Shown here in pieces: positions 1 through 64,000 of a stretch of 64,000 nt of DNA. The stretch covers positions 1 through 64,000 of the forward strand of contig CANQTO010000008.1 in NCBI GenBank assembly GCA_947626785.1. The letters are read 5' to 3'. Both the position numbers and the translations under genes were made by a program. Under the pieces are notes generated by a model. It made no database searches. It was not told the origin of the DNA and saw only the letters and a program-made list of their open reading frames with translations. Positions within the stretch are counted from its first letter, which is position 1. Each line of letters opens with the position of its first letter. The stretch is from an uncultured Oscillospiraceae bacterium (GTDB lineage: Bacteria; Bacillota; Clostridia; Oscillospirales; Oscillospiraceae).

Positions 1-1
1 C

Positions 2-22
2 TCCGACGAGGAGAAAAAGTGA
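2..22 (+). CDS. 3' end of an unidentified upstream gene (partial)
   Basis: The first bases read in one frame as Ser-Asp-Glu-Glu-Lys-Lys followed by TGA at 20-22. A strong intrinsic terminator begins 12 bases later, which is what one expects at the end of a transcription unit coming in from the left. Only six residues are visible, so neither the product nor the frame can be confirmed. Confidence 0.35.
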   Translation, partial: SDEEKK

Positions 23-33
23 AGACAAAAATT

Positions 34-67
34 CCCGGACCGTTATCACGACGGTCCGGGATTTTTT
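34..67 (+). terminator. Intrinsic terminator
   Basis: A perfect 10-bp stem (CCCGGACCGT at 34-43 and its complement at 51-60) with a 7-base loop is followed at once by ATTTTTT. It closes the transcription unit that enters from the left edge. Confidence 0.9.
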
Positions 68-82
68 GCTCGCGAAATAGTC

Positions 83-111
83 TTGAAAAGCCGGGGAGCT
101 TTGTATATACT
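83..111 (+). promoter_or_regulatory. Sigma-A type promoter for the DUF2442 gene
   Basis: TTGAAA (83-88), a 17-base spacer and TATACT (106-111) lie about 65 bases upstream of the start at 176 and just past the preceding terminator. Confidence 0.6.
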
Positions 112-175
112 TATATCAGCGGAACCAACCTGGCCCGGCAGATGGGAAGCTCCCGCCGCTGTAAGGAGGCGCACT

Positions 176-427
176 ATGATACAGAGGATCGCCAGCATTG
201 AACCCCTGCCGGATTATTGCCTCTCGGTCGCGTTTGACGACGGGAAGCGTGTGATATACGATGTGAAAGACGACATACGGCAGCTGCCGGGATATTCTCT
301 TTTGGAGCAGGTCGTTGGCTTGTTTCAGCAGGTGCAGATCGACCAAAGCCGGACCTGCGTATATTGGATGGAGAATATCGACCTTCCAAGCCATGCGCTG
401 TACGAATACGGGAAGCCTGTCAGTTAA
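176..427 (+). CDS. DUF2442 domain protein
   Basis: An 83-residue protein that looks like the DUF2442 family: small basic/acidic proteins with the pattern of a short beta sheet, then a helix, then a Tyr-Trp/Asp-Leu-Pro segment. Here that segment reads CVYWMENIDLP near residues 61-71. The ATG at 176 is chosen because TAAGGAGG at 162-169 is well placed; an upstream in-frame ATG at 83 lies inside the promoter and has no such site. DUF2442 proteins are often found beside DUF4160 proteins and toxin-antitoxin-like loci, but no DUF4160 partner is visible here, so the gene stands alone between two terminators. Its function is unknown. The family call comes from recognising the sequence pattern, not from a search. 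Confidence 0.75.
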   Translation: MIQRIASIEPLPDYCLSVAFDDGKRVIYDVKDDIRQLPGYSLLEQVVGLFQQVQIDQSRTCVYWMENIDLPSHALYEYGKPVS

Positions 428-498
428 GATATACAGTACAGCCTTTCCCCGCACAAGCGGGGTCGTATGTGCCGCCAAAAGAGCGCAGATCATAAGTG

Positions 499-536
499 CC
501 CATAGACGCTGCTCGCTCGTGTCTATGGGTATTTTC
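499..536 (+). terminator. Probable intrinsic terminator after the DUF2442 gene
   Basis: A 9-bp perfect stem (CCCATAGAC at 499-507, complement at 521-529) with a 13-base loop is followed by TATTTTC. The U-run is short but the placement between two transcription units fits. Confidence 0.65.
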
Positions 537-585
537 TTGCCCATCGGCTGCGAACATTTTCCCTCTTTTCTTCTGTAAAAAACTA

Positions 586-594
586 TGATATAAT
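586..594 (+). promoter_or_regulatory. Extended -10 element upstream of the ABC exporter pair
   Basis: TGATATAAT at 586-594 is a perfect extended -10. The -35 position 17 bases upstream is only a T-rich stretch, which extended -10 promoters tolerate. It lies about 50 bases before the preferred start at 647. Confidence 0.5.
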
Positions 595-646
595 AACAAT
601 TTGCTGCGGCAACTTAATGCGGACCGACGGAATGTCAAGGAAAACA

Positions 647-2473
647 ATGAAAAAGAACAGCAACAAACAGGAAAAACGATACAGAAGCAGGCTGCTCTGG
701 CGCTTTTTGAAGGGCAGCAAGGCCCTTTTTGCCCTGAGCATCTTCTCTACGGCCGTCTCCGCCCTGGCGGACATGCTCAGCCCCCAGATCGTCCGGGTGG
801 CGGTGGACAACGTGATCGGCGGCCGCCCGGCGGAGCTGCCCGGGCCCGTGCTGGCCCTGGCGGAGCGCTTCGGGGGCTTTGCCGCGCTGCGGGACAAGCT
901 CTGGATCATGGCTCTGGCGGTGCTGCTGGTGGCGCTGGTGCAGGTGACGGCCCAGTACGTGTTCCGGGTGACCAACACCAAGGCCTCCGAGACTTTGGTC
1001 AAGACCATGCGGGACAGCCTGTACGGCCATATCGAGCGGCTGCCCTTCTCCTGGCACGTAAAGAACCGCACGGGGGACATCATCCAGCGCTGCACCTCGG
1101 ATATCGAGACCATGCGCCGCTTCGTGTCCGAGCAGATGACCTCCATCTTCCGGCTGGTCATCCTGCTGGGCCTGTCCGTGGGCTTCATGCTGAGCATGGA
1201 CCCGCTGCTGGCCCTGATCGCCATCATCCCGGCCCCGGCGGTGATCGTCTACTCCTTCTACTTCAACCGGAAGATCGGCGCGGCCTTCCTGGACTGCGAC
1301 GAGAACGAGGGCAAGCTCTCCGCTATGGCTCAGGAGAACCTGACCGGCGTGCGGGTGGTGCGGGCCTTCGGCCGGGAGCGCTACGAGCGGGACCGCTTTG
1401 TGGACCACAACGAGTACTACACCGGGCTTTGGGTCCGCCTGGCCCGGACCATGAGCAGCTACTGGAGCAGCGCGGACGTGCTCTCCGGCCTGCAGATCCT
1501 GCTGGTGGTGGTCTTCGGGGCCGTGTTCTGCATCCGGGGCCGGCTCCAGCCGGGGGAATACATCGTCTTCATCTCCTATGCCTCTATGATGATCTGGCCC
1601 GTCCGGGCCCTGGGGCGGATGATCTCCGAGATGAGCAAGGCCGGCGTCTCCATCGACCGGGTGGCCTATATCATGGCCGCCCAGGAGGAGCAGGACCCAC
1701 CGGACGCCGTGGAGGCGGATATGGGCGGGGACATCGAGTTTGACCACGTGTCCTTCGCCTACGAGGGCTGCCCAGAGATCTTGCACGACATCTCCTTTAC
1801 CCTCAAGGCCGGGACCACCCTGGGCATTTTAGGCGGCACCGGCAGCGGCAAGAGCACCCTCATGTTCCTGTTGGACAAGCTCTACGAGCTGCCCGAGGGC
1901 TGCGGGGAGATCCGCATCGGCGGGGTCAGCCTCTCCAAAATCAAGACCGAGTACCTGCGCCGGAACGTGGGCATCGTCCTCCAGGAGCCCTATCTGTTCT
2001 CCCGAACCATCGCGGAGAACATCCGCATCACCGACGCAGCCATGGACCTGGAGCGGGTCCGGGAGGCCGCCCGGGCCGCCTGCCTGGACGAGACGGTGGA
2101 GAGCTTCGCCAAGGGCTACGACACCTTCGTGGGCGAGCGGGGCGTCACCCTCTCCGGCGGGCAGAAGCAGCGGGCGGCTATCGCCCGGATGCTGACCCAG
2201 AACACCCCCATCATGATCTTTGACGACTCCCTGTCCGCCGTGGACACGGAGACCGACGCCAAGATCCGCGCCGCCCTGGAAAAGCGCTTCGGCAGCGCCA
2301 GCATCATCCTCATCTCCCACCGGATCACCACCCTCTCCAAGGCCGACAAGATCCTGGTCCTGGACGGGGGGCGGATCGTGGAGGAGGGGACCCACGAGGA
2401 GCTGAAGGAGGCCGGCGGCATCTATCAGCAGATCTATGAGATCCAGTCCGGAGCAGGGGAGGAGGCCATATGA
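647..2473 (+). CDS. Heterodimeric ABC exporter, half 1 (degenerate Walker B)
   Basis: A 608-residue half-transporter with an N-terminal six-helix exporter membrane domain (about residues 20-310) and a C-terminal ATPase domain. Walker A is GGTGSGKST near residue 396, the signature is canonical LSGGQ near 502, and the H-loop is ISHR. The Walker B end reads IFDDSLSAVD, so the catalytic glutamate is replaced by aspartate. In heterodimeric type IV exporters such as TM287/288 and BmrCD, this half supplies the Walker motifs of the non-hydrolysing site. The ATG at 647 is preferred over in-frame ATGs at 617 and 632 because AAGGA at 637-641 is well spaced from it. The gene overlaps the next half by ATGA. 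The pair probably exports drugs, lipids or peptides; the substrate cannot be read from the sequence. Confidence 0.93.
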   Translation: MKKNSNKQEKRYRSRLLWRFLKGSKALFALSIFSTAVSALADMLSPQIVRVAVDNVIGGRPAELPGPVLALAERFGGFAALRDKLWIMALAVLLVALVQVTAQYVFRVTNTKASETLVKTMRDSLYGHIERLPFSWHVKNRTGDIIQRCTSDIETMRRFVSEQMTSIFRLVILLGLSVGFMLSMDPLLALIAIIPAPAVIVYSFYFNRKIGAAFLDCDENEGKLSAMAQENLTGVRVVRAFGRERYERDRFVDHNEYYTGLWVRLARTMSSYWSSADVLSGLQILLVVVFGAVFCIRGRLQPGEYIVFISYASMMIWPVRALGRMISEMSKAGVSIDRVAYIMAAQEEQDPPDAVEADMGGDIEFDHVSFAYEGCPEILHDISFTLKAGTTLGILGGTGSGKSTLMFLLDKLYELPEGCGEIRIGGVSLSKIKTEYLRRNVGIVLQEPYLFSRTIAENIRITDAAMDLERVREAARAACLDETVESFAKGYDTFVGERGVTLSGGQKQRAAIARMLTQNTPIMIFDDSLSAVDTETDAKIRAALEKRFGSASIILISHRITTLSKADKILVLDGGRIVEEGTHEELKEAGGIYQQIYEIQSGAGEEAI

Positions 2474-4293
2474 GCGCGCAGAAAAAGAAAAAAGACGGCC
2501 TGCCCTTTTTCGGCATCGGCAAGCTCCTGCCCTTTTTGAAGAAGTACCGGAAGGTCCTGCTGCTGATGATGGTCTGCGGCCTGGCGGGCTCCGCCATCGA
2601 TATCGGCGGCCCCCTCTTCCAGCGCTATTCCCTGAACCACTTCGTCACGCTGAAGACCCTGGACACCCTGCCCTGGTTCATCCTGGGCTACCTGGCGGTG
2701 ATTCTGCTCAGCGCCGGGGCAAACTATATCGCCTGCCTCTACGCCACCAAGATCGAGGTCTGGATGGACCGGGACCTGCGCAACGCGGCCTTCGCCCATT
2801 TGCAGACCCTGTCCTTCTCCTACTTCAACCAAAACAGCGTGGGCTATATCCACGCCCGGGTCATGAGCGACAGCTCCCGCATCGGCTCGCTGATCTCCTG
2901 GACGCTGATCGACGTGGTCTGGCACCTGACCTATCTGGTGGGGGCCGTGTTCGTGATGTTCGCCGTCAACGCAAGGCTTGCCCTGCTGGTGACCTCCATC
3001 ATCCCGTTGATCGTGGTCCTGTTCTCCCTCTTCCAGAGCAAGCTGGTGCAGCTGAACCGGGAGATCCGGGAGATCAACTCCAACATCACCGGCAACTTCA
3101 ACGAGGGCATCACCGGCGCCAAGACCATCAAGACCCTGGTCATCGAGGACGCCATGGAGCGGGATTTTGTGACGGAGACGGCCAATATGCGCCGGAAATC
3201 CGTCCACGCCGCCCGCTACCGGGGCCTCTTCGCCCTGACCATCAGCCTGGCCTCCTCCCTGGCCCTGGCTATCGTCCTCTGGCAGGGGGGCTATATCGCC
3301 GAGAGCCAGGTGGGCACCTTCTCCCTGTTCATGTCCTACGCCCAGGGCATGATGGAGCCGGTGCGCTGGATCGTGGACAGCATCTCCGACCTGATCACCA
3401 CCAAGGTGAATATCGAGCGGCTGACCCGGCTGCTGGAGACGGAGCCCGACGTGGTGGACACGCCGGAGGTCATCGAAAAGTACGGCGACAGCTTTGAACC
3501 CAAGCGGGAAAACTGGGAGGAGCTCACCGGCGACGTGGAATTCGAGGACGTGAGCTTCAAGTACCCGGACGGGGATGAGTATATCCTGGAGCATTTTAAT
3601 CTGAAGATCCCCTTCGGCTCCAACATCGCCATCGTGGGGGAGACCGGGGCCGGCAAGTCCACCCTGGTGAACCTGGTCTGCCGCTTCTATGAGCCCACGG
3701 CGGGCCGGGTGCTCATCGACGGGCGGGACGCCCGGGAGCGCTCCCAGCTCTGGCTCCACTCGGCCATCGGCTACGTGCTCCAGACGCCCCACCTCTTCTC
3801 CGGCACGGTGCGGGAGAACCTGCTCTACGGCAACCCGAACGCCACCGAGGAGGAGATCCGCCGGGCGCTGGATCTGGTCTCCGCCACCGGCGTGGTGGAG
3901 AAGCTGGAGCACGGCCTGGACAGCGACGTGGGCGAGGGGGGCGACCTGCTGTCCACCGGGGAAAAGCAGCTGATCTCCTTTGCCCGGGCCATCCTGGCCG
4001 ATCCCCGCATCCTGGTGCTGGACGAGGCCACCGCCTCGGTGGACACCATCACAGAGCAGAAGATCCAGGCGGCTATCGACAAGATCATCCAGGGCCGGAC
4101 CTCCATCGTCATTGCCCACCGGCTCTCCACCATCCGAAACGCGGACCTGATCCTGCTGGTGAAGGACGGGAAGATCATCGAGCAGGGCAAGCACGCCGAG
4201 CTCATGAAGCGGCGGGGGGCCTATTACCGGCTCTATACCCGCCAGTATGAGGACGAGGCCACCAGCTCCTTCTTCGCCAGCCAGACGGGGTGA
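2470..4293 (+). CDS. Heterodimeric ABC exporter, half 2 (degenerate signature)
   Basis: A 607-residue partner of the preceding gene, starting inside its stop codon (ATGA at 2470-2473), which suggests coupled translation and equal amounts. It has an exporter membrane domain (about 25-320) and an ATPase domain with Walker A GETGAGKST near residue 390, intact Walker B LVLDEATASVD with the catalytic Glu, and H-loop IAHR. The signature motif is altered to LSTGEKQ instead of LSGGQ. This complements half 1: the good Walker B here faces the good signature of half 1 and forms the active ATP site, while the two degenerate elements face each other. A terminator follows directly, so the operon is just these two genes. 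Confidence 0.93.
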   Translation: MSAQKKKKDGLPFFGIGKLLPFLKKYRKVLLLMMVCGLAGSAIDIGGPLFQRYSLNHFVTLKTLDTLPWFILGYLAVILLSAGANYIACLYATKIEVWMDRDLRNAAFAHLQTLSFSYFNQNSVGYIHARVMSDSSRIGSLISWTLIDVVWHLTYLVGAVFVMFAVNARLALLVTSIIPLIVVLFSLFQSKLVQLNREIREINSNITGNFNEGITGAKTIKTLVIEDAMERDFVTETANMRRKSVHAARYRGLFALTISLASSLALAIVLWQGGYIAESQVGTFSLFMSYAQGMMEPVRWIVDSISDLITTKVNIERLTRLLETEPDVVDTPEVIEKYGDSFEPKRENWEELTGDVEFEDVSFKYPDGDEYILEHFNLKIPFGSNIAIVGETGAGKSTLVNLVCRFYEPTAGRVLIDGRDARERSQLWLHSAIGYVLQTPHLFSGTVRENLLYGNPNATEEEIRRALDLVSATGVVEKLEHGLDSDVGEGGDLLSTGEKQLISFARAILADPRILVLDEATASVDTITEQKIQAAIDKIIQGRTSIVIAHRLSTIRNADLILLVKDGKIIEQGKHAELMKRRGAYYRLYTRQYEDEATSSFFASQTG

Positions 4294-4303
4294 ATAAAGT
4301 GAT

Positions 4304-4350
4304 AAAAAGCCTTCTCGCATAAGTTCAAGCTTAGTGCGGGAAGGCTTTTT
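4304..4350 (+). terminator. Intrinsic terminator of the ABC operon
   Basis: AAAAAGCCTTCTCGCA at 4304-4319 pairs, with one mismatch, with TGCGGGAAGGCTTTTT at 4335-4350. The stem ends in a T-run and begins 10 bases after the stop codon of the second ABC gene. Confidence 0.85.
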
Positions 4351-4383
4351 GGAAGAAAGCAAAAGATTTTAGCTTGTCAAAAC

Positions 4384-4457
4384 GTCCACTTTCTCTTTGT
4401 TCGGCCAAAGAGAAAGTGGACAGAAAGAGAAACGCCGCCCGGGGAAGTCTCCCCGGG
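4384..4457. repeat. REP-like pair of strong palindromes
   Basis: A perfect 16-bp inverted repeat (4384-4399 with 4406-4421) closes on the loop TTCGGC. It is followed by an 8-bp perfect inverted repeat CCCGGGGA/TCCCCGGG (4438-4445, 4450-4457). The block lies between the convergent ABC operon and the lysA-racemase operon, with no T-run on either side. The shape resembles repetitive extragenic palindromes that are scattered in clostridial genomes. No second copy was noticed in this window. The remaining 140 bases up to 4599 show no gene or recognisable signal. Confidence 0.6.
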
Positions 4458-4599
4458 ACCCCTCCAGGGTGGAGTGTACAACAAATCCATTCTTAGGTCG
4501 CCCGTAGTCTTTCCTTCCGGTATACCCCGGTGCAGACACTGGTAGAAGTCGCACTTCCGGATGCACGCACAAGACCAACAAGGCTCGCCGGGTGGTTGT

Positions 4600-5301
4600 T
4601 TATTCTTCCAGTTCTTCTAATGCCAGGTCTACCGCCGCCAGGGCGTGGAGGCGGGTGGTATCGAAGAGGGGGAGGGGGACGTCCTCCTGACGGAGAAGCA
4701 GGTCCAGCTCCGTGCAGCCCAGGATCAGGCCCTCCGCGCCTTGGGCTTGCAGCGCCCCGGCGATCCGGACCAGCTCCCGGCGGGAGCTGTCCAGAACCTT
4801 CCCCAGGCAGAGCTCCTGAAAGATGATCCGGTCCACCCGGTCCATGTCCTCCGGCTCCGGCAGGACCGGCTCGATCCCATGGCTGCGCAGGCGCTCCGTA
4901 AGGAAGTCCTGCGTCATGGTATATTTCGTGCCCAACAGGGCCGCTTTTTTTATGCCCGCCGCCAGCAGGGCCGCCGCCGTGGCGTCCCCGATGTGCAGCA
5001 GGGGCACCGAGACCGCCGCCTGGATCTGCCCGGCGGAGCGGTGCTGGGTGTTGGTGCACAGAAGCAGCAGCTCCGCCCCGGCCCGCTCCAGGCTCTGAGC
5101 GGCCTGGGCCAGGACCTGGGCCGCGCTGTCCCAGTCCCCGGAGCGCTGCCAGGCCTCGATAGGGGCGAAGTCCACGCTGTACAGCAGCACTTTCGCCGAG
5201 TGGAAGCCCCCCAGCCGGTCCCGGACGGCCTCGTTGATGATCCGGTAATAGGCGGCGCTGCTCTCCCAGCTCATGCCGCCCAGCAAGCCGATGGCCTTCA
5301 T
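4600..5301 (-). CDS. Aspartate/glutamate racemase family protein (RacX/YgeA type)
   Basis: A 233-residue cofactor-independent amino-acid racemase. The N terminus MKAIGLLGGMSWESS is typical of the aspartate/glutamate racemase superfamily. Both catalytic cysteines are present: CTNTQH near residue 82 and GCTEL near residue 195. Family members interconvert L- and D-aspartate or glutamate, and some act broadly on other amino acids. The ATG at 5301 is chosen because a TAAGGAGG site lies 7-8 bases upstream; the TAA of that site is the stop codon of lysA, so the two genes are tightly coupled. Being downstream of lysA and the dapF module suggests a role in D-amino acids for peptidoglycan or signalling, which is an inference. 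Confidence 0.85.
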   Translation of the reverse strand: MKAIGLLGGMSWESSAAYYRIINEAVRDRLGGFHSAKVLLYSVDFAPIEAWQRSGDWDSAAQVLAQAAQSLERAGAELLLLCTNTQHRSAGQIQAAVSVPLLHIGDATAAALLAAGIKKAALLGTKYTMTQDFLTERLRSHGIEPVLPEPEDMDRVDRIIFQELCLGKVLDSSRRELVRIAGALQAQGAEGLILGCTELDLLLRQEDVPLPLFDTTRLHALAAVDLALEELEE

Positions 5302-5311
5302 AGCGCCCTCC

Positions 5312-6604
5312 TTATAAGTCAAGACAGATCACATCTTCCGGCGTCTCCCGCCGGACAGCCAGCCGGTCGCCCTCCTTGGAGAGCATCACCACCGGCGGCC
5401 GGGGATAGCGGTTGTAGTTGGAGGCCATGGAGTAGTTATAGGCCCCCGTGGTGCAGACGGCGATCAGCTCCCCGGCCCGGACATCCTCCGGCAGGAGGAT
5501 ATGGGGCTGGATCACGTCGCCGCTCTCGCAGCAGCGGCCCGCCAGCTCAAATTCCGCCTCCGGGCCGGTCCGCTCTGCGTGCAGGACCGTGTAGGCCGCG
5601 CCGTAGAGAGGATAGCGGGGGTTGTCGCCCATGCCGCCGTCCACGATCACATAGCTCTTGTAGCCGGGGATGCGCTTAACGGAGCAGACGGAGTAGACCG
5701 TCATGCCCGCGTCGGCCACGATGCTGCGCCCCGGCTCCATCAGCACCGTGGGCAGGGGCAGCTCCAGCTCTTCGCAGCGCTGCCGGAGCCGCGCCGCCAC
5801 CTGGGCGATGCGGCCGGGGATATCCGCCCGCTTGTCCGCCTCCGTGTAGCGCACACCGTAGCCCCCGCCTAGGTCCAGCAGCTCCGGCAGCCAGCCGAAG
5901 CGCTGCCGGACCAGGGCCATGTAGGCGGTCATCACGTCCACCGTCCGCTCGAACACGTCCTCGTCAAAGACCTGGGAGCCCACGTGGCAGTGCAGGCCCC
6001 TCAGCTCCAGGTGCTCCAGACTCAGGGCCAGGGCTAAAGCCTTGTCCGCCTGGCCGGTCTCCAGGGAAAAGCCGAACTTGGAGTCCACCTGGCCGGTGCG
6101 GACGGCGGCGTAGGTGTGGGGGTCGATGCCCGGGGTGACGCGCAACAAAATCTGCTGCCGCCTGCCCCTCCGCTCCGCCTCCCGGTCGATGAGGGCCAGC
6201 TCCTCCAGGTTGTCCGCCACGAAGAAGCCCACGCCGGCCTCCATGGCCGCGCGCACGTCCGCCGGTGTCCGGCCGTTGCCGTGGAAGAAGATCTTTTCCC
6301 GGGGAAAGCCCGCCGCTAAGGCCGTGGCGATCTCCCCCAGGGACACGGCGTCCAGACACAGGCCCTCCTCCGCCGCCAGGCGGAGCAGCTGCTTGAAGCA
6401 GTTGGCCTTGCCCGCGTAGAGGACCAGACCCTTCTCCCCGAACTGCTCCCGGAAGGCCCGGACGTACATCCGGCAGTTTTGGCGCAGGCGCTCCTCGTCC
6501 ATCAGGTACAGAGGCGTGCCGTATTTTTCCGCCAGGGCGCGGAGAGGGAAGCCCGCGAAGCGCAGGCTCCCCTCAGCGTCTCTCTGAATGTTTTCACAGA
6601 GCAT
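5312..6604 (-). CDS. lysA: Diaminopimelate decarboxylase
   Basis: A 430-residue PLP-dependent enzyme of the alanine racemase fold that converts meso-diaminopimelate to L-lysine, the last lysine step. The PLP lysine lies in YAGKANC near residue 65. Other family motifs are FHGNGRT, the phosphate-binding LGGGYGVRY, EPGRSIVADAG and the C-terminal CESGDVI that carries the substrate-binding Cys-Glu. The start at 6604 has AAGGAG well placed upstream. It lies downstream of the CarB-DapF gene on the same strand, separated by a hairpin-rich spacer, and shares its stop codon with the ribosome binding site of the racemase gene. DapF makes the substrate of LysA, so the neighbours form a short pathway. Confidence 0.95.
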   Translation of the reverse strand: MLCENIQRDAEGSLRFAGFPLRALAEKYGTPLYLMDEERLRQNCRMYVRAFREQFGEKGLVLYAGKANCFKQLLRLAAEEGLCLDAVSLGEIATALAAGFPREKIFFHGNGRTPADVRAAMEAGVGFFVADNLEELALIDREAERRGRRQQILLRVTPGIDPHTYAAVRTGQVDSKFGFSLETGQADKALALALSLEHLELRGLHCHVGSQVFDEDVFERTVDVMTAYMALVRQRFGWLPELLDLGGGYGVRYTEADKRADIPGRIAQVAARLRQRCEELELPLPTVLMEPGRSIVADAGMTVYSVCSVKRIPGYKSYVIVDGGMGDNPRYPLYGAAYTVLHAERTGPEAEFELAGRCCESGDVIQPHILLPEDVRAGELIAVCTTGAYNYSMASNYNRYPRPPVVMLSKEGDRLAVRRETPEDVICLDL

Positions 6605-6691
6605 AGATTCTCCTTAAAGCACAGAAAGCTTCAGACTGTAGATAAACCACCTATAGAAATAAAAGCATAGGTGTATATTAAGTTTAAATCT

Positions 6692-6827
6692 GTTTTTGAG
6701 GCAGCTTTGCCGCCTCAAAAACACCCTAAGCCGCATGAAATGCGGCCCTCGCGCCGACCAAACGGGGCAAAGCCCCTGCGATAAGCGCGAGTATCAAATG
6801 CGAGCCCAGCGCAGCGGGTCGCATTTG
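6692..6827. other. Stack of four hairpins between carB-dapF and lysA
   Basis: Four inverted repeats lie in 136 bases: GTTTTTGAGGC/GCCTCAAAAAC (6692-6722); GCCGCATGAAATGCGGC (6730-6746); CTCGCGC...GCGCGAG enclosing GGGGCAAAGCCCC (6748-6791); and CAAATGCGA/TCGCATTTG (6795-6827). On the minus strand the last one starts 6 bases after the carB-dapF stop, but no hairpin is followed by a clear T-run there. On the plus strand the last hairpin is followed by AATTTTT. A separate imperfect palindrome at about 6648-6674 precedes lysA. The stretch could be a processing or attenuation region, a 3' stabiliser or a small RNA. No lysine riboswitch was recognised. Confidence 0.55.
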
Positions 6828-6832
6828 AATTT

Positions 6833-9800
6833 TTAATACTCGAAAATGCCTTCGTAGACCTTCGTCGCCGCGCCGGTCAGCGTGACGCCCCGGTCCGTGT
6901 AGCAGACGGTCAGCTCGCCGCCGGGGAGGGTCACCTTCACGTCGCTGCCCTTGTCGCAGAAGCCGTTCTCCACCGCGGCCACCACCGCCGCGCAGGCGCC
7001 GGTGCCGCAGGCCAGGGTCTCCCCGATGCCCCGCTCCCAGACCCGCATCCGCAGTGTGTGCCGGTTGACCACCCGCACGAACTCCGTATTCACCCGCTGG
7101 GGGAACAGGGGGTCGTACTCGAATTCCGGGCCGATCTTCTCCAGGTCCAGATGGTCGATGGCCTTGCAGAAGACCACGCAGTGGGGATTGCCCATGGAGA
7201 CGCAGGTGACGCGCCGGTCCTCCCCGGCGATGTGGGCCGGGAAGTCCACCATCCGCTCCGTCTCCGCCGCGGCGGGGATGGAGGCCGCGTCCAGCCGGGC
7301 CTTGCCCATGCCCACCGACACGGAGCTGACCTGCCCGTCCCGGGTGTAGAGCTCCAGCTCCTTGACGCCGCTGACCGTCTCGATGGAGAGATGCTCGCTG
7401 TGGACATAGCCCTTGTCGTACAGGTACTTGCCCACACAGCGGATGTTGTTGCCGGCCATGCGGCCCTCGCTGCCGTCCCGGTTGAAGCTGCGCATCTTGG
7501 CGTCGGCGATCTCCGACTTCTCGATGAGCACGATGCCGTCCCCGCCGATGCCGTAGTGGGGCGCGCAGAGCTGCACGCACAGGGACTCGGGGCAGCTGAT
7601 GCTGCCGTCAAAGTTCTCGATATAGATGTTGTCGTTGCCGCAGCCCTGCATCTTGGTGAAGGGGATGCGCCGCCGCTGGGTGCGCATGGCGTTGATGTCC
7701 ACCAGCTCCGTGTTGCTCTGGTTGAAGCGGCTGGCGATCACGTCGGCCAGGGCGTTGGCTGTGTCCAGGGAGGTCAGGCAGGGGATGCCCAGCTGCATGG
7801 CCTTCCGGTGCAGGGCGATAAAGTCCCCCATGGTGGCGTCCTTGACGGCCCCGGTGTAGACGATATAGCACAGGCGGCCGCTCTCCATCAGGCGGTAGAT
7901 CTCTCCGCTCTCGGTGGCGTTGGGCACCGCCGTCACCTCGATGCCCAGGGCCTCGATGGCCCCGGCGGTGCCGGGGGTGGCGTAGAGGCTGAGCCCCAGC
8001 TCGTAGAAGCGGCGGGCCAGGCCCAGGATCTCCTGGTAGTCCCCCTCCTCCACGCTGAGCAGGACCCCGTCTCCCGCCCGGTCCCGGGGCGGCAGCTTGA
8101 AGCCCGCGGCTGTGAGGCCCTTGAACAGCGCCTCGGCCAGGGTCTTGCCCAGGCCCAGCACCTCGCCGGTGGACTTCATCTCCGGGCCCAGGATGGCGTT
8201 GGCGTCGTTGAGCTTTTCGAAGGAGAAGACGGGCACCTTCACGGCGGTGTAGGGCGGCGTGGGGGCCAGGCCCGTGCCGTAGCCCAGGTCCTTGAGCTTG
8301 GCCCCCAGCATGATCCGGGAGGCCAGGTCCACCATGGGAATGTTGGTCACCTTGCTGATGTAGGGCACGGTCCGGGAGGCCCGGGGATTGACCTCGATCA
8401 CATACAGCTCCCCGCCGTAGATCAGGTACTGGATGTTCACCAGGCCCTTTGTGCCCAGGGCCAGAGCCAGCTTCTCCGAGCTGTCCACGATCCGGCGCAG
8501 GGCCTTGTCGCTCAGGTTGTAGGGCGGGTAGACGGCGATGGAGTCGCCCGAGTGGATACCGGCCCGCTCCACGTGCTCCATGATGCCGGGGATCAGCACC
8601 TGCTCCCCGTCGGAGATCACGTCCACCTCCAGCTCCGTGCCGGGCATGTACTTGTCGATGAGCACCGGGTTCTCGATGCCCCCGGCCAGGATGCCCCGCA
8701 TATATTTCTCCGTCTGCTGCTGGTTCCAGGAGATGGTCATGTTCTGGCCGCCGATGACGTAGGAGGGCCGCAGCAGCACCGGATAGCCCAGACTCTGGGC
8801 GGCCTCCAGGGCCTCCTCCAGGCTGTTGACGCCCCAGCCCTTGGGCCGGCGGATGCCGAAGCGCTCCAGCAGCGCGTCAAAGCGGGCCCGGTCCTCGGCC
8901 ACGTCGATCCCGTCGGCGGAAGTGCCCAGAATTGGTACGCCCTGGCTGTCCAGGTACTGGGTCAGCTTGATGGCCGTCTGGCCGCCAAAGGCTACCACCA
9001 CGCCGATGGGCTTCTCCACCCGAATGATGTTGCTCACATCCTCCCGGCAGAGGGGCTCAAAATACAGCCGGTGGGCGGTGTCGTAGTCGGTGGAGACGGT
9101 CTCCGGGTTGTTGTTGACGATGACCACGTCGTAGCCCATCTCCCGCAGGGTCCACACGCAGTGGACGGAGCTGTAGTCAAACTCGATGCCCTGGCCGATG
9201 CGGATGGGGCCGGAGCCCAGCACCAGCACCACGGGCTTCCCACTGCGGGGGAAGCTCTCCGCCTCGCACTCGGCGTCAAAGCCGGAGTAGAAATAGGGCG
9301 TCTCCGCGTCAAATTCCGCGCCGCAGGTGTCCACCATCTTATAGTGCATGGGCAGGCCGGGCACACTGTCCACATGGAAGAGCCGGCAGAGGGACTCATC
9401 CGTATAGCCCAGGAGCTTGGCCTCCTTGTAGGCCGCATCCGTCAGGCCATTTGCCGCCGTGCGGAGCTCAAAGTCCGCCAGGTTCTGGATCTTGTGCAGG
9501 AACCAGCGGTCGATCTTCGTGATCCGGTGGATCTCCTCCACCGTCACGCCGGCCTTCAGGGCCTCAAAGACGGTGAAGATGCGCCGGTCGTTCTCCTCCG
9601 CCAGCCGCTCCCGGACCGGGGCGGGGGACAGGGGAGGGGCGTTGAGGGTGTCCAGGCTGATCTCCGCCCCCCGGACGGCCTTCATCAGGGCCATCTCGAA
9701 GTTGGGGGCGATGGCCATCACCTCGCCGGTGGCCTTCATCTGGGTGCCCAGCTTCCGGCTGGAGCCGGCAAATTTATCAAAGGGCCACTTGGGCAGCTTC

Positions 9801-10864
9801 ACCACCACATAGTCCAGAGTGGGCTCGAAGCAGGCGCAGGTCTTGCCCGTGATGTCGTTCTTGATCTCGTCCAGGGTGTAGCCCAGGGCAATGCGGGCGC
9901 TCAGCTTGGCGATGGGGTAGCCGGTGGCTTTGGAGGCCAGGGCCGAGGAGCGGGACACACGGGGGTTGACTTCGATGACCGCGTACTCGAAGCTGTCCGG
10001 GTTCAGGGCGAACTGACAGTTGCAGCCCCCCTCGATGCCGATGGTGGAGATGATGTCCAGCGCCGCCGAGCGGAGCATCTGGTACTCCTTGTCCGCCAGG
10101 GTCAGGGCCGGGGCCACCACGATGGAGTCCCCCGTGTGAATGCCCACCGGGTCCAGGTTCTCCATGGAGCAGACGGCGATCACGTTCCCCGCCGAGTCCC
10201 GCATGGTCTCGAACTCGATCTCCTTCCAGCCGGAGATGCAGCGCTCCACTAAGATCTGGGTGATGGGGGACATGTCCAGCCCGGTCTTGGCGATCTGGCG
10301 CAGCTCCTCCTCGTTCTGGGCGATGCCGCCGCCGGTGCCGCCCAGGGTGTAGGCCGGACGGACGATGACTGGGTAGCCGATCCGCTCCGCGATAGCCAGG
10401 GCGGCGGGCAGGTCGTTGGCGGTGTCGGAGGGGACGACGGGCTGGCCCATTTTTTGCAGGGTCTCCCGGAAAAGCTCCCGGTCCTCCGCCCGCTCGATGG
10501 CCTCGATGGGGGAGCCCAGCAGGCGCACGCCGTACTTCTCCAGGCTCCCGTCCCGGCTCAGCTGCATGGCGATGGTCAGGCCGGTCTGGCCGCCCAGGCC
10601 CGCCAGAAGCCCGTCGGGCCGCTCCTTCTCGATGATCCGGCGGACGGTCTCCGCCGTCAGGGGTTCCAGATAGATCTCGTCGGCCAGGTGTTTGTCGGTC
10701 ATGATGGTGGCAGGATTGGAGTTGACCAGGACGGTGTTGATCCCCTCCTGCCGGAGCACCCGGCAGGCCTGGGCCCCGGCGTAGTCAAATTCCGCCGCCT
10801 GGCCGATGACGATGGGGCCGGAGCCGATGACCAGTACCTTCTTGATGCTCTTGTCCTTAGGCAT
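6833..10864 (-). CDS. carB: Carbamoyl-phosphate synthase large subunit fused to diaminopimelate epimerase
   Basis: One uninterrupted 1343-codon frame. Residues 1 to about 1065 are a full CarB: two ATP-grasp halves (starts LVIGSGPIVIGQAAEFDY and LVLGSGPIRIGQGIEFDY) and the C-terminal allosteric MGS-like domain. From about residue 1067 (base 7666) the chain continues without a stop into a complete 277-residue DapF: FTKMQGCGND, FNRDGSEGRM, MGNPHCV and WERGIGETLACGTGAC. CarB makes carbamoyl phosphate for arginine and pyrimidines; DapF converts LL- to meso-DAP. The DapF half keeps the second catalytic Cys (in LACGTG) but has Ala in AGNNIRC where the first catalytic Cys is expected. No ribosome binding site was seen at the junction. 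The start overlaps carA by 8 bases. A lost stop codon between once-separate genes, or an assembly error, are the alternatives. Confidence 0.93.
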   Translation of the reverse strand: MPKDKSIKKVLVIGSGPIVIGQAAEFDYAGAQACRVLRQEGINTVLVNSNPATIMTDKHLADEIYLEPLTAETVRRIIEKERPDGLLAGLGGQTGLTIAMQLSRDGSLEKYGVRLLGSPIEAIERAEDRELFRETLQKMGQPVVPSDTANDLPAALAIAERIGYPVIVRPAYTLGGTGGGIAQNEEELRQIAKTGLDMSPITQILVERCISGWKEIEFETMRDSAGNVIAVCSMENLDPVGIHTGDSIVVAPALTLADKEYQMLRSAALDIISTIGIEGGCNCQFALNPDSFEYAVIEVNPRVSRSSALASKATGYPIAKLSARIALGYTLDEIKNDITGKTCACFEPTLDYVVVKLPKWPFDKFAGSSRKLGTQMKATGEVMAIAPNFEMALMKAVRGAEISLDTLNAPPLSPAPVRERLAEENDRRIFTVFEALKAGVTVEEIHRITKIDRWFLHKIQNLADFELRTAANGLTDAAYKEAKLLGYTDESLCRLFHVDSVPGLPMHYKMVDTCGAEFDAETPYFYSGFDAECEAESFPRSGKPVVLVLGSGPIRIGQGIEFDYSSVHCVWTLREMGYDVVIVNNNPETVSTDYDTAHRLYFEPLCREDVSNIIRVEKPIGVVVAFGGQTAIKLTQYLDSQGVPILGTSADGIDVAEDRARFDALLERFGIRRPKGWGVNSLEEALEAAQSLGYPVLLRPSYVIGGQNMTISWNQQQTEKYMRGILAGGIENPVLIDKYMPGTELEVDVISDGEQVLIPGIMEHVERAGIHSGDSIAVYPPYNLSDKALRRIVDSSEKLALALGTKGLVNIQYLIYGGELYVIEVNPRASRTVPYISKVTNIPMVDLASRIMLGAKLKDLGYGTGLAPTPPYTAVKVPVFSFEKLNDANAILGPEMKSTGEVLGLGKTLAEALFKGLTAAGFKLPPRDRAGDGVLLSVEEGDYQEILGLARRFYELGLSLYATPGTAGAIEALGIEVTAVPNATESGEIYRLMESGRLCYIVYTGAVKDATMGDFIALHRKAMQLGIPCLTSLDTANALADVIASRFNQSNTELVDINAMRTQRRRIPFTKMQGCGNDNIYIENFDGSISCPESLCVQLCAPHYGIGGDGIVLIEKSEIADAKMRSFNRDGSEGRMAGNNIRCVGKYLYDKGYVHSEHLSIETVSGVKELELYTRDGQVSSVSVGMGKARLDAASIPAAAETERMVDFPAHIAGEDRRVTCVSMGNPHCVVFCKAIDHLDLEKIGPEFEYDPLFPQRVNTEFVRVVNRHTLRMRVWERGIGETLACGTGACAAVVAAVENGFCDKGSDVKVTLPGGELTVCYTDRGVTLTGAATKVYEGIFEY

Positions 10865-11930
10865 GGTCCTGCCCTCCCTCCATCATGGAAAGAAACCGGT
10901 CAAACAGAAATTCCGTGTCGTGGGGGCCGCCGCTGGCCTCCGGGTGGAACTGGACGGTGAAGCAGTTCAAATCCGGGTAATCCAGACCCTCGCAGCTGCC
11001 ATCGTTGGCGTTGACATAGCTGAGCACGGCCCGGTCCGTCATGCTCTCGCTGACCACCGCGTAGCCGTGGTTCTGGCTGGTGATATAGGTCCGGCCGGTG
11101 GCCAGGCAGCGGACCGGCTGATTGCCGCCCCGGTGGCCGTATTTCAGCTTGGCGGTCTGGCCGCCCATGGCCAGGGCCGTCAGCTGGTGGCCCAGGCAGA
11201 TGCCGAAAACGGGGAGCTTGCCCAGGAGCTTTTGAAGCTGGCGCACACAGCCCACGTTCTCCTCCGGGTCGCCGGGGCCGTTGGAGAGCATCAGCCCGTC
11301 GGGCTTCAGCTCCAGCACTGCCTCCGCCGGAGTGTCCTGGGGCAGCACCGTCACCCGGCAGCCCCGTTTGGTCAGGCAGCGGACGATGTTCCGCTTGGCG
11401 CCGTAGTCCAGCAGGGCGACCGAAAAGCGCTCCTCCCCCTGGGCGGGGTAGACGCAGGGCTCCTTCACGCTGGCGGCGGCCACGGTGCCCCGGAGCCGGT
11501 AGGCGGCGATATCCGCCCGGTCCTCCGGGATCTGAGCGCAGATCTTGGCGTTCATGACCCCCTGGGTGCGGATCATCCGGGTGATGGCCCGGGTGTCCAC
11601 CCCGCAGATGCCGGGGATGCCCCGCTCCTTCAAGAAGCGGTCCAGCTCGTATTGGCTGCGGAAATTGGAGGGCTCCCGGCAAAGCTCTCGCACCACGTAG
11701 CCCTTGGCCAGGCAGTCCCCCTCAAAATCCTGCTCGATGACGCCGTAATTGCCGATCAGGGGGAAGGTCTGGAGGATGATCTGCCCGGCATAGCTGGGGT
11801 CGGTCAGGGTCTCCAGGTAGCCCACCATCCCGGTGGTGAACACCAGCTCCCCCAGGCCGTCCCCGGGGGCGCCGATGCGCTCTCCCTCAAATACCGCGCC
11901 GTTATTCAGTACAAGATAGGCTTTCTCCAT
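10857..11930 (-). CDS. carA: Carbamoyl-phosphate synthase small subunit
   Basis: A 357-residue glutamine amidotransferase subunit that frees ammonia from glutamine and passes it to CarB. The C-terminal class I amidotransferase domain carries the nucleophile in GICLGHQL near residue 240 and the His-Glu pair in FHPEASGG near 325. It starts 6 bases after argF and ends inside the first codons of carB, so it belongs to the arginine operon, where carbamoyl phosphate feeds ArgF directly. The ribosome binding site before 11930 is weak, which suggests coupling to argF translation. Confidence 0.95.
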   Translation of the reverse strand: MEKAYLVLNNGAVFEGERIGAPGDGLGELVFTTGMVGYLETLTDPSYAGQIILQTFPLIGNYGVIEQDFEGDCLAKGYVVRELCREPSNFRSQYELDRFLKERGIPGICGVDTRAITRMIRTQGVMNAKICAQIPEDRADIAAYRLRGTVAAASVKEPCVYPAQGEERFSVALLDYGAKRNIVRCLTKRGCRVTVLPQDTPAEAVLELKPDGLMLSNGPGDPEENVGCVRQLQKLLGKLPVFGICLGHQLTALAMGGQTAKLKYGHRGGNQPVRCLATGRTYITSQNHGYAVVSESMTDRAVLSYVNANDGSCEGLDYPDLNCFTVQFHPEASGGPHDTEFLFDRFLSMMEGGQDHA

Positions 11931-11936
11931 CTGCGT

Positions 11937-12926
11937 TTATAATGTAGCGGCCATGACGGCCTTGATGGTGTGCATCCGGTTCTCCGCCTCGTCAAAGACG
12001 ATGGACTGGGGACCCTCGAAGACTCCGTGGGTCACTTCCATGCAGTCCAGGCCGAACTTCTCGTGGATGGCCCGGCCGGTCTCCGTCTCCAGGTCGTGGA
12101 AGGCGGGCAGGCAGTGCATAAAGCGGCAGCGGGGGCCGGCGGCGGCCATCAGGGCCTCGTTCACCTGATAGGGCAGCAGGTCCTTGATGCGCTGGGCCCA
12201 GACTTCCTCCGCCTCGCCCATGGAGACCCACACGTCCGTGTAGATCACATCCGCCCCCTGGACGGCCTTCATGGGGTCCGTCTCGAAGCTGAGCTCCGCC
12301 CCGGTCTGGGCAGCGATAGCCCGGCAGGTCTCGATGAGGGCCTTGTCGGGAAAATAGCTCTCCGGCGCGCAGGCCACGAAGCGCATCCCCATCTTGGCGC
12401 AGCCCACCATGAGGGAGTTGCCCATATTATAGCGGGCGTCGCCCATGTAGACCAGCTTCCGGCCCTGGAGGGAGCCGAAGTGCTCCCGGATGGTCAGAAA
12501 GTCGGCCAGGATCTGAGTGGGGTGGAACTCGTTGGTCAGCCCGTTCCAGACGGGGACCCCGGCGTACTTGGCCAGAGCCTCGACCCGCTCCTGGCCGTAG
12601 CCCCGGTACTCGATGCCGTCGAACATCCGGCCCAGGACCCGGGCCGTGTCGGCGATGCTCTCCTTCTTGCCCAGCTGGCTGGCCTTGGGGTCCAGATACA
12701 CGGCCCCCATGCCCAGATCGGAGGCGGCCACCTCAAAGCTGCAGCGGGTGCGGGTGCTGGTCTTCTCAAAGATCAGCGCCACGTTCTTGCCCTCGTGGAG
12801 CCGGTGGATGATCCCCGCCTTTTTCTCCGCCTTCAGCTTGGCGGCCAGGTCGATCAGCGCCTGGATCTCCTCGGGGGAGAAGTCCAGCAGCTTCAAAAAG
12901 CTCCGTCCTTTGAAATCGATGGTCAT
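11937..12926 (-). CDS. argF: Ornithine carbamoyltransferase
   Basis: A 329-residue enzyme that joins ornithine and carbamoyl phosphate to citrulline. The carbamoyl-phosphate loop STRTR, the HPTQ motif and the ornithine-binding HCLPAFHD near the C terminus are all present. The length is normal for the family. The start at 12926 ([16 protein letters not shown]) overlaps the argD stop as ATGA; the open frame continues further upstream but that part is out of register with argD and has no start signal. It lies directly before carA, whose product makes its substrate. Confidence 0.96.
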
Positions 12927-14092
12927 TTCGCGCACTCCTCTTTTACGATCTCCACTGCCATCAGCAGCAGGTCCTCGGGGATGTTCAGAGCCGGCAGCAG
13001 CCGGACCTTGTCCTTGGCGGTCAGGCACAGGACGCCCCGCTCCATGCAGGCCGTCACTACCTCGCCCGCCGGCCGGTTCGCCGGTTTGACGCCGATCATC
13101 AGGCCCAGGCCGGTGACGGCCTCCACGCCCGGGGCCCCCTCCAGGGAAGCCCGGGCCAGCTTGCCCTTGCGCCGGACCTCCGCCAGGAAGGCCTCGTCCA
13201 GACGCTCTAAGATGCTGACGGCCCCGGAGCAGCACACCGGGTTGCCGCCGAAGGTGGAGCCGTGGTCCCCGCTGCCCAGGACGAATTCCGCCTTCTCTCC
13301 GAAGAGGGCGGCCCCCAGGGGCAGCCCGCCGCCCAGGCCCTTGGCGGTGGAGACCAGGTCCGGCTCCACGCCGAAGTTCTGGTAGGCGTAGAGCCTGCCG
13401 GTGCGGCCGTTGCCGGTCTGCACCTCGTCCACCATGAAGAGGATGTCCTCGGCCTTGCAGAAGGCCTCCACCGCCCGGATGAAGTCCCCGCTCAGGGCGT
13501 TGACGCCGCCCTCGCCCTGGATGCACTCAATGAGGACGCCGGCGGCCTTGTGCTCAAGGGCGATAGCCTTCAGCGCCTCGATGTCATCCACGGGGGCGTG
13601 GACGAAGCCGGGGGTCAGGGGCTGGAACAGCTCGTGGTAATGGGCCTGGCCGGTGGCGGCCAGGGTGGTCAGGGTCCGGCCGTGGAAGCTGTTTTCCAAT
13701 GTCACGATGGTGAAATGCTCCGGGCCCTTCTTCTCGGCGGCGTACTTTCTGGCCGCCTTGATGATGCACTCGTTGGCCTCGGCCCCGGAGTTGCAGAAAA
13801 AGACCTTTTTCATGCCGGTCTTTTGGCACAGCAGCTGCGCAAGCTTCGCGCAGGGCTCGGTATAGTACAGGTTCGACATGTGCTGCACCTTGCCCAGCTG
13901 CTCCGTGACGGCCTGCCGCCAGGTTTCGTCCGCGATGCCGAAGGCGGTGACGCCGATGCCGCTGCCCATGTCGATATATTCCTTCCCCGTCTCGTCACAG
14001 ACCAGGGAGCCCTGCCCGGAGACGATCTCCACCGGGAAGCGGGCGTAAGTGTTGGCTACATACTGTTTGTCGATGGCTTTCAGATCAGACAT
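12923..14092 (-). CDS. argD: Acetylornithine aminotransferase
   Basis: A 389-residue class III PLP aminotransferase, reversible between N-acetylglutamate semialdehyde and N-acetylornithine. Seen: the N-terminal [20 protein letters not shown], the glycine-rich [10 protein letters not shown] cofactor site, the [12 protein letters not shown] strand, and the Schiff-base lysine in [14 protein letters not shown]. It overlaps argB upstream by 8 bases and argF downstream by 4, so translation is probably coupled. In some bacteria ArgD also acts as succinyldiaminopimelate aminotransferase, which could matter here given the lysine genes nearby; that is inference. Confidence 0.95.
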
Positions 14093-14972
14093 GTTCTTCC
14101 TCCTCTTCTCCCCGGACCACCATGGTCCCGGCGCCCTCGTCGGTGAGGATCTCCATCAAAATGGAGTGGGGCACCCGGCCGTCCATGATGATCACGCTCT
14201 CCACGCCCCGGTAGATGGCGTCGATGCAGCAGTCCACCTTGGGGATCATGCCCCCGGAGATCACGTTCTGCCGGAAGAGCTCCGTGGCCTCCGGGATGGT
14301 CAGCTTGCTGATGAGGGTGCGGGGGTCGTCCTTGTCCCGGAGGACCCCGGCGATATCCGTCATGAGGATCAGCCTCTGGGCCCCCAGGGCCCCGGCGATA
14401 TAGGCCGCCGCGGTGTCGCCGTTGATGTTGTAGGTGTTGCCCTCGGCGTCGCAGCCCACGGTGGAGATGACGGGGATATAGCCCTTCTCCAGCAGGTCCA
14501 GCACCGGCTGGATGTTCACGGCCTCGATGCTGCCCACATAGCCCAGGCGGGGGTCCTTCATCTTGGCCAGGATGAGCCCGCCGTCCATGCCGGACACGCC
14601 CATGGCCCGGCCGCCCTTGGCCTGGAGCAGATTGACCAGGGTCTTGTTCACCTTCCCGGCCAGGACCATCTGGACGATGTCCATGGTCTCCCGGTCGGTG
14701 ACCCGGAGCCCGTCCACAAAGCGGGGCTCCTTGCCCAGGCGGGCCATCAGCTCGCTGATCTCCGGGCCGCCCCCGTGGACCAGCACCACCTTCACGCCCA
14801 CCAGCCAGAGCAGGACGATGTCCTCCATCACCTGCTGCTTGAGCTGCTCGTTGATCATGGCGTTGCCGCCGTATTTGACCACGACGATCTTGCCGTTGTA
14901 CTGCCGGATATAGGGCAGCGCCTGGGTCAGCACCTGGGCCCGCTGGGCGTTGGAAAAGCGCAGTTCTTCCAT
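14085..14972 (-). CDS. argB: Acetylglutamate kinase
   Basis: A 295-residue amino-acid kinase that phosphorylates N-acetylglutamate. The family hallmarks are the N-terminal VVVKYGGNAM, the LVHGGGPEIS loop, and the C-terminal INGDTAAAYIAGALGA and GGMIPKVDCC. The N-terminal helix before residue 20 and the length match the longer kinases that are often feedback-inhibited by arginine, but inhibition cannot be shown from sequence alone. It sits 17 bases after argJ and overlaps argD by 8 bases. Confidence 0.96.
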   Translation of the reverse strand: MEELRFSNAQRAQVLTQALPYIRQYNGKIVVVKYGGNAMINEQLKQQVMEDIVLLWLVGVKVVLVHGGGPEISELMARLGKEPRFVDGLRVTDRETMDIVQMVLAGKVNKTLVNLLQAKGGRAMGVSGMDGGLILAKMKDPRLGYVGSIEAVNIQPVLDLLEKGYIPVISTVGCDAEGNTYNINGDTAAAYIAGALGAQRLILMTDIAGVLRDKDDPRTLISKLTIPEATELFRQNVISGGMIPKVDCCIDAIYRGVESVIIMDGRVPHSILMEILTDEGAGTMVVRGEEEEEHV

Positions 14973-14989
14973 CTCTATCCTCCCGGGGC

Positions 14990-16204
14990 TTAAGTGCGGT
15001 AATCCCCGTTGATTTTTACATAGTCATAAGTCAAATCGCAGCCCCAGGCCGTGGCCGAGGCCATGCCGTCGCCCAGAGACACCAGGATCTCAATCTCGCT
15101 CTGGAGCAGGATCTCCTTGACCTTCTCCTCAGAGAAGGGGACCCCCGCGCCGTCCCGGCAGACCTCGATCTCCCCGGCGGCGGACTTGAAGCGCACGCCC
15201 ACCTTGTCCACATCCAGCTCCGCGCCGCTGTAGCCCAGGGCGCAGAGGACCCGGCCCCAGTTGGCGTCCGCGCCGAACATGGCCGCCTTGGTCAGGCTGG
15301 AGCAGATGACGCTCTTGGCCGCGATCTTCGCGTTCTTCTCGTCCCTGGCCCCGGTGACGGAGCACTCCAGCAGCTTGGTGGCGCCCTCGCCGTCCCCTGC
15401 GATGCAGCGGCAGAGGTGGACGGTGACGGTGTTCAGGGCCTTCATAAAGACGGCGAAATCCTCCCCCTCTTCGGTGATCTCCGGATTGCCGGCCAGGCCG
15501 TTTGCCAGGACGGTCACCATGTCGTTGGTGGAGGTGTCCCCGTCGATGCTGATCATGTTGAAGCTGTTCTGCACGTCCCCGGACAGGGCCTTTTGCAGCA
15601 TGGCCGGAGAGATGGCAGCGTCCGTGGTCAGAAAGACCAGCATGGTGGCCATGTTGGGGTGGATCATGCCGCTGCCCTTGGCGATGCCGCCCAGGCGGCA
15701 GGTCTTGCCCCCCAGCTCAAACTCCACGGCCGCCTCCTTGCGCCGGGTGTCGGTGGTCATGATGGCCTCGCAGGCGTCGGCGCTGCCGTCTGTGCTCAGG
15801 GCGGCGGCCAGGGGGCCGATGCCCTCCCGGATGGGCTCCAGGCTCAGGCTCTGGCCGATGACGCCGGTGGAGGCCACGATCACGTCCTCCGCCTTCAGGC
15901 CCAGGGCCTGGGCGGCCAGCTCCGCCATGCCCTCGGCGATGGCGGGGCCGTCGGCGTTGCAGGTGTTGGCGTTGCCGCTGTTGCAGACGACGGCCTGGGC
16001 CCGGCCGTTGGCCAGGTGGGCTTTGGTCACGGCCAGGGGCGCGCCCTTGACCAGGTTGGTGGTGTACACCGCCGCGGCGCTGGCCGGTTTCTCGCTGACG
16101 ATGAGGGCCAGGTCCTTCTTGCTCCGGTTGTGCCGGATGCCGCAGTGGATGCCCGCGGCCTGAAAGCCCTTGGCGGCGCACACGCCGCCGGAAATGAGTT
16201 TCAT
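14990..16204 (-). CDS. argJ: Glutamate N-acetyltransferase / amino-acid acetyltransferase
   Basis: A 404-residue ArgJ that moves the acetyl group from N-acetylornithine to glutamate, making the pathway cyclic. The self-cleavage site is KGSGMIHPNMATML, with the nucleophile threonine near residue 189; cleavage gives the alpha and beta chains. Other motifs are SGNANTCN, DGDTSTND and NWGRVLCALGYSG. Neither argA nor argE is seen in the window, which agrees with a bifunctional or recycling ArgJ. Gaps to argC (18 bases) and argB (17 bases) are short. Confidence 0.95.
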   Translation of the reverse strand: MKLISGGVCAAKGFQAAGIHCGIRHNRSKKDLALIVSEKPASAAAVYTTNLVKGAPLAVTKAHLANGRAQAVVCNSGNANTCNADGPAIAEGMAELAAQALGLKAEDVIVASTGVIGQSLSLEPIREGIGPLAAALSTDGSADACEAIMTTDTRRKEAAVEFELGGKTCRLGGIAKGSGMIHPNMATMLVFLTTDAAISPAMLQKALSGDVQNSFNMISIDGDTSTNDMVTVLANGLAGNPEITEEGEDFAVFMKALNTVTVHLCRCIAGDGEGATKLLECSVTGARDEKNAKIAAKSVICSSLTKAAMFGADANWGRVLCALGYSGAELDVDKVGVRFKSAAGEIEVCRDGAGVPFSEEKVKEILLQSEIEILVSLGDGMASATAWGCDLTYDYVKINGDYRT

Positions 16205-16222
16205 ATGCTTGCTGTCTCCTCG

Positions 16223-17137
16223 TTAAATCTGTAAGCCTGTCGTCTCGTCCAGGCCCAAGAGAATGTTCATGTTTTGGATGGCGGCCCCGGAGGCGCCCTT
16301 GCCCAGGTTGTCAAAGGTAGAGATGAGGAGGATGCGCTCCTCGTTCCCCGCCACGGTGACGCACATGCTGTCCAGGCCGCTGAGCTCATTGGCCCCCAGC
16401 ATGCCCTCCGGGCAGTCGGTATAGCGGACGATGGGCCCGGCGTAGCAGGCCCGGTAGACCTCCCGGATGTCCTCTGCCGTCCCCTTGAGCTGGGAGGCGA
16501 AGAGGGGCACGGTCACCTGCATGCCGCTGTAGAAGTCCGACACCACCGGACAGAACACCGGGGCGTTGCCCAGGCCGCAGATCAGCTGCATCTCCCTGAG
16601 ATGCTTGTGCTGCTGGGTCAGGCCGTACTGCCGGGGCGCGTCGTACAGGGCGGGGCGCTCCGGCTGCTCGTACTCGGCGATCATCTTCTTGCCGCCGCCG
16701 GAGTAGCCCGTCAGGGAATAGCAGCTCAAGAACGTATCCGCCGGGAGGATGCCCGAGCGGACCAGGGGCTCCACCAGAGAGATAAAGCCGCTGGCGTGGC
16801 AGCCGGGGTTGGCGATGCGTTTGGAGGCGCGGATGCGCTCCCGCCGTCCGGAGAGCTCTGGAAAGCCGTACTCCCAGCCCGCCGCCGTCCGGTGGGCGGT
16901 GGAGGTGTCGATGACGGCCACCCGGTCCCCGGCCAGGGCCGCCGCCTCGATGGCGGCCGCGTCCGGCAGGCAGAAGAAGGCGATGTCCGCCCCGTTGATG
17001 GCCTCCCGCCGGGCCTCCGGGTCCTTCCGCAGCTCTTCCGGGATCTGGAGCAGCTCCAGGTCCTCCCGGCCGGTGAGCCGCTGGCGGATGCGCAGGCCGG
17101 TGGTGCCGGCACTGCCGTCGATAAAGATCTTTGTCAT
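16223..17137 (-). CDS. argC: N-acetyl-gamma-glutamyl-phosphate reductase, short (type 2) form
   Basis: A 304-residue NADPH-dependent reductase of acetylglutamyl phosphate. The nucleotide-binding start is FIDGSAGTTGLRIRQRL and the catalytic cysteine is in NPGCHASG near residue 110. At about 305 residues, and with SAGTTGL rather than GASGYTG, it looks like the compact type 2 ArgC rather than the common ~345-residue type 1. It overlaps argH by four bases (17134-17137). Confidence 0.93.
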   Translation of the reverse strand: MTKIFIDGSAGTTGLRIRQRLTGREDLELLQIPEELRKDPEARREAINGADIAFFCLPDAAAIEAAALAGDRVAVIDTSTAHRTAAGWEYGFPELSGRRERIRASKRIANPGCHASGFISLVEPLVRSGILPADTFLSCYSLTGYSGGGKKMIAEYEQPERPALYDAPRQYGLTQQHKHLREMQLICGLGNAPVFCPVVSDFYSGMQVTVPLFASQLKGTAEDIREVYRACYAGPIVRYTDCPEGMLGANELSGLDSMCVTVAGNEERILLISTFDNLGKGASGAAIQNMNILLGLDETTGLQI

Positions 17138-18510
17138 TTCTTCAAAACCTCCTCGATGGCCGCGATCTGCGCCTCCACGGACTTGAGGGAGGTGCCCCCC
17201 TCGGAGATCCGCTTTTCCATGCAGGAGCGGATGTCGATCTCCGGGTATAGGTCCTCCGCGAACAGGGGACTGAACTTCTTATACTCCTCCAGGGGCAGGT
17301 CCTCCAGGACTTTGCCCCCGGCCATGCACTTGGCCACGATCTGGCCGGAGATCATGTAGGCGCTGCGGAAGGGGAGGCCCTTCTTCACCAGGTAGTCGGC
17401 CAGGTCGGTTGCGTTGATGAAGCCGCCCCGGGCGGCCTCCAGCATCCGGTCCGGCCGGGCCCGCATGGTCCGCACCATGGGGGCGAAGACCCCCAGGCAG
17501 AGCTTCACGGTGTCCACCGCGTCAAAGACGGCCTCCTTGTCCTCCTGCATGTCCTTGTTATAGGCCAGGGGCAGGCCCTTGAGGGTGGTCAGCAGGCCCA
17601 TCAGGTCCCCGTAGACCCGGCCCGTCTTGCCCCGAGCCAGCTCCGCCATATCCGGGTTGCGCTTCTGGGGCATGATGGAGGAGCCGGTGGTATAGGCGTC
17701 GGAGAGCTCAATGAATTTGAATTCCCAGCTGCTCCAGAGGATCAGCTCCTCGGACAGCCGCGACAGGTGCATCATCAGAATGGACAGGGCGCTGAGCAGC
17801 TCCAGGCAGAAGTCCCGGTCCGAGACCCCGTCCAGGCTGTTCAGGGCGATGTCCGAAAAGCCCAGCAGCTCCGCCTCCAGCCGCCGGTCGGTGGCGTAGG
17901 TGGTGCCCGCCAGGGCGCAGCAGCCGATGGGGGACACGTCCATGCGCTTTGCCGTGTCCTTTAGGCGGCCCAGATCCCGCTGGAGCATCATGCAGTAGGC
18001 CAGCAAATGGTGCCCGAAGCTGACAGGCTGGGCCCGCTGGAGGTGGGTATAGCCGGGCATGATGTCGCTCTTGTGGGCCTTGGCCTGCTCCAGCAGGGCG
18101 GCCATCAGCTCCTTCACCAGCGCTTGCAGCTCTTTGATCTCGTCGCGCAGATAGAGCCGCAGGTCCAGGGCCACCTGGTCGTTCCGGCTGCGGGCGGTGT
18201 GGAGCTTCTTGCCCACGTCCCCCAGGCGCTTGGTCAGCTCCTGCTCCACAAACATGTGGATATCCTCACAGCTGGGGTCGATCGCCAGCGCGCCGGACTC
18301 CAGGTCCGCCAGCAGCTGCTCCAGACCCGCCGTCAGGGCCTCCGCGTCCTCCGGGGACAAAATCCCCGTGGCGGCCAGCATCTTCGCGTGGGCGACGCTG
18401 CCCCGGATGTCCTGCCGGGCCATCCGGCAGTCAAAGGCGATGGAGGAATTGAAGTCGTCCGCCAGCTTGTCGGTCATGCCGGCGGTGACGCCGGCCCACA
18501 TTTTTGCCAT
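17134..18510 (-). CDS. argH: Argininosuccinate lyase
   Basis: A 458-residue member of the fumarase/aspartase superfamily that splits argininosuccinate to arginine and fumarate. Visible signatures are SRNDQVALD near residue 110, GYTHLQRAQPVSFGH near 157, and the mobile catalytic loop GSSIMPQKRNPD near 273. It starts about 70 bases after argG, across a strong hairpin, and overlaps argC by four bases. The ribosome binding site GGAG lies about 10 bases before 18510. Confidence 0.96.
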   Translation of the reverse strand: MAKMWAGVTAGMTDKLADDFNSSIAFDCRMARQDIRGSVAHAKMLAATGILSPEDAEALTAGLEQLLADLESGALAIDPSCEDIHMFVEQELTKRLGDVGKKLHTARSRNDQVALDLRLYLRDEIKELQALVKELMAALLEQAKAHKSDIMPGYTHLQRAQPVSFGHHLLAYCMMLQRDLGRLKDTAKRMDVSPIGCCALAGTTYATDRRLEAELLGFSDIALNSLDGVSDRDFCLELLSALSILMMHLSRLSEELILWSSWEFKFIELSDAYTTGSSIMPQKRNPDMAELARGKTGRVYGDLMGLLTTLKGLPLAYNKDMQEDKEAVFDAVDTVKLCLGVFAPMVRTMRARPDRMLEAARGGFINATDLADYLVKKGLPFRSAYMISGQIVAKCMAGGKVLEDLPLEEYKKFSPLFAEDLYPEIDIRSCMEKRISEGGTSLKSVEAQIAAIEEVLKK

Positions 18511-18539
18511 AAATGATCTTCTCCGAACTCAGCAGAATT

Positions 18540-18566
18540 CCTGCACGGGCAAAATGCCCGTGCAGG
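18540..18566 (-). other. Strong hairpin between argG and argH
   Basis: A perfect 12-bp stem (CCTGCACGGGCA at 18540-18551, complement at 18555-18566) with a 3-base loop lies in the 73-base argG-argH gap. No T-run follows on the minus strand, so it is more likely an mRNA stabilising or processing element than a terminator, possibly setting argG levels apart from the rest. Confidence 0.7.
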
Positions 18567-18583
18567 ACGGTATTTTATCGCAA

Positions 18584-19801
18584 TTATTCCTTTCCGTCAA
18601 CCAGGGCCTGGACTTTGATGGGCAGGCCGTAGAGGTTGATGAAACCCTCGGCGTCCTTCTGGTTGTAATCGCTCTCGCCGAAGGTGGCGATCTTCTCACT
18701 GTAGAGGGAGAAGGGACTCCAGACGCCGGCGTTGATCATGTTGCCCTTGTAGAGCTTCAGCCGCACCTTGCCGGTGACCCGCTCCTGGGTCTTGTCCACA
18801 AAGGCGCTGAGGGCCTCCCGCAGAGGGGTGAACCACTGGCCGTTGTAGACCAGCTCCGCGAAGGTGATGGACAGCTTCTGCTTCTCGTGGAGGGTCATCT
18901 TGTCCAGACAGATGCTCTCCAGCACGCTGTGGGCCTTGTAGAGGATGGCGCCGCCCGGCGTCTCGTACACGCCCCGGCACTTCATGCCCACCAGCCTGTT
19001 CTCCACGATGTCCAGCAGGCCGATGCCGTTTTCGCCGCCCAGCTTGTTGAGCTTGAGGATGATCTCCTTGGCGCTGAGCTTTTCGTCGTTCAGAGCCACG
19101 GGCACGCCCTGCTCAAAGTCCAGGGTGATGTAGGTGGGCTTGTCGGGAGCCTGGAGGGGGGAGACGCCCATCTCCAAAAAGCCGGGCTTCTCGTACTGGG
19201 GCTCGTTGCCGGTGTCCTCCAGGTCCAGACCCTCATGGCTCAGGTGCCAGAGGTTCTTGTCCTTGGAGTAGTTGGTCTCCCGGCTGATCTTCAAAGGCAC
19301 GTTGTGGGCCTCAGCGTAGTCGATCTCCTCGTCCCGGGACTTGATGCTCCACTCCCGCCAGGGGGCGATGATGGGCATGTTGGGGGCGAAGTGCTTGATG
19401 GCCAGCTCAAAGCGGACCTGGTCGTTGCCCTTGCCGGTGCAGCCGTGGACGATGGCGTCGGCCCCTTCCTTCTTGGCGATCTCCACCAGGCCCTTGGCGA
19501 TGCAGGGGCGGGCGTGGCTGGTGCCCAGCAGGTACTCCTCGTAGACGGCCCCGGCCTTCATGGTGGGGATGATGTAGTTATCTACATAGTCGTCCGTCAG
19601 GTCCAGCACGTAGAGCTTGGAGGCGCCGGTCTTGAGGGCCTTTTCCTCCAGACCCTCCAGCTCGTCGTTCTGGCCCACGTTGCCGGAGACGGCGATGACC
19701 TCGCAGTTGTTGTAGTTCTCCTTGAGCCAGGGAATAATAATGGAAGTATCCAAACCGCCGGAATAGGCCAGGACGACCTTCTTGATGTTTTCTTTGTTCA
19801 T
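18584..19801 (-). CDS. argG: Argininosuccinate synthase
   Basis: A 405-residue ATP-pyrophosphatase that condenses citrulline and aspartate. The PP-loop [10 protein letters not shown] lies near residue 10-20; [13 protein letters not shown] and the IAPWREW segment are also typical. The ATG at 19801 is chosen because TGGAG lies 6 bases upstream; an in-frame ATG at 19813 overlaps that site and has no ribosome binding site of its own. It is the first gene of the nine-gene arginine/carbamoyl-phosphate operon and the closest to the promoter at 19862-19890. Confidence 0.96.
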
Positions 19802-19844
19802 GTTGTTCTCCATTCTTTGTCACGCCGCCGCGCCGCGGCCGTCG

Positions 19845-19855
19845 TGAATATTTAT
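19845..19855. promoter_or_regulatory. Candidate ARG box, downstream of the arg promoter
   Basis: TGAATATTTAT lies between the -10 element and argG. The core TGAATATTT recurs at 19920-19928 on the far side of the promoter. Both are AT-rich in GC-rich surroundings and resemble half of the ArgR/AhrC operator. The binding protein is not encoded in this window. Confidence 0.4.
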
Positions 19856-19861
19856 GCGCCA

Positions 19862-19890
19862 ATTATAGGGTCAGCCCCGGAAAATGTCAA
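19862..19890 (-). promoter_or_regulatory. Consensus sigma-A promoter of the arginine operon
   Basis: Read on the minus strand, TTGACA (19890-19885), exactly 17 bases, then TATAAT (19867-19862): a perfect match to both hexamers and spacing. It lies 60 bases before the argG start. A promoter this strong in a biosynthetic operon usually needs a repressor. Confidence 0.88.
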
Positions 19891-19919
19891 GAGGTTTTTC
19901 GGCTTTCATGCACTAATAT

Positions 19920-19930
19920 TGAATATTTGT
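19920..19930. promoter_or_regulatory. Candidate ARG box, upstream of the arg promoter
   Basis: TGAATATTTGT, inside the near-palindrome AATATTGAATATT, lies about 30 bases upstream of the -35. It is 75 bases, about seven helical turns, from its match at 19845. Two such sites flanking a promoter could allow looping by a hexameric ArgR. This is inference from sequence similarity. Confidence 0.4.
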
Positions 19931-20047
19931 TGATGTTATTGTATTCCTCTCCCCGCCCGGCGGGCCCTTCTTGTGAATAATGATACCGGGCCGCGGGGAC
20001 CCTCAAAAATCTTAAAAAATAATTCATACTTTTTCTCGCAAAGTACC

Positions 20048-20076
20048 TTGACAGATGAAGTACTTCGTGTTATATT
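20048..20076 (+). promoter_or_regulatory. Promoter of the padR-DUF4097 operon
   Basis: TTGACA (20048-20053), a 17-base spacer and TATATT (20071-20076). The spacer contains a perfect palindrome, so a bound repressor would cover the promoter. Confidence 0.8.
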
Positions 20077-20114
20077 CAGAGCGTAAAGAATACTTCACCT
20101 GTTGAAGTACTTCC
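20056..20114. promoter_or_regulatory. Cluster of GAAGTACTTC operators, probable PadR sites
   Basis: TGAAGTACTTC occurs twice (20056-20066 and 20103-20113), and a related GAATACTTCA lies between them (20088-20097). The first sits in the promoter spacer and the others lie downstream of the -10. Repeated palindromes around the promoter of a padR gene point to autorepression, as is common in this family. Confidence 0.65.
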
Positions 20115-20175
20115 ATTAGTTGGCAGGTCCCGCCAAACGGGCGGCTTCCTGCTCCGGGAAAGGAGGCGAGCGCCC

Positions 20176-20523
20176 ATGTCCATGACCGCCGACACCCTGC
20201 GCGGCAATACGGACACCATCATTCTCACCCTGCTGATGCGGGGGGACAGCTACGGCTACGAGATCAACAAGAGCGTCCAGAGACGGACCAAGGGCGAGTA
20301 CGGCTTCAAGGAAGCCACCCTGTACACCGCCTTCAAGCGCCTGGAGCAAAACGGCTTCATCCGCTCCTACTGGGGCGAGGACGGGCCCGGCGCCCGCCGC
20401 CGGTACTACTCCATCACGGAGGAGGGCCGGCGCCAGTGGGAGGAGAACGTCCGGGATTGGGAGACCACCCGCAGCCTGTTGGACGCGCTGTTCGACCCGG
20501 ATTACGACGACGAGGAGGGCTGA
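20176..20523 (+). CDS. PadR family transcriptional regulator
   Basis: A 115-residue winged-helix repressor. The N-terminal half has the PadR pattern ILTLLMRGDSYGYEINKSV, then ATLYTAFKRLEQNGFI for recognition helix and wing, then ARRRYYSITEEGR. The short C-terminal helix is that of the compact PadR-s2 type, probably for dimer formation. AAAGGAGG lies 9 bases before the ATG. The stop is five bases before the DUF4097 gene, so the two are cotranscribed; this pairing is common in Firmicutes, where the partner is linked to envelope stress. It probably binds the GAAGTACTTC sites in its own promoter. Confidence 0.92.
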   Translation: MSMTADTLRGNTDTIILTLLMRGDSYGYEINKSVQRRTKGEYGFKEATLYTAFKRLEQNGFIRSYWGEDGPGARRRYYSITEEGRRQWEENVRDWETTRSLLDALFDPDYDDEEG

Positions 20524-20528
20524 AGACC

Positions 20529-21779
20529 ATGGAAGCTGTCAGGATGCGCTTTATCGCCGAAGTCTCCGCCCGTTTTGCCGCCGCGAGAGACAGCGAAGCC
20601 AAGGCGGAGCTCATCGAAGAGCTGGCGGACAATCTGGTCCTGCGCTATCAGGAGCAGCTGGCCTCCGGCGCCGGAGAGGACGAGGCCTATGCCGCGGCCC
20701 TCAACGGCCTGGGGGATGTGAGCGAGCTGATCAGCTACCTCAACAGCGTCTCCGCCGGCCAGGCGGCCTCCTCGGACCCCCTGGAGAGCCTGCTCAACGA
20801 CCTGGAGGACATCACACAGAACGTGTTCTTCAAGGCCAAGACCGCCATCGAGGACGTGAAAAAGCGTCTGCGGGAGGAAGAGAGCGCTTCCTGCGGCGCT
20901 CCCCGGAGCCGCAGCGGCGGCCGGCGCGAGAGCGGCCGGCAGGCGAGCGCGGAGCGGGAGAGTCTCTCCCCGGAGCTGCCCCTCTCGGCCAAGGATCTGC
21001 GGGGCGTGGACGTGCGCATCGTCAACGGGGACGTGAAGCTCAGCTTCTCCGAGAGCGAGGACGGCAACGTGCTCTTCTCCGGCAACGTGGAGGAGCTGGA
21101 GCTCAGCCGCACGGCGGACGGGGTCCTGCTCATCCGCCAGGGCCGCACGGCCAGCTCCTCCTCCCTTTTCCGCCTGGGCCTGAGCTCCTCGGATGTGGAG
21201 CTCTGCCTGCCCCGACGGGACTGGGAATTCGTCCAGGTGAACACCGCCAACGGCGATGTGGAGCTGGACGGGCGCTGCCCGGTGGGCTCCGTCTCCGTCA
21301 AGACCGCCACCGGCGACATCTGCGGAGAGCTGGAGGCCTGCTCCGAGCTGACGCTGTACACCGCCAGCGGCGATGTGGACTGGCACGGCAGCGCCGGCAC
21401 GGCCTGCGTCGAGAGCGCCAGCGGAGACCTGAGCCTGGACGGGCGCTTTGAGGACCTGACGGTGACTACCGTCAGCGGGGATGTGGACCTGACCGGGTCC
21501 CTGGGCGAGGCCAAGTGCTCCACCATCAGCGGGGAACTGGCCCTGGAGAGCCTGACGCTCCCCCGGAGCCTGAGCGCCTCCTCCAAATCCGGAGACTGCT
21601 TCCTCCGCCTGCCCGGCGCGCCGGAGCAGCCCTTCTCCGTCCGGGTCTCCACCCGCAGCGGCGATGTGAGCTCCGCTTTCCCCCTCCGGCGGGCACCCGG
21701 CGGTTTCATCTGCGGCCAGGGCGGCCCGGAGTACGCCCTCTCCACCGTCAGCGGCGACGTGCAGATCGAAAAGCTCTAA
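20529..21779 (+). CDS. DUF1700/DUF4097 beta-repeat protein
   Basis: A 416-residue protein in three parts. Residues 1 to about 90 are a helical DUF1700-like region with SEAKAELIEELADNL. A charged Arg/Ser/Glu-rich linker spans about 110-155. The C-terminal DUF4097 region is built from short strands that each end in a turn such as NGDV, TGDI, SGDV or SGEL, repeated about ten times; this is the pattern of a right-handed beta-solenoid. No signal peptide or membrane helix is visible. Relatives sit beside PadR regulators or envelope stress systems such as Lia; their exact role is unknown. GGAGGG precedes the ATG at 20529, and a mobile element has inserted directly after the stop codon. Confidence 0.82.
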   Translation: MEAVRMRFIAEVSARFAAARDSEAKAELIEELADNLVLRYQEQLASGAGEDEAYAAALNGLGDVSELISYLNSVSAGQAASSDPLESLLNDLEDITQNVFFKAKTAIEDVKKRLREEESASCGAPRSRSGGRRESGRQASAERESLSPELPLSAKDLRGVDVRIVNGDVKLSFSESEDGNVLFSGNVEELELSRTADGVLLIRQGRTASSSSLFRLGLSSSDVELCLPRRDWEFVQVNTANGDVELDGRCPVGSVSVKTATGDICGELEACSELTLYTASGDVDWHGSAGTACVESASGDLSLDGRFEDLTVTTVSGDVDLTGSLGEAKCSTISGELALESLTLPRSLSASSKSGDCFLRLPGAPEQPFSVRVSTRSGDVSSAFPLRRAPGGFICGQGGPEYALSTVSGDVQIEKL

Positions 21780-21940
21780 GGAAACACTGAATAAATCGCC
21801 GCACGCATCTGGACGGCTGATTTTCCGCCATATTTAGTCTCGAAATCTTGAAATACACAAAGTATTCCTGCGATTTCTCGCCGTCATCTGACGAAAAATC
21901 ATCTCGCCCATCTGCATACTTCGACTTAATCAGTGCTTCC
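21780..21940 (-). mobile_element. MITE-like element, copy 1 (161 bp)
   Basis: The ends GGAAACACTGAATAAATCG (21780-21798) and CGACTTAATCAGTGCTTCC (21922-21940) are inverted repeats of each other at 16 of 19 positions. CTAA stands on both outer sides (21776-21779 and 21941-21944), a probable 4-bp target duplication that includes the stop codon of the DUF4097 gene. The inside is the reverse complement of copy 3 at 53296, with the same length of 161 bp. No transposase is encoded, so it is non-autonomous. A small reading frame inside it (from 21848) is part of the repeat, not a gene. Confidence 0.85.
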
Positions 21941-22024
21941 CTAAACCTACTTTGTTTAGCCCCGCGGGATGCGGATCATATATTAAATAATAAAAAATTC
22001 TGTAATGAGAAAGGAAATATGACC

Positions 22025-22159
22025 ATGAAGACTTCCGTGTATTTTGACAACATCCACCGTTTCGGCTCCTTCGACACCGACCTGAGCATGTTCCACATCA
22101 CCTCCGCTATGCGCTGGTTCGGACCCAAGGTGGACCTCTTCAACAACAGCGTGCGCTGA
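22025..22159 (+). CDS. Small unknown protein, 44 residues
   Basis: A short frame starting MKTSVYFDNIHRFGSFDTD and ending in FNNSVR, rich in aromatic residues (six Phe, one Tyr, one Trp). AAGGA at 22011-22015 lies 9 bases before the ATG at 22025; an ATG at 22019 is too close to that site. The upstream 60 bases are very AT-rich and include TATATT at 21979-21984, a possible -10. A terminator begins 52 bases after the stop. It has no leader-core cleavage motif and no modification enzyme nearby, so it is not clearly a RiPP precursor. It could be a regulatory or toxin peptide, a leader peptide, or a gene remnant beside the mobile element. Confidence 0.5.
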   Translation: MKTSVYFDNIHRFGSFDTDLSMFHITSAMRWFGPKVDLFNNSVR

Positions 22160-22210
22160 ACCCGCATTAAATCACTTACCCATCTCTCTCTTCTTATACC
22201 CTCCCATGCG

Positions 22211-22242
22211 AAAGCTCCGGCTCAGATGAGCCGGAGCTTTTA
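22211..22242 (+). terminator. Intrinsic terminator after the small peptide gene
   Basis: AAAGCTCCGGCTCA (22211-22224) pairs with TGAGCCGGAGCTTTT (22227-22241). The same hairpin, differing by one internal base, recurs at 22921-22951. Confidence 0.85.
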
Positions 22243-22334
22243 GCTTATCGAAAAGCGGTCGTTTTATGGACTTTTGGGCCGCGCTGTGATAACATGGGTT
22301 CTGATAATATCGTACAGGGGGTGGGTCAGGCACC

Positions 22335-22901
22335 ATGATCAGCGTACAGACCGCCGAGAGTATCCTGTCCAACAGCGATAAGCTGTTGACCGGGATGAGG
22401 AAATATAAGAAGATCATGGACGCCCTCTACTGGACAGATGTGTCGGCCGACCGGGATTTCCAGCGCGCGTTCAACGATTTTTTCGTCATGCGCTCCAGAA
22501 AGAGCCAATATTACGAGATGTTCTATTCGTATCTGGAAGAGAAGAAAGATACGGGCACCACCTTCGAGGAGACGCTGGATCATCTGAACAAAGCCGAGGG
22601 GCGGTTTGAGATATCCTTTTCAAGCAAGCTGATACACGTACTCAATCCCAACAGGCCGATCTGGGATCATAACGTGGCGGTGGAGCATTTCAGAATGAGG
22701 CTGCCCGGCTACGGAGCGGGGATCCCGGCCCGGCGCAGAGAGATCATCCGGGCCTATCACGAATTTTGCAGCAGGTTCTATGAATATCTGGAGTCCAGTC
22801 AGGGGCAGACGATACTCAGGCTGTTCAACGACAAGTATCCCCATACCGGCTTTACGGACGCAAAAAAGCTCGATTTTCTCCTGTGGGCAGATCATGACTG
22901 A
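22335..22901 (+). CDS. Hypothetical protein, 188 residues
   Basis: Not recognised. A mixed, mostly helical soluble protein with no signal peptide or membrane segment, beginning MISVQTAESILSNSDKLL. Distinct segments are SFSSKLIHVLNPNRPIWDHN (about 94-113) and GFTDAKKLDFLLW near the C terminus. The first recalls a helix-loop pattern seen in some DNA-glycosylase-like or defence-associated proteins, but that is only an impression. The ribosome binding site is weak (GGGGGTG) and the base composition is less GC-rich than the flanking genes. The gene is enclosed by two almost identical terminators, which suggests it came in as a cassette. Confidence 0.7.
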   Translation: MISVQTAESILSNSDKLLTGMRKYKKIMDALYWTDVSADRDFQRAFNDFFVMRSRKSQYYEMFYSYLEEKKDTGTTFEETLDHLNKAEGRFEISFSSKLIHVLNPNRPIWDHNVAVEHFRMRLPGYGAGIPARRREIIRAYHEFCSRFYEYLESSQGQTILRLFNDKYPHTGFTDAKKLDFLLWADHD

Positions 22902-22920
22902 AAAATTCAAATACGACCTA

Positions 22921-22951
22921 AAAAGCTCCGGCTCAGACGAGCCGGAGCTTT
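22921..22951. terminator. Bidirectional terminator between the unknown gene and cinA
   Basis: AAAGCTCCGGCTC (22922-22934) pairs with GAGCCGGAGCTTT (22939-22951). On the minus strand the stem runs into TTTTTA, ending the comM-thiI-cinA operon. On the plus strand it follows the 188-residue gene. It is a near copy of the hairpin at 22211. Confidence 0.85.
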
Positions 22952-22955
22952 CAGT

Positions 22956-24209
22956 TTATTCAACAGGCAGATCCGTCAGCCAGCGGCGCATCATGTCGAA
23001 GGCGTGGTTGCCGGCCATGCGGCGGATGAAGCTGCGGGTGCGCCAGGCGCCCATGTGGGTCTCGCGCACGTAGGTCCGCCCCTCCACCGCCATGGAGATG
23101 AACACGGTCCCCACCTCGTGGACCCCGTCCCCGTCGGGTCCGGCCAGGCCCGTGACGCCCAGGCCGATGTCCGCCCCGGTGAGGGCCCGGACGCCCTCGG
23201 CCATGGCCTTAGCCACCTCGTAGCTGACGGCGCCCTTCTCCTCGATCAGGGCCGGGTCGATGCCCAGGACGCGGGCCTTGACCTCATTGGTATAGGTGAC
23301 GGCCCCGCCCAAATAGACGGCGCTGGCCCCGGGGATCTCGGTAAAGCGGCTGCCGATATCGCCGCCGGTGCAGCTCTCGGCGGCGGCAAAGGTCAGGCCC
23401 CGCTCCTTCATCAGCGGCAGCACCGCCTCCTCGATGCACTCCACGTCCACCCCATAGACGACCTCGCCCAGACGCTCCCGCACGTGCTCCATCACCGGCC
23501 GGATCATGGCCTCGGCCTCCGCTTCGCTGTGGGCCTTGGCGGTCACTTGCAAGAGGCAGTCACACTCCTTGGCGTAGGGGGCCATGGTGGGGTTCGTCAT
23601 GACGTTCATCTCGTCCCGGAACAGGTCGTCCACGGCGCTCTCGCCCATGCCGAAGACGCGGACCGAATGGGAGACGATCTGTTCGTCGGAGAGCCTTTTC
23701 AGGTAGGGGATGCCGTAGGCCTCCATCATGGGGCAGCACTCCTTGGGAGGGCCGGGGAACATGAGCACGGTCTTCCCGTCCTTCTCGAAGGCGCAGCCGG
23801 GGGCCGTGCCCCACAGGTTATGGAACACCGTGGAGCCCTCCGGCAGCAGGGCCTGGGAGAAGTTGTTGGGGGTCAGCTGCTTGCCGCCCTTGATGTAGTC
23901 ATACATGGTGTCCAGCTCCGCCTGGACCGGCACAAGGGGCAGGCCGAAGGCCTCGGCCAGGATCTGCTTGGTCAGATCGTCGCAGGTGGGGCCCAGGCCG
24001 CCGGTGGTGATGAGGATGTCCGCCCGGCCCTTGGCGATCTCCACGCACTGGCGCAGGCGCTGGGGATTGTCGCCCACCACGGTGTGGTATTTCACGTTGA
24101 TGCCGATCTTCGACAGCATCTCCGACACGTCCCGGGCGTCGGTATTGGTCACGTGGCCCAGCAGCAGCTCGGTGCCCACGGAGATGATCTCGGTGTCATA
24201 AGCTCTCAT
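22956..24209 (-). CDS. cinA: CinA-type nicotinamide-nucleotide amidase
   Basis: A 417-residue two-domain protein. Residues 5 to about 170 are a MoaB/MogA-like fold (EIISVGTELLLGH, TTGGLGPTCDDLT) that in CinA acts on ADP-ribose. Residues about 255-410 are the nicotinamide mononucleotide deamidase domain with the catalytic serine in AAESCTGGDIGS near residue 276 and VTGLAGPDGDG. CinA recycles pyridine nucleotides and is co-regulated with competence in some Firmicutes. It is the last gene of comM-thiI-cinA and overlaps thiI by 14 bases. Confidence 0.94.
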   Translation of the reverse strand: MRAYDTEIISVGTELLLGHVTNTDARDVSEMLSKIGINVKYHTVVGDNPQRLRQCVEIAKGRADILITTGGLGPTCDDLTKQILAEAFGLPLVPVQAELDTMYDYIKGGKQLTPNNFSQALLPEGSTVFHNLWGTAPGCAFEKDGKTVLMFPGPPKECCPMMEAYGIPYLKRLSDEQIVSHSVRVFGMGESAVDDLFRDEMNVMTNPTMAPYAKECDCLLQVTAKAHSEAEAEAMIRPVMEHVRERLGEVVYGVDVECIEEAVLPLMKERGLTFAAAESCTGGDIGSRFTEIPGASAVYLGGAVTYTNEVKARVLGIDPALIEEKGAVSYEVAKAMAEGVRALTGADIGLGVTGLAGPDGDGVHEVGTVFISMAVEGRTYVRETHMGAWRTRSFIRRMAGNHAFDMMRRWLTDLPVE

Positions 24210-25377
24210 CGTTCAAAGCGATCCTTTCTACGCCCCCCAGGGCCTCCTCCACCAGGGCCTCCACGTCCAGGGTCCTCTCCACGGCCTCTACCTCGCTGAG
24301 CTTAGGCCGGGTCCGGGGGTGCTTGGGGGTGAAGACGGTGCAGCAGTCCTCATAGGGGAGGATAGAGGTCTCAAAGGTGCCGATCTTCCGGGCCAGGGAG
24401 ATGATATCCTCCTTGTCCATGCCCACCAGGGGCTGGAGGACCGGCAGATCCAGCACCGCCTGGGTGACGGCCATAGCCTCCATGGTCTGGCTGGCTACCT
24501 GGCCCAGGTTCTCCCCGGTGACGATGGCGCCGGCCCCGCTGTCCAGGGCGATACGCCGGGCGATGCGCATCATGAAGCGGCGCATGACCAGAGTGAAGTA
24601 CTCCTCCGGGCACTTGTCCCGGATCTCCTCTTGAATATGGGTAAAGGGCACCACTTCGAGGGTCATTTTCCCGCAATACGCGCTGAGGAGCCGCCCCAGC
24701 TCCACCACCTTCTCCTTGGCCTGCTGAGAGGTATAGGGAAAGGAGAAAAAGTGCACCGGGATCAGATGCACGCCCCGGCGGGCGATCATCCAGGAGGACA
24801 CGGGGCTGTCGATGCCGCCGGAGAGCAGGGTCACCGCCGTGCCGTTGCAGCCCACGGGCATGCCCCCCGCCCCCTGGACCGGGGCGGCGTGGACGTAGGC
24901 GGCCAGGTCCCGGATCTCGATGTGGACGATGAAGTCCGGGTCGTGCACGTCCACCGGGGTCTGGGGAAAGCGCTCGGACAGCTCTCCGCCCACGTACTGG
25001 CTCAGCTCGATGCTGGTCATGGGGAAGCTCTTGTCGCTGCGGCGGGTCTCCACCTTGAAGCTCTTGGCGGCGGCCAGGTCCTCGCCCAGGTATTCCACCG
25101 CCTTGGCCAGGATGGCGTCCTTGTCCTTTTCGCAGGCGGCGGCCCGGACCACCTTCACCACGCCGAAGAGCTTCTGGGCGGCCTCGAAGGCGGCGTCCAT
25201 GTCCGCCCCGGCCTCCTCCGGCTCCACGTAGATGGTGGACTGGGCGCTGTACACCTTGAATTTCCCGATGCGGGACAGGCGGCGGCGCAGATTGCCCAAG
25301 AGCCGCTGTTCAAAGATGCGGCGGTTGAGCCCTTTCAGGACGATCTCGCCCTGCTTGAGAAGAAGTAAATCGTTCAT
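24196..25377 (-). CDS. thiI: tRNA 4-thiouridine synthetase
   Basis: A 393-residue enzyme that adenylates U8 of tRNA and inserts sulfur; in many bacteria it also helps make the thiamine thiazole. It has an N-terminal ferredoxin-like and THUMP region (about 1-170) and the PP-loop LLSGGIDSPVSSW near residue 187. YEDCCTVFTPKHPRT near 345-360 is typical. There is no C-terminal rhodanese domain, as is usual in Gram-positive bacteria, so sulfur must come directly from a desulfurase, which is not encoded nearby. It lies 7 bases after comM and overlaps cinA. Confidence 0.95.
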   Translation of the reverse strand: MNDLLLLKQGEIVLKGLNRRIFEQRLLGNLRRRLSRIGKFKVYSAQSTIYVEPEEAGADMDAAFEAAQKLFGVVKVVRAAACEKDKDAILAKAVEYLGEDLAAAKSFKVETRRSDKSFPMTSIELSQYVGGELSERFPQTPVDVHDPDFIVHIEIRDLAAYVHAAPVQGAGGMPVGCNGTAVTLLSGGIDSPVSSWMIARRGVHLIPVHFFSFPYTSQQAKEKVVELGRLLSAYCGKMTLEVVPFTHIQEEIRDKCPEEYFTLVMRRFMMRIARRIALDSGAGAIVTGENLGQVASQTMEAMAVTQAVLDLPVLQPLVGMDKEDIISLARKIGTFETSILPYEDCCTVFTPKHPRTRPKLSEVEAVERTLDVEALVEEALGGVERIALNDESL

Positions 25378-25384
25378 ATATTCC

Positions 25385-26905
25385 CTACTGTTCCTGATGA
25401 AAGTCGTATGTCCGGTACTGGATGGCCTCGGCGATGTGCTCCGGGCCGATCTCCTCCGCCCCGGCCAGGTCCGCGATGGTCCGGGCCACCCGCAGAATGC
25501 GGTCGTAGCTCCGGGCGGAGAGACCCATGGCGTCGAAGGCGGAACGCATCAGCTCCTCGCTCTCCGGGGTCAGGCGGCAGAAGTCCCGCAGCTCCTTGGG
25601 GCCCAGGGCGGCGTTGAGGGCTGCTTCGCCCTCCCTGGCGCGGGCGCGCTGGACAGCCCGGGCGGCGTCCACCCGCTTCTTGATCTCCGCAGAGCTCTCC
25701 GCCGGCTGCCGGCGGCGCAGTTCTTCGTACTCCAGGGCCGGCACCTCCACGATCAGGTCGATCCGGTCCAGCAGCGGCCCGGAGATCCGGCTGTGGTAGC
25801 GGCGCACCTCGTTGGGGGTGCAGCGGCAGCGGCCGGAGGGGTGCCCATACCAGCCGCAGCGGCAGGGGTTCATGGCGCAGACCAGCATGAAGCGGCTGGG
25901 GAAGGTGACCGAGCCGGAGACCCGGGAGACGGTGACCTCCCCGTCCTCCAAGGGCTGGCGCAGGACCTCCAGCACGTCGGAGCGAAACTCCGGCAGCTCG
26001 TCCAGAAACAGCACCCCGTTGTGGGCCAGGCTGATCTCCCCCGGCTTCGGGATGGTGCCGCCGCCGGCCAGGCCCGCGGCGGACACGGTGTGGTGGGGGG
26101 AGCGGAAGGGCCGCTGGGAGATCACCGGGTTTTTCCGGCTGGTCAGGCCCGCCACGGAATAGATCTCCGTGCAGCGGAGCATCTCCTCCCGGCTCAGGTC
26201 CGGCAGGATGCCCGGCAGGCGCTTTGCCATCATGGACTTGCCCGCCCCCGGCGGGCCTACTATTAAAATGTTGTGCCCTCCGGCGGCGGCGATCTCCAGG
26301 GCCCGCTTTACGTTCTCCTGGCCCTTCACGTCGGCAAAGTCCAGGCGTTTTTCGCTCTGGGGGTCCGGCTGGGTGGGCCGGGCGGCCTCGATGAGCTCCT
26401 CGCCTCGCAGGTGCCGGATCAGCTGGGCGATGTTCTCCACAGGGTAGACGCTGATGTCCCCGGCAAAGGCGGCCTCGGGGGCGTTGTCCGCCGGGACGAA
26501 GAACTGCCGGACCCCTGCCCGGGCGGCGGCCAGGGCCATGGGCAGGGCACCCGCCACCGGCCTCAGCTCCCCGGTCAGGGACAGCTCCCCGATAAAGGCG
26601 CAGTCCTCCTTGGGACTGTCCAGGTCCCCGGCGGCGGCCAGGATGCCGATGAGCATGGGCAGGTCGTAGACCGTGCCGGCCTTCTTGGTGTCCGCCGGGG
26701 CCAGGTTCACCGTCATGCGGCTGACAGGGAAGCGGTAGCCGTTGTTTTTGATGGCGGCCCGGACCCGTTCCCGGGACTCCTTCACCGCCGCGTCGGGCAG
26801 GCCCACGATCTCAAAGCCGGGCAGGCCGTTGGAGATGTAGACCTCCACGGCCACCGGGTAGCCCCCGATGCCGCTGACGCCGAAGCTTCTGACGCTGGAA
26901 AACAA
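25385..26905 (-). CDS. comM: ComM/YifB family Mg-chelatase-like AAA+ ATPase
   Basis: A 506-residue protein with an N-terminal Lon-protease-like fold (GLPGFEIVGLPDAAVKESRE, VNLAPADTKKAG), a central AAA+ module with Walker A GPPGAGKSM near residue 217 and Walker B VLFLDELPEF near 297, and the C-terminal Mg-chelatase-like lid. A four-Cys zinc-type cluster CAMNPCRCGWYG...CRC lies between. ComM promotes branch migration during natural transformation in Gram-negative bacteria. The start codon is TTG at 26905, with GGAGG nine bases upstream. It leads a comM-thiI-cinA operon that lies right behind the aspS terminator. Confidence 0.93.
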   Translation of the reverse strand: MFSSVRSFGVSGIGGYPVAVEVYISNGLPGFEIVGLPDAAVKESRERVRAAIKNNGYRFPVSRMTVNLAPADTKKAGTVYDLPMLIGILAAAGDLDSPKEDCAFIGELSLTGELRPVAGALPMALAAARAGVRQFFVPADNAPEAAFAGDISVYPVENIAQLIRHLRGEELIEAARPTQPDPQSEKRLDFADVKGQENVKRALEIAAAGGHNILIVGPPGAGKSMMAKRLPGILPDLSREEMLRCTEIYSVAGLTSRKNPVISQRPFRSPHHTVSAAGLAGGGTIPKPGEISLAHNGVLFLDELPEFRSDVLEVLRQPLEDGEVTVSRVSGSVTFPSRFMLVCAMNPCRCGWYGHPSGRCRCTPNEVRRYHSRISGPLLDRIDLIVEVPALEYEELRRRQPAESSAEIKKRVDAARAVQRARAREGEAALNAALGPKELRDFCRLTPESEELMRSAFDAMGLSARSYDRILRVARTIADLAGAEEIGPEHIAEAIQYRTYDFHQEQ

Positions 26906-26930
26906 GGCTCTCCGCCTCCTTTCCTTTTAG

Positions 26931-26957
26931 AAAAGCCGCGCTGAGCGCGGCTTTTTT
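26931..26957 (-). terminator. Intrinsic terminator of hisS-aspS
   Basis: AAAAGCCGCGC (26931-26941) and GCGCGGCTTTT (26945-26955) form a perfect 11-bp stem with a 3-base loop. It starts about 6 bases after the aspS stop on the minus strand and runs into a T-rich stretch in both directions. Confidence 0.8.
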
Positions 26958-26962
26958 GACTT

Positions 26963-28738
26963 TTATTCTTCCGCTGTGACAGCGATATGCAGCTCGTCCA
27001 GCTGCTTCTGGGTGACCGCGGAGGGGGCGCCCATCATCACGTCCTGGGCGTTCTTGTTCATGGGGAAGGGGATGACCTCCCGGATGCTGTCCTCCCCGGC
27101 CAGGAGCATGACCATCCGGTCGATGCCCGGGGCGATGCCCGCGTGAGGGGGCGCGCCGTAGCAGAAGGCGTTGTACATGGCGGGGAATTTGCTCTTCACG
27201 TCCTCCTCGCCCAGGCGCACCAGCTCGAAGGCCTTGATCATGATCTCCGGGTCGTGGTTCCGGACCGCGCCGGAGGAGAGCTCCACGCCGTTGCAGACCA
27301 GGTCGTACTGGTCGGCGGTGATGCTCAGGGGGTCGATCTCCCCCCGCTCGGCCTTCAGCAGCACCTCCAGCCCGCCGGAGGGCATGGAGAAGGGATTGTG
27401 GCAGAACTCCAGCTCCCCGCTCTCCTCCCCGATCTCGTACATGGGGAAGTCCACGATCCAGCAGAACTCATAGCGCTCCCTATCCATATGGCCGGGCACG
27501 GCGGCGCCCAGGAGCTTACGCATGACGCCGGCGGTCTTGAGGGCCTGGTCGTGCTTGCCGGCGGCCACGCCCACCAGACAGCCGGGGGTCAATCCAAGAG
27601 CCTGGACAACGGCATCCTTCCGATCGGCCAGGAACTTGGCGATGCCGCCCACCAGCTCGCCCTGCTCGTCCAGCCGGAACCAGTAGGGCTTGGCCCCCGC
27701 CTGGACCTCGGTGTCGGCGCAGAGCTTGTCGATCTGCTTGCGGGTCAGCTCACTGCCGGAGACGACGATGGCCTTGACGGTATTGCCCTGCGCGAAGGGA
27801 GCAAAGTCCGTGCCTTGGACCAGTCCGGTCATGTCCTGGAGCTTGAGGTCGATGCGCAGGTCGGGTTTGTCCGTGCCGTAGGTCTCCATGGACTCCACGT
27901 AGCCGATGCGGCGGAAGGGGGCGGAAGAGGCGATATCGTACTTGCCGTATTTGGCGAAGATGGGGGGCAGCACATCCTCCAGAACGGCGAACACGTCGTC
28001 CTGGCAGGCGAAGGCCATCTCCATATCCAGCTGGTAGAACTCGCCGGGGGACCGGTCGCCCCGGGCGTCCTCGTCCCTAAAGCAGGGGGCGATCTGAAAA
28101 TAGCGGTCAAAGCCGGAGGCCATCAGCAGCTGCTTGAACTGCTGGGGGGCCTGGGGCAGGGCGTAGAACTTGCCCGGGTGCTTCCGGGCGGGGACCAGAT
28201 AGTCCCGTGCCCCCTCCGGGGAGGAGGCGGTCAGGATGGGGGTGGTGATCTCCAGAAAGCCGTGCTCGGTCATGGCCTGCCGCAGGGCGGAGACCACGTT
28301 GCAGCGGAGAATGATGTTCTGCTTCACGGCGGGGTTGCGAAGGTCCAGGTAGCGGTACTTCAGACGCTGCGTCTCGTCGGCCTCCCGGCTGCGGTTTATC
28401 TCAAAGGGCAGCTCGTTATAGCGGCACTTGCCCAGCACCTCGATCTTCTCCGGGACCACCTCAATATCGCCGGTGGCCTGTTTGGGATTCTTGGAGGCCC
28501 GCTCCCGGACGGTGCCCTCCACGGAGATGGTGCTCTCCTTGTTCAGGGCCTTGACGGCGGCCATGCTCTCCTCATTCTCAATGACGATCTGGGTGGTGCC
28601 GTAGAAATCCCGGAGCACCACGAAGGCCAGGTTCGCGCCCACCTCGCGGACGTTCTCCATCCAGCCCACCAGCTTCACTTTCTCGCCTACGTTCTCCAGC
28701 CGCAGCTGGCCGCAGGTATGGGTACGGGACTGAAACAT
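26963..28738 (-). CDS. aspS: Aspartyl-tRNA synthetase
   Basis: A 591-residue class IIb synthetase: N-terminal OB-fold anticodon domain (VKLVGWMENVREVG), catalytic core with motif 2 FRDEDARGDRSPGEFYQLD, the bacterial GAD insertion in the middle, and motif 3 GIAPGIDRMVML at the C terminus. The size and GAD domain are bacterial type. Without structural comparison it is not possible to say whether it also charges tRNA-Asn. AGGAGG precedes the start at 28738. It follows hisS by 22 bases, a gene pair common in Firmicutes. No T-box leader was seen upstream. Confidence 0.96.
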   Translation of the reverse strand: MFQSRTHTCGQLRLENVGEKVKLVGWMENVREVGANLAFVVLRDFYGTTQIVIENEESMAAVKALNKESTISVEGTVRERASKNPKQATGDIEVVPEKIEVLGKCRYNELPFEINRSREADETQRLKYRYLDLRNPAVKQNIILRCNVVSALRQAMTEHGFLEITTPILTASSPEGARDYLVPARKHPGKFYALPQAPQQFKQLLMASGFDRYFQIAPCFRDEDARGDRSPGEFYQLDMEMAFACQDDVFAVLEDVLPPIFAKYGKYDIASSAPFRRIGYVESMETYGTDKPDLRIDLKLQDMTGLVQGTDFAPFAQGNTVKAIVVSGSELTRKQIDKLCADTEVQAGAKPYWFRLDEQGELVGGIAKFLADRKDAVVQALGLTPGCLVGVAAGKHDQALKTAGVMRKLLGAAVPGHMDRERYEFCWIVDFPMYEIGEESGELEFCHNPFSMPSGGLEVLLKAERGEIDPLSITADQYDLVCNGVELSSGAVRNHDPEIMIKAFELVRLGEEDVKSKFPAMYNAFCYGAPPHAGIAPGIDRMVMLLAGEDSIREVIPFPMNKNAQDVMMGAPSAVTQKQLDELHIAVTAEE

Positions 28739-28760
28739 CTTCTCTTCCTCCTGTTTCTGT

Positions 28761-30116
28761 TCAAGCCTTGATGACCGGGCCGCTGTTTTTCGCGTCCACG
28801 GCGGCCTTGATAAAGGCGGCGGCCTCTTGGGGGCTCAGCTTTTTCTGCTCACCGGCGGCCATGTCCTTGACGGACAGGACGCCCTCCCGGATCTCGTCCT
28901 CGCCCACCAGCACCACGAAGGGGACGCCCAGCTTGTCGGCATAGCCCAGCTTGGCCTTGAACTTCTTCTTCTCCGCGTAGAGCTGGGTGCGGACCCCGGC
29001 TCCACGCAGGGCGGTGGCGGCGGAGACGGCGAAGCCCAGGTCCTCCGTCATGGGGATGACCAGCGCGTCGCAGGGGGCGTCCACCAGCTCGTCGGACAAA
29101 AGCCCCTGCTCGTTCAGAACGTAGAACAGCCGCGTCAGCCCGATGGAGATGCCCACGCCGGGCAGCTGCCGGTCGGTATAGTACTCGGCCAGGTTGTCGT
29201 ACCGGCCGCCGGAGCAGACGGAGCCGATCTCCGGGTAGTCCGTCATCTCCGTCTCGTAGACGGTGCCTGTGTAGTAGTCCAGGCCCCGGGCGATGGTCAG
29301 GTCCACGGCGAAGTTCTCCTCCGGCACGCCGAAGTCCTTCAGATACCGGGTGACGGCAATGAGCTCGTCCAGGCCCTGATCGAAGGCGGCGTCCATGCCC
29401 CGGAAGTTCGTAAGCCTCTCCAGGACCTCGGGGACCGTGCCCTGGATGGCCATGAAGTCCAGCACGTTCTCCGCCTTGCAGGGCAGCATCTTCACCTCGT
29501 CGATCAGCAGCTGCTTCAGCTTTTCCGGGCCGATCTTGTCCAGCTTGTCCACCGCGCGCATGATCTCGCCGGCCTTTTCGGCCATGCCGTTCATGGCGTA
29601 GAAGCCGTTTAAAAGCTTGCGGTTGTTGACCTTGATCTTAAAGCGGCGCAGGCCCAGGGCGGTAAAGGTGTTGTAGATGATGGCGGGGATCTCCGCCTCG
29701 TTGAGGATATCCAGCTTCCCGTCCCCGATCACGTCGATATCCGCCTGATAGAACTCCCGGAAGCGGCCCCGCTGGGCCCGCTCGCCCCGGTAGACCTTGC
29801 CGATCTGGTAGCGGCGGAAGGGAAAGCTCAGCTCGGCGTAGTGGGCGGCCACATACTTGGCCAGGGGGACCGTCAGGTCAAAGCGCAGGGCCAGGTCGCC
29901 CCCCTCCCGGGGGATGCGGTAGATCTGCTTTTCGGTCTCGCCGCCGCCCTTGGCCAGCAGCACCTGGGCCGACTCGATCACCGGGGTGTCCAGGGGCGTG
30001 AAGCCGTAGGTGGCGTAGCTGCGGCGGAGGACCTCCATCATCCGCTCCAGCTTCATCTGCTGCCGGGGCGGCAGCTCCATGAACCCGGACAGGGTCCGGG
30101 GGGATACTTTGGACAT
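28761..30116 (-). CDS. hisS: Histidyl-tRNA synthetase
   Basis: A 451-residue class IIa synthetase. Motif 2 is FRRYQIGKVYRGERAQRGRF, the histidine-specific signatures are LALRFDLTVPLAKY and ARGLDYYTGTVYE, and the C-terminal anticodon domain spans about 345-440. The start at 30116 is preferred because GAGG lies about 8 bases upstream; the in-frame ATG at 30122 abuts that site. It leads the hisS-aspS operon. The 105-base leader holds two small hairpins but nothing like a T-box. Confidence 0.96.
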   Translation of the reverse strand: MSKVSPRTLSGFMELPPRQQMKLERMMEVLRRSYATYGFTPLDTPVIESAQVLLAKGGGETEKQIYRIPREGGDLALRFDLTVPLAKYVAAHYAELSFPFRRYQIGKVYRGERAQRGRFREFYQADIDVIGDGKLDILNEAEIPAIIYNTFTALGLRRFKIKVNNRKLLNGFYAMNGMAEKAGEIMRAVDKLDKIGPEKLKQLLIDEVKMLPCKAENVLDFMAIQGTVPEVLERLTNFRGMDAAFDQGLDELIAVTRYLKDFGVPEENFAVDLTIARGLDYYTGTVYETEMTDYPEIGSVCSGGRYDNLAEYYTDRQLPGVGISIGLTRLFYVLNEQGLLSDELVDAPCDALVIPMTEDLGFAVSAATALRGAGVRTQLYAEKKKFKAKLGYADKLGVPFVVLVGEDEIREGVLSVKDMAAGEQKKLSPQEAAAFIKAAVDAKNSGPVIKA

Positions 30117-30178
30117 AGTCATTTCCTCATACTATATAGAATTGCTGCTTTTAACTTTTTTGTTATATCACGCCAAAG

Positions 30179-30217
30179 GCCCCCTTGTAAAGGGGGCACA
30201 GGCAAAAGTCGCTTTTG
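30179..30217. other. Two hairpins between mgsA and hisS
   Basis: GCCCCCTT/AAGGGGGC (30179-30197) and CAAAAGTCGCTTTTG (30203-30217). On the minus strand they follow the mgsA stop; the first is followed by CTTTGG only, so termination would be weak. hisS may therefore be partly served by read-through from the mgsA promoter. Confidence 0.5.
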
Positions 30218-30227
30218 ACGTGGAACT

Positions 30228-30632
30228 CTATCTCTTCTGGGGGTTGACGATGTTGCGCCAATCCAGGTCGCCCCGGCGCAGGCCCTGCACCAGCACCTCC
30301 GCCGTGGCGGCGTTGGTGGCAAAGGGGATCTGATACTGGTCGCACAGGCGCTCGATCTTGTTGATATCGTCAAAGCCGTTGGGATTGGCCGGGTCGCAGA
30401 AGAAGAGCACCAGGTCGATCTCGTTGAAGGAGATGCGCGCGCCGATCTGCTGCGCTCCGCCCTGGTCCGCGTGGAGGTAGAGCGTAATGGGCAGGCCCGT
30501 AGCCTCGGACACCAGCTTCCCGGTCACGTGCGTAGCGCAGAGAGAGTGCTCGGCCAGGATGCCGCAGTAGGCGATACAGAACTGGACCATCAGCTCTTTT
30601 TTCCGGTCATGTGCCATCAGTGCAATGTTCAT
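30228..30632 (-). CDS. mgsA: Methylglyoxal synthase
   Basis: A 134-residue enzyme that turns dihydroxyacetone phosphate into methylglyoxal and phosphate, a bypass of lower glycolysis that relieves sugar-phosphate stress. The start MNIALMAHDRKKELMVQF and the catalytic-aspartate region LFFCDPANPNGFDD are typical; the phosphate loop reads DQGGAQQIG. Clostridia often carry mgsA beside rod-shape and division genes, as here, where it lies after PBP2. It has its own promoter at 30687-30714, and its leader holds a 19-base GC palindrome near 30661-30679. Confidence 0.94.
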   Translation of the reverse strand: MNIALMAHDRKKELMVQFCIAYCGILAEHSLCATHVTGKLVSEATGLPITLYLHADQGGAQQIGARISFNEIDLVLFFCDPANPNGFDDINKIERLCDQYQIPFATNAATAEVLVQGLRRGDLDWRNIVNPQKR

Positions 30633-30686
30633 GCTCTCGTCTCCGTTTCTGGTTTTCCCACCGGCCGGCCCGGCCGGTAGGAACCT

Positions 30687-30714
30687 ATTATACCATTATA
30701 TAAAGCGATTTCAA
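30687..30714 (-). promoter_or_regulatory. Promoter of mgsA
   Basis: On the minus strand TTGAAA (30714-30709), 16 bases, TATAAT (30692-30687). It lies in the gap between the PBP2 stop and mgsA. Confidence 0.72.
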
Positions 30715-30741
30715 GCCGTTACATAAGATATTACCCGTCAC

Positions 30742-32871
30742 CTACTTCAGCAGGGCCATCTCGCCCTCAGAGGTGTCGGTGTAGCTCTTGATATTGATAT
30801 AGGCGTCCACGATATCCCGGGCCATGGGGATATTGTTGGCACCGGCGCTGCCCCGCTCCACCACGATAGCGATGGCGATCTCCGGGTCCTCGTAGGGGGC
30901 GTAGCACATGAAAATAGAGTCGTTCTGGATCTTTTCGCCCTTCTGGGCGGTCCCGGTCTTGCCGGCCACCTTCCACTTGCAGTCCACCCAGTGCTCGGCG
31001 TTGGCGCCGTTGGCGGCCCAGTCGTTCAGCACCAGGTACATCCCCTCGTGGACGGCGGCCCAGTTGTAGTCCGCCGACTCCACCACGCTCAGCACCTCGG
31101 GCTGGTGCTCATAGAGCTGTTCGCTGTAGTCATAGCTGCGGATGGATTTCAAAATGGAGGCGGAATAGCGGGTCCCGCCGTTGGCCACGGTGGCGCAGTA
31201 CTCTGCCAGCTGCAAGGGGGTGAAGATGCTGTCCGACTGGCCGATGGCGGCCTGCAGCGTATCACCGATACGCCACTCGGCCCCGTTGGTGTAGTAGCCG
31301 TGGTTGGCCCGGTTGGACATGTTGCCCGTGGTCTCCACCAGCTCGATACCGGTGCCGTTGGGGTCGCCCAGGCCGAACAGGTGGGCGGTCTTTTCCATCT
31401 CGTCCACGCCCAGCTGGTCGCCCACGGTGTAGAAGAAGTAGTTGCAGGAGTCCTTGATGGCGTTGGTCACGTTGTCCGGGTCGTGGGTGTAGTTGGCGCC
31501 CTCCACGGCGGTCCAGATCCAGCACTGGGGGGCGTAGCCGTCGGCGGCGTACTTGGTGAAGACGCCCTCGCAGTCATACTCGGTCTCGGTGTTGATGATG
31601 CCCGCGTTCAAGGCGGCGATGGCCGTGCAGGGCTTGAAGGTGGAGCCGGGGGCGTAGGCGCCCAGGAGGGCCCGGTTGAAGAGGGGCGCGTTGGGGGTCT
31701 CCATCAGTTCCTGGTAGTTCTCGATGATGGTGGACACGTCGTAGGTGGGCCAGCTGGCGATGGCCAGGGGCTCCCCGGTCTTCACGTTCACCACCACCGC
31801 CGCGGCGCCGGTGATCTCGTCCTTGAACTCCGGGTCAAAGGTGCCCTGGAGCATCTCCTTGGCGTTGTCCTCGTCCACGGCGGCGATGCGGGCCGCCACG
31901 CCGGTGGCCAGGATGCGCTCCACCTGCTCCTGCAGGGCGATGTCGATGGTCAGGTACACGTGGTTGCCGGGCTCCGGCTCCTCCTCGTAGACGGTGCTGA
32001 GCACGGTGCCGGAGGCGTTGCGGTAGAGGCGGGCCGTGCCGTCGTGGCCGTGGAGCTGCTCCTCAAAGGCGTACTCCACCCCGTCCTTGCCCACCATGGC
32101 GTCATTGGCGTAGTCCATGAGGGAGTAGTGCTCGTACTCCTCCTGGGTCATCAGGCCCACATAGCCCAGCAGATGGGCGGCGTACTCGGTGTTGTAGTCC
32201 CGGATATAGGCCCGGTCCACGTCGATGCCCACCAGCTTGTTCTCCATGATGGAGGTGATGAGCTCCATGCTGGCGTCTTCCACGAAGACGTAGTCGGCGG
32301 TGTTGATGGCGTAGCGCACATTGATGGAGTAGCGCACGCCGGCGATCAGCCGGGCCTCCTGGGCGGAATAGCTGTTGTCGATATCATAGCGGGTGCGCAT
32401 ATAGCTCAGCAGCTCCACCGCCGTGGGGTTATCGGGCAGGGCGTCGCCCTTGTCCTTGAAATAGGCCTGCAGCATGGTCCGCTCGATCTCCGTCATGTCC
32501 CGGTACTCGAAGGGGGGCTCGGTGGTGATGGGCAGGTCGTCGTTATACGTGTCGCCAAAGCTCTGGACCCGGTCCACCAGCTCCAGAATGACGGCGTTGG
32601 GGTCTTCATTGGCGAAGAGCTTGGCGGTGTCGATGCTCAGGTTGTAGCACTCCTTGTTGCTGACGAGCACACGGCCGTAACGGTCCAGGATGTTGCCCCG
32701 GGCGGCGGTGACCGGCTCCAGGCTGTCCTGGATCTGGTTGCTCCGGTTGTAGTACTCCTCGCCCTCGATGATCTGGAGCCTGTAAAGGAACACCAGGTAG
32801 ATCACCATGATGACGCCGAAAATCAGCGCCAGGGCCAGCACCCGGCCGGAACTGATCATTCTCTTATTCAT
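30742..32871 (-). CDS. mrdA: Penicillin-binding protein 2 (elongation transpeptidase)
   Basis: A 709-residue class B PBP that cross-links side-wall peptidoglycan with the rod complex. A single N-terminal membrane helix (about 8-30) is followed by the PBP dimer domain and the transpeptidase. The active-site motifs are GSTFKP (SxxK) near residue 407, SCN near 473 and KTGTAQKG near 635. The insert between the dimer and catalytic domains is long, as in clostridial PBP2. AGAGG lies upstream of 32871. It is last in U32-maf-mreC-mreD-mrdA, which supports a role in elongation rather than septation. mreB and rodA are not in the window. Confidence 0.93.
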   Translation of the reverse strand: MNKRMISSGRVLALALIFGVIMVIYLVFLYRLQIIEGEEYYNRSNQIQDSLEPVTAARGNILDRYGRVLVSNKECYNLSIDTAKLFANEDPNAVILELVDRVQSFGDTYNDDLPITTEPPFEYRDMTEIERTMLQAYFKDKGDALPDNPTAVELLSYMRTRYDIDNSYSAQEARLIAGVRYSINVRYAINTADYVFVEDASMELITSIMENKLVGIDVDRAYIRDYNTEYAAHLLGYVGLMTQEEYEHYSLMDYANDAMVGKDGVEYAFEEQLHGHDGTARLYRNASGTVLSTVYEEEPEPGNHVYLTIDIALQEQVERILATGVAARIAAVDEDNAKEMLQGTFDPEFKDEITGAAAVVVNVKTGEPLAIASWPTYDVSTIIENYQELMETPNAPLFNRALLGAYAPGSTFKPCTAIAALNAGIINTETEYDCEGVFTKYAADGYAPQCWIWTAVEGANYTHDPDNVTNAIKDSCNYFFYTVGDQLGVDEMEKTAHLFGLGDPNGTGIELVETTGNMSNRANHGYYTNGAEWRIGDTLQAAIGQSDSIFTPLQLAEYCATVANGGTRYSASILKSIRSYDYSEQLYEHQPEVLSVVESADYNWAAVHEGMYLVLNDWAANGANAEHWVDCKWKVAGKTGTAQKGEKIQNDSIFMCYAPYEDPEIAIAIVVERGSAGANNIPMARDIVDAYINIKSYTDTSEGEMALLK

Positions 32872-32952
32872 ACGCGTTAACCTCTGTCTGCCTCTGTGCA
32901 GAGTTCAAACACCGGAGAGGCCGAGGCAGCTTACCTCCCGGAGGGAACGATC

Positions 32953-33477
32953 TTATAAGGTGGCCTTGCGGATCCAGCGGGCCGGCGGGAAGTAGGCCAG
33001 GGCCGCCGGAGGCAGGGACCAGAGCGTCTGGAGCGCCACGGTGCCGGGCATGGCGGCCGACCAGCCGTCCGCCGCGAAGACGCCCAGCATCTGGACCAGG
33101 GCCGTTGCCAGCAGGCCCAGGAAGGACAGACCCATGAAGGCCACGAAGCGCCGGTTGACGAAGAAATGGGCCATAAAGTCCGCCGCGAAAGCCAGGGCCG
33201 GGAAGAGCACCGTGAAGGCGATGGTGGACTCCACATAGGCCATGTCCGTAAAGATGCCCATGACCAGGCCGAAGAGCCCGCCCCAGCTGGCCCCCTCGAA
33301 CATCCCCACCGCCACGGCCACCGCCGGAAGCGCCATGGGACAGACGCCGAAGATCCTGAACTCGGAGAAGAGCATGGTCTGGCACAGCAGGGCCAGGAAC
33401 ATATACAGAGCGTATTTCAGGCCGATGCGCAGATCCACCGTCCGGAACAGCTCTTTGAATGACGTGTTCTGTCTCAT
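32953..33477 (-). CDS. mreD: Rod shape-determining protein MreD
   Basis: A 174-residue integral membrane protein with about five to six hydrophobic segments. The pattern RIGLKYALYMFLALLCQTML and a GGLFGLVMGIFTDMAY stretch is typical of MreD, which sits in the elongasome with MreC, MreB, RodA and PBP2. It overlaps mreC by four bases (33474-33477), and an 81-base gap leads to mrdA. MreD sequences are poorly conserved, so the call leans on order and topology as well as sequence. Confidence 0.9.
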   Translation of the reverse strand: MRQNTSFKELFRTVDLRIGLKYALYMFLALLCQTMLFSEFRIFGVCPMALPAVAVAVGMFEGASWGGLFGLVMGIFTDMAYVESTIAFTVLFPALAFAADFMAHFFVNRRFVAFMGLSFLGLLATALVQMLGVFAADGWSAAMPGTVALQTLWSLPPAALAYFPPARWIRKATL

Positions 33478-34322
33478 TCCACCACTTCAAAATCCTTAAT
33501 AATAAACACCTGCACCAGGGAATCCAGATCCACCTGGGGCTGGACGATGCCGTATTCGATCTGGCCGCCCTCCTCGGTCTGGACGTTGGTGATGGTGCCG
33601 ATGATCAGGCCCGCGGGGAAGGCCCCGCCGGAGCCGGAGGTGAGCACCTCGTCGCCCACGAAGATCTGGGCCCCGTCGGCCAGGAAGGTGAGCTTGGCCA
33701 CCTTGTCCTTCATAAAGCTGTATTCGCCCACCACCATGCCGGAGCTGCCGGAGCTGCCCACATAGGCGCCCACGCTCATGTCCACGTCGATCAGGGTGCT
33801 GACCGTGGCCCAGGTCTCGCCCACCTCGGTGATCTGGCCCACCACCGCGCCGTACTCGGTGACCACCGGGTCGCCGAATTCGATGCCGCTGCTCTCACCC
33901 TTGCTGATGGTGAAGCTGCTGGCCCAGTTGGAGGAGGACCAGAGCACCACCTTGCTGGACTCCATCTGAAAGTCCGTGTGCTGCTCCCGCAGATTCAGCA
34001 GCTGCCGCAGCCGGACGTTCTCCTCCGAGGCCTCGATGCCCTCCCGGGCGGACTCCTGCGCGTCGGCCAGCTGAGAGCGGAGGGACTCGTTCTCGGCCAC
34101 CAGGGAGTCGTACTCGTACAGGTAATTATACATGGTATCCATCCAGTTGACCACCGAGCTGAGCACCTTCTGAATGGGGGCTTTGACCACGCCGGTAGCG
34201 TTCTGGAACAGGCTGATCTCCCCCGCGCCGGTCCGGGTCAGGCGGCTGACGCCGATCAGCAGGGCCACGGCAAAGACGATGATGCCCATGCGGATGCCGT
34301 TTCTCTTCAGATATTCCTTCAA
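33474..34322 (-). CDS. mreC: Rod shape-determining protein MreC
   Basis: A 282-residue bitopic protein: cytoplasmic N terminus KEYLKRNGIR, one membrane helix (about 12-28), a coiled coil (EYDSLVAENESLRSQL, about 65-105) and the external beta-rich MreC domain with VGQITEVGETWATVSTLID. It forms filaments that organise PBP2. The start is taken as TTG at 34322, which overlaps the maf stop as TTGA and has GGGAG upstream. A longer frame runs further upstream inside maf but has no start signal. Confidence 0.92.
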   Translation of the reverse strand: MKEYLKRNGIRMGIIVFAVALLIGVSRLTRTGAGEISLFQNATGVVKAPIQKVLSSVVNWMDTMYNYLYEYDSLVAENESLRSQLADAQESAREGIEASEENVRLRQLLNLREQHTDFQMESSKVVLWSSSNWASSFTISKGESSGIEFGDPVVTEYGAVVGQITEVGETWATVSTLIDVDMSVGAYVGSSGSSGMVVGEYSFMKDKVAKLTFLADGAQIFVGDEVLTSGSGGAFPAGLIIGTITNVQTEEGGQIEYGIVQPQVDLDSLVQVFIIKDFEVVE

Positions 34323-34891
34323 AGCACAACCACTCCCTGCTCTTTGAGCATTTGGCCCAGCCTGCACAGGGGCAGGCCCATCACGTTAAAAAAGTCCCCC
34401 TCGATGCCCTCCACGAACAGGGCGCCCAGGCCCTGGGCCCCGTAGGCCCCGGCCTTGTCCATGGGCTCCCCGGTGGCCACATAGGCGGCGATCTCCGCCT
34501 CGGAGAGGGGACGGAAGCGCACGCTGCTCTCCTCATAGGCGCTCAGGACACGCGGGCCCTTCCGGACGCAGACGCCGGTGTAGACCCGGTGGGTCCGGCC
34601 GGAGAGGCGGCGGAGCATGGCCTTGGCCTCCTCAGCGCTGTGGGGCTTGCCCAGCACCCGCCCGTCGATCCAGACCACGGTGTCCGCCCCGACGATCACG
34701 TCCCCGGCGCCGCAGCGCCCGGCGACCTCCTCCGCCTTGGCGGCGGCCAGGGCCTGGACCAGCTCCTCCGGTCCGGCCCCGGCGGGGGGGCGCTCCTCGC
34801 CCCGGGCGGGGACGATCCGTAAATTCTCTATGCCCAGCATCTCCATCAGCTCTTTGCGCCGGGGAGAGGCCGAGGCCAGCACGACTTGCAT
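34319..34891 (-). CDS. maf: Maf family nucleotide pyrophosphatase
   Basis: A 190-residue house-cleaning pyrophosphatase that hydrolyses non-canonical or excess nucleotides (dTTP/UTP-type subgroup). The N-terminal LASASPRRKELM and the catalytic-aspartate region VIVGADTVVWIDG, followed by GKPHSAEEA, are all family signatures. Overexpression of Maf blocks septation in Bacillus, hence its older name. It lies 22 bases after the U32 gene and its stop overlaps mreC. Confidence 0.94.
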   Translation of the reverse strand: MQVVLASASPRRKELMEMLGIENLRIVPARGEERPPAGAGPEELVQALAAAKAEEVAGRCGAGDVIVGADTVVWIDGRVLGKPHSAEEAKAMLRRLSGRTHRVYTGVCVRKGPRVLSAYEESSVRFRPLSEAEIAAYVATGEPMDKAGAYGAQGLGALFVEGIEGDFFNVMGLPLCRLGQMLKEQGVVVL

Positions 34892-34913
34892 ATGCTTACT
34901 CCAATAAGAACCT

Positions 34914-36998
34914 TTATTCTACCCCGCGGTAGTACAGGCCCCGAGTCAGGACGTTGGGCCGGTATTCCGACAGGCCCAGCTGGCCCTTGGCCACCTCCAC
35001 GCACTCCCGGGCGCTCTCGGTGCTGAACATCAGCCGCAGGCCCCAGAGCCCGGCGGAGAACAGATCCTCCCGCTTGTCGGCCAGGTACAGCTTGTAGGCG
35101 TTGTAGATCACGTTCCGGCAGCCGAACTCCTTCACCACCGGGAACACCTGGCCCGTCCGGTCGGCCAGCTGGCCCGGCATCTGACAGGCGCAGCGGCCAG
35201 CGCTCTGCTTGATGATGCACTGGTCGGAGACCATCAGCGGCAGGCGGCCGTAGACGATCAGCTCCGTATCCAGGGGCTTTTTCATGTCCCGGATCTGGGC
35301 CAGGCGCAGCTCAAAGGAGGCGGTGGCGGACAGGAAGCCAGCCTGAGCCAGCACGTCCAGGGTCTGGGAGTTGAAGGCGTTGAGGCCGAAGTCCCCCCGG
35401 ACCCTCATCCCCGCCCGCCGGGCCATGAACACATGGCCCAGGTTCCCGGCCAGGGCCTCCTTGACGCCCAGGGCGGCGGCCTTCTCCAGAGCGGCGTAGA
35501 CCTGGCCCGCCTGATCGTCGGTGATCACCCGGGGCAGCACGGCCACCGGTACGGTCCCCTGGTCCAGGAAGGGCAGCAGCAGCTCCGGCTGCTCCGCCAT
35601 CAGCAGGGCGGGCACATACAGGTACTCGGGCTTCAGCGCCGCCAGCTCCGGCGTCAGCTGTTCCCCGGTGAGCACCTGGAAGATCAGCTTGGGGTCCGCG
35701 ATGGGGGCGATATTCCGGGGCATGGGCGGCAGCGGGCCGCTGCGGCGGCGGGGCGGGGCCGCCCGGCGCTCGGTCAGCTCGGAGATCAGCTTGCGCCGCA
35801 GCTCGTTGATCTCCGCGGCGGGCAGGTACAGGCCCGGGTCCGCCTTGGCCTTGTTCTCCACGCAGTTGTAGGGCGTGCCGCCGGTCTTGAACATCTGCTC
35901 GGTCAGGTAGCCGTCGGTGATGCCCTGACGCTTGGCCCGCTCGGGCACCGGCCCCGCGGCCGTGGCCTTGTTCCCGTCGTCGTCAAAGGCGATGGCCCGG
36001 ATGGGCTCGCCCTTTTCCGCAACTGTATAGAAGTGCACCGGCACCCGGCGCAGCTCCCCGCCGGCATAGGCCTTGCGCACAGCGGCGAAGACCTTGTCCG
36101 CCTCCGGGTCCTGCTCGGTCCGGACGCCGAACATATCCTTTTTGTCCCCGTTCAGGTAGCCCTGGGTGAAGCCCTGGCGGGAGAAGGCCGTCTCCAGCAG
36201 CTCCATCTCCTCCCTGGTGGGGATCTTGTGGTCCTTCAGGGCCTTGGAGTAGACGCTGGTGGCGATGGCGGTGTATTCCGGCCGGCGCATCCGGCCCTCG
36301 ATCTTCAGGCAGGCGACCCCCGCCTCCTCCAGCTCGGCCAGCCTGTCCACCAGGCAGTTGTCCTTCAGGGAGAGGGGATGGTCGTCCATCCTCCCGCCCA
36401 GGCTGTAGGCCAGGCGGCAGGGCTGGGCGCACATGCCCCGGTTGCCGCTGCGCCGGCCGATGAGGCTGGACATATAGCACTGGCCCGAGTGGCAGAAGCA
36501 CAGGGCCCCGTGGACGAAGACCTCCGTCTCGATGGAGGCGTGCTTGCTGATGAAACGGATCTGCTCCAGGCTCAGCTCCCGGGCCAGCACCGCCCGGGTC
36601 ACGCCCATCTCCGCCGCGGCCTCCACCCCGGCCAGATTGTGCAGGCTCATCTGGGTGCTGGCGTGGATGGGGATATCCGGCAGGGCGGCGCGCAGGACCT
36701 TCACCAGGCCCAGGTCCTGGACGATCAGGGCGTCGGCCCCCAGGCGGGAGGCCAGGCGCGCGGTATTGACGGCGCTCTCCAGCTCCCGGTCGTTGACCAG
36801 GGTGTTCAGCGCCGCGTAGACCTTGCAGCCGCGCACACGGCAGTAGCGCACGGCCTTCTCAAATTCCTCGTCTGTGAAGTTTTTCGCGCCCCGGCGGGCG
36901 TTGAAGTTCCCCAGCCCCAGGTACACGGCGTCCGCGCCGTTCTGGACGGCGGCTATGACCGCCTCGGGGGAACCGGCCGGAGAGAGTAGCTCTATCAT
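34914..36998 (-). CDS. Peptidase U32 family protein with DUF3656
   Basis: A 694-residue U32-family protein. The N-terminal TIM-barrel part starts ELLSPAGSPEAVIAAVQNGADAVY. The cysteine-rich part holds CFCHSGQCYMSS near residue 170 and MCAQPCR near 192; further cysteines lie at SAGRCACQ near 600. A DUF3656-like segment spans about 375-490. Characterised relatives (RlhA, TrhP, UbiU) are iron-sulfur enzymes for RNA or quinone hydroxylation rather than proteases. The size and DUF3656 match the RlhA type, which modifies 23S rRNA C2501, but the substrate here is not proven. It is the first gene of the maf-mreCD-mrdA operon. Confidence 0.87.
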   Translation of the reverse strand: MIELLSPAGSPEAVIAAVQNGADAVYLGLGNFNARRGAKNFTDEEFEKAVRYCRVRGCKVYAALNTLVNDRELESAVNTARLASRLGADALIVQDLGLVKVLRAALPDIPIHASTQMSLHNLAGVEAAAEMGVTRAVLARELSLEQIRFISKHASIETEVFVHGALCFCHSGQCYMSSLIGRRSGNRGMCAQPCRLAYSLGGRMDDHPLSLKDNCLVDRLAELEEAGVACLKIEGRMRRPEYTAIATSVYSKALKDHKIPTREEMELLETAFSRQGFTQGYLNGDKKDMFGVRTEQDPEADKVFAAVRKAYAGGELRRVPVHFYTVAEKGEPIRAIAFDDDGNKATAAGPVPERAKRQGITDGYLTEQMFKTGGTPYNCVENKAKADPGLYLPAAEINELRRKLISELTERRAAPPRRRSGPLPPMPRNIAPIADPKLIFQVLTGEQLTPELAALKPEYLYVPALLMAEQPELLLPFLDQGTVPVAVLPRVITDDQAGQVYAALEKAAALGVKEALAGNLGHVFMARRAGMRVRGDFGLNAFNSQTLDVLAQAGFLSATASFELRLAQIRDMKKPLDTELIVYGRLPLMVSDQCIIKQSAGRCACQMPGQLADRTGQVFPVVKEFGCRNVIYNAYKLYLADKREDLFSAGLWGLRLMFSTESARECVEVAKGQLGLSEYRPNVLTRGLYYRGVE

Positions 36999-37068
36999 TC
37001 TCTGCGCTCCTCTTATCGCTTGCTGCGTTTTTGGCGCTTTTGTCGAACGCCGGGAAAAACGCAGAGTA

Positions 37069-37098
37069 ATTATAGCACAGTTCCCCTACTTGCGACAA
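37069..37098 (-). promoter_or_regulatory. Promoter of the U32-maf-mreCD-mrdA operon
   Basis: On the minus strand TTGTCG (37098-37093), 18 bases, TATAAT (37074-37069). Its -35 overlaps that of the divergent promoter at 37090-37118. Confidence 0.6.
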
Positions 37099-37118
37099 GT
37101 CAATTTTGATGTTATAAT
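37090..37118 (+). promoter_or_regulatory. Promoter of the dnaD-dnaC operon
   Basis: TTGCGA (37090-37095), 17 bases, TATAAT (37113-37118), about 70 bases before the dnaD-like start. The two divergent -35 boxes share the bases CGA, so polymerase could hardly occupy both at once. Confidence 0.65.
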
Positions 37119-37187
37119 AAATTTCCAACGGAAATAATCTGTAAACTTTTTTAAGGAACGCTCCCGGAGGGGAGCGGCGAGGCTGCC

Positions 37188-38126
37188 ATGGACGAGACCC
37201 GCTCTGACAAGTTCATACCCGCCGCCGCGGCGGACAAGCTCATCGCCGCCCACGACGGGGACGTGGCGCTGCTGTACCTGTTTCTGCTCCGCAATGGGGG
37301 CGGCCAGGAGGAAGCGGCCGCCGCCCTCTGCCGCACTCTGCGGGAGATCGGCGCCGCCTGGGAGAAGCTGGAGCGCATGGGCCTGCTGCCCGGCGCCGCC
37401 CCGGCCCCCAGGCCGGCGGAGACGCCCGCCGTTCCGGCCCCGCCCGAGGAGCCCCGGCTGCCGGAGTACCGGGCGGAGGACATCGTCCGCCGCTCCAAGG
37501 AGGACGGGACCTTCTCCGTTATTCTCGACGAGGCGGCCAAGGTCATCGGGCACAGCCTCAGCGGCAGCGATATGAAGCTGCTCTTCGGGATCTATGACTA
37601 TCTGGCCCTGCCGCCGGAGGTCATTTTAGTGATGCTCAACTACTGCGCCGAGCTCTGCGCCCAGCGCTACGGACCCCGCCGCCGTCCCTCGGCCCGCTTC
37701 ATCGAGAAGGAGGCCTATGTCTGGGTCAACCGGGAGATCATGACCCTGGAGCAGGCAGAGGACTATATCCGCCAGCAGAAGGAGCGGCACAGCGGCATGA
37801 ACCGGATCAAGGACGCCCTGGGCATCCGGGACCGGGAGCTGAGCGCCACAGAGGCTAAGTACGTGGCCTCCTGGCTGGAGCTGGGCTTTGACGAGCAGGC
37901 CGCCGCCATCGCCTATGACCGGACGGTCACCAACACCGGCAGCCTAAAATGGAGCTACATGAACAAGATCTTCCTCAGCTGGCACGAGAAGGGCCTGCAC
38001 ACGCCCCAGGAGATTGAGGCCGGGGACGGCCGCCGGCGGCGGAGCGGGCAGGCTTCCCCCTCCCGGCCGGAGGAACCGAAGAAGATCGATATGGACGAGC
38101 TGCGCTCGATCCTGGATAAGATATGA
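37188..38126 (+). CDS. DnaD domain protein (helicase-loading/primosome type)
   Basis: A 312-residue protein with an N-terminal winged-helix-like part (about 1-75), a Pro/Ala-rich linker (75-105), and two C-terminal DnaD-type helical modules (about 115-200 and 205-280). LFGIYDYLALPPEVILVMLNYC and the closing SLKWSYMNKIFLSWHEKGLH are characteristic. DnaD works with DnaB and DnaI in loading the replicative helicase in Firmicutes. A hairpin CGCTCCC/GGGGAGCG at about 37158-37175 covers a GGAGGGGAG next to the start, so translation may be damped. Its stop overlaps an in-frame ATG of the DnaC-like gene. Confidence 0.88.
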   Translation: MDETRSDKFIPAAAADKLIAAHDGDVALLYLFLLRNGGGQEEAAAALCRTLREIGAAWEKLERMGLLPGAAPAPRPAETPAVPAPPEEPRLPEYRAEDIVRRSKEDGTFSVILDEAAKVIGHSLSGSDMKLLFGIYDYLALPPEVILVMLNYCAELCAQRYGPRRRPSARFIEKEAYVWVNREIMTLEQAEDYIRQQKERHSGMNRIKDALGIRDRELSATEAKYVASWLELGFDEQAAAIAYDRTVTNTGSLKWSYMNKIFLSWHEKGLHTPQEIEAGDGRRRRSGQASPSRPEEPKKIDMDELRSILDKI

Positions 38127-38140
38127 AAGGCGGCGAGCAT

Positions 38141-39139
38141 ATGGCCTATGACGGAAAGCTGCTGGCCCGGGCCCGGACCCGGCTGGAGGAGCTCCGGGCG
38201 GACAATCAGGCGGAGCAGCGGCGGCGCTTGGCCCTGGCCTACGGCCGGGTGCCGGAGATCGAACGCATCGACGCCCGGCTCCGGAGCCAGATGGCGCAGC
38301 TTGCGCGGCTGGCGGTCTCCCGGGCCCCGGACCTGACGGAGCGGCTGGCCGCCCTGAAAAAGGAGAATCTGGATCTCCAGATGCGCCGGGCGGAGCTGCT
38401 GGTGAAAAACGGCTGGACCCCGGAGTACCTGGACGAGATCGTCTCCTGTCCCATCTGCCGGGACAGCGGCACGGTGGAGGGGCGGCCCTGCTCCTGCCTG
38501 GTGAAGCTGTATAACCAGGAGCTGACCAAGGAGCTGGGCGTCCTGCTCCGGGGCGGGGACGAGAGCTTTGAGCGCTTTGACCTGAACCTCTACAGCGCTG
38601 TGCCCGAACCGGGCCAGAGCAGCTCTGCCCGGGAGGCTATGGCTCTGGTGTACGACAGCTGCCGGAAGTTTGCCGACAACTTCCCCCAGGTCTCTGCCAG
38701 CCTCCTGCTCCAGGGCGGGACCGGCCTGGGCAAGACCTATCTCTCCGCCTGCATCGCCCGGGTGGTGGCCGCCAAGGGCTTCTCTGTCTGCTACGACACG
38801 GCCTCCTCCGCTCTGGACGCCTTTGAGCGGCAGAAGTTCGCCCGGGACCCGGCCGAGGCCGAGGCCGCCGGGGCCCGGGTCCGGCGGATGCTCTCCTGCG
38901 ACCTGATGATCCTGGACGATTTGGGCACCGAGATGCTCACGCCCATGTCCGTCAGCGCCCTGTACACCCTGCTCAACAGCCGCCTGACGGAAGACCGCCG
39001 GACCATCATCAGCACCAACCTGAGCAACGAGGAACTGGCCCGGCGCTACACGCCCCAGATCTGCTCCCGGATCGCCGGGGAGTTCATCCACCTGCCCTTC
39101 GTGGGCCGGGATATCCGACTTCTGAAGAAGAACACTTGA
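38141..39139 (+). CDS. DnaC/DnaI-like helicase loader ATPase
   Basis: A 332-residue AAA+ protein. The N-terminal coiled region (1-90) leads to a zinc-binding stretch CPICRDSG...CSC near residue 103-115 and an ATPase core with Walker A GGTGLGKTYL near 191 and Walker B LMILDDLGTE near 254. The arrangement matches DnaI/DnaC-type loaders of Firmicutes, where the zinc part contacts the helicase. The start at 38141 has AAAGGCGG seven bases upstream; an alternative ATG at 38123 overlaps the dnaD stop as ATGA and would add six residues. Together with the preceding gene it forms a two-gene helicase-loading operon; dnaB itself is at 60.4 kb. Confidence 0.9.
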   Translation: MAYDGKLLARARTRLEELRADNQAEQRRRLALAYGRVPEIERIDARLRSQMAQLARLAVSRAPDLTERLAALKKENLDLQMRRAELLVKNGWTPEYLDEIVSCPICRDSGTVEGRPCSCLVKLYNQELTKELGVLLRGGDESFERFDLNLYSAVPEPGQSSSAREAMALVYDSCRKFADNFPQVSASLLLQGGTGLGKTYLSACIARVVAAKGFSVCYDTASSALDAFERQKFARDPAEAEAAGARVRRMLSCDLMILDDLGTEMLTPMSVSALYTLLNSRLTEDRRTIISTNLSNEELARRYTPQICSRIAGEFIHLPFVGRDIRLLKKNT

Positions 39140-39201
39140 GGAAAACATTTAAGAAAAACGGATATTTTTCTTAAAACTCTTGAAAAAATTCAAGCTTTTT
39201 C

Positions 39202-39230
39202 TTGCCAGATCGGAAAAAAGCGTGTACAAT
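39202..39230 (+). promoter_or_regulatory. Promoter of the E2-like gene
   Basis: TTGCCA (39202-39207), 17 bases, TACAAT (39225-39230). Several short AT-rich inverted repeats lie around it (39148-39175, 39179-39194, 39241-39256); the first may end the dnaC-like transcript. Confidence 0.6.
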
Positions 39231-39273
39231 TGCTTCTGTTATTGAAATTTTTCAATTGCTCGGAGGCCGGACT

Positions 39274-40152
39274 ATGAACAGATATCGACATCGTTTCGGT
39301 GACCGCAAGGAGGGGCGCATGCTCCGCTCCCTGCCCGCTTTCAGCAAATTCATCCCCTACATCATGCCCACCCGCAACGACGCCAGCAACCACTATGAGG
39401 AGAGCTTTGAGATCTCCGCGCTGGACCGGGAACTGCGCAGGCTCCGGCTGGAGGGCTATAAGGGCATCGGGATCCTGCACTTCATCATCGCCGCCTATAT
39501 CCGGGGCGTGTCCATGCTGCCGGGTATCAACCGCTTCGTGGTGGGCCGGCATATCTTCGCCCGGAACGGCATCGAGGTGGTCATGACCGTCAAGCGGGAC
39601 CTGTCCGTAGACGCCACCGAGACCACCATCAAGGTCAAGTTCGAGCCCACGGACACCATCTTTGACGTGTACCGGAAGTTCAACGCCGCCGTGGACGAGA
39701 TCAAGGCCGACGAGGGCAACAACAACACCGAGGATGTGGCGGAATTTCTGTGCAAGCTGCCCCGCTTTATCCTCCGCTTCGCCCTCATGGTCCTGCGGGT
39801 CATGGACTACTTCGGCTGGATCCCCCCCGCTCTGCTGGACGCCAGCCCCTTCCACGGCTCCATGATCATCACCGACCTGGGCTCCCTGCGCATCGGCCCC
39901 GTGTACCACCATATCTACAACTTCGGCACCCTGCCGCTGTTTATCGCCTTCGGCGCCAAGCGGCATGTCTATGAGATCGACCGGCACGGCCAGGTGGTGG
40001 ACCACAAGTATGTGGACTGCAAGATCGTCATGGATGAGCGCATCGTGGACGGGCACTATTACGCCCAGTTCCTCCAAGCCTTCCGCTACATGTTCCAGCA
40101 CCCGGAGGTCGTCGAGGCCCCGCCCACCAAAGTGGTGGAGGATGTCCTCTGA
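39274..40152 (+). CDS. Stand-alone 2-oxoacid dehydrogenase E2-type acyltransferase-like protein
   Basis: A 292-residue protein resembling only the catalytic domain of dihydrolipoamide acyltransferases (CAT-like fold); there is no lipoyl or E1/E3-binding domain and no such genes nearby. MIITDLGSLRIGPVYHHIYN and the C-terminal VDGHYYAQFLQAF align with the core. The usual catalytic motif is His-x-x-x-Asp-Gly; here it reads DERIVDG with Glu in place of His, so normal acyl transfer is doubtful. CGGAGG lies 7 bases before the ATG at 39274. A terminator follows. Similar orphan proteins are common in Clostridia and their role is unknown. Confidence 0.82.
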   Translation: MNRYRHRFGDRKEGRMLRSLPAFSKFIPYIMPTRNDASNHYEESFEISALDRELRRLRLEGYKGIGILHFIIAAYIRGVSMLPGINRFVVGRHIFARNGIEVVMTVKRDLSVDATETTIKVKFEPTDTIFDVYRKFNAAVDEIKADEGNNNTEDVAEFLCKLPRFILRFALMVLRVMDYFGWIPPALLDASPFHGSMIITDLGSLRIGPVYHHIYNFGTLPLFIAFGAKRHVYEIDRHGQVVDHKYVDCKIVMDERIVDGHYYAQFLQAFRYMFQHPEVVEAPPTKVVEDVL

Positions 40153-40169
40153 ATTTATAACTGCGTATA

Positions 40170-40207
40170 AAAACAGGCGTTCTGCCGATGGGCAGAGCGC
40201 CTGTTTT
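40170..40207. terminator. Bidirectional terminator
   Basis: AAAACAGGCG and TCTGCC (40170-40186) pair with GGCAGA and CGCCTGTTTT (40191-40207), with one G-T pair between. T-runs stand at the exit on both strands, so it serves both the E2-like gene and the convergent membrane protein gene. Confidence 0.88.
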
Positions 40208-40217
40208 GTGCGTATGC

Positions 40218-40769
40218 TTATGCCGCGGGGCGGTGTGCGGGGCTTTCCAGGGGAAGGGCGTTGGCAGCTTTTTGCGGGAACAGCTTCGGAAACAGCCAGC
40301 GGCAGAAGGGCGCGGCGGCGAACATGTTCCAGAAAAAGGCCATGGGGAAGTTCTTCAGCACGGTCCCGATCCAGATGGCCGGCAGCCGGACCAGGGGCTG
40401 CCCGGCCAGTATCACGTTAAAGAGGAGGGACGCCGCCAGGCTCATGGTGGGGCACATGACCGCCACGGTCCCCGCCTGGCGCATCAGGGTGCAGAAATAG
40501 GGGTTATCCTTGGCCGGGTCCGTGTGCCGGGCGGCAAAGGCCGCGCCCAGCCGGTTTCCCCAGAGATTGGAGAAGAGCAGGACCAGCAGGCCCATGGGGA
40601 CGACCTCCTTCAGAGCGGCCGGGAAGACCGCGTTGGTCATGGAGGACAGGCCCCCGGGCTGCAAATGAAAGCCCATTTTGAAGGCGATGTTGTACACCTC
40701 CATGCCGATGGCCATGGTATAGCTCATCAGCAGGCCGTATATGAGTTTTTGTCCCTTAGTTGTTGGCAT
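40218..40769 (-). CDS. Small integral membrane protein, DUF2798-like
   Basis: A 183-residue protein with four hydrophobic segments arranged as two similar halves: LIYGLLMSYTMAIGMEVYN and GLLVLLFSNLWGNRLG in the first, TVAVMCPTMSLAASLLFNVI and WIGTVLKNFPMAFFWNMFAA in the second. This internal repeat resembles the DUF2798 family, whose function is unknown. GGAGG lies 8 bases before the ATG at 40769. The gene is alone on its strand, and a mobile element lies about 30 bases upstream, so its promoter may be altered or supplied by the element. Confidence 0.72.
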   Translation of the reverse strand: MPTTKGQKLIYGLLMSYTMAIGMEVYNIAFKMGFHLQPGGLSSMTNAVFPAALKEVVPMGLLVLLFSNLWGNRLGAAFAARHTDPAKDNPYFCTLMRQAGTVAVMCPTMSLAASLLFNVILAGQPLVRLPAIWIGTVLKNFPMAFFWNMFAAAPFCRWLFPKLFPQKAANALPLESPAHRPAA

Positions 40770-40798
40770 ATGAAAGACCTCCGAAAGAAGAAATTATA

Positions 40799-41095
40799 GG
40801 AAGCACTGATTAAATCGAAGTATGCAGATGGGCGAGATGATTTTTCGCCAGATGACGGCGAGAAATCGCAGGAATACTGCGTCCTCACAAGCTTCGCTTA
40901 TTCGCTTCCGTGTATACACGAAAGCTCATTCACGCCGCTGCTCGTCCTTCCAAAATCAAAGCGTACGCTTTGATTTTGATAGGAAGAAGGAAGGAGCGGA
41001 TATGGAGCTTTCTGCTTCAGCAGGAAGCGGAATGGAGCGAGTTTCTTCTGACGCTCAGCCGCCCAGATGTATACGGCGATTTATTCAGTGTTTCC
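40799..41095 (+). mobile_element. MITE-like element, copy 2 (297 bp, expanded centre)
   Basis: The ends GGAAGCACTGATTAAATCG (40799-40817) and CGATTTATTCAGTGTTTCC (41077-41095) match as inverted repeats at 17 of 19 positions. The first 80 bases match copy 3, then the centre differs and is longer. It holds a perfect 28-bp palindrome at 40951-40978 with the centre GCGTACGC. The outer flanks TATA and CATA could be a decayed 4-bp target duplication. There is no transposase gene. A reading frame of the downstream transporter runs back into the element but has no start signal there. Confidence 0.78.
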
Positions 41096-41099
41096 CATA

Positions 41100-41337
41100 C
41101 AAAAAAGCGCAGCCTACCGAAACAGACTACGCCTTCAAGACTTATTTCTCATTTCAGGGGTTTGCTCTTTTTTACGGTAAAAATATACCACCTCCGGCGG
41201 AAATTTTCAAATGGGAAAGCTCCACAAAATCCGGACCTCTCCGGCCGCCCTCTCTGCGCCGGGCCGCCAAACGTTTCCATCGGAAAAAAGCGCCGCCGGA
41301 CCGGCTGCGTTCATACTTTTTTAATAATTACAGTGTA
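41100..41337. other. Stretch without a recognised gene
   Basis: About 240 bases between the MITE-like element and the promoter of the MMPL gene. No gene, hairpin with a T-run or familiar regulatory element was seen; the composition swings from AT-rich (41100-41220) to GC-rich (41230-41305). Confidence 0.5.
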
Positions 41338-41346
41338 TGGTATAAA
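41338..41346 (+). promoter_or_regulatory. Extended -10 element upstream of the MMPL-Feo operon
   Basis: TGGTATAAA at 41338-41346 fits an extended -10. The -35 region is only T-rich (TTTTTA at 41318-41323). It lies about 40 bases before the start at 41383. No Fur-box-like palindrome was noticed. Confidence 0.45.
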
Positions 41347-41382
41347 AAGAAGCAGTATGAGCACTTGAACGGGAGGGAAGTC

Positions 41383-43842
41383 ATGCAGCCGGGCAGCCAG
41401 AAGAGCGTTATGGAGAGGGTCGCGGCCCTCATCGTGGACAAACGGAATATCGTGTTTTTCCTCTTCGCGCTGGCGGCTCTGTTCTGCGCGGTCTCCCGGA
41501 ACTGGGTCCAGGTCAACGACGATCTGACCGACTACCTGCCGGCGGACACGGAGACCCGGCAGGGCATCGAGCTGATGGAGCGGGAGTTTACCACCTTCGG
41601 CACGGCCCAGGTGATGGTGGAGAACCTGAGCCTGGAGCAGGCCCAGGCTCTCTGCGGGCAGATCGAGGCGGTCCCGGGGGTCAAGTCCGTGGACTTCGAC
41701 GAGAGCGAGAAGCACTACGCCTCCGCCTCGGCTCTGTTCTCCGTCACCTTTGAGGGCGGGGAGGAGGACCAGGTGAGCGTGGACGCCCTGGCCCGGATCC
41801 GGGAGGATCTGAAGGACTACGACCTGCACGTCAGCAGCGAGGTGGGCAACCCCCTGAAGGCCATCATCGACAGCGAGATGCTGGTGGTGGACATCATCGC
41901 CGTCATCATCATCGTGGCGGTGCTGCTGCTGACCTCCAAGACCTACGCGGAGATCCCCGTGCTGCTCATCACCTTCGGCGCGGCGGCCATCCTGAACATG
42001 GGCACCAACTTTTTGATGGGGGAGATCTCCTTTGTCACAAACTCCATCGCCATCGTTTTGCAGCTGGCCCTGGCCATCGACTACGCCATCATCCTCTTCC
42101 ACCGCTATATGGAGGAGCATGAGACGAAGCCCCCCCGGGAGGCCTCCATCTCCGCCCTGAGCAAGGCCATCCCGGAGATCTCCGCCAGCAGCCTGACCAC
42201 CATCTCCGGCCTGCTTGCCCTAAGCTTTATGCAGTTCAGGCTGGGCTACGATATGGGCACGGTGCTCATCAAGGCCATCGTTTTGAGCATGAGCTCGGTG
42301 TTCTTCCTGATGCCCGGGCTGCTGGTGCTCTTCTCCGGCTGGATCGACAAGAGCCACCACCGAAACTTCGTGCCCAAGATCAATTTCCTGGGCAGGGCGG
42401 TGTACGCCACCCGCTTTGTGATGCCCGTGCTGTTCATCTTAGTGGTGGGCGCGGCCTTCTACGGCTCCCGCCGGGTCAACTATGTCTACTCCCAGAGCTC
42501 CATCCATTCCTTCCGGCAGAACGAGGCCCAGATCGCCGACATCCGCATCCGGGAGACCTTCGGCCAGAGCAATCAGATGGCCGTGGTGGTCCCCTCCGGG
42601 GACTACGAGCGGGAGGCGGAGATGATCGCCGATCTGAAGGAGCTGAAACGGGTGGAGAGCGTGACGGGCCTTGCCAATGTGGAGGTCCGGGACGGGACCG
42701 TCCTCACCAGCGCCCTGACGCCCAGGGCCTTTGCCGAGCTGACGGGGCTGGACTACGAGGTGGCGGAGCTTTTATACGCCGGCTACTCCCTGCGGGCCGA
42801 CGAGTACGGCCAGGCGGTCACCAATATCGACAGCTACGCCGTGCCCCTGCTGGACATGTTCGACTATCTCTGCACCATGCGCCAGGAGCTGGCCCTGGAG
42901 CTGTCGGAGGACACGGCGGAGGAGCTGGACTCCCTGGAGGAGCTGCTGGGCGACGCCCGGCTCCAGCTCCAGAGCGAGGACTGGAGCCGCATCGTCCTCC
43001 AGCTGGACCTGCCCGTGGAGGGGGAGGAGAGCTTCGAGACTCTGAACGTGGTCCGGGGCATTGCCGGGCGCTACTACGACGAGCACTATATCGTGGGCGA
43101 CACCACCAGCTCCAGCGACTTAAAGGCCTCCTTTGAAAACGACAACCGGCTCATCAGCGTGCTGACGATCCTGTTCGTGGTGCTGGTGCTGCTGTTCACC
43201 TTCAAATCCGTGGGCCTGCCCCTGCTGCTGATCATCATCATCCAGGGCAGTATCTGGTGCAACTTCGCCGTGCCCTATTTCCGGGGGGAAAACCTGTTCT
43301 TCCTGACCTACCTGATCATCAGCGCCATCCAGATGGGCGCCAACATCGACTATGCCATCGTCATTTCCAGCCGCTATATGGAGCTGAAGGAGCAGATGCC
43401 GTTGAAGGAGGCCATGATCGAGACGCTGAACCTGGCCTTCCCCACCATCATCACCTCCGGTACCATGATGGCCTCGGCGGGCTTTGTGATCGGCTATATG
43501 ACCTCCAACGAGACCATCTCCACCATCGGGGCCTACCTGGGCTCCGGCACGCTGATCTCCATCTTCCTGGTCATGTGCGTGCTGCCCCAGATCCTGCTGA
43601 TGGGGGACATCATCATCCGCAAGACCTCCTTCACCATCAACCGGGGGCCGGGCGTGTCCCGGCACACGGGCATCATGCGCATCAACGGCCGGGTCCGGGG
43701 CAGCATGGAGGGCCTGGTGGACGCGGAGTTCCACGGCATCTTCCGGGGGACCCTCAACGCGGTCATCGACGTGGGCAGCGTGGAGGAGCTGCCGGAGGAG
43801 CTTTTGAAAGAGCTGAGCGAGAAGGGGGGCGCGGAGGAATGA
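41383..43842 (+). CDS. MMPL/RND family transporter
   Basis: An 819-residue membrane protein of the MMPL/sterol-sensing-domain RND type. There is one helix near residues 20-40, an extracellular domain, a cluster of five helices (about 165-330) with QLALAIDYAIILFHRYMEEH, a second extracellular domain, and a matching cluster near 600-770 with QMGANIDYAIVISSRYMELK. The Asp of each DYAII motif is the usual proton-relay position. MMPL proteins export lipids, siderophores or small molecules; none is indicated here except by the iron genes downstream. The start at 41383 follows GGGAGGG; the open frame runs further upstream into the mobile element. The stop overlaps the next gene as ATGA. Confidence 0.9.
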   Translation: MQPGSQKSVMERVAALIVDKRNIVFFLFALAALFCAVSRNWVQVNDDLTDYLPADTETRQGIELMEREFTTFGTAQVMVENLSLEQAQALCGQIEAVPGVKSVDFDESEKHYASASALFSVTFEGGEEDQVSVDALARIREDLKDYDLHVSSEVGNPLKAIIDSEMLVVDIIAVIIIVAVLLLTSKTYAEIPVLLITFGAAAILNMGTNFLMGEISFVTNSIAIVLQLALAIDYAIILFHRYMEEHETKPPREASISALSKAIPEISASSLTTISGLLALSFMQFRLGYDMGTVLIKAIVLSMSSVFFLMPGLLVLFSGWIDKSHHRNFVPKINFLGRAVYATRFVMPVLFILVVGAAFYGSRRVNYVYSQSSIHSFRQNEAQIADIRIRETFGQSNQMAVVVPSGDYEREAEMIADLKELKRVESVTGLANVEVRDGTVLTSALTPRAFAELTGLDYEVAELLYAGYSLRADEYGQAVTNIDSYAVPLLDMFDYLCTMRQELALELSEDTAEELDSLEELLGDARLQLQSEDWSRIVLQLDLPVEGEESFETLNVVRGIAGRYYDEHYIVGDTTSSSDLKASFENDNRLISVLTILFVVLVLLFTFKSVGLPLLLIIIIQGSIWCNFAVPYFRGENLFFLTYLIISAIQMGANIDYAIVISSRYMELKEQMPLKEAMIETLNLAFPTIITSGTMMASAGFVIGYMTSNETISTIGAYLGSGTLISIFLVMCVLPQILLMGDIIIRKTSFTINRGPGVSRHTGIMRINGRVRGSMEGLVDAEFHGIFRGTLNAVIDVGSVEELPEELLKELSEKGGAEE

Positions 43843-46796
43843 GAAAAAAACTTCTGAGCCTGGGCCTGCTGCTGGCTCTGGTCTTCTCCTGCGCCGCCCC
43901 GGCCGCCCTGGCCGAGGAGCGGACGCTCCATATCAGCGACGCGGACGGCCTGCGGCAGCTGGCCCGGGACTGCACCTTAGACAGCTATTCTGTGGGCCTG
44001 ACCGTGCTGCTGGACGCGGATATCGACCTGGGGGAGGAGGAATTTACCCCCATCCCCAGCTTCAGCGGCCTCTTTGACGGGCAGGGACACACCGTCAGCC
44101 ATATGGTCACCGCCACCGACGGCTCCCACCAGGGCATGTTCCGCTATATCCAGGCGGAGGGCGCGGTGAAAAACCTGCGGGTGGAGGGCACGGTGTGCCC
44201 GGACAACAGCCGCTGCCAGGTGGGCGGCATTGCCGGCACCAACTACGGCAGCATGGAAAACTGCTCCTTCTCCGGCCGGGTGGAGGGCCTGAACTACGTG
44301 GGCGGCGTCGTGGGCGAGAACCGCGGCCGCCTGGAAAACTGCTCGGCCCAGGGCACGGTGGAGGGCAAGCGCTTCACCGGGGGCCTGGCCGGCTACAGCA
44401 CCGGCGAGATCACCGGCGGCGAGAACGATGCCCGCGTCAATACCAGCATCACCCAGGGCAGCCTGGAGCTGGAGAGCCTGAACCTGTCCAGCCTGGTGAG
44501 CTTGGATCTGACCGGCGCGGAGGACACGGACGTGGTCTCCGACAGCGGCGGCATCGTGGGCTTTTCCACGGGCCTGGTGTCCGGCTGCGTCAACCGGGGC
44601 ACCGTGGGTTACCCCCACTACGGTTATAATGTAGGCGGCGTGGCCGGGCGCCAGTCCGGCTTCCTGACCGGGTGCCGGAACGAGGGGAGCGTCTACGGCC
44701 GCAAGGATGTGGCCGGGATCGTGGGGCAGATGGAGCCCTATATGCTTTTAAAGAGCTCCACCACCCTGGCCGATGAGCTCAACCGCCTGCACTACCTGAC
44801 CTCCGCCGCCATGGGGAACCTGACCAACATGTCCGAGGAGGTGCACGCCGTGCTGGCCCAACTGCGCGCCGACGCGGCCGAGGCCAACCGGCATCTGGGG
44901 GAGGAGACCCCGGCCACGCCGGAGGAGAGCCCCGTTCCCGAACCGGAGGCGAGTCCGTCTCCCGCACCGGAGGGGGACCCATCTCCCGAACCGGAGGAGG
45001 CCGGGAGCACGGAGCCCCAGCCCGCGGAGCCGGAGCCGGTCCCGGAGACCCCGGCTCCGACAGAGAACGAGACCCCGCCCGCTTCGGAGCCGGAGGCCGT
45101 ACCGGAGAATGAAGTCCAGGCCTCTTCGGAACCCGCGCCCGCGGAGCCAATGGCCGCGGGACAGAAGCGGGGCGGCTTCGTGCTGCTGGCCGCCGGAGGA
45201 GAGGGGGAGGCAGATCCCCTGCCGGAGATCAGCCCCCTGCCGGAGCTGGGTCAGCTGCCCGATCTGTCCGGGGACCTGGACCGGCTCGCCGGGGGCATGG
45301 GCGACCTGGTCAGCATCATGGGGGACTCCGGCGGCGCCCTGGGGCAGGACCTGACGGCGGTCAGCGACCAGCTGTCCCGGGTGCTGATGATGATGGCCAA
45401 CGCCATGACCGGCAATGCTGACCATCAGATCCTGGAGGACATCTCCGAGGACGGGAGCAGCGAGACCCTGGGCCGGGTGACGCTCTGCGAGAATCTGGGC
45501 GCCGTGGAGGGCGACCGGAACGTGGGCGGCATCGCCGGGACCATGGGCATCGAATATGAGTTTGACATGGAGGACACCCTGGCCGAGACCATCGGCATGG
45601 GCAGCATCCTCAGCAGCACCTACCAGACCCGCTGCGTCTGCGAGGAGAACGTCAACCGGGGCAGCGTCAGCGCCAAGTGGGACAACGTGGGCGGCGTGGC
45701 CGGGATGACGGAGCTGGGCCTGATCCGCTCCTGCCAGGGCTACGGCAGCACGGAGAGCACCGAGGGCGGCTACGCCGGCGGCGTGGCGGGCTATTCCCAC
45801 ACCGTTGTCCGGGACTGCTGGGCCATGTGCGACGTGGACGGCGCGGAGTACGTGGGCGGTATCGCCGGCTATGGCGTGGAGATCAGCGGATGTGCCAGCC
45901 TGGTGGGCCTGGGGGACGTGACCGCCTGCGCCGGGGCCATCGCCGGCTGGGCGGATATGGAGGGCGAGGCCGTCTCGGACAACGTCTTTGTCCATGAGAG
46001 CCTGGGGGCCGTGGACGGTATCAGCTACGCCGGCCGGGCCGAGCCCGTGAGCTATGAGGCCCTGCTGGAGCGGGAGGGCCTGCCCGAGCCCTTCAAGAAG
46101 CTGAGCCTGCGCTTCGTGGCCGACGGGAAGCTGGTCAAGGAGATCGGCTTTACCTACGGCGGGAGCATCGACCCGGCCGAGCTGCCCCCGGTGCCCCCCA
46201 AGGAGGGGGCCACCGGCAGCTGGCCGGACTACGATCTCAGCCACCTGACCTTCAGCGACACCTTAGAGGCCGTCTATGTCAGCCGCCAGGCGGCGGTGGC
46301 CTCCGAACAGTGCCGGGATGATGGGCCCATGTCCATCGTCCTGCTGGAGGGGGACTTCTCCGACGAGGCGGCCCTGCTCCTGAACGCATACGGCGGGGAG
46401 GGACCCCCGCTGGAGGAGGGGCAGCGGCTCTTGGAGCAGTGGGAGCTGAGCCTGATAGACGAGAGCTATGAGGACGGAGAGTACACCGTCCGCTACCTGC
46501 CGCCGGAGACGGAGCGGGGCAGCGAGGCGGCGGTCCTGGTCCTGAAGGACGGGGCCTGGAGCCCGGTGAGCGCCGGGCAGAGCGGCAGCTACCTGACCTT
46601 CAAGGCCCAGGGGGAGAGCCTGGTGTTCTGTGCGGTGGAGCGGCCGGCTGTCGGGCCGGATCTGCTGGTCCTGGCCGGAACGGCCGGAGGCATCCTGCTG
46701 CTGGCGGGGGCCGCCTTGCTCCTGCGCGGTCGCCGGAAAAAGAAAAAACTTGCGGCCCAAAATACGGCCGCTGAAGAGACAGAGGAAACGGTATGA
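43839..46796 (+). CDS. GLUG-repeat surface protein, membrane-anchored
   Basis: A 985-residue secreted protein. Signal peptide: RKK then a hydrophobic stretch and ALAEE near residue 23-26. GLUG-type beta-helix repeats lie at about 115-300 (VGGIAGTNYGSMENCSFSGR, VGGVVGENRGRLENCSAQG) and again at about 545-730. A Pro/Glu/Ser/Ala-rich spacer of about 95 residues (353-447) separates them. The C terminus has one membrane helix (about 937-960) and a RGRRKKKK stop-transfer signal, with no LPXTG. GLUG repeats occur in adhesins and IgA-peptidase-like surface proteins. The gene overlaps the transporter upstream and feoA downstream by four bases each. Confidence 0.85.
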   Translation: MRKKLLSLGLLLALVFSCAAPAALAEERTLHISDADGLRQLARDCTLDSYSVGLTVLLDADIDLGEEEFTPIPSFSGLFDGQGHTVSHMVTATDGSHQGMFRYIQAEGAVKNLRVEGTVCPDNSRCQVGGIAGTNYGSMENCSFSGRVEGLNYVGGVVGENRGRLENCSAQGTVEGKRFTGGLAGYSTGEITGGENDARVNTSITQGSLELESLNLSSLVSLDLTGAEDTDVVSDSGGIVGFSTGLVSGCVNRGTVGYPHYGYNVGGVAGRQSGFLTGCRNEGSVYGRKDVAGIVGQMEPYMLLKSSTTLADELNRLHYLTSAAMGNLTNMSEEVHAVLAQLRADAAEANRHLGEETPATPEESPVPEPEASPSPAPEGDPSPEPEEAGSTEPQPAEPEPVPETPAPTENETPPASEPEAVPENEVQASSEPAPAEPMAAGQKRGGFVLLAAGGEGEADPLPEISPLPELGQLPDLSGDLDRLAGGMGDLVSIMGDSGGALGQDLTAVSDQLSRVLMMMANAMTGNADHQILEDISEDGSSETLGRVTLCENLGAVEGDRNVGGIAGTMGIEYEFDMEDTLAETIGMGSILSSTYQTRCVCEENVNRGSVSAKWDNVGGVAGMTELGLIRSCQGYGSTESTEGGYAGGVAGYSHTVVRDCWAMCDVDGAEYVGGIAGYGVEISGCASLVGLGDVTACAGAIAGWADMEGEAVSDNVFVHESLGAVDGISYAGRAEPVSYEALLEREGLPEPFKKLSLRFVADGKLVKEIGFTYGGSIDPAELPPVPPKEGATGSWPDYDLSHLTFSDTLEAVYVSRQAAVASEQCRDDGPMSIVLLEGDFSDEAALLLNAYGGEGPPLEEGQRLLEQWELSLIDESYEDGEYTVRYLPPETERGSEAAVLVLKDGAWSPVSAGQSGSYLTFKAQGESLVFCAVERPAVGPDLLVLAGTAGGILLLAGAALLLRGRRKKKKLAAQNTAAEETEETV

Positions 46797-47026
46797 CTTT
46801 GGATGAACTGAAGCCGGGCGACTCCGGCGTGATCGTGTCGGTGGGCGGGGACGGACCCCTGCGCTGCCGCCTGCTGGATATGGGGCTGATCCCCCGCACG
46901 AGGGTGACGCTGAATAAGCGGGCCCCTATGGGCGACCCCATCGAGATCCGGGTCCGGGGCTATGAGCTGACCCTCCGGGCGGACGACGCCCGGAAGATCC
47001 AGGTACGGGAGGAGAGCGGCACATGA
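46793..47026 (+). CDS. feoA: Ferrous iron transport protein A
   Basis: A 77-residue SH3-like protein that supports FeoB. LDELKPGDSGVIVSV at the start, RCRLLDMGLIPRTRVTL in the middle and DPIEIRVRGYELTLRADDA near the end are the standard FeoA pattern. It begins inside the stop of the GLUG gene and ends inside the start of feoB, with four-base overlaps on both sides. Confidence 0.95.
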   Translation: MTLDELKPGDSGVIVSVGGDGPLRCRLLDMGLIPRTRVTLNKRAPMGDPIEIRVRGYELTLRADDARKIQVREESGT

Positions 47027-49029
47027 TCTTTGCGCTGGCCGGAAACCAGAACTGCGGCAAGACCACCCTCTTCAACGCCCTGACCGGGGCCAACCAGCGG
47101 GTGGGCAACTTCCCCGGCGTCACGGTGGACCAGAAAATGGGGGAGATCAAGGGCCGGAAGAACTGCACGGTGGTGGACCTGCCGGGCATCTACTCCCTGC
47201 GGCCCTATACCCAGGAGGAGATCGTCACCCGGGACTACATCCTCAACGAGAAGCCCGACGGGATCATCAACATCGTGGACGCCACCAACATCGAGCGGAA
47301 CCTGTACCTGTCCCTCCAGCTCTTGCAGCTGAAGATCCCTACGGTCATCGCCCTGAACATGATGGACGAGGTCTACGCCAACGGCGGCACCGTGGACGTG
47401 GAGCTGCTGAGCCAGATCTTAGGAGTGCCGGTGGTGCCCATCACCGCGGCCAAGGGGGAGGGCGTGTCGGAGCTGGTGGACCAGGCGGTCCACGCGGCGA
47501 AGGACCGGGTCCTGCCCAAGGTGACCGACTTCTGCTTCGGGGACTCGCCGGTGCACCGCTGCATCCACGCGGTCATCCACCTGATCCAGGACCACGCCGA
47601 CCGGCTGGGCCTGCCCTCCCGCTTCTGCACCGTCAAGCTCATCGAGGGCGACGACGACATGGCCGAGCGCCTGGGCCTGGACCAGAACGAGAAGGAGCTG
47701 CTGGAGCACTGCGTGGTCCAGATGGAGACGGAGGGCGGCCTGGACCGGAACGCCGCCCTGGCGGACATGCGCTACAGCTTCATCGAGCAGGCCGTGGCGC
47801 AGGCGGTGGTGAAGGCCCACGAGAGCAAGGAGCATCTGCGCTCGGTGCGGCTGGACCGGATCTTGACGGGCAAATACACCGCCCTGCCGGTGTTCTTCGG
47901 CATCATGGTGCTGGTGTTCTACCTGACCTTCAACCTGATCGGCACGGGCCTGTCCGATCTGCTGGGGGCGGCCATCGACCGGCTGACCCTGGCGGTGGAC
48001 GCGGGGCTGACCACCTACGGCATCAACCCGGTGGTCCGGAGCCTGATCGTGGACGGGGTCTTCGCCGGGGTGGGGAGCGTGCTGTCCTTCCTGCCCATCA
48101 TCGTCACCCTGTTCTTCTTCCTGTCCATCCTGGAGGACACGGGCTATATGGCCCGGGTGGCCTTCGTGATGGACCGGCTGCTCCGGCGCATCGGCCTGTC
48201 GGGCCGGAGCCTGGTGCCGCTGCTGCTGGGCTTCGGCTGTTCGGTGCCGGCCATCATGGCCACCCGCACCGTCTCCTCCGACCGGGACCGGAAAATGACC
48301 ATCCTGCTGACGCCCTACATGAGCTGCTCGGCCAAGATCCCCATCTACGCGGTGTTCGCCGCGGCCTTTTTCCCGGGCCACGGGGGCCTGGCTATGACCC
48401 TGCTGTACCTGACGGGCATGGCGGTGGGGGTGGTCGTGGCGCTGCTGCTGAAAAACACCGCCTTTAAGGGCAATCCCGTGCCCTTCGTGATGGAGCTGCC
48501 CAACTACCGGATGCCCTCGGCCAAGAGCGTGGCCCTGCTGCTGTGGGAAAAGGCGGCGGACTTCATCGAGCGGGCCTTCACGGTCATCTTCCTGGCCACC
48601 ATCATCATCTGGTTTTTGCGGAGCTTTGACACCCGGCTGAACGTGGTGGCCGACGGGGCGGACAGCCTCCTGGCCCTGGTGGGCCGGGTCCTGGCCCCCG
48701 TGTTCGGGCCCCTGGGCTTTGCCGACTGGCGGGCGGTGACGGCGCTGATCTCCGGCTTTACGGCCAAGGAGGCGGTGGTCTCCACCCTGGCGGTGCTGCT
48801 GGGCACCAGCGCGGCGGAGCTGGGCGGGGCCCTGGGCGGCCTGTTCAGCCCCCTGACGGCGGCCAGCTTCCTGGTGTTCACGCTGCTGTACACCCCCTGC
48901 GTGGCCGCCGTGGCCACCATCCGGCGGGAGCTGGGCAGCCGGCTCAAGACTCTCGGCGTGGTGCTGATGCAGTGCGGCGTCGCCTGGGTCTGCGCCTTCA
49001 TCGTGTACCAGCTGGGGGCGCTGCTGTGA
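47023..49029 (+). CDS. feoB: Ferrous iron transporter B
   Basis: A 668-residue Fe(II) permease. N-terminal G domain: G1 GNQNCGKTTLFN, G2 region RVGNFPGVTVD, G3 DLPGIYSL and G4 NMMD; a helical GDI-like part spans about 170-275. The membrane part carries the two Gate motifs with the conserved cysteines, LGFGCSVPAIMATR and SCSAKIPIYAVFAAAFF. The size is typical of clostridial FeoB. It overlaps feoA by four bases and the Cys-rich peptide gene by four bases (GTGA). Confidence 0.97.
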   Translation: MIFALAGNQNCGKTTLFNALTGANQRVGNFPGVTVDQKMGEIKGRKNCTVVDLPGIYSLRPYTQEEIVTRDYILNEKPDGIINIVDATNIERNLYLSLQLLQLKIPTVIALNMMDEVYANGGTVDVELLSQILGVPVVPITAAKGEGVSELVDQAVHAAKDRVLPKVTDFCFGDSPVHRCIHAVIHLIQDHADRLGLPSRFCTVKLIEGDDDMAERLGLDQNEKELLEHCVVQMETEGGLDRNAALADMRYSFIEQAVAQAVVKAHESKEHLRSVRLDRILTGKYTALPVFFGIMVLVFYLTFNLIGTGLSDLLGAAIDRLTLAVDAGLTTYGINPVVRSLIVDGVFAGVGSVLSFLPIIVTLFFFLSILEDTGYMARVAFVMDRLLRRIGLSGRSLVPLLLGFGCSVPAIMATRTVSSDRDRKMTILLTPYMSCSAKIPIYAVFAAAFFPGHGGLAMTLLYLTGMAVGVVVALLLKNTAFKGNPVPFVMELPNYRMPSAKSVALLLWEKAADFIERAFTVIFLATIIIWFLRSFDTRLNVVADGADSLLALVGRVLAPVFGPLGFADWRAVTALISGFTAKEAVVSTLAVLLGTSAAELGGALGGLFSPLTAASFLVFTLLYTPCVAAVATIRRELGSRLKTLGVVLMQCGVAWVCAFIVYQLGALL

Positions 49030-49166
49030 ACGGGGCCACCTGGCTGGCGCTGGCTGTGCTGGCCCTCTGCGCCGGACTGGCGGTCCGCCGCCTGCGCCGG
49101 GGCGGCGGAGGCTGCGGCTCCTGCTCCGGGGACTGCGCTGATTGCCATAGGAGAGAGAAAGAATAA
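49026..49166 (+). CDS. FeoB-associated Cys-rich membrane protein
   Basis: A 46-residue peptide: one N-terminal membrane helix (TWLALAVLALCAGLAV), a basic stretch RRLRRGG, then a cluster of four cysteines in CGSCSGDCADC and a charged tail. This is the small Cys-rich protein that follows feoB in many Firmicutes and may bind iron or a cluster near the FeoB pore. The start is GTG at 49026, overlapping the feoB stop as GTGA. It is the last gene of the operon; a strong terminator begins at its end. Confidence 0.88.
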   Translation: MNGATWLALAVLALCAGLAVRRLRRGGGGCGSCSGDCADCHRREKE

Positions 49167-49207
49167 AGCTTTGCCTCCCGGTCAAACGGCCGGGAGGCAA
49201 AGCTTTA
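49164..49207. terminator. Bidirectional terminator between the Feo operon and kup
   Basis: TAAAGCTTTGCCTCCCGG (49164-49181) is exactly complementary to CCGGGAGGCAAAGCTTTA (49190-49207), an 18-bp stem. It lies between the convergent operons. The outer part TAAAGCTTT is itself near-palindromic. Confidence 0.85.
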
Positions 49208-49238
49208 AGTTTATAGGTTAAGTTTATAGGAGAGACGC

Positions 49239-51230
49239 TTAGGGGATCCTCTGGACCCGGCCCACGCCGGAGCCGCCGCCGGTGATCAGCGGCACGTGCT
49301 CGATGATCAGGGAGGAGGTGTCCAGGCCGTACCAGCGGACCTTGGAGCCGGCTACCTTTCGGATGGCGTACTTGGCGTGCAGTATCAGCTCGTCCAGAGC
49401 GGACAGCTCCGTCTTGGTGGAGACGGACTTGTGGATGATGCAGAACTTGAAGGTGCCCACGGTGGACTTGCCGTAGATGGAGTACTTTTTATCCTGCTCC
49501 GGCAGCTCGCCGCTGGCCTGCAGGTCCTGGACGATCTGCCGCAGGTACACGTTGACCCGGGGACTGCACCGAAAGCCCAGATTCAGCTTGATGCGGAAGA
49601 TGAAGTCCGTCCCGTAGGTCTCCACGTGGTAGTTCAGCGTGTCCGGCTCGTTGAGCACGTTGACGCTGACGAACCAGTAGGCCTGGGCCCGCTTGGTGTC
49701 CTTGTCCAGGATGGAGTAGAGGATATCCCGGTCGATGGTCTCGTCCTCCCGCTCCCCGTCCAGATAGACCAGGTTGTGGGCCAGCAGGGGCTGCTCCGTG
49801 TCGTCGTGGAGGCTCTGGAGATTGGGGATGTAGTCCTCAAAATTCAGCCGGGTGCTGTAGCGGCGCTCCAGCAGGGTGCCCCGGTACCAGATGACCATGA
49901 TGCACAGCAGAACCAGCGTCAGCAGCACCGTCACATAGCCGCCGTGGGCGAATTTGCCCAGGCTGGAGATGAAGAACACCGACTCGATGGTGCCAAAGAC
50001 CAGCAGCACCAGCCAGGACAGGGGCCCCCGCTTCCGGACCTTCCGCAGATAGACGGAGATCAGCAGGGTGGTCATCAGCATGGTGATGGTGATGGCCAGG
50101 CCGTAGGCGGATTCCATCCGGGCCCCGGAGCGGAAATAGAGCACCACCAGGCTGCAGCCCACCCAGAGGATGCTGTTGACCGCCGAGATGTAGAGCTGGC
50201 CCTTGGTGTCCGCCGGGTAGCGGATCTCCAGATGGGGCAGCAGGTCCAGCAAGATAGCCTCGGAGACCAGGGTGTAGGAGCCGGTGATGAGAGCCTGGGA
50301 GGCGATGATGGCGGCGGCCGCGCTGAGAACCACGGCGAAGGGCCGCAGCAGCTCCGGCAGCATCAGGTAGAAGGGGTTCAGATCCGCGATCCCCAGCAGG
50401 GCGGCGTTGGCCTGGTTCCGGATGATCCAGGCCCCCTGGCCCAGGTAGTTGAGGATCAGGCAGATCTTCACTAGGGGCCAGCTGAAATTGATGTTCTCCC
50501 GGCCCACGTGGCCCATGTCGGAATACAGGGCCTCGGCGCCGGTGGTGGCCAGGAAGACGCTGCCCAGGATCATGAAGCCCGCCTTGTTGTTGGGGCTTAA
50601 GAGCACCTGCACGGCATAGAGGGGGTTGAAGGCCCGGAGAACGCCGGGGAGCTCAAAGATGTGCAGCAGGCCGGTAATGCCCAGAAACGAGAACCAGAGC
50701 AGCATCACAGGGCCGAAGGCCTTGCCGATCTTGCTGGTGCCCGCGTGCTGCACCGAGAAGAGCAGGCAGATGATGGCCAGGGTGATGAGGACCACCTTCC
50801 ACTGACCCTCGCCCATGAAGCGGTCCATGGCCGGGATGCTCCGCAGGCCCTCCACCGCGGTGGTCACTGTCACGGCGGGGGTCAGCACCCCGTCGGCCAG
50901 CAGGGCCGCGCCCCCCAGCATGGTGGGCACGATGAGCCACTTGCCGCAGTTTTTCACCAGGGAGTACAGGGAGAAAATGCCGCCCTCCCCGTGGTTGTCC
51001 GCCTTCAGGGCGATGAGCACGTATTTGATCGTGGTCAGCAGGGTGATGGTCCAGATGACCAGGGACAGGGAGCCGATGATGAACTGCTCGTCGGTCTGGC
51101 CCAGCCCTCCGTTGCCCTCCAGGATGGACTTCATCACGTACATGGGCGAGGTGCCGATGTCGCCGTAGACGATGCCGATGGTCACCAGAAACATCCCGAA
51201 GCGGAATTTCTGTTTTTTCTTTTCTTCCAT
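49239..51230 (-). CDS. kup: KUP/HAK/KT family potassium uptake protein
   Basis: A 663-residue K+/H+ symporter with about twelve membrane helices and a cytoplasmic C-terminal domain of about 200 residues. The family start GIVYGDIGTSPMYVMKSIL and NHGEGGIFSLYSLV and PTMLGGAALLADGVLTPA are clear. Kup proteins of Firmicutes can be inhibited by cyclic di-AMP; a GdpP phosphodiesterase is encoded 6.5 kb away. The start at 51230 has GGAGG five bases upstream; the upstream in-frame extension has no start signal. No ydaO-type riboswitch was recognised in the 60-base leader. Confidence 0.93.
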   Translation of the reverse strand: MEEKKKQKFRFGMFLVTIGIVYGDIGTSPMYVMKSILEGNGGLGQTDEQFIIGSLSLVIWTITLLTTIKYVLIALKADNHGEGGIFSLYSLVKNCGKWLIVPTMLGGAALLADGVLTPAVTVTTAVEGLRSIPAMDRFMGEGQWKVVLITLAIICLLFSVQHAGTSKIGKAFGPVMLLWFSFLGITGLLHIFELPGVLRAFNPLYAVQVLLSPNNKAGFMILGSVFLATTGAEALYSDMGHVGRENINFSWPLVKICLILNYLGQGAWIIRNQANAALLGIADLNPFYLMLPELLRPFAVVLSAAAAIIASQALITGSYTLVSEAILLDLLPHLEIRYPADTKGQLYISAVNSILWVGCSLVVLYFRSGARMESAYGLAITITMLMTTLLISVYLRKVRKRGPLSWLVLLVFGTIESVFFISSLGKFAHGGYVTVLLTLVLLCIMVIWYRGTLLERRYSTRLNFEDYIPNLQSLHDDTEQPLLAHNLVYLDGEREDETIDRDILYSILDKDTKRAQAYWFVSVNVLNEPDTLNYHVETYGTDFIFRIKLNLGFRCSPRVNVYLRQIVQDLQASGELPEQDKKYSIYGKSTVGTFKFCIIHKSVSTKTELSALDELILHAKYAIRKVAGSKVRWYGLDTSSLIIEHVPLITGGGSGVGRVQRIP

Positions 51231-51293
51231 GAAAACCTCCGTTTCCTTTCTCCGCCGGTCCGGCCGGCAAAAAAGGCTTTCATACAAAACGTC

Positions 51294-51322
51294 ATTATAG
51301 CAAAAGGGCGTTCATCTGTAAA
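51294..51322 (-). promoter_or_regulatory. Promoter of kup
   Basis: On the minus strand TTTACA (51322-51317), 17 bases, TATAAT (51299-51294), about 64 bases before the start codon. Confidence 0.72.
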
Positions 51323-51491
51323 GCTTTTGTAAAGGATTTCCCTCTACGCGACGGGAAATACAGCTCTATGCTGCCGCTCTGGGGAGAGGAAAGGTAGGAA
51401 ATCTTCGCTTTTTGGCGGGAGCGGGGAGACAGGATATGGTAAAATGTTAACAAATGGAAGAAACCGCTTAAAATATGAAAGGAGAACGACT

Positions 51492-53204
51492 ATGGCAAAA
51501 TTCAAACCCGGCGTCTATAAGGGCAAAGCTTACGGCAACGGCTACGACAGCAAGCCCAGCACGGTCATCGTCCAGGTCACCCTGTCGGAGGACCGGATCG
51601 AGGACGTGAAGATCCTGGAGCACGGCGAGATCAAGGGCGTGGGCTGGGGGCTGAAGACCTCCCCGGTGGAGACACTCCCCGGCGAGATCGTCAAGCACCA
51701 GTCCCTGGGCGTGCCCCCGGTGATCGGCGCGGAGAAGAGCTCCAAGGCCATCATCAAGGCGGCCACCAGGGCCATCTCCCAGTCTGGGGCGAAGATGTCC
51801 GCCCTGACGGCCCCCCTCCCCCGTCCGGCCCATCCGGATGAGGAGCGCAGCGTGGACTTTCTGATCCTGGGCGGCGGCGCCGGCGGTCTGGCCGCGGGCG
51901 TGCAGGCCCGGCAGGCCGGGGCCGACGTGCTGATCGTGGAGGCGGCCGGCGTCACCGGCGGCTCCGCGGCCCGCTCCGGCGGCAAGCTCATGGCCCCAGG
52001 CACCAAATGGCAGCGCGCGGTGGGCATTTACGACAGCCCGGACCTGCTGTACAAGTACATGATGGAGCAGGGCAAGGGCCTGGTGGACCCGGACAAGATC
52101 CGCTTCTTCTGCGACCGGGCCTACGAGAACCTGCTCTGGCTGGAGAGCTGCGGCTGGAAGTGCCAGGACGTGGAGCCCATCCATGAGAGCATCGTCCCCT
52201 GGCGGGTCTACAACAGCGAGGGCGGCTCCTACATGTCCGCCGGACAGGGCGGGCACATCACCTACGCCATGCACAGCACCTATGAGAAGCTGGGCGGCGA
52301 GATCGTCTTCGAGTGCGCCCTGAAGGAGCTCATCGTGGAAGACGGCGCGGTGAAGGGCGCGGTGTGCGAGTACGCCGGCGGCGGGACCCTGACCGTCCAC
52401 GCCAACAACGTCCTGCTGGCCACCGGCGGCTTCGCCGCCAACCGGGAAAAGCTGGAGGCCCTCTATCCCCAGATGAAGGGCTACTTCACCGACGTGCCCA
52501 AGACCAACGTGGGCAAGGGCATCGACGAGGGCATAAAGGCCGGCGCAAAAGAGTACGTCTCCCCCGGCGTACAGGTCAACTACATGAGCATCTCCTCCGC
52601 GTTCATCGGCATCAAGGAGGAGGCCGGTCTGATCGTGGACGCGGACGGCCGCCGGGTGGTCAACGAGTGGAGCTACCAGTATGTGGTGGGCGACGCGCTG
52701 ATGCGCACGAAGAAAAACCACGGCTGGTACGTGACCAGCGGCAAGGACAAATACGCCACGGTCCAGGCCGCCTTCCAAGCGGGCAAGACCTCCGACCCCA
52801 AGGACGTGTACGCGGACTCCCTGGAGGAGCTGGCCGGGAAGATGGGCGTGGACTACGCCGTCCTGAAGGCCACCGTGGACCGGTACAACGAGCTGGCGGC
52901 CAAGGGCGTGGACGAGGACTTCGGCAAGCCCGCCGAGTATCTGTTCCCCGTGGACGGGCCCAAGTACGCCGCGTTCTATTACACCCCCTGCGTCACCGTC
53001 ACCTTCGGCGGCCTGGAGACCGACCTTGTGGGCCGGGTGCTGGACGCCGGGGGCAAGATCATCCCCGGCCTCTATGCCACCGGTGAGACAGCCCCCAAGG
53101 GCATGTACGGCACCATCTACCCCGGCTGCGGCACCTCCATCGGAGCCGCCGTCCTCTGGGGCCGGGTCGCCGCCAAGATGGTCACCGGCCAGGCAGTTTT
53201 ATAA
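51492..53204 (+). CDS. FMN-binding domain / fumarate reductase-like flavoprotein
   Basis: A 570-residue reductase with an N-terminal FMN_bind domain (about 5-100) and a fumarate/urocanate-reductase-type FAD domain. The dinucleotide site is FLILGGGAGGLAAGVQARQA near 119, then GGSAARSGGKL, DADGRRVVNEW with the probable catalytic-region Arg, and the C-terminal GMYGTIYPGCGTSIGAAVLWG. FMN_bind domains usually carry SGAT for covalent FMN; here the segment reads SGAK, so covalent flavinylation is unlikely. There is no signal peptide, so it is probably cytoplasmic. Substrate unknown: relatives reduce fumarate, urocanate or other enoates. AAAGGAG lies 7 bases before the ATG. It is a single-gene unit. 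Confidence 0.87.
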   Translation: MAKFKPGVYKGKAYGNGYDSKPSTVIVQVTLSEDRIEDVKILEHGEIKGVGWGLKTSPVETLPGEIVKHQSLGVPPVIGAEKSSKAIIKAATRAISQSGAKMSALTAPLPRPAHPDEERSVDFLILGGGAGGLAAGVQARQAGADVLIVEAAGVTGGSAARSGGKLMAPGTKWQRAVGIYDSPDLLYKYMMEQGKGLVDPDKIRFFCDRAYENLLWLESCGWKCQDVEPIHESIVPWRVYNSEGGSYMSAGQGGHITYAMHSTYEKLGGEIVFECALKELIVEDGAVKGAVCEYAGGGTLTVHANNVLLATGGFAANREKLEALYPQMKGYFTDVPKTNVGKGIDEGIKAGAKEYVSPGVQVNYMSISSAFIGIKEEAGLIVDADGRRVVNEWSYQYVVGDALMRTKKNHGWYVTSGKDKYATVQAAFQAGKTSDPKDVYADSLEELAGKMGVDYAVLKATVDRYNELAAKGVDEDFGKPAEYLFPVDGPKYAAFYYTPCVTVTFGGLETDLVGRVLDAGGKIIPGLYATGETAPKGMYGTIYPGCGTSIGAAVLWGRVAAKMVTGQAVL

Positions 53205-53219
53205 AATAACAGCATCCAG

Positions 53220-53246
53220 CAGCGCCGGCAAACGCCGGCGCTGTTT
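53220..53246 (+). terminator. Intrinsic terminator after the flavoprotein gene
   Basis: CAGCGCCGGC (53220-53229) and GCCGGCGCTG (53234-53243) form a perfect 10-bp stem with loop AAAC, then TTTC. The U-run is short. Confidence 0.72.
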
Positions 53247-53263
53247 CATGTAAAGCTCCACTC

Positions 53264-53292
53264 TTGAAAAAGAGTGGGGGCAAGAGTATAAT
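53264..53292 (+). promoter_or_regulatory. Promoter of the FNT gene, just outside the mobile element
   Basis: TTGAAA (53264-53269), 17 bases, TATAAT (53287-53292). The MITE-like element starts at 53296, so transcription would begin within its first bases. The final T of the -10 is the first base of the TAAA duplication. A small hairpin CCACTCTT/AAGAGTGG spans the -35. Confidence 0.75.
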
Positions 53293-53295
53293 AAA

Positions 53296-53456
53296 GGAAA
53301 CGCTGAATAAATCGACGTGTGCAGATGGGCGAGATGATTTTTCGCCAGATGACGGCGAGAAATCGCAGGAATACTTTGTGTATTTCAAGATTTCGAGACT
53401 AAATATGGCGGAAAATCAGCCGGCCAGATGTATATGGCGATTTATTCAGCGTTTCC
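53296..53456 (+). mobile_element. MITE-like element, copy 3 (161 bp)
   Basis: Perfect 19-bp terminal inverted repeats GGAAACGCTGAATAAATCG (53296-53314) and its complement (53438-53456), with a further imperfectly matching 30 bases on each side. TAAA stands directly outside both ends (53292-53295 and 53457-53460), a probable target duplication. Inside it is the reverse complement of copy 1. The element lies wholly between the promoter and the ribosome binding site of the FNT gene. It has no transposase. Confidence 0.88.
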
Positions 53457-53484
53457 TAAACAAAAAACACGGGAGGACAAGCCT

Positions 53485-54303
53485 ATGCTGACACCGGCGG
53501 AATTTGTGGAGAACTATCTGGATCTGGGGGAGCGGAAGACCCAGGCCCCGGCCCTGCGGCTGCTGGTGCTGGGGGTGCTGGCGGGCTTTCTGGTGGGCTG
53601 CGGGGCCTGTGTGTCCAACACGGCCACCTTCGCTATCTCCAACGCCTCCGCCGCCCGGATCATCAGCGGCCTGCTGTTCCCCTTCAACCTGTTCATCATC
53701 GTCATGATGGGAGCCGAGCTCTTCACCGGCAACAGCCTCATCGCCATGGACCTGATGGCCGGCCGGGTGCGGCTGGGGGGCATGCTCCGCAACTGGCTGC
53801 TGGTCTACGCGGGCAATCTGCTGGGCGGCTGCCTGCTGGCTGCCGGCTGCGCCGCGGCGGGGCAGATGGATCTGGGCGGCGGGGCCCTGGGGGCCTACGC
53901 TATCAAGGTAGCCACCAACAAGTGCTCCCTGAGCTTTGGCCGGGCCTTCCTGCTGGGGATCGGCTGCAACATCTTAGTCTGCATCGCCGTCATGTGCTCC
54001 TCCTGCGCCAAGAGCGTCCCGGGCAAGGCGGTGGGCGTCTATCTGCCCATCAGCTTCTTTGTCATCTGCGGCTTTGAGCACTGCGTGGCCAATATGTACT
54101 ATATCCCGGCGGGGCTCTTCGCCAAGAGCGCCTATGCCGGCCTGGCCGCCGAGGCGGGGCTGGATATCTCCGCCCTCACCTGGGGCAACTTCCTGCTGGG
54201 AAACCTCCTGCCCGTGACCTTAGGGAACATCCTGGGCGGGCTCCTGGTGGCCTCCCTTTTGTGGTACGCCTACGGGAAGAAGACGGCCCGAGTGGCGGCG
54301 TGA
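53485..54303 (+). CDS. Formate/nitrite transporter (FNT) family channel
   Basis: A 272-residue FNT protein with six predicted helices. The family positions are seen: ATNKCSLSFGRAFLLGIGCN with the conserved lysine, and CGFEHCVANMYYIPAG with the pore histidine. FNT pentamers carry formate, nitrite, hydrosulfide or acetate and lactate; the subtype is not clear here. The start at 53485 follows GGGAGG; the frame runs back into the mobile element without a start signal. The 5' leader therefore includes the whole element. Two bases after the stop the GT39-like gene begins. Confidence 0.9.
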   Translation: MLTPAEFVENYLDLGERKTQAPALRLLVLGVLAGFLVGCGACVSNTATFAISNASAARIISGLLFPFNLFIIVMMGAELFTGNSLIAMDLMAGRVRLGGMLRNWLLVYAGNLLGGCLLAAGCAAAGQMDLGGGALGAYAIKVATNKCSLSFGRAFLLGIGCNILVCIAVMCSSCAKSVPGKAVGVYLPISFFVICGFEHCVANMYYIPAGLFAKSAYAGLAAEAGLDISALTWGNFLLGNLLPVTLGNILGGLLVASLLWYAYGKKTARVAA

Positions 54304-54304
54304 C

Positions 54305-55831
54305 GTGGACGGGGCAAAAGCGGGCGGAAAAGCGCGGCTCTTTCTGCTGCTGATCTTCGCGGTGGGGCTCTTTGCCCGGCTCTGGCAGTTTGGAACTATC
54401 CCGGGGGACCTGAACCAGGACGAGGCCTTTGCCGCCTATGAGGCCTGGTCCCTGCTGACCACCGGCCGGGACACGGCGGGCTACGCCTTCCCCGTGTACC
54501 TGACCGCCTGGGGCAGCGGCATGAACGCCCTGGAGAGCTACCTAATGATCCCCTTTATCGCCCTCTTCGGCCTGGAGGTCTGGGCGGTCCGCCTGCCCCA
54601 GCTGCTGGTGGCGCTGCTGAGCATCCCAGCCGTCTACGGGGCCGGGCGGCGGCTCTTCGGGGAGCGGACGGGCCTGCTGGCGGCCCTGCTGCTGGCCATC
54701 TGCCCCTGGCATGTGCTGCTGAGCCGCTGGGCCTTGGAATCAAACCTGGCGCCGGGCTTTCTGCTCTTCGGCTTTTACTTTTTCCTCCGGGGCCTGGAGG
54801 ACAGCCGCTTTCTTCCGGCGGCGGCGCTGATGGACGGCCTGGCCCTCTACGCCTACGCCGCCATCTGGCCCGTGATGCCCTTCCTGCTGGCGGGCCGCGC
54901 CCTCTACTGCGCCGCCCACGGCAGGCTGCGCTTGGACCGGGATCTGCTGGACGCCTGCCTGCTCCTGGGCCTGCTGGCCCTGCCGCTGCTGCTGTTTCTG
55001 GCGGTGAACTATGGGCTGATACCCGAGATCCGCACGCCGGTCTTCTCCGTGCCGAAGCTGCTGGTCCTGCGCTCGGGAGAGATGTCCCTGGCCGGGCTGC
55101 CCCAGCATCTGCTGTATCTGCTGCAAATGCTGCTCTTTCAGACCGACGGGCTCATCTGGAACAGCGCCCGGGGCTTCAGCTTCCTGTATCTGCTCTCAAT
55201 CCCCTTCACCCTGACGGGCCTGATCCTGACCGTGCAGCGGAGCTTCCGGCGGCGGACCTGGACGCCGGAGGCCCTGCTGCTGATGCAGCTGCTGGCGGGG
55301 CTGGTCCCGGGCCTGCTGGTGGCGGCCAACGTGAACCGGATCAACGGCTTTTTCATCCCCCTGGCGCTGGCCACGGCCCTGGGCCTAAGCTGGCAGGCCG
55401 CCAGAGCCGGGAAGTGGGCTTTGCCCGCCACCGTGACGCTGTATCTGCTGTTCTTCGCGGGCTTTGAAGTCTATTATTTCACGGACTTTCAGCCGGAGGT
55501 GGGGCTCAGCTTCGGCGAGGGCCTGGAGGAGGTCCTGGACGCCGCGGCGGAGGAGCCGGGGACCGTCTGGGTCAGCAAGGACGTGTATTACCCCCAGCTG
55601 CTGTTTTTTACCCGCCTGCCGGCGGAGGAATTCCGGCAGACGGTGCGCTACCGGATCTACCCCTCCGCCTATCTGGAGGCCAGGGCCGTCGGCCGCTACC
55701 GCTTCGGCTTCAGCGGCCCGGCGGCGGGGGAGGACTGCTACATCCTCTCCCTCTGGGATGATCGGTCGCCCTTTATCGAGGAAGGATTTACCATGGAGAG
55801 CTACGGGAATTTTATCCTGGCTGTCCGATAA
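54305..55831 (+). CDS. GT39-like polytopic membrane glycosyltransferase
   Basis: A 508-residue membrane protein with about ten to twelve hydrophobic segments and a last soluble part of about 110 residues. The first outer loop holds IPGDLNQDEAFAAYEAWSLL near 33-52; the Asp-Glu pair there is the catalytic hallmark of PMT/ArnT-type (GT39/GT83) enzymes that use polyprenyl-linked sugars. ICPWHVLLSRWALESNLAPG is also typical of the family. The start is GTG at 54305, one base after the FNT stop, with no clear ribosome binding site, so it is likely coupled. The donor and acceptor are unknown. Confidence 0.8.
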   Translation: MDGAKAGGKARLFLLLIFAVGLFARLWQFGTIPGDLNQDEAFAAYEAWSLLTTGRDTAGYAFPVYLTAWGSGMNALESYLMIPFIALFGLEVWAVRLPQLLVALLSIPAVYGAGRRLFGERTGLLAALLLAICPWHVLLSRWALESNLAPGFLLFGFYFFLRGLEDSRFLPAAALMDGLALYAYAAIWPVMPFLLAGRALYCAAHGRLRLDRDLLDACLLLGLLALPLLLFLAVNYGLIPEIRTPVFSVPKLLVLRSGEMSLAGLPQHLLYLLQMLLFQTDGLIWNSARGFSFLYLLSIPFTLTGLILTVQRSFRRRTWTPEALLLMQLLAGLVPGLLVAANVNRINGFFIPLALATALGLSWQAARAGKWALPATVTLYLLFFAGFEVYYFTDFQPEVGLSFGEGLEEVLDAAAEEPGTVWVSKDVYYPQLLFFTRLPAEEFRQTVRYRIYPSAYLEARAVGRYRFGFSGPAAGEDCYILSLWDDRSPFIEEGFTMESYGNFILAVR

Positions 55832-55843
55832 GGAGAGAACGCG

Positions 55844-56539
55844 ATGTTTGTACTGAAACAGGAGCTCACGCTCCACGAAGAGCTGAAAACCAGCCGCTTA
55901 TTTCTGCTGCTCCAGGAGACGGCGGGGGAACACTGCGAGCGGATCGGCCTGGGGAAGGCCGTCACCGGCCCCAACAACCTGATGTGGGTGGTGGTGCGGC
56001 AGCTGGTGGAGATGGAGCGCTGGCCGGAGCCGGGGGAGAGCTTCCGTCTGCTCACCTGGCCCGGGGACACCCGGCACATGTTCTATCCCCGCTTCCACCG
56101 GCTGGAGAGCCTGGACGGGCAGCTTTTAGGCCAGTGCAGCGCCCTGTGGACCCTGGTGGACCGGGACAGCCGGAAGATGATCAGCCCCGCGGCCTATGGC
56201 CTGGATATCAAGGGCCTGGTCACCGGGCAGGAGGCCCGGCTGCCCTCGGCCCCGGCCAGGCTCCCGGCGGAGCGGCAGGCGGACTATACGGTGAGCCCTG
56301 ATGTGCTGGACAGCAACGGGCACATGAACAACACCCGCTACTACGACCTGGCCGAGTCCGTCTTCGGGCCGGCCGTCCAGGGCCGGCATCTCTGCCGGGC
56401 CATGACCGAGTACGTGGCCGAGGCCCGGGAGGGGGACCGGATGCGCCTGGACTGGGGCCGGGAGGGGGACCGCTTCTTCATCGCCGGCAGCGCCGGAGAG
56501 GACAAGACCCTCTTCCGGATGAGTTTGGAGTACCGGTAA
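55844..56539 (+). CDS. Acyl-ACP thioesterase
   Basis: A 231-residue double hot-dog enzyme that releases fatty acids from acyl carrier protein. N-terminal half: NNLMWVVVRQLVEMERWPEP with the substrate-channel Trp and Arg; C-terminal half: the catalytic stretch DSNGHMNNTRYYDLAES, matching the Asp-x-Asn-x-His-x-Asn-Asn pattern of the plant FatA/FatB and bacterial TE14 groups. AAGGAG lies upstream of 55844. It follows the GT39-like gene by 12 bases and ends in a terminator, so FNT, GT39 and thioesterase form one transcript. Confidence 0.92.
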   Translation: MFVLKQELTLHEELKTSRLFLLLQETAGEHCERIGLGKAVTGPNNLMWVVVRQLVEMERWPEPGESFRLLTWPGDTRHMFYPRFHRLESLDGQLLGQCSALWTLVDRDSRKMISPAAYGLDIKGLVTGQEARLPSAPARLPAERQADYTVSPDVLDSNGHMNNTRYYDLAESVFGPAVQGRHLCRAMTEYVAEAREGDRMRLDWGREGDRFFIAGSAGEDKTLFRMSLEYR

Positions 56540-56546
56540 AAGTCAA

Positions 56547-56579
56547 AAAGTGCCCGGGAGAATTTTTCCCGGGCACTTT
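56547..56579. terminator. Bidirectional terminator
   Basis: AAAGTGCCCGGGA (56547-56559) is complementary to TCCCGGGCACTTT (56567-56579). It lies between the convergent thioesterase and nucleotidyltransferase genes. Confidence 0.85.
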
Positions 56580-56588
56580 CACACGGCT

Positions 56589-57614
56589 TTATTCGTCCAG
56601 CGCTTCGGCCAGCTCCTTGGCGGAGAGGGCCAGCTCCTTGGCAAACTCCGTGTCCTGAGAGGAGACGGCGATACGGATGGCCGAGCGGGCCGACAGGGGT
56701 GAGATGTGCAGCTCATAGCGCCGGCCGTGGAGGCGGATGCCGTCGGAGTAGTCCGCGCCCAGCTCCAGCATGGCCTCGGACAGGGCCCCCATGAGCCCCG
56801 CCCGGCTGCGGCAGGCGCAGTCCAGACAGACGGCTCCGGGCTCCGGGCCCGGCTCCTCGTCCGCCGCCGCCTCGGTCCGGAAGGCCTCTCCCGGCTCCAG
56901 GGCCAGCCGCCCCTCCAGGGCGTCCACACAGCAGCGGTAGTAGGGCAGGGGAGCGCCCACGTCGCACCAGTAGCCCTCCATGGGGACCCCCAGCAGCAGC
57001 TCCCCCCGCTCCATCAGCAGGGGGAAGAGGTCCTTGGCAAAGTCGAAGGCCTGCCCAGAGGGGACGGGCTCCATGGCCCGGGGGCTGACCACGTAGATGC
57101 CGGTGTTGACCAGGTCCGTCACCACCCGGCTCCAGCGGGGCTTTTCGATGAAGGCCCGCACCGCGTCCCCGCCGTCCGTCACGGCCAGCCCGTAGCTCAG
57201 GGGCTCCGGGTGCCGGTAGAGGGCCAGGGTCACGGCGGCCCGGCTCTGCCGGTGCCGCTCCATCAGCGCGGCCAGGTCAAAATCACATGCGGCGTCGGCG
57301 CTGATGACCAAAAAGTCCTCGTCCCCGTAGAAGTCCGCGCAGTTTTTCACCGCCCCGGCGGTGCCCAGGGCCTGTTCCTCCACCCGGTATTCCAGGCGCA
57401 GGCCCAGGTCCGAGCCGTCGCCGAAGCGGTCCATGATGTCCTGCGCCCGGTATTTCACCGCGGCGCAGACCTCGGTAAATCCGTACTTTTTCAGCAGCAG
57501 GAGAATGTGCTCCATCAGGGGCCTGCCCAGCAAAGGGGCCAGGGGCTTGGGGGCTTCTCCGGTCACGGCCCTTAGCCGCGTCCCCAGGCCGCCCGCCATG
57601 ATCACGGCTTTCAC
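56589..57614 (-). CDS. Sugar-phosphate nucleotidyltransferase with a remnant phosphohexomutase C terminus
   Basis: A 341-residue protein. Residues 1 to about 235 form an NDP-sugar pyrophosphorylase: VKAVIMAGGLGTRLRAVTGE, then PKPLAPLLGRPLMEH, the metal-site FLVISADAACDFD and FIEKPR, ending MEGYWCDVGAPLPYYR. The last 60 residues (YSDGIRLHGRRYELHISP...SAIRIAVSS) resemble only the fourth domain of phosphomannomutase/phosphoglucomutase; the catalytic mutase domains are absent. In Firmicutes a full-length fusion of these two parts exists, so this may be its shrunken form. The start is GTG at 57614 with GGGAGG five bases upstream. The product sugar nucleotide is unknown. Confidence 0.83.
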   Translation of the reverse strand: MKAVIMAGGLGTRLRAVTGEAPKPLAPLLGRPLMEHILLLLKKYGFTEVCAAVKYRAQDIMDRFGDGSDLGLRLEYRVEEQALGTAGAVKNCADFYGDEDFLVISADAACDFDLAALMERHRQSRAAVTLALYRHPEPLSYGLAVTDGGDAVRAFIEKPRWSRVVTDLVNTGIYVVSPRAMEPVPSGQAFDFAKDLFPLLMERGELLLGVPMEGYWCDVGAPLPYYRCCVDALEGRLALEPGEAFRTEAAADEEPGPEPGAVCLDCACRSRAGLMGALSEAMLELGADYSDGIRLHGRRYELHISPLSARSAIRIAVSSQDTEFAKELALSAKELAEALDE

Positions 57615-57629
57615 GGCCGCCTCCCTTCC

Positions 57630-57667
57630 GCCCGCCGGCAAAATGACGCCGGAAACGGGCTTTTTTA
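57630..57667 (+). terminator. Orphan terminator-like hairpin
   Basis: GCCCG with an inner CCGGC/GCCGG pairs to CGGGC at 57656-57660 and is followed by TTTTTT. No plus-strand gene lies directly upstream; it may insulate gdpP from stray transcription antisense to the nucleotidyltransferase gene. Confidence 0.45.
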
Positions 57668-57707
57668 TTTCTGCTTCTATTATTCGCCCGCGGTTGAAAA
57701 TTATTTG

Positions 57708-57736
57708 TTGTAAAGCTTGGATGGATTTGCTATAAT
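57708..57736 (+). promoter_or_regulatory. Promoter of the gdpP-rplI-dnaB operon
   Basis: TTGTAA (57708-57713), 17 bases, TATAAT (57731-57736), about 80 bases before the gdpP start. Confidence 0.72.
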
Positions 57737-57817
57737 GTTTTAATAGGCAAAGTGCAGGAATGGAAAAGGCTTTGCCGCTCCGCCCGGCGGGTCCGGACGG
57801 CGGAAGGAGGTCTGGCA

Positions 57818-59815
57818 GTGAAAACGAACAAAAAGAGCCTGCGGCGCTTCTCTGAACCGGGGGCGGGGGTCTATCTGTTTGTGCTGCTGGCCTTCGCGGG
57901 GGCCTCGCTGTTCTTCCGGCAGTATTATTTGGCTGCCGCGGAGGCCGGGGTGACGGTGCTGCTGCTGGTGTACGCGCTGGTGATCCACCGGGTGCGGGAA
58001 AAGCAGCTGGCGGCCTATATCGAGTCGGTCACCTACGACACGGAGAACGCCAAAAACAACACCCTGATGAACTTCCCCCTGCCCATCGCCGTGTTCCGGC
58101 TGGACGACTCCCGGATCATCTGGGGAAACGAGATGTTCTTCGACATGTGCGGCGCCACCGGCACCCGGCTGGACGCCCGCATCGTGGACATGGTGCCGGA
58201 TTTCTCCGGCAAATGGCTCTTCGAGGGCAAGACCCTATACCCCTCCCTGCTGGAGCTGAACGGGCACAAGTACCAGATTCACGGGAATATCATCCGCTCG
58301 GAGGACTCCGGGACAAAGAGCGCCTTTATGGGCATCACCTATTGGGTGGATGTTACAGAATATGACCAGATCCGCCGGAAATATGAGGAATCCCGCCCGG
58401 TCCCCGGCATCATTATCATCGACAATCTGGACGAGCTCTACCGGGGCCAGACGGAGCGGGTGCGCAACGATATCCGGGACGCCGTGGAGGACAAGCTCAG
58501 CCAGTGGTGCGACAGCTACAGCGGCATCCTCCGCCGCTACGACCGGGACCGGTACCTGGCCCTGTTCGAGCAGAAGGACCTGGAGCAGATGAAGCGGGAC
58601 AAGTTCCAGATCGTCCAGGACATGCACCAGGTGGAGAGCCCCTCCGGCGTGGACGCCTCCATCAGCATCGGCCTGGGGGAGAACGCCGCCACCATGGGCG
58701 AGGGGCTTCAGTTCGCGGATATGAGCGCGGAGCTGGCCCTGTCCCGGGGCGGCGACCAGACGGTCATCAAGAACCGGCTGAACTTCGAGTTCTTCGGCGG
58801 CCGGGGCCTGGAGGTGGAGCGGCGGACCAAGGTCCGCTCCCGGGTCATGGCCAACACCCTGTCCGAGCTGGTGCGGGACTCCTCCAAGGTCTTTGTCATG
58901 GGCCACCGCTTCGGCGACCTGGACAGCGTGGGCGCCGCGGCGGGCATCTGCTGCCTGGCCCGGAAATGCGGCGTGAAGGCCAACATCGTCGCCGATGTGA
59001 ACAACAGCGCGGGCAAGCCGCTCATCCAGCGCCTGCGCCGGGAGCCGGAGTATAAGGATACCTTTATCAGCCCCCAGGAGGCCATGCTCCGGGCCGACGG
59101 GCATACGCTTCTGGTGGTGGTGGACACCAACCGGCCGGAGCAGGCGGAGGACGCGGACCTGCTGGCCGCCTGCAACCGGGTGGCGGTGGTGGATCACCAC
59201 CGGGTGGCCGCCACCTATATCCAGAACTCGGCCCTGAGCTTTATCGAGCCCTACGCCTCCTCGGCCTGCGAGCTGGTGACGGAGATCCTCCAGGAGGTGG
59301 CCGAGCAGACAGACCTGCTCCGCTGTGAGGCGGAGGCGCTGCTGGCCGGCATGGTGCTGGACACCAAGAGCTTCTCCCTGCGCACCGGGGAGCGGACCTT
59401 CGACGCGGCGGCCTTCCTCCGCCGGGCCGGGGCCGACACGGTGGACGTGAAGAAGCTCTTCAAGACGGACATGGAGGCCACTATCGCCCGCTACCGCATT
59501 TTGCAGAGCGCCCAGCTCTACCGGAACGTGGCCGTGGCCGCACCCAAGGAGCCCCAGGACCGGGTGACCGCCGCCCAGGCGGCAGACGAGCTGCTGAACA
59601 TCTCCGACGTGGAGGCCTCCGTGGTGGTGGCCCCGGACGGAAAGGGCGGCTCCTTCGCCTCGGCCAGGTCCATCGGGGACCTGAACGTGCAGATCCTGAT
59701 GGAGAAGCTGGGGGGCGGCGGCAACCGGAACGCCGCGGCGGCCCAGTTCACGGGCGTCAGCCCGGAGGAGGCGCTGGAGAGGCTCCACGCTGCTATCGAC
59801 GACTATTTGAGTTAA
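57818..59815 (+). CDS. gdpP: Cyclic di-AMP phosphodiesterase GdpP
   Basis: A 665-residue membrane protein that degrades cyclic di-AMP. Two N-terminal helices (about 15-55), a PAS-like region (about 75-180), a degenerate GGDEF domain (about 190-310) and a C-terminal DHH/DHHA1 hydrolase with [17 protein letters not shown] near 360, [17 protein letters not shown] near 457, and [13 protein letters not shown] near the end. All metal-binding Asp/His positions look intact. The start is GTG at 57818 with AAGGAGG seven bases upstream. The gdpP-rplI-dnaB order is standard in Firmicutes. Confidence 0.95.
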
Positions 59816-59886
59816 GCTTATCTTCTGGACGGGAGCTTCCCGTCCGGAGGATAGATGGTTTACATAATATAAGGAGTGACCGTAGA

Positions 59887-60336
59887 ATGAAAGTGATCTT
59901 TACCGCCGACGTGAAGGGTCAGGGAAAGAAGGGCGAGATGAAGGAGGTCTCCTCCGGCTACGCCCGCAACTATCTGATCCCCCGGGGCCTGGCCGCGGAG
60001 GCCACCGCCGACACCCTCAACGCCCTCAAGCTCAAGGAGAAGGCCAAGGCCGCCCAGATCGCCAAGGAGAAGGCCCTGGCGGAGGAATATGCCAAGCGCC
60101 TGTCCGCCGTGCAGGTCACCGTCAAGGCCAAGGCCGGCGGCGCGGGCAAGCTCTTCGGGGCCGTGACCTCCCAGGAGATCAGCCGGGCGCTGAAGGAGCA
60201 GTTCGACATGGACATCGAGAAGAATAAGATCGTCCAGTCGGAGCCCATCAAGACCTTCGGCAGCTTCACCGTCAAGGCCAAGCTGGGCTATGAGATCAGC
60301 GGGAACATCAACGTCCTCGTGGTAGAGGACAAGTAA
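59887..60336 (+). CDS. rplI: Large ribosomal subunit protein bL9
   Basis: A 149-residue L9. The N-terminal rRNA-binding part has [20 protein letters not shown] and YLIPRGLA, then a long connecting helix and the C-terminal domain. AAGGAG lies upstream. Between gdpP and rplI an 8-bp GC stem (GGACGGGA/TCCCGTCC near 59827-59845) without a T-run may act in mRNA processing. Confidence 0.97.
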
Positions 60337-60369
60337 GCTATACAGATATAGCGAAAGGAACTTTTAGGG

Positions 60370-61713
60370 ATGGACGAGCTTCTGGGCCGTAAAACGCCCC
60401 ACTCCGCCCCCGCCGAGCAGGCGGTGGTGGGCTCCATGCTCATAGACCCCCGCTGTGTGCCGGAGGTGCTGGAGCGGCTGCGGGGCGACGAATTCTATAT
60501 CAAGCTCAACCGGGATCTGTACGAGACCATGTACGCCATGTTCTCCTACGGGCAGACCATCGACCCGGTGACGGTGCTGGATCAGATGAAGGTCCGGGGC
60601 GTGTACCAGGAGGGCTGCGAGAGCATCCTGGCGGAGATCATGCGCGTCACGCCCACGGCCGCCAACGTGCTGGAGTACGCCGCCATCGTCCGGGACCAGG
60701 CCCTGATGCGCCGCCTGGCGGAGACCGCCGACGAGATCAACGGCATGGTCTACGAGGGCTCCGGCGAAGCGGAGAGCATGCTGGAGGCCGCCGAGCGGAA
60801 GATCTACGCCCTGCGCCAGGGGCGGAACGTGGGCGGTCTGCTGCCCATCTCCTCGGTGGTGCAGAACGTGTTCGACAACCTGTCCGAGGCCGCCGCCTCC
60901 GGCAGCCGGATCCCCGGCCTGTCCACAGGCCTGCCGGACCTGGACCAGCGGATCCTGGGCCTGAACAAGTCGGACCTGATCCTGGTGGCCGCCCGGCCCG
61001 GCATGGGCAAGACCAGCATCGCGCTGAACTTCGCCCTCCACGTGGCCCTGGCCCAGAAGAAGACCGTGGCCATCTTTTCCTTGGAAATGTCCCGGGAGCA
61101 GCTGGTCACCCGGCTGCTGTCCAGGGCCTCCCTGGTGCCTTTGCAGAACCTGCTGACCGGGCAGCTGACCGAGCAGCAGTGGCAGAGCGTCACCGAGGCG
61201 GCCCAGACCATCAGCGGCACCGACATCCGCATCGACGACAACCCCACCCTGACGGTGGCGGATATGAACGCCCAGTGCCGCCGGGTGCCGGATCTGGGCT
61301 TGGTGGTCATCGACTATTTGCAGCTGCTCCAGTCCGCCGGCAGCGGGCACAGCTGGTCCAACGAGAGCCGCACCCAGGCCGTCAGCGACATCAGCCGTAT
61401 GATGAAGATCATGGCCAAGGAGCTGAACGTGCCGGTGGTCTGCGCCTCCCAGCTCTCCCGCGCCAACGAGTCCCGGTCCGACAAGCGCCCCATGCTCTCG
61501 GACCTGCGGGAGTCCGGCGCCATCGAGCAGGACGCGGACGTGGTCATCGGCCTGTACCGGGAGGGCTATTACAACAAAGAGAGCGAGAACCCTAATCTGG
61601 CCGAGGCGATCGTTTTGAAAAACCGCAAGGGCTCTACGGGCACCGTGGAGCTGGCCTGGCTGCCGGAGTACACCTCCTTTGCCTCCGCCGAGAGGCGGCG
61701 GGACGATGAGTAG
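60370..61713 (+). CDS. dnaB: Replicative DNA helicase
   Basis: A 447-residue hexameric 5'-3' helicase (DnaC in Bacillus nomenclature). N-terminal helical domain (about 10-115), linker, RecA-like ATPase with Walker A AARPGMGKTSIALN near 207, FSLEMSREQLVTRLL, the DnaB segment VVIDYLQLLQ (Walker B) and AIEQDADVVIGLYR. No intein is present. Together with the DnaD- and DnaC-like genes at 37-39 kb it gives the helicase and its loader. The stop overlaps tilS by 8 bases. Confidence 0.97.
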   Translation: MDELLGRKTPHSAPAEQAVVGSMLIDPRCVPEVLERLRGDEFYIKLNRDLYETMYAMFSYGQTIDPVTVLDQMKVRGVYQEGCESILAEIMRVTPTAANVLEYAAIVRDQALMRRLAETADEINGMVYEGSGEAESMLEAAERKIYALRQGRNVGGLLPISSVVQNVFDNLSEAAASGSRIPGLSTGLPDLDQRILGLNKSDLILVAARPGMGKTSIALNFALHVALAQKKTVAIFSLEMSREQLVTRLLSRASLVPLQNLLTGQLTEQQWQSVTEAAQTISGTDIRIDDNPTLTVADMNAQCRRVPDLGLVVIDYLQLLQSAGSGHSWSNESRTQAVSDISRMMKIMAKELNVPVVCASQLSRANESRSDKRPMLSDLRESGAIEQDADVVIGLYREGYYNKESENPNLAEAIVLKNRKGSTGTVELAWLPEYTSFASAERRRDDE

Positions 61714-63028
61714 CGACCTGAAAAGCCTCAGGCGGCTGCTGCCGCCGGGGAGCCGGGTCCTCTGCGCCGTGTCCGGCGGGGCGGACAGCCTCTGCCTCTT
61801 AGAGCTGCTGCGGGAGAACCGGGAGAGCCTGGGCATCGAGCTCACCGCCGCCCACTACGAGCACGGCATCCGGGGGGAGGAGTCCCTGGCGGACGCGGCC
61901 TTCGTGGAGGCCTTCTGCCGGGAGCGGGACCTGCCCCTGGTCCTGGAGCACGGGGATGTGCCCGCCTGGGCCAAGGAACATGGCCTGGGCCTGGAGGAGG
62001 CCGCCCGGGAGCGGCGCTATGAGTTTCTGGAGCGGACCGCGGACCGGCTGGGCTGCGATAAGATCGCGGTGGCCCACAACGCGGATGACAACGCCGAGAC
62101 CATGCTCTTGAATCTGGTCCGGGGCGGCGGAGCCGCGGGCCTGGCGGGGATCCCGCCGGTGCGGGGCCGGATCGTGCGGCCCTTACTGGAGGTCCCCCGG
62201 AGCGAGATCGAGGAGTGGCTGGGCCAGCGGGGCCTTAGCTACCGGCAGGACAGCAGCAATCTCTCCGATGAGTACAGCCGCAACCTGCTCCGGCACCGGG
62301 TCCTGCCTGTGCTGCGGGAGCTGAACCCGGCCTTTGCCGCCGCGGCGGGAAGGACCGCCCGGCTGCTGCGGGAGGACGAGAGCTGCCTGACCGATCTGGC
62401 GGAGCGCTTTATCGAGGCCCATTTCGACGGGGAGAGCCTCCCCATAGAAGAGCTCCGGGCCCTGCCCTGGAGCCTGAGCTCCCGGGTGCTGCGCCGCCTG
62501 TGCCCCAAAAGCCTGAGCCTGGAGCATGTGCGCGCCGTCCTGCGGCTGACCGAGGGCACGGAGCTGGCCTACGCCGACGTGCCGGGGCTCCGGGTCCGGC
62601 GGGAGCGGGGGCGGCTGTATTTCCGGGAGCCGGAGGCGGTCCCGCCCCTGCCGGAGCGGACGCTGCTGCCCGGCCAGAGCCTGGAGATCCCGGAGCGGGG
62701 ACTCCGGCTCCGGGCGGAAACGGCCGTCTTTGGCGGAGAAATTCACGACTTGTTCAAAACTTGTTGCTTCAAATATGAGAGGATATATGGTAATATAAAA
62801 TGTACGGGTCCTCGGCCCGGCGACAAAATGCGGCCACTTGGCCGGGGCTGCACTAAGAGCCTGAAGAGCCTGTTTGCCGAGGCGGGGCTGACCAAAGCCC
62901 GGAGAGAAGCCGCGCTGGTGCTCCGGGACGATAAGGGCATCCTGGCGGTGCCGGGGCTGGCGGCGGATGAGAGGACCGCCCCGTCTCCAGGCGACCGGGT
63001 GCTTATGATAGAGATCGAAAAGAATTAG
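61706..63028 (+). CDS. tilS: tRNA(Ile)-lysidine synthase
   Basis: A 440-residue enzyme that makes lysidine at C34 of the AUA-reading tRNA-Ile, essential for decoding. The PP-loop CAVSGGADSLCLL lies at about 19-31, followed by AHYEHGIRGEESLAD, AHNADDNAETMLL and the C-terminal domain with GDKMRPLGRGCTKSLKSLF. The ATG at 61706 overlaps dnaB by eight bases. An AT-rich patch at about 62750-62805 inside the coding region carries promoter-like hexamers and may help drive hpt and ftsH. Confidence 0.95.
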   Translation: MSSDLKSLRRLLPPGSRVLCAVSGGADSLCLLELLRENRESLGIELTAAHYEHGIRGEESLADAAFVEAFCRERDLPLVLEHGDVPAWAKEHGLGLEEAARERRYEFLERTADRLGCDKIAVAHNADDNAETMLLNLVRGGGAAGLAGIPPVRGRIVRPLLEVPRSEIEEWLGQRGLSYRQDSSNLSDEYSRNLLRHRVLPVLRELNPAFAAAAGRTARLLREDESCLTDLAERFIEAHFDGESLPIEELRALPWSLSSRVLRRLCPKSLSLEHVRAVLRLTEGTELAYADVPGLRVRRERGRLYFREPEAVPPLPERTLLPGQSLEIPERGLRLRAETAVFGGEIHDLFKTCCFKYERIYGNIKCTGPRPGDKMRPLGRGCTKSLKSLFAEAGLTKARREAALVLRDDKGILAVPGLAADERTAPSPGDRVLMIEIEKN

Positions 63029-63040
63029 GGAGAAAAGAGT

Positions 63041-63577
63041 ATGATCGAAAAGGATATTCAGCGTATACTGGTTTCCGAGGAGGAGATCCGCGCCAAGATC
63101 TCTTCGGTGGGCGCGAAGATCTCCCGGGACTATGAGGGGAAAGACCCCTTTTTCGTGGGCGTTTTGAAGGGCTGCTTCATCTTCATGGCGGATCTGATGC
63201 GCTGTGTGGACATCCGATGCTCCATGGACTTCATGGCCGTCTCGTCCTACAGCGGGACCAATTCCACCGGCGCCGTGAAGATCAACAAGGACCTGCGGGA
63301 GGATATCGCCGGCCGCCATCTGATCCTGGTGGAGGACATCCTGGACTCCGGCATCACCCTCAACTATCTGAAGAGCTATCTGACGATCCGCCAGCCCGCC
63401 TCCATCGCGGTGGCGACGCTGCTGGATAAGCCCGCCCGCCGGAAGGCGGATATCAAGGCGGACTACTCCTGCTTTGAGATCCCCGACGCCTTCGTGGTGG
63501 GCTATGGCCTGGACTACAACGAGAGATACCGGAATCTGCCGTATATCGGCGTACTGAAACCGGAAATATATTCGTGA
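63041..63577 (+). CDS. hpt: Hypoxanthine phosphoribosyltransferase
   Basis: A 178-residue purine salvage enzyme that makes IMP or GMP from the base and PRPP. The PRPP loop HLILVEDILDSGITL near 93-107 and the N-terminal GVLKGCFIFMADLMR are standard. The tilS-hpt-ftsH order is a classic Firmicute cluster. GGGAG lies upstream of 63041. Confidence 0.96.
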   Translation: MIEKDIQRILVSEEEIRAKISSVGAKISRDYEGKDPFFVGVLKGCFIFMADLMRCVDIRCSMDFMAVSSYSGTNSTGAVKINKDLREDIAGRHLILVEDILDSGITLNYLKSYLTIRQPASIAVATLLDKPARRKADIKADYSCFEIPDAFVVGYGLDYNERYRNLPYIGVLKPEIYS

Positions 63578-63643
63578 GACTTTTGAGGCCGCCGCGAAGG
63601 GCGCGGCCGGCCGATAAGTTCCTGAGAAGGAAGTGACCGTTTT

Positions 63644-64000
63644 TTGAACAAACCGAACCGCAGCCGGGCCCGGGACCTGGGCTTTTACGTGCTTTTGATG
63701 GTCATCCTGCTGGCCGTGATCTTCTCCATGACCAGGGACGCGGATGCCAACGAGGTGGAGAGCTATTCGGACCTGGCGGATCTGTTTTTGGAGGAGAAAG
63801 TCCAGTCCTTTGAGACGGAGGGGAACACGATCATCCTCAAGGTGCGCACCGGCGACCCGGTGGAGCCGATCGAGGAGATGACCTATGACCTGTACAGCTT
63901 CTCCGTCTTCTATGAGGACTTCAACGACCTGATCTGGCAGCAGAAGCAGGACGGCATCCTGGAGGACTACAACTACGGCGAGGGCTTCGTGGTGCCCTGG
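63644..64000 (+). CDS. ftsH: ATP-dependent zinc metalloprotease FtsH, N-terminal part
   Basis: 119 codons are open to the right edge: a short basic head NKPNRSRARD, a membrane helix FYVLLMVILLAVIFSM, then the extracytoplasmic FtsH_ext region with SYSDLADLFLEEKVQSFETE. The ATPase and protease parts lie beyond the window. The start is taken as TTG at 63644 with AAGGAAG about 12 bases upstream; no ATG is available before the helix. Position after hpt and the head sequence support the call. Confidence 0.9.
   Translation, partial: MNKPNRSRARDLGFYVLLMVILLAVIFSMTRDADANEVESYSDLADLFLEEKVQSFETEGNTIILKVRTGDPVEPIEEMTYDLYSFSVFYEDFNDLIWQQKQDGILEDYNYGEGFVVPW

Follow-up and report, generated by a model that had tools for sequence, protein, structure and literature searches.

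A foreign gene between two near-identical terminator stem-loops at cinA, and a possible link to IS1182-type transposition

Main finding

In the 64,000-nucleotide stretch of DNA analysed here (the window), a foreign gene for a 188-residue protein, g188, lies between two near-identical stem-loops, T1 and T2, at the end of cinA. We think it likely that g188 was inserted here with duplication of the terminator. In the mechanism that we propose, g188 would have arrived by horizontal transfer together with its own promoter, as an insert of one gene at the cinA terminator. The terminator stem-loop would have been copied in the process, after which the upstream unit would end at T1 and cinA at T2. The likeliest agent would be an IS1182-type transposase acting in trans on a transposase-less element, with g188 as a passenger of stem-loop-targeted transposition. 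This agent is suggested because such elements in the genus sit beside terminators, several of them with the whole stem-loop on both sides; we regard the case for it as evenly balanced. The positions of the features are collected in Table 1.

Table 1. Features of the locus between the PadR-DUF4097 unit and cinA (window positions).
Feature	Position	Strand	Remark
DUF4097-type beta-repeat gene (name tentative)	20529..21779	+	block with PadR and argG-argH lies elsewhere relative to cinA in G124 and G018
Another MITE-like repeat copy (GGAAACACTGA...TCAGTGCTTCC)	21780..21945	.	next to the PadR-DUF4097-small-peptide unit
Small peptide gene, 46 codons	22019..22159	+	follows DUF4097; G018 and G124 have divergent homologues at the same place relative to DUF4097
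Stem-loop T1 (distal copy)	22211..22240	.	at the terminator position of the PadR-DUF4097-small-peptide unit
Left residual insert end (TAGCTTATCGAAAAG...)	22241..22265	+	agrees with the IS1182-type terminal repeat consensus at 12/14 positions
g188 upstream/promoter stretch	22266..22334	+	homologous to the Lachnospiraceae copy (alignment)
g188, 188 aa	22335..22901	+	foreign gene; predicted HhH-GPD-like fold
Right residual insert end	22903..22921	+	begins with AG when read as its reverse complement (AGGTCGTATTTGAA), but agrees with the terminal repeat at 8/14 positions only
Stem-loop T2	22922..22951	.	serves both cinA (-) and g188 (+) as terminator; cinA stop codon 4 nt away
cinA	22956..24209	-	convergent host gene, end abuts T2

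The stem-loop pair

T1 reads AAAGCTCCGGCTC-AGAT-GAGCCGGAGCTTT and T2 reads AAAGCTCCGGCTC-AGAC-GAGCCGGAGCTTT; each is 30 nt long, the stems are identical, the orientation is the same and a single loop base differs (29/30 matching). An earlier note on this DNA had described near-identical hairpins with one base different, and the pair is indeed real, although the note's start for T2 (22921) was one base early. The arm pattern has two matches in the window against none in 100 shuffles; across the whole of the genome it is found at the T1 and T2 sites only, and a search of 40 congeners gave no match. The folding energies of T1 and T2 are -28.1 and -24.8 kcal/mol, respectively (z about -6 against shuffles). 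Read toward cinA, T2 has a good T-run (CTTTTTAGG), and on the + strand T1 has CTTTTAG; a terminator consensus scan flagged T2 on the + strand only.

Two alternative readings concern the hairpin pair itself. The terminator could have been duplicated in place, by slippage or gene conversion, or the two hairpins could have converged, in either case independently of g188; the terminators of these genes differ between species, which implies a fast turnover. That the two match so closely and point the same way, as a pair found nowhere else in the genome and with a foreign gene between its members, makes this very improbable. The suggestion in the earlier note that the terminators mark a cassette site, weighed here as a reusable one, fares worse still: it takes from the data nothing beyond the arrangement itself, the hairpin occurs twice in the genome and is absent in the 40 congeners, no other gene was seen between such hairpins in congeners, and there is no integron-type core in the hairpin. 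We give it almost no weight.

g188 is a foreign gene

g188 is the sole ORF between T1 and T2, with a GC content of 0.52 against 0.665 for cinA, in line with the single lower-GC gene of the earlier note; the DUF4097-type gene has 0.69. It is present in seven of 102 genomes of the genus, this one included. It was absent downstream of cinA in all 20 congener cinA regions searched, and the two copies that were read in context (G034 and G027) lie in unrelated places. A scan of one genome per species found 94 relatives, of which 80 were kept, in Bacillota and other phyla. The closest is in a Lachnospiraceae MAG (L102), with 92% amino-acid identity; the homology runs from 22266, in the promoter region, to the stop codon only, and neither hairpin is present. 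As this best relative has the promoter and ORF in common with g188 and lacks both hairpins, the hairpins belong to the cinA site and one of them is probably a duplicate. The rarity and foreign character of the gene, together with its absence from the congener cinA regions and the lack of hairpins in L102, support the earlier proposal of an insertion at the cinA terminator with duplication. Relatives that keep g188 and both terminators, which the note had named as the finding that would overturn it, were looked for and not found.

The L102 copy is the cargo of an integrase element: genes for a serine recombinase and a tyrosine integrase precede it, and the sequence downstream looks, by eye, like the 3' end of a tmRNA. 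Phage_integrase was found in 3/100 neighbours, and other neighbours include type I specificity subunits; no g188 match was found in phage records. Fusions to HD or HTH domains occur in some relatives and, as judged by eye, fusions to apparent MazG-type or nuclease domains in others. Away from this locus, genes like g188, with their predicted likeness to glycosylases, occur on integrase elements and close to genes for restriction or defence. Among 84 loci with g188 relatives, none was convincingly bracketed by doubled terminators. One locus with identical hairpins around the relative (L142) was set aside, as the stretch in which it lies is rich in repeats, has tRNA-like ends and lacks a terminal repeat of the IS1182 type.

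Rearrangement of the cinA region between species

The unit to the left of T1 looks like PadR, a DUF4097-type gene and a small peptide. To the right of T2 lies the convergent cinA, followed by thiI, comM and aspS, a block that is kept in many relatives. The region downstream of cinA is rearranged between species: the nearest relatives, G018 and G124 (about 88% nucleotide identity), have a single hairpin of different sequence after cinA and other downstream genes. G124 has the order argH-argG-PadR-DUF4097 as in the window, but on a different contig from cinA; in G018 PadR-DUF4097 is inverted beside argG, which is not so in G124 or in the window (20015-21772). The displacement of the argG-argH/PadR-DUF4097 block from cinA in both species makes the stretch between the blocks an interspecies breakpoint. 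No exact empty site was seen in the congener cinA downstream regions, including those of G018 and G124, because these regions are rearranged and the two nearest relatives carry a different hairpin and different genes. The 3'-UTR ahead of T1 resembles, by eye, its counterpart in G018.

Two side observations concern this region. Three species have retained a fast-evolving small peptide of about 45-55 aa behind the DUF4097-type gene (22019-22159 in the window, 8500-8336 (-) in locus L100 of G018 and 7154-6987 (-) in locus L206 of G124; homologues judged by eye). A second MITE-like repeat, with ends GGAAACACTGA.../...TCAGTGCTTCC, occurs in the window at 21780-21945, 40797-41095 and 53294-53457 and in about a dozen places in the genome, and one copy edges the synteny breakpoint at the cinA locus.

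Predicted fold and candidate function of g188

A structure model of g188 was built from 71 relatives, with a pLDDT of 95.9. A Foldseek search with this model gave a best E of 0.78, which is not significant, with an OGG2 glycosylase in the top row. In a structural alignment all 50 chains listed were HhH-GPD enzymes; the best alignment had a Z of 8.0 over 150 residues with an r.m.s.d. of 3.5, a Z value near which, by the tool's own warning, the likeness can mean merely a shared arrangement. The chains include TmOGG2 (3n0u), MjOGG (3knt) and MagIII (1pu7); the identities are 5-13% and g188 has no Pfam match of its own (none at E<=1). A few relatives match DUF6308 weakly. No match to g188 was found in PADLOC-DB, which holds known anti-phage defence families, and NCBIfam had no fitting model. 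Lys98 and Asp111 are invariant in the 71 family members and resemble the catalytic Lys/Asp motif as far as the sequences can tell. g188 thus probably has an HhH-GPD DNA-glycosylase-like fold and, as mobile-element cargo, could act on modified or damaged DNA, for example that of phages. As a separate observation, a relative on a Caulobacter plasmid (L184, 5935-6519) lies beside queC, dpdA and DpdB-like genes. These form a cluster for 7-deazaguanine DNA modification, which may hint at the substrate.

The ends of the insert

The g188 insert abuts a stem-loop on both sides, as would an element that targets stem-loops. Its first bases, AGCTTATCGAAAAG, agree at 12 of 14 positions with the consensus of the IS1182-type terminal repeat, a score reached at 10 of 20000 random positions, for a motif that was noticed after the fact. 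The sequence AGCTTATCGA has three sites in the 2.1 Mb searched, two of them directly after a stem-loop. Taken as mutual inverted repeats, the two ends of the insert are not significant (P about 0.08). A further candidate, C6:11991 (a hairpin plus AGCTTATCGAATAT), was dropped, as a second hairpin is absent nearby.

Several findings tell against an IS1182-type agent. There is no IS1182 transposase in the insert, of which g188 is the sole gene, and a search of the genome found no match to this family either, although multicopy elements are often lost from MAGs; on these grounds the g188 insert is not classed with the IS1182 elements. At the right end, agreement with the terminal repeat is poor, at 8/14 positions. 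In addition, there is a weak ungapped similarity 3' of the hairpins, between 22241-22255 and 22952-22966 (10/15, P about 0.002-0.003), of which the stretch on the T2 side is the end of cinA; it fits a longer duplication that includes the end of cinA, with a boundary past the repeat-like motif. An alternative boundary of this sort was tried and rejected: it would give a 45-bp duplication and an insert that ends in GGTCGTTTT / GGTCGTATT, which are not significant as inverted repeats.

The same similarity, running past the hairpin into the end of cinA, lends something to a different origin: illegitimate or homologous recombination, for instance the mis-excision of an integrase element, could have duplicated about 45 bp, terminator plus cinA end, with no IS1182 transposase involved. 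That g188 relatives are the cargo of integrase elements and that the interval is a synteny breakpoint relative to G018 and G124, with a MITE at its edge, fit this as well; what it does not account for is that the duplication centres on a stem-loop, just as in the MITE and IS1182 insertions of the genome and genus. We consider this origin unlikely, though the foremost of the alternatives. A two-step history is more improbable still: an IS1182-type MITE would have inserted first and doubled the terminator, and g188 would later have replaced the interior of the MITE by recombination. The repeat-like left end retained directly after T1 and the presence of about 20-25 such MITEs in the genome agree with this; no other MITE sequence remains in the insert and two events are required.

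Doubled terminators elsewhere in the genome

Further evidence for an IS1182-type agent comes from other sites. Doubled terminators are found again in this genome next to mobile elements of the IS1182 type, a pattern that the earlier note overlooked. In a hairpin-pair survey of a 464-kb sample of the genome, hairpins matching at >=80% made up 3/95 of the nearby pairs and 3/4656 of the pairs compared at a distance. The other two nearby matching pairs bracket members of one MITE family, and their hairpins are alike within a site and unlike between sites; this argues for a target duplication rather than a sequence carried by the element. A second scan, of 1.0 Mb, added doubled hairpins at C10:17733/17984 and in G012. 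The other close pairs from that scan (L039, L040, L041, L061, L218, L220 and L226) were set aside, some after inspection; they include coding-sequence repeats, tandem genes and another repeat family.

The bracketed MITEs are 196-219 bp long. The copies in the genome, some of them partial, have subfamily ends AG(C/A)(T/G/C)TGTAGACAAA or AG..TGTCAAAAAA. Where the left end could be defined, it abuts a stem-loop in 11 of 16 copies, against 35 of 2000 random positions. In four of the 16 the hairpins on the two sides are identical or nearly so, one being a 41-bp perfect copy, and at C1:38485 the stems of the pair differ by compensating changes. MITEs with a doubled terminator lie, for instance, at G000:C10:14209, C18:3619 and C5:49989. 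Empty sites of the MITE insertions were sought in the available sequence and none was found.

Three more sites were noted in passing. The stretch 6634-~6830 of the window resembles the IS1182-type MITE at G000:C10:17762 (AGACTGTAGATAAA...), and at 4371 there is a second terminal-repeat-like site (AGCTTGTCAAAACG) downstream of a hairpin-like stretch. On G000:C56 and C57 (L233 and L240) two MITE copies continue into one shared sequence (AATCGGGTAGGAGGGGGTGGCTAACC...), which lies near a contig end and looks like the end of a group II intron.

IS1182-family elements in the genus

Relatives of the transposase are present in 16 of the 102 genomes of the genus. In the sister species G018 a DUF772 transposase lies directly after a terminator hairpin and has the same terminal repeat as the MITEs. 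The intact 507-aa transposase of G085 and the copy in G016 score above the NCBIfam IS1182 cut-off of 270 bits (full elements L270 and L287, with 444.9 and 296.7 bits). An example of an intact element is G085:C52. Two elements, L278 (G120) and L287 (G016), are bracketed by identical stem-loops, of 39 and 30 bp, just outside the repeats. Five full copies (L270, L272, L276, L277 and L281) have a stem-loop outside each end, with different sequences. This could be because copies recombined with one another, because the elements inserted between two terminators, or because of decay; doubling is either not universal or is blurred there by later change. By analogy, the cinA insertion and the doubling at IS1182 elements and MITEs may well share their machinery. 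The broader statement, that an IS1182-type lineage in this genus duplicates the whole terminator stem-loop, leaves both neighbours with a terminator and carries passengers such as g188, we put forward tentatively, a little below an even chance.

Comparison with known systems

An integron gene cassette carries attC with RYYYAAC/GTTRRRY cores in an array; the T1/T2 hairpin shows no such core by eye and has two copies genome-wide. The IS1182-family MITEs, of about 200 bp, have terminal repeats (AG..TGTAGACAAA / AG..TGTCAAAAAA) in common with IS1182 copies in congeners, whereas the g188 insert is 681 bp long, bears a gene and is repeat-like at one end only.

Stem-loop-targeting transposition has so far been described as destroying its target. 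If the elements copy the stem-loop, an insertion at a gene end would be nearly harmless, which would explain the build-up of elements and passenger genes between genes, and doubled terminators would be a simple sequence signature for spotting such inserts. It would also be natural evidence for a pathway hitherto drawn only as a model: in the open-licence papers searched, stem-loop duplication by IS1182 appears as a hypothetical pathway only, and the elements described here look like instances of it in nature. IS1272 and TnSha1 of staphylococci, which belong to the IS1182 family, target stem-loops, often terminators, without sequence specificity, and TnSha1 carries the passenger gene sh-fabI by way of a degenerate outer repeat; in the published insertions the stem-loop was deleted or replaced, with no target duplication (PMC4923244, PMC5678879). 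The present elements likewise sit at stem-loops and terminators, and the g188 insert, with g188 as its putative passenger, would resemble TnSha1, but at cinA and several of the other sites the stem-loop stands on both sides rather than being lost.

Follow-up and report, generated by a model that had tools for sequence, protein, structure and literature searches.

A miniature IS5-type element with a hairpin core conserved on one strand lies in the leader of an FNT channel gene of an uncultured Oscillospiraceae bacterium

The Correia/NEMIS repeats of Neisseria are miniature inverted-repeat transposable elements (MITEs) of about 100-160 bp that lie by genes and, according to the portions of the reports consulted, form a hairpin in the co-transcribed RNA (PMC10969869, PMC2229807, PMC2649163); cutting of these transcripts by RNase III is reported in the same portions (PMC10969869, PMC2229807). 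In pneumococcus, the available excerpt on BOX, RUP and SPRITE describes small mobile repeats that are predicted to give structured transcripts and can extend the 5' side of operons (PMC3049150). Moreover, the enterobacterial ERIC sequence, a palindromic repeat of ~127 bp, is presented in the relevant excerpt as altering mRNA stability once transcribed, in an orientation-dependent manner (PMC2229807).

The element described here resembles Correia/NEMIS in being a small MITE beside a gene, with a hairpin in the predicted transcript of a formate/nitrite transporter (FNT) gene, but it is set apart from them, as far as the excerpted descriptions go, by its IS5-type ends and 4-bp duplication, by its host, and by the lack of any promoter found inside it. 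With BOX, RUP and SPRITE it shares the combination of small mobile repeat and predicted structured transcript, whereas no order-wide core inside several end types figures in the excerpted description of those repeats (PMC3049150). It is also, like ERIC, a palindromic repeat within a transcript, although sequence and host differ and the ERIC effect, in the part of the source consulted, concerns upstream transcripts and RNase E. IS5-group MITEs are comparable in that the 19-bp end is that of a 1,223-bp IS5-family element (L249), with a 4-bp YTAR-like duplication; the inside, however, is no deletion remnant of L249, and the IS loci tested lack the core. Our literature search found no work joining MITEs with Oscillospiraceae and, within the portions of the sources available to it, no description of the core.

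The window analyzed is a stretch of 64,000 nucleotides from the draft genome of an uncultured Oscillospiraceae bacterium, in which the open reading frame list places the FNT gene (272 aa) at 53485-54303 on the + strand, the strand of all features below unless stated otherwise. Its product is identified as a channel by PF01226, and the NCBIfam FocA and fnt models match below their own cut-offs. Upstream, a -35 box TTGAAA (53264-53269) and a -10 box TATAAT (53287-53292), 17 nt apart, were read in the sequence and recovered by a promoter scan of positions 53150-53550 as the better of two sigma-70-like sites, with 11 of 12 consensus bases. The ribosome binding site GGGAGG (53471-53476) was recognized from the sequence and from the accessibility calculation. 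The gene upstream encodes a FAD-binding oxidoreductase, and a GC-rich, terminator-like inverted repeat with 10-bp arms and a 4-nt loop (53220-53243) stands between it and the promoter, seen in the sequence and, in a weaker form, in the repeat listing. In addition, the -35 box sits in a perfect 8-bp inverted repeat, CCACTCTT-GAAA-AAGAGTGG (53258-53277), of which genome G124 has a shorter version around the identical hexamer; this repeat could be an operator.

Genome BLAST, alignment of copies, flanking duplications and IS ends all identify positions 53296-53456 as a 161-bp IS5-type MITE, short, non-coding and bounded by perfect 19-bp terminal inverted repeats. The left repeat (53296-53314) was delimited by the sequence, the repeat listing and a 19-mer search, and the right one (53438-53456, - strand) matches the right end of L249 in 19/19 bases. 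Allowing up to 3 mismatches, the 19-mer end was counted five times in the window against 0.02 expected, and the arms pair over 37 nt with 81% complementarity. IS5 target duplications are 4 bp long and follow the consensus YTAR; the duplication seen here both in the sequence and in the duplication survey, TAAA (53292-53295 and 53457-53460), is off that consensus, and the target site included the final T of the -10 box. The FNT-leader copy differs from its sibling on contig C49 of the same genome at 4 of 161 positions, three of them in the left end, and these three changes make the left end the exact complement of the right one. No other copy among the 56 full-length ones has a fully perfect 19-bp repeat, and the left end looks as if it had been corrected against the other arm.

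Those 56 copies come from 60 fetched regions and the window, the requirement being an alignment that starts at query base 1-4 and extends to base 157 or beyond. The genome itself gave 22 BLAST matches to the element, some of which arise from the palindrome aligning with its own opposite strand, and 40 of 61 same-genus genomes had a match. An exact 4-bp flanking duplication of the IS5 kind was found at 34 of the 56 copies, being CTAA or TTAG in 20 of these 34. A second full-length copy in the window (21780-21940, - strand, with the core on that strand) is flanked by TTAG. Among 30 loci bearing PF05598, one, L249 in the same-genus genome G015, had a pair of matching ends: its left end is similar to that of the element, TTAA stands on both sides, and its 331-aa transposase belongs to the IS5 family (NF033581, 295.4 bits against a cut-off of 140; PF01609 and PF05598). 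L249 thus represents an autonomous element with the same ends. The element and L249 share their ends only, and a leftover of the IS as the origin of the core was rejected on this ground and because the IS loci tested were without it. By these features the element is a non-autonomous IS5-type transposon, which was presumably mobilized in trans by an IS5 transposase; neither a PF05598 match nor a transposase match at 1e-60 was found in the 98 contigs of the draft genome, so the mover is not seen there.

Rearranged relatives were also observed. Three elements of the same genome keep the same ends, with the apex or right half swapped for other repeat-like sequence (window 40799-41095; L009, C18:38536-38832; L007, C74:7902-8169). 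On contig C72 of genome G206, a 73-bp element has the same ends and no core. Insertion of the core at the apex of an empty MITE was rejected from this junction, which is asymmetric, lies at a shared ATC and still has, on its right, some of the base of the core, and which therefore reads as a deletion and not as a precursor.

We then turned to relatives of the FNT locus. The FNT gene was present at E <= 1e-60 in 6 of 102 same-genus genomes, its own included. In the closest relative, G124 (protein 88% identical), TTGAAA-17-TATAAT is followed by AGGGAAAAAACACAGGAGGACGCGGCTATG and the leader is uninterrupted; the window leader without the element and one TAAA has exactly the length of the G124 leader, which is the empty site expected of a MITE insertion. 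Both hexamers are identical while 7 of the 17 spacer bases agree (counted by eye), and such identity within a diverged spacer supports a working FNT promoter. Genome G018 (FNT 79% identical) likewise has no element at its FNT gene. The gene upstream of the promoter differs between G124 and the window, so that orthology of the site rests on the FNT gene, leader and promoter. Named FNT relatives, up to 58% identical, belong mostly to Oscillospiraceae, which suggests Oscillospirales as the order. The core matched at none of 30 loci, made up of the FNT surroundings of 26 named relatives (26 of 80 loci) and four IS loci. The original prediction, a mobile element with perfectly complementary 19-bp ends lodged between promoter and ribosome binding site, is borne out by the G124 empty site with its identical promoter hexamers and spacing, and the predicted positions for promoter, element, GGGAGG and ATG all hold on direct reading.

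In our proposal, insertion at the TAAA overlapping the -10 box, with duplication of the target, would have left the promoter complete upstream of the element and the ribosome binding site complete downstream. Transcription would start at about 53299, 7 nt after the -10 box and 3-4 nt inside the element. The RNA fold of the element reaches -83.5 kcal/mol, whereas 200 shuffles average -38.4 (sd 3.4; z -13.3). At this locus the stable strand coincides with the sense strand of FNT, and the mRNA of this gene should therefore begin inside a nearly 161-nt hairpin of about -80 kcal/mol. In folds computed for starts 53297-53301, a start at 53299 would leave 16 of the 19 end pairs, together with every inner stem, able to form in a predicted long double-stranded stem like that of Correia/NEMIS transcripts. 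Hence the earlier expectation that the whole element is carried in the mRNA leader would hold for nearly the whole hairpin, given the predicted start; a promoter inside the element, which would have made the upstream one irrelevant, was sought by the scan and none was found. Overall, we consider it probable that an IS5-type MITE with a core conserved on one strand sits in the FNT leader, that the mRNA starts inside its hairpin, and that the insertion acts at the mRNA 5' end without blocking translation.

An insertion may also be neutral, landing at AT-rich, YTAR-like sites that are available and tolerated near -10 boxes and having no effect on FNT. The placement of other copies bears on this. 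Copies on contigs C49 and C46 of the same genome lie 21 and 19 nt ahead of starts preceded by a Shine-Dalgarno (SD) sequence, in front of genes for a Peptidase_S24 protein and a transglutaminase-like protein, respectively, and a TATAAT stands 15 nt before the C46 element. Contigs C93 and C91 share 77/77 bases at their ends, inside a copy, as would be expected if the two contigs join, as we suppose, and yet another copy lies between TTGACG-18-TATATT and the gene of a Suv3-type helicase. Among 55 copies (L174 was dropped, its flanks being equal to those of L173), 21 have an SD-preceded start, opening a frame of at least 80 codons, no more than 60 nt away, compared with 14 of 124 control YTAR sites (p = 7e-5); when a near-consensus -10 box within about 25 nt upstream is also asked for, 7 of the 55 copies and 4 of the 124 controls remain (p = 0.036). 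The controls come from the same flanks, some of them inside genes, and gene calls were heuristic, so these counts make leader placement common without proving it chosen. This frequency nevertheless counts against neutrality, as does the expectation that so stable a 5' hairpin would influence mRNA decay. On the other side, the FNT promoter and ribosome binding site are both intact, the other full-length copy in the window sits directly behind a stop codon, and the core is sense to the downstream gene in 13 cases and antisense in 8 (p = 0.38). The absence of orientation bias gives no support to selection on leader function. Taken together, a neutral insertion appears somewhat unlikely, and an effect at the 5' end of the FNT mRNA is preferred.

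The hairpin itself was examined across the family. The insertion at FNT did not create it: it is a conserved, one-strand property of the elements. The 161-nt group has 34 copies, of which alignment A1 took 32 (all but L174 and the 164-nt L186), and alignment A2 took 38 of the 56 copies. On A1, the window structure pairs 90.9% of cells, a share that drops to 36-49% once it is slid by 1-3 columns, and changes on both sides occurred in 17 of 62 pairs, with a covariation score reached by 0 of 500 shuffles; relatedness of the copies inflates the shuffle control, whereas the slid control retains it. RNA from the + strand was more stable than that from the - strand in 56/56 copies, with mean differences of 31 and 22 kcal/mol in the two copy groups, and the 51 majority-Watson-Crick pairs held 63 G-T versus 13 A-C cells. 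A mutational strand bias seems unlikely, because copies stand in both orientations to genes. G-T pairs are, however, also tolerated in single-stranded DNA, so that a one-strand fold need not act as RNA. The fold could accordingly serve single-stranded DNA, for instance in transposition or replication, with RNA effects as side effects, and the compensatory changes throughout the element, the copies in both orientations and the occurrence of G-T pairs in DNA hairpins all fit this explanation. As far as is known, by contrast, the ends on which IS5-type DDE transposases act are double-stranded.

A further point against the single-stranded DNA explanation comes from the distribution of the core, for which we built a covariance model, R1, from element columns 33-129 (97 positions). 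At the FNT locus, R1 marks the core at 53328-53424, sense to FNT, with 103.6 bits on the + strand and 29.2 bits on the - strand. Its 21 places in the genome comprise 6 in full or near-full element copies, 1 in a rearranged copy and 14 in other surroundings. Across the order, 44 of 147 genomes and 28 of 86 genera had a match at E <= 0.001; in a phylum-wide draw of 299, two matched at E <= 1e-6, each belonging to the window's family, under stricter filters and with few scored candidates per genome, so that weak matches are lost. The 82 loci compiled held 96 matches, 84 of them distinct, and in an alignment of these that is fitted to R1 and so leans towards the model, changes on both sides occurred in 28 of 29 pairs, with a covariation score of 0.644 against 0.09-0.19 when slid; the + strand folded better in 82/84. 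The outer arms were checked for 68 of the 96 matches, excluding locus repeats and second cores. Some of these cores are flanked by long complementary arms of other sequence, making elements of about 155-176 bp, and other matches showed no clear long terminal repeat. End types were accepted where at least two copies in one genome had common sequence stopping near the arms: CTAATACCCATTTAAAA in the same genome (L285/L286), TTAGAACCTGTTCCC in G206 (L294, L355, L356), AGGCAYCACCGCAT in G155 (L305, L358), and AGGGTRCCTCT in G172 (L319/L320), for which the limit was seen at one end. A need for single-stranded DNA leaves a core common to elements with different ends unexplained, and we regard this explanation as rather unlikely.

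No partner IS was found for the TTAGAACCTGTTCCC ends, which are present in 4 of 38 genomes; many such ends stand singly in G206 and relatives (L376-L392), with no second end in reach, and in several cases a truncated copy of the core element's right arm comes next. At other loci (L280, L283, L288, L306, L308, L325, L326, L327, L329), two cores face each other head to head, one on each strand, with about 20 nt between them, and whichever side transcription comes from, it encounters one core in sense. In L277, L279 and L282, a sequence resembling a tRNA T-arm (GGTTCGATCCC and variants) comes after the core; its complement is found about 140 nt to the left of the core, and the variants keep the pairing. 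The core as a known Rfam family was rejected: the whole window gave no match at the gathering score, positions 53250-53500 at E<=1 gave MIR7504 alone (22.3 bits against 83), and eight other core loci gave a neighboring SAM riboswitch alone. This riboswitch (RF00162, 76.6 bits, L276 1111-1205, - strand) lies 79 nt from the C37 core, on the opposite strand. Viral contigs, searched with one exact core pattern, and plasmids and phages, searched by blastn, gave no core match. Tentatively, and with less confidence than in the reading of the FNT leader, the core may be an undescribed mobile structured RNA family of the order, residing inside several unrelated end types and bringing functional hairpins into leaders, that of FNT among them, in which case the head-to-head loci would offer a sense hairpin from either direction of transcription.

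Returning to the effect at the FNT mRNA 5' end, the hairpin in the predicted transcript gives way to an open linker leading to the SD and then to the start codon. The mean unpaired probability of the SD is 0.46-0.49 with the element and 0.36 at the empty site, and that of the ATG 0.59-0.62 and 0.45. Of the effects raised by the original prediction, termination finds no support, nor does a change in translation in the form of a buried ribosome binding site. A hairpin acting as terminator or translation block, although very stable and at the very start of the transcript, is highly improbable, as TAAACAAAAAAC follows it without a U-run, the scan finds no sense-strand terminator, and accessibility of SD and ATG does not fall below that in the empty leader. 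With the SD accessible and the U-run missing, the likeliest consequence would lie at the mRNA 5' end, in stability or RNase III processing: the paired 5' end may be protected, or RNase III may cut in the hairpin, with translation unblocked. We infer that the insertion is tolerated and that it may shift the FNT level modestly.

MITEs in leaders are already known, and the FNT insertion itself is of local interest. What seems unexpected is the element's core: a hairpin kept by compensatory change on one strand, in many copies and genera across the order, while the outer ends change. A fold that is kept while ends change implies an influence exerted on the folded strand as well as on the transposase-binding ends. 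Why a selfish element must retain an RNA-like fold, and how one core enters different terminal repeats, become testable questions, for which the FNT leader and its natural empty-site relative G124 provide a clean test site of core function. In addition, the right arm of the FNT-leader element supplies an ATG, lacking an SD, in frame with FNT (53428-53484; a 291-aa open reading frame), and the C46 copy likewise supplies an ATG in frame with its own downstream gene.
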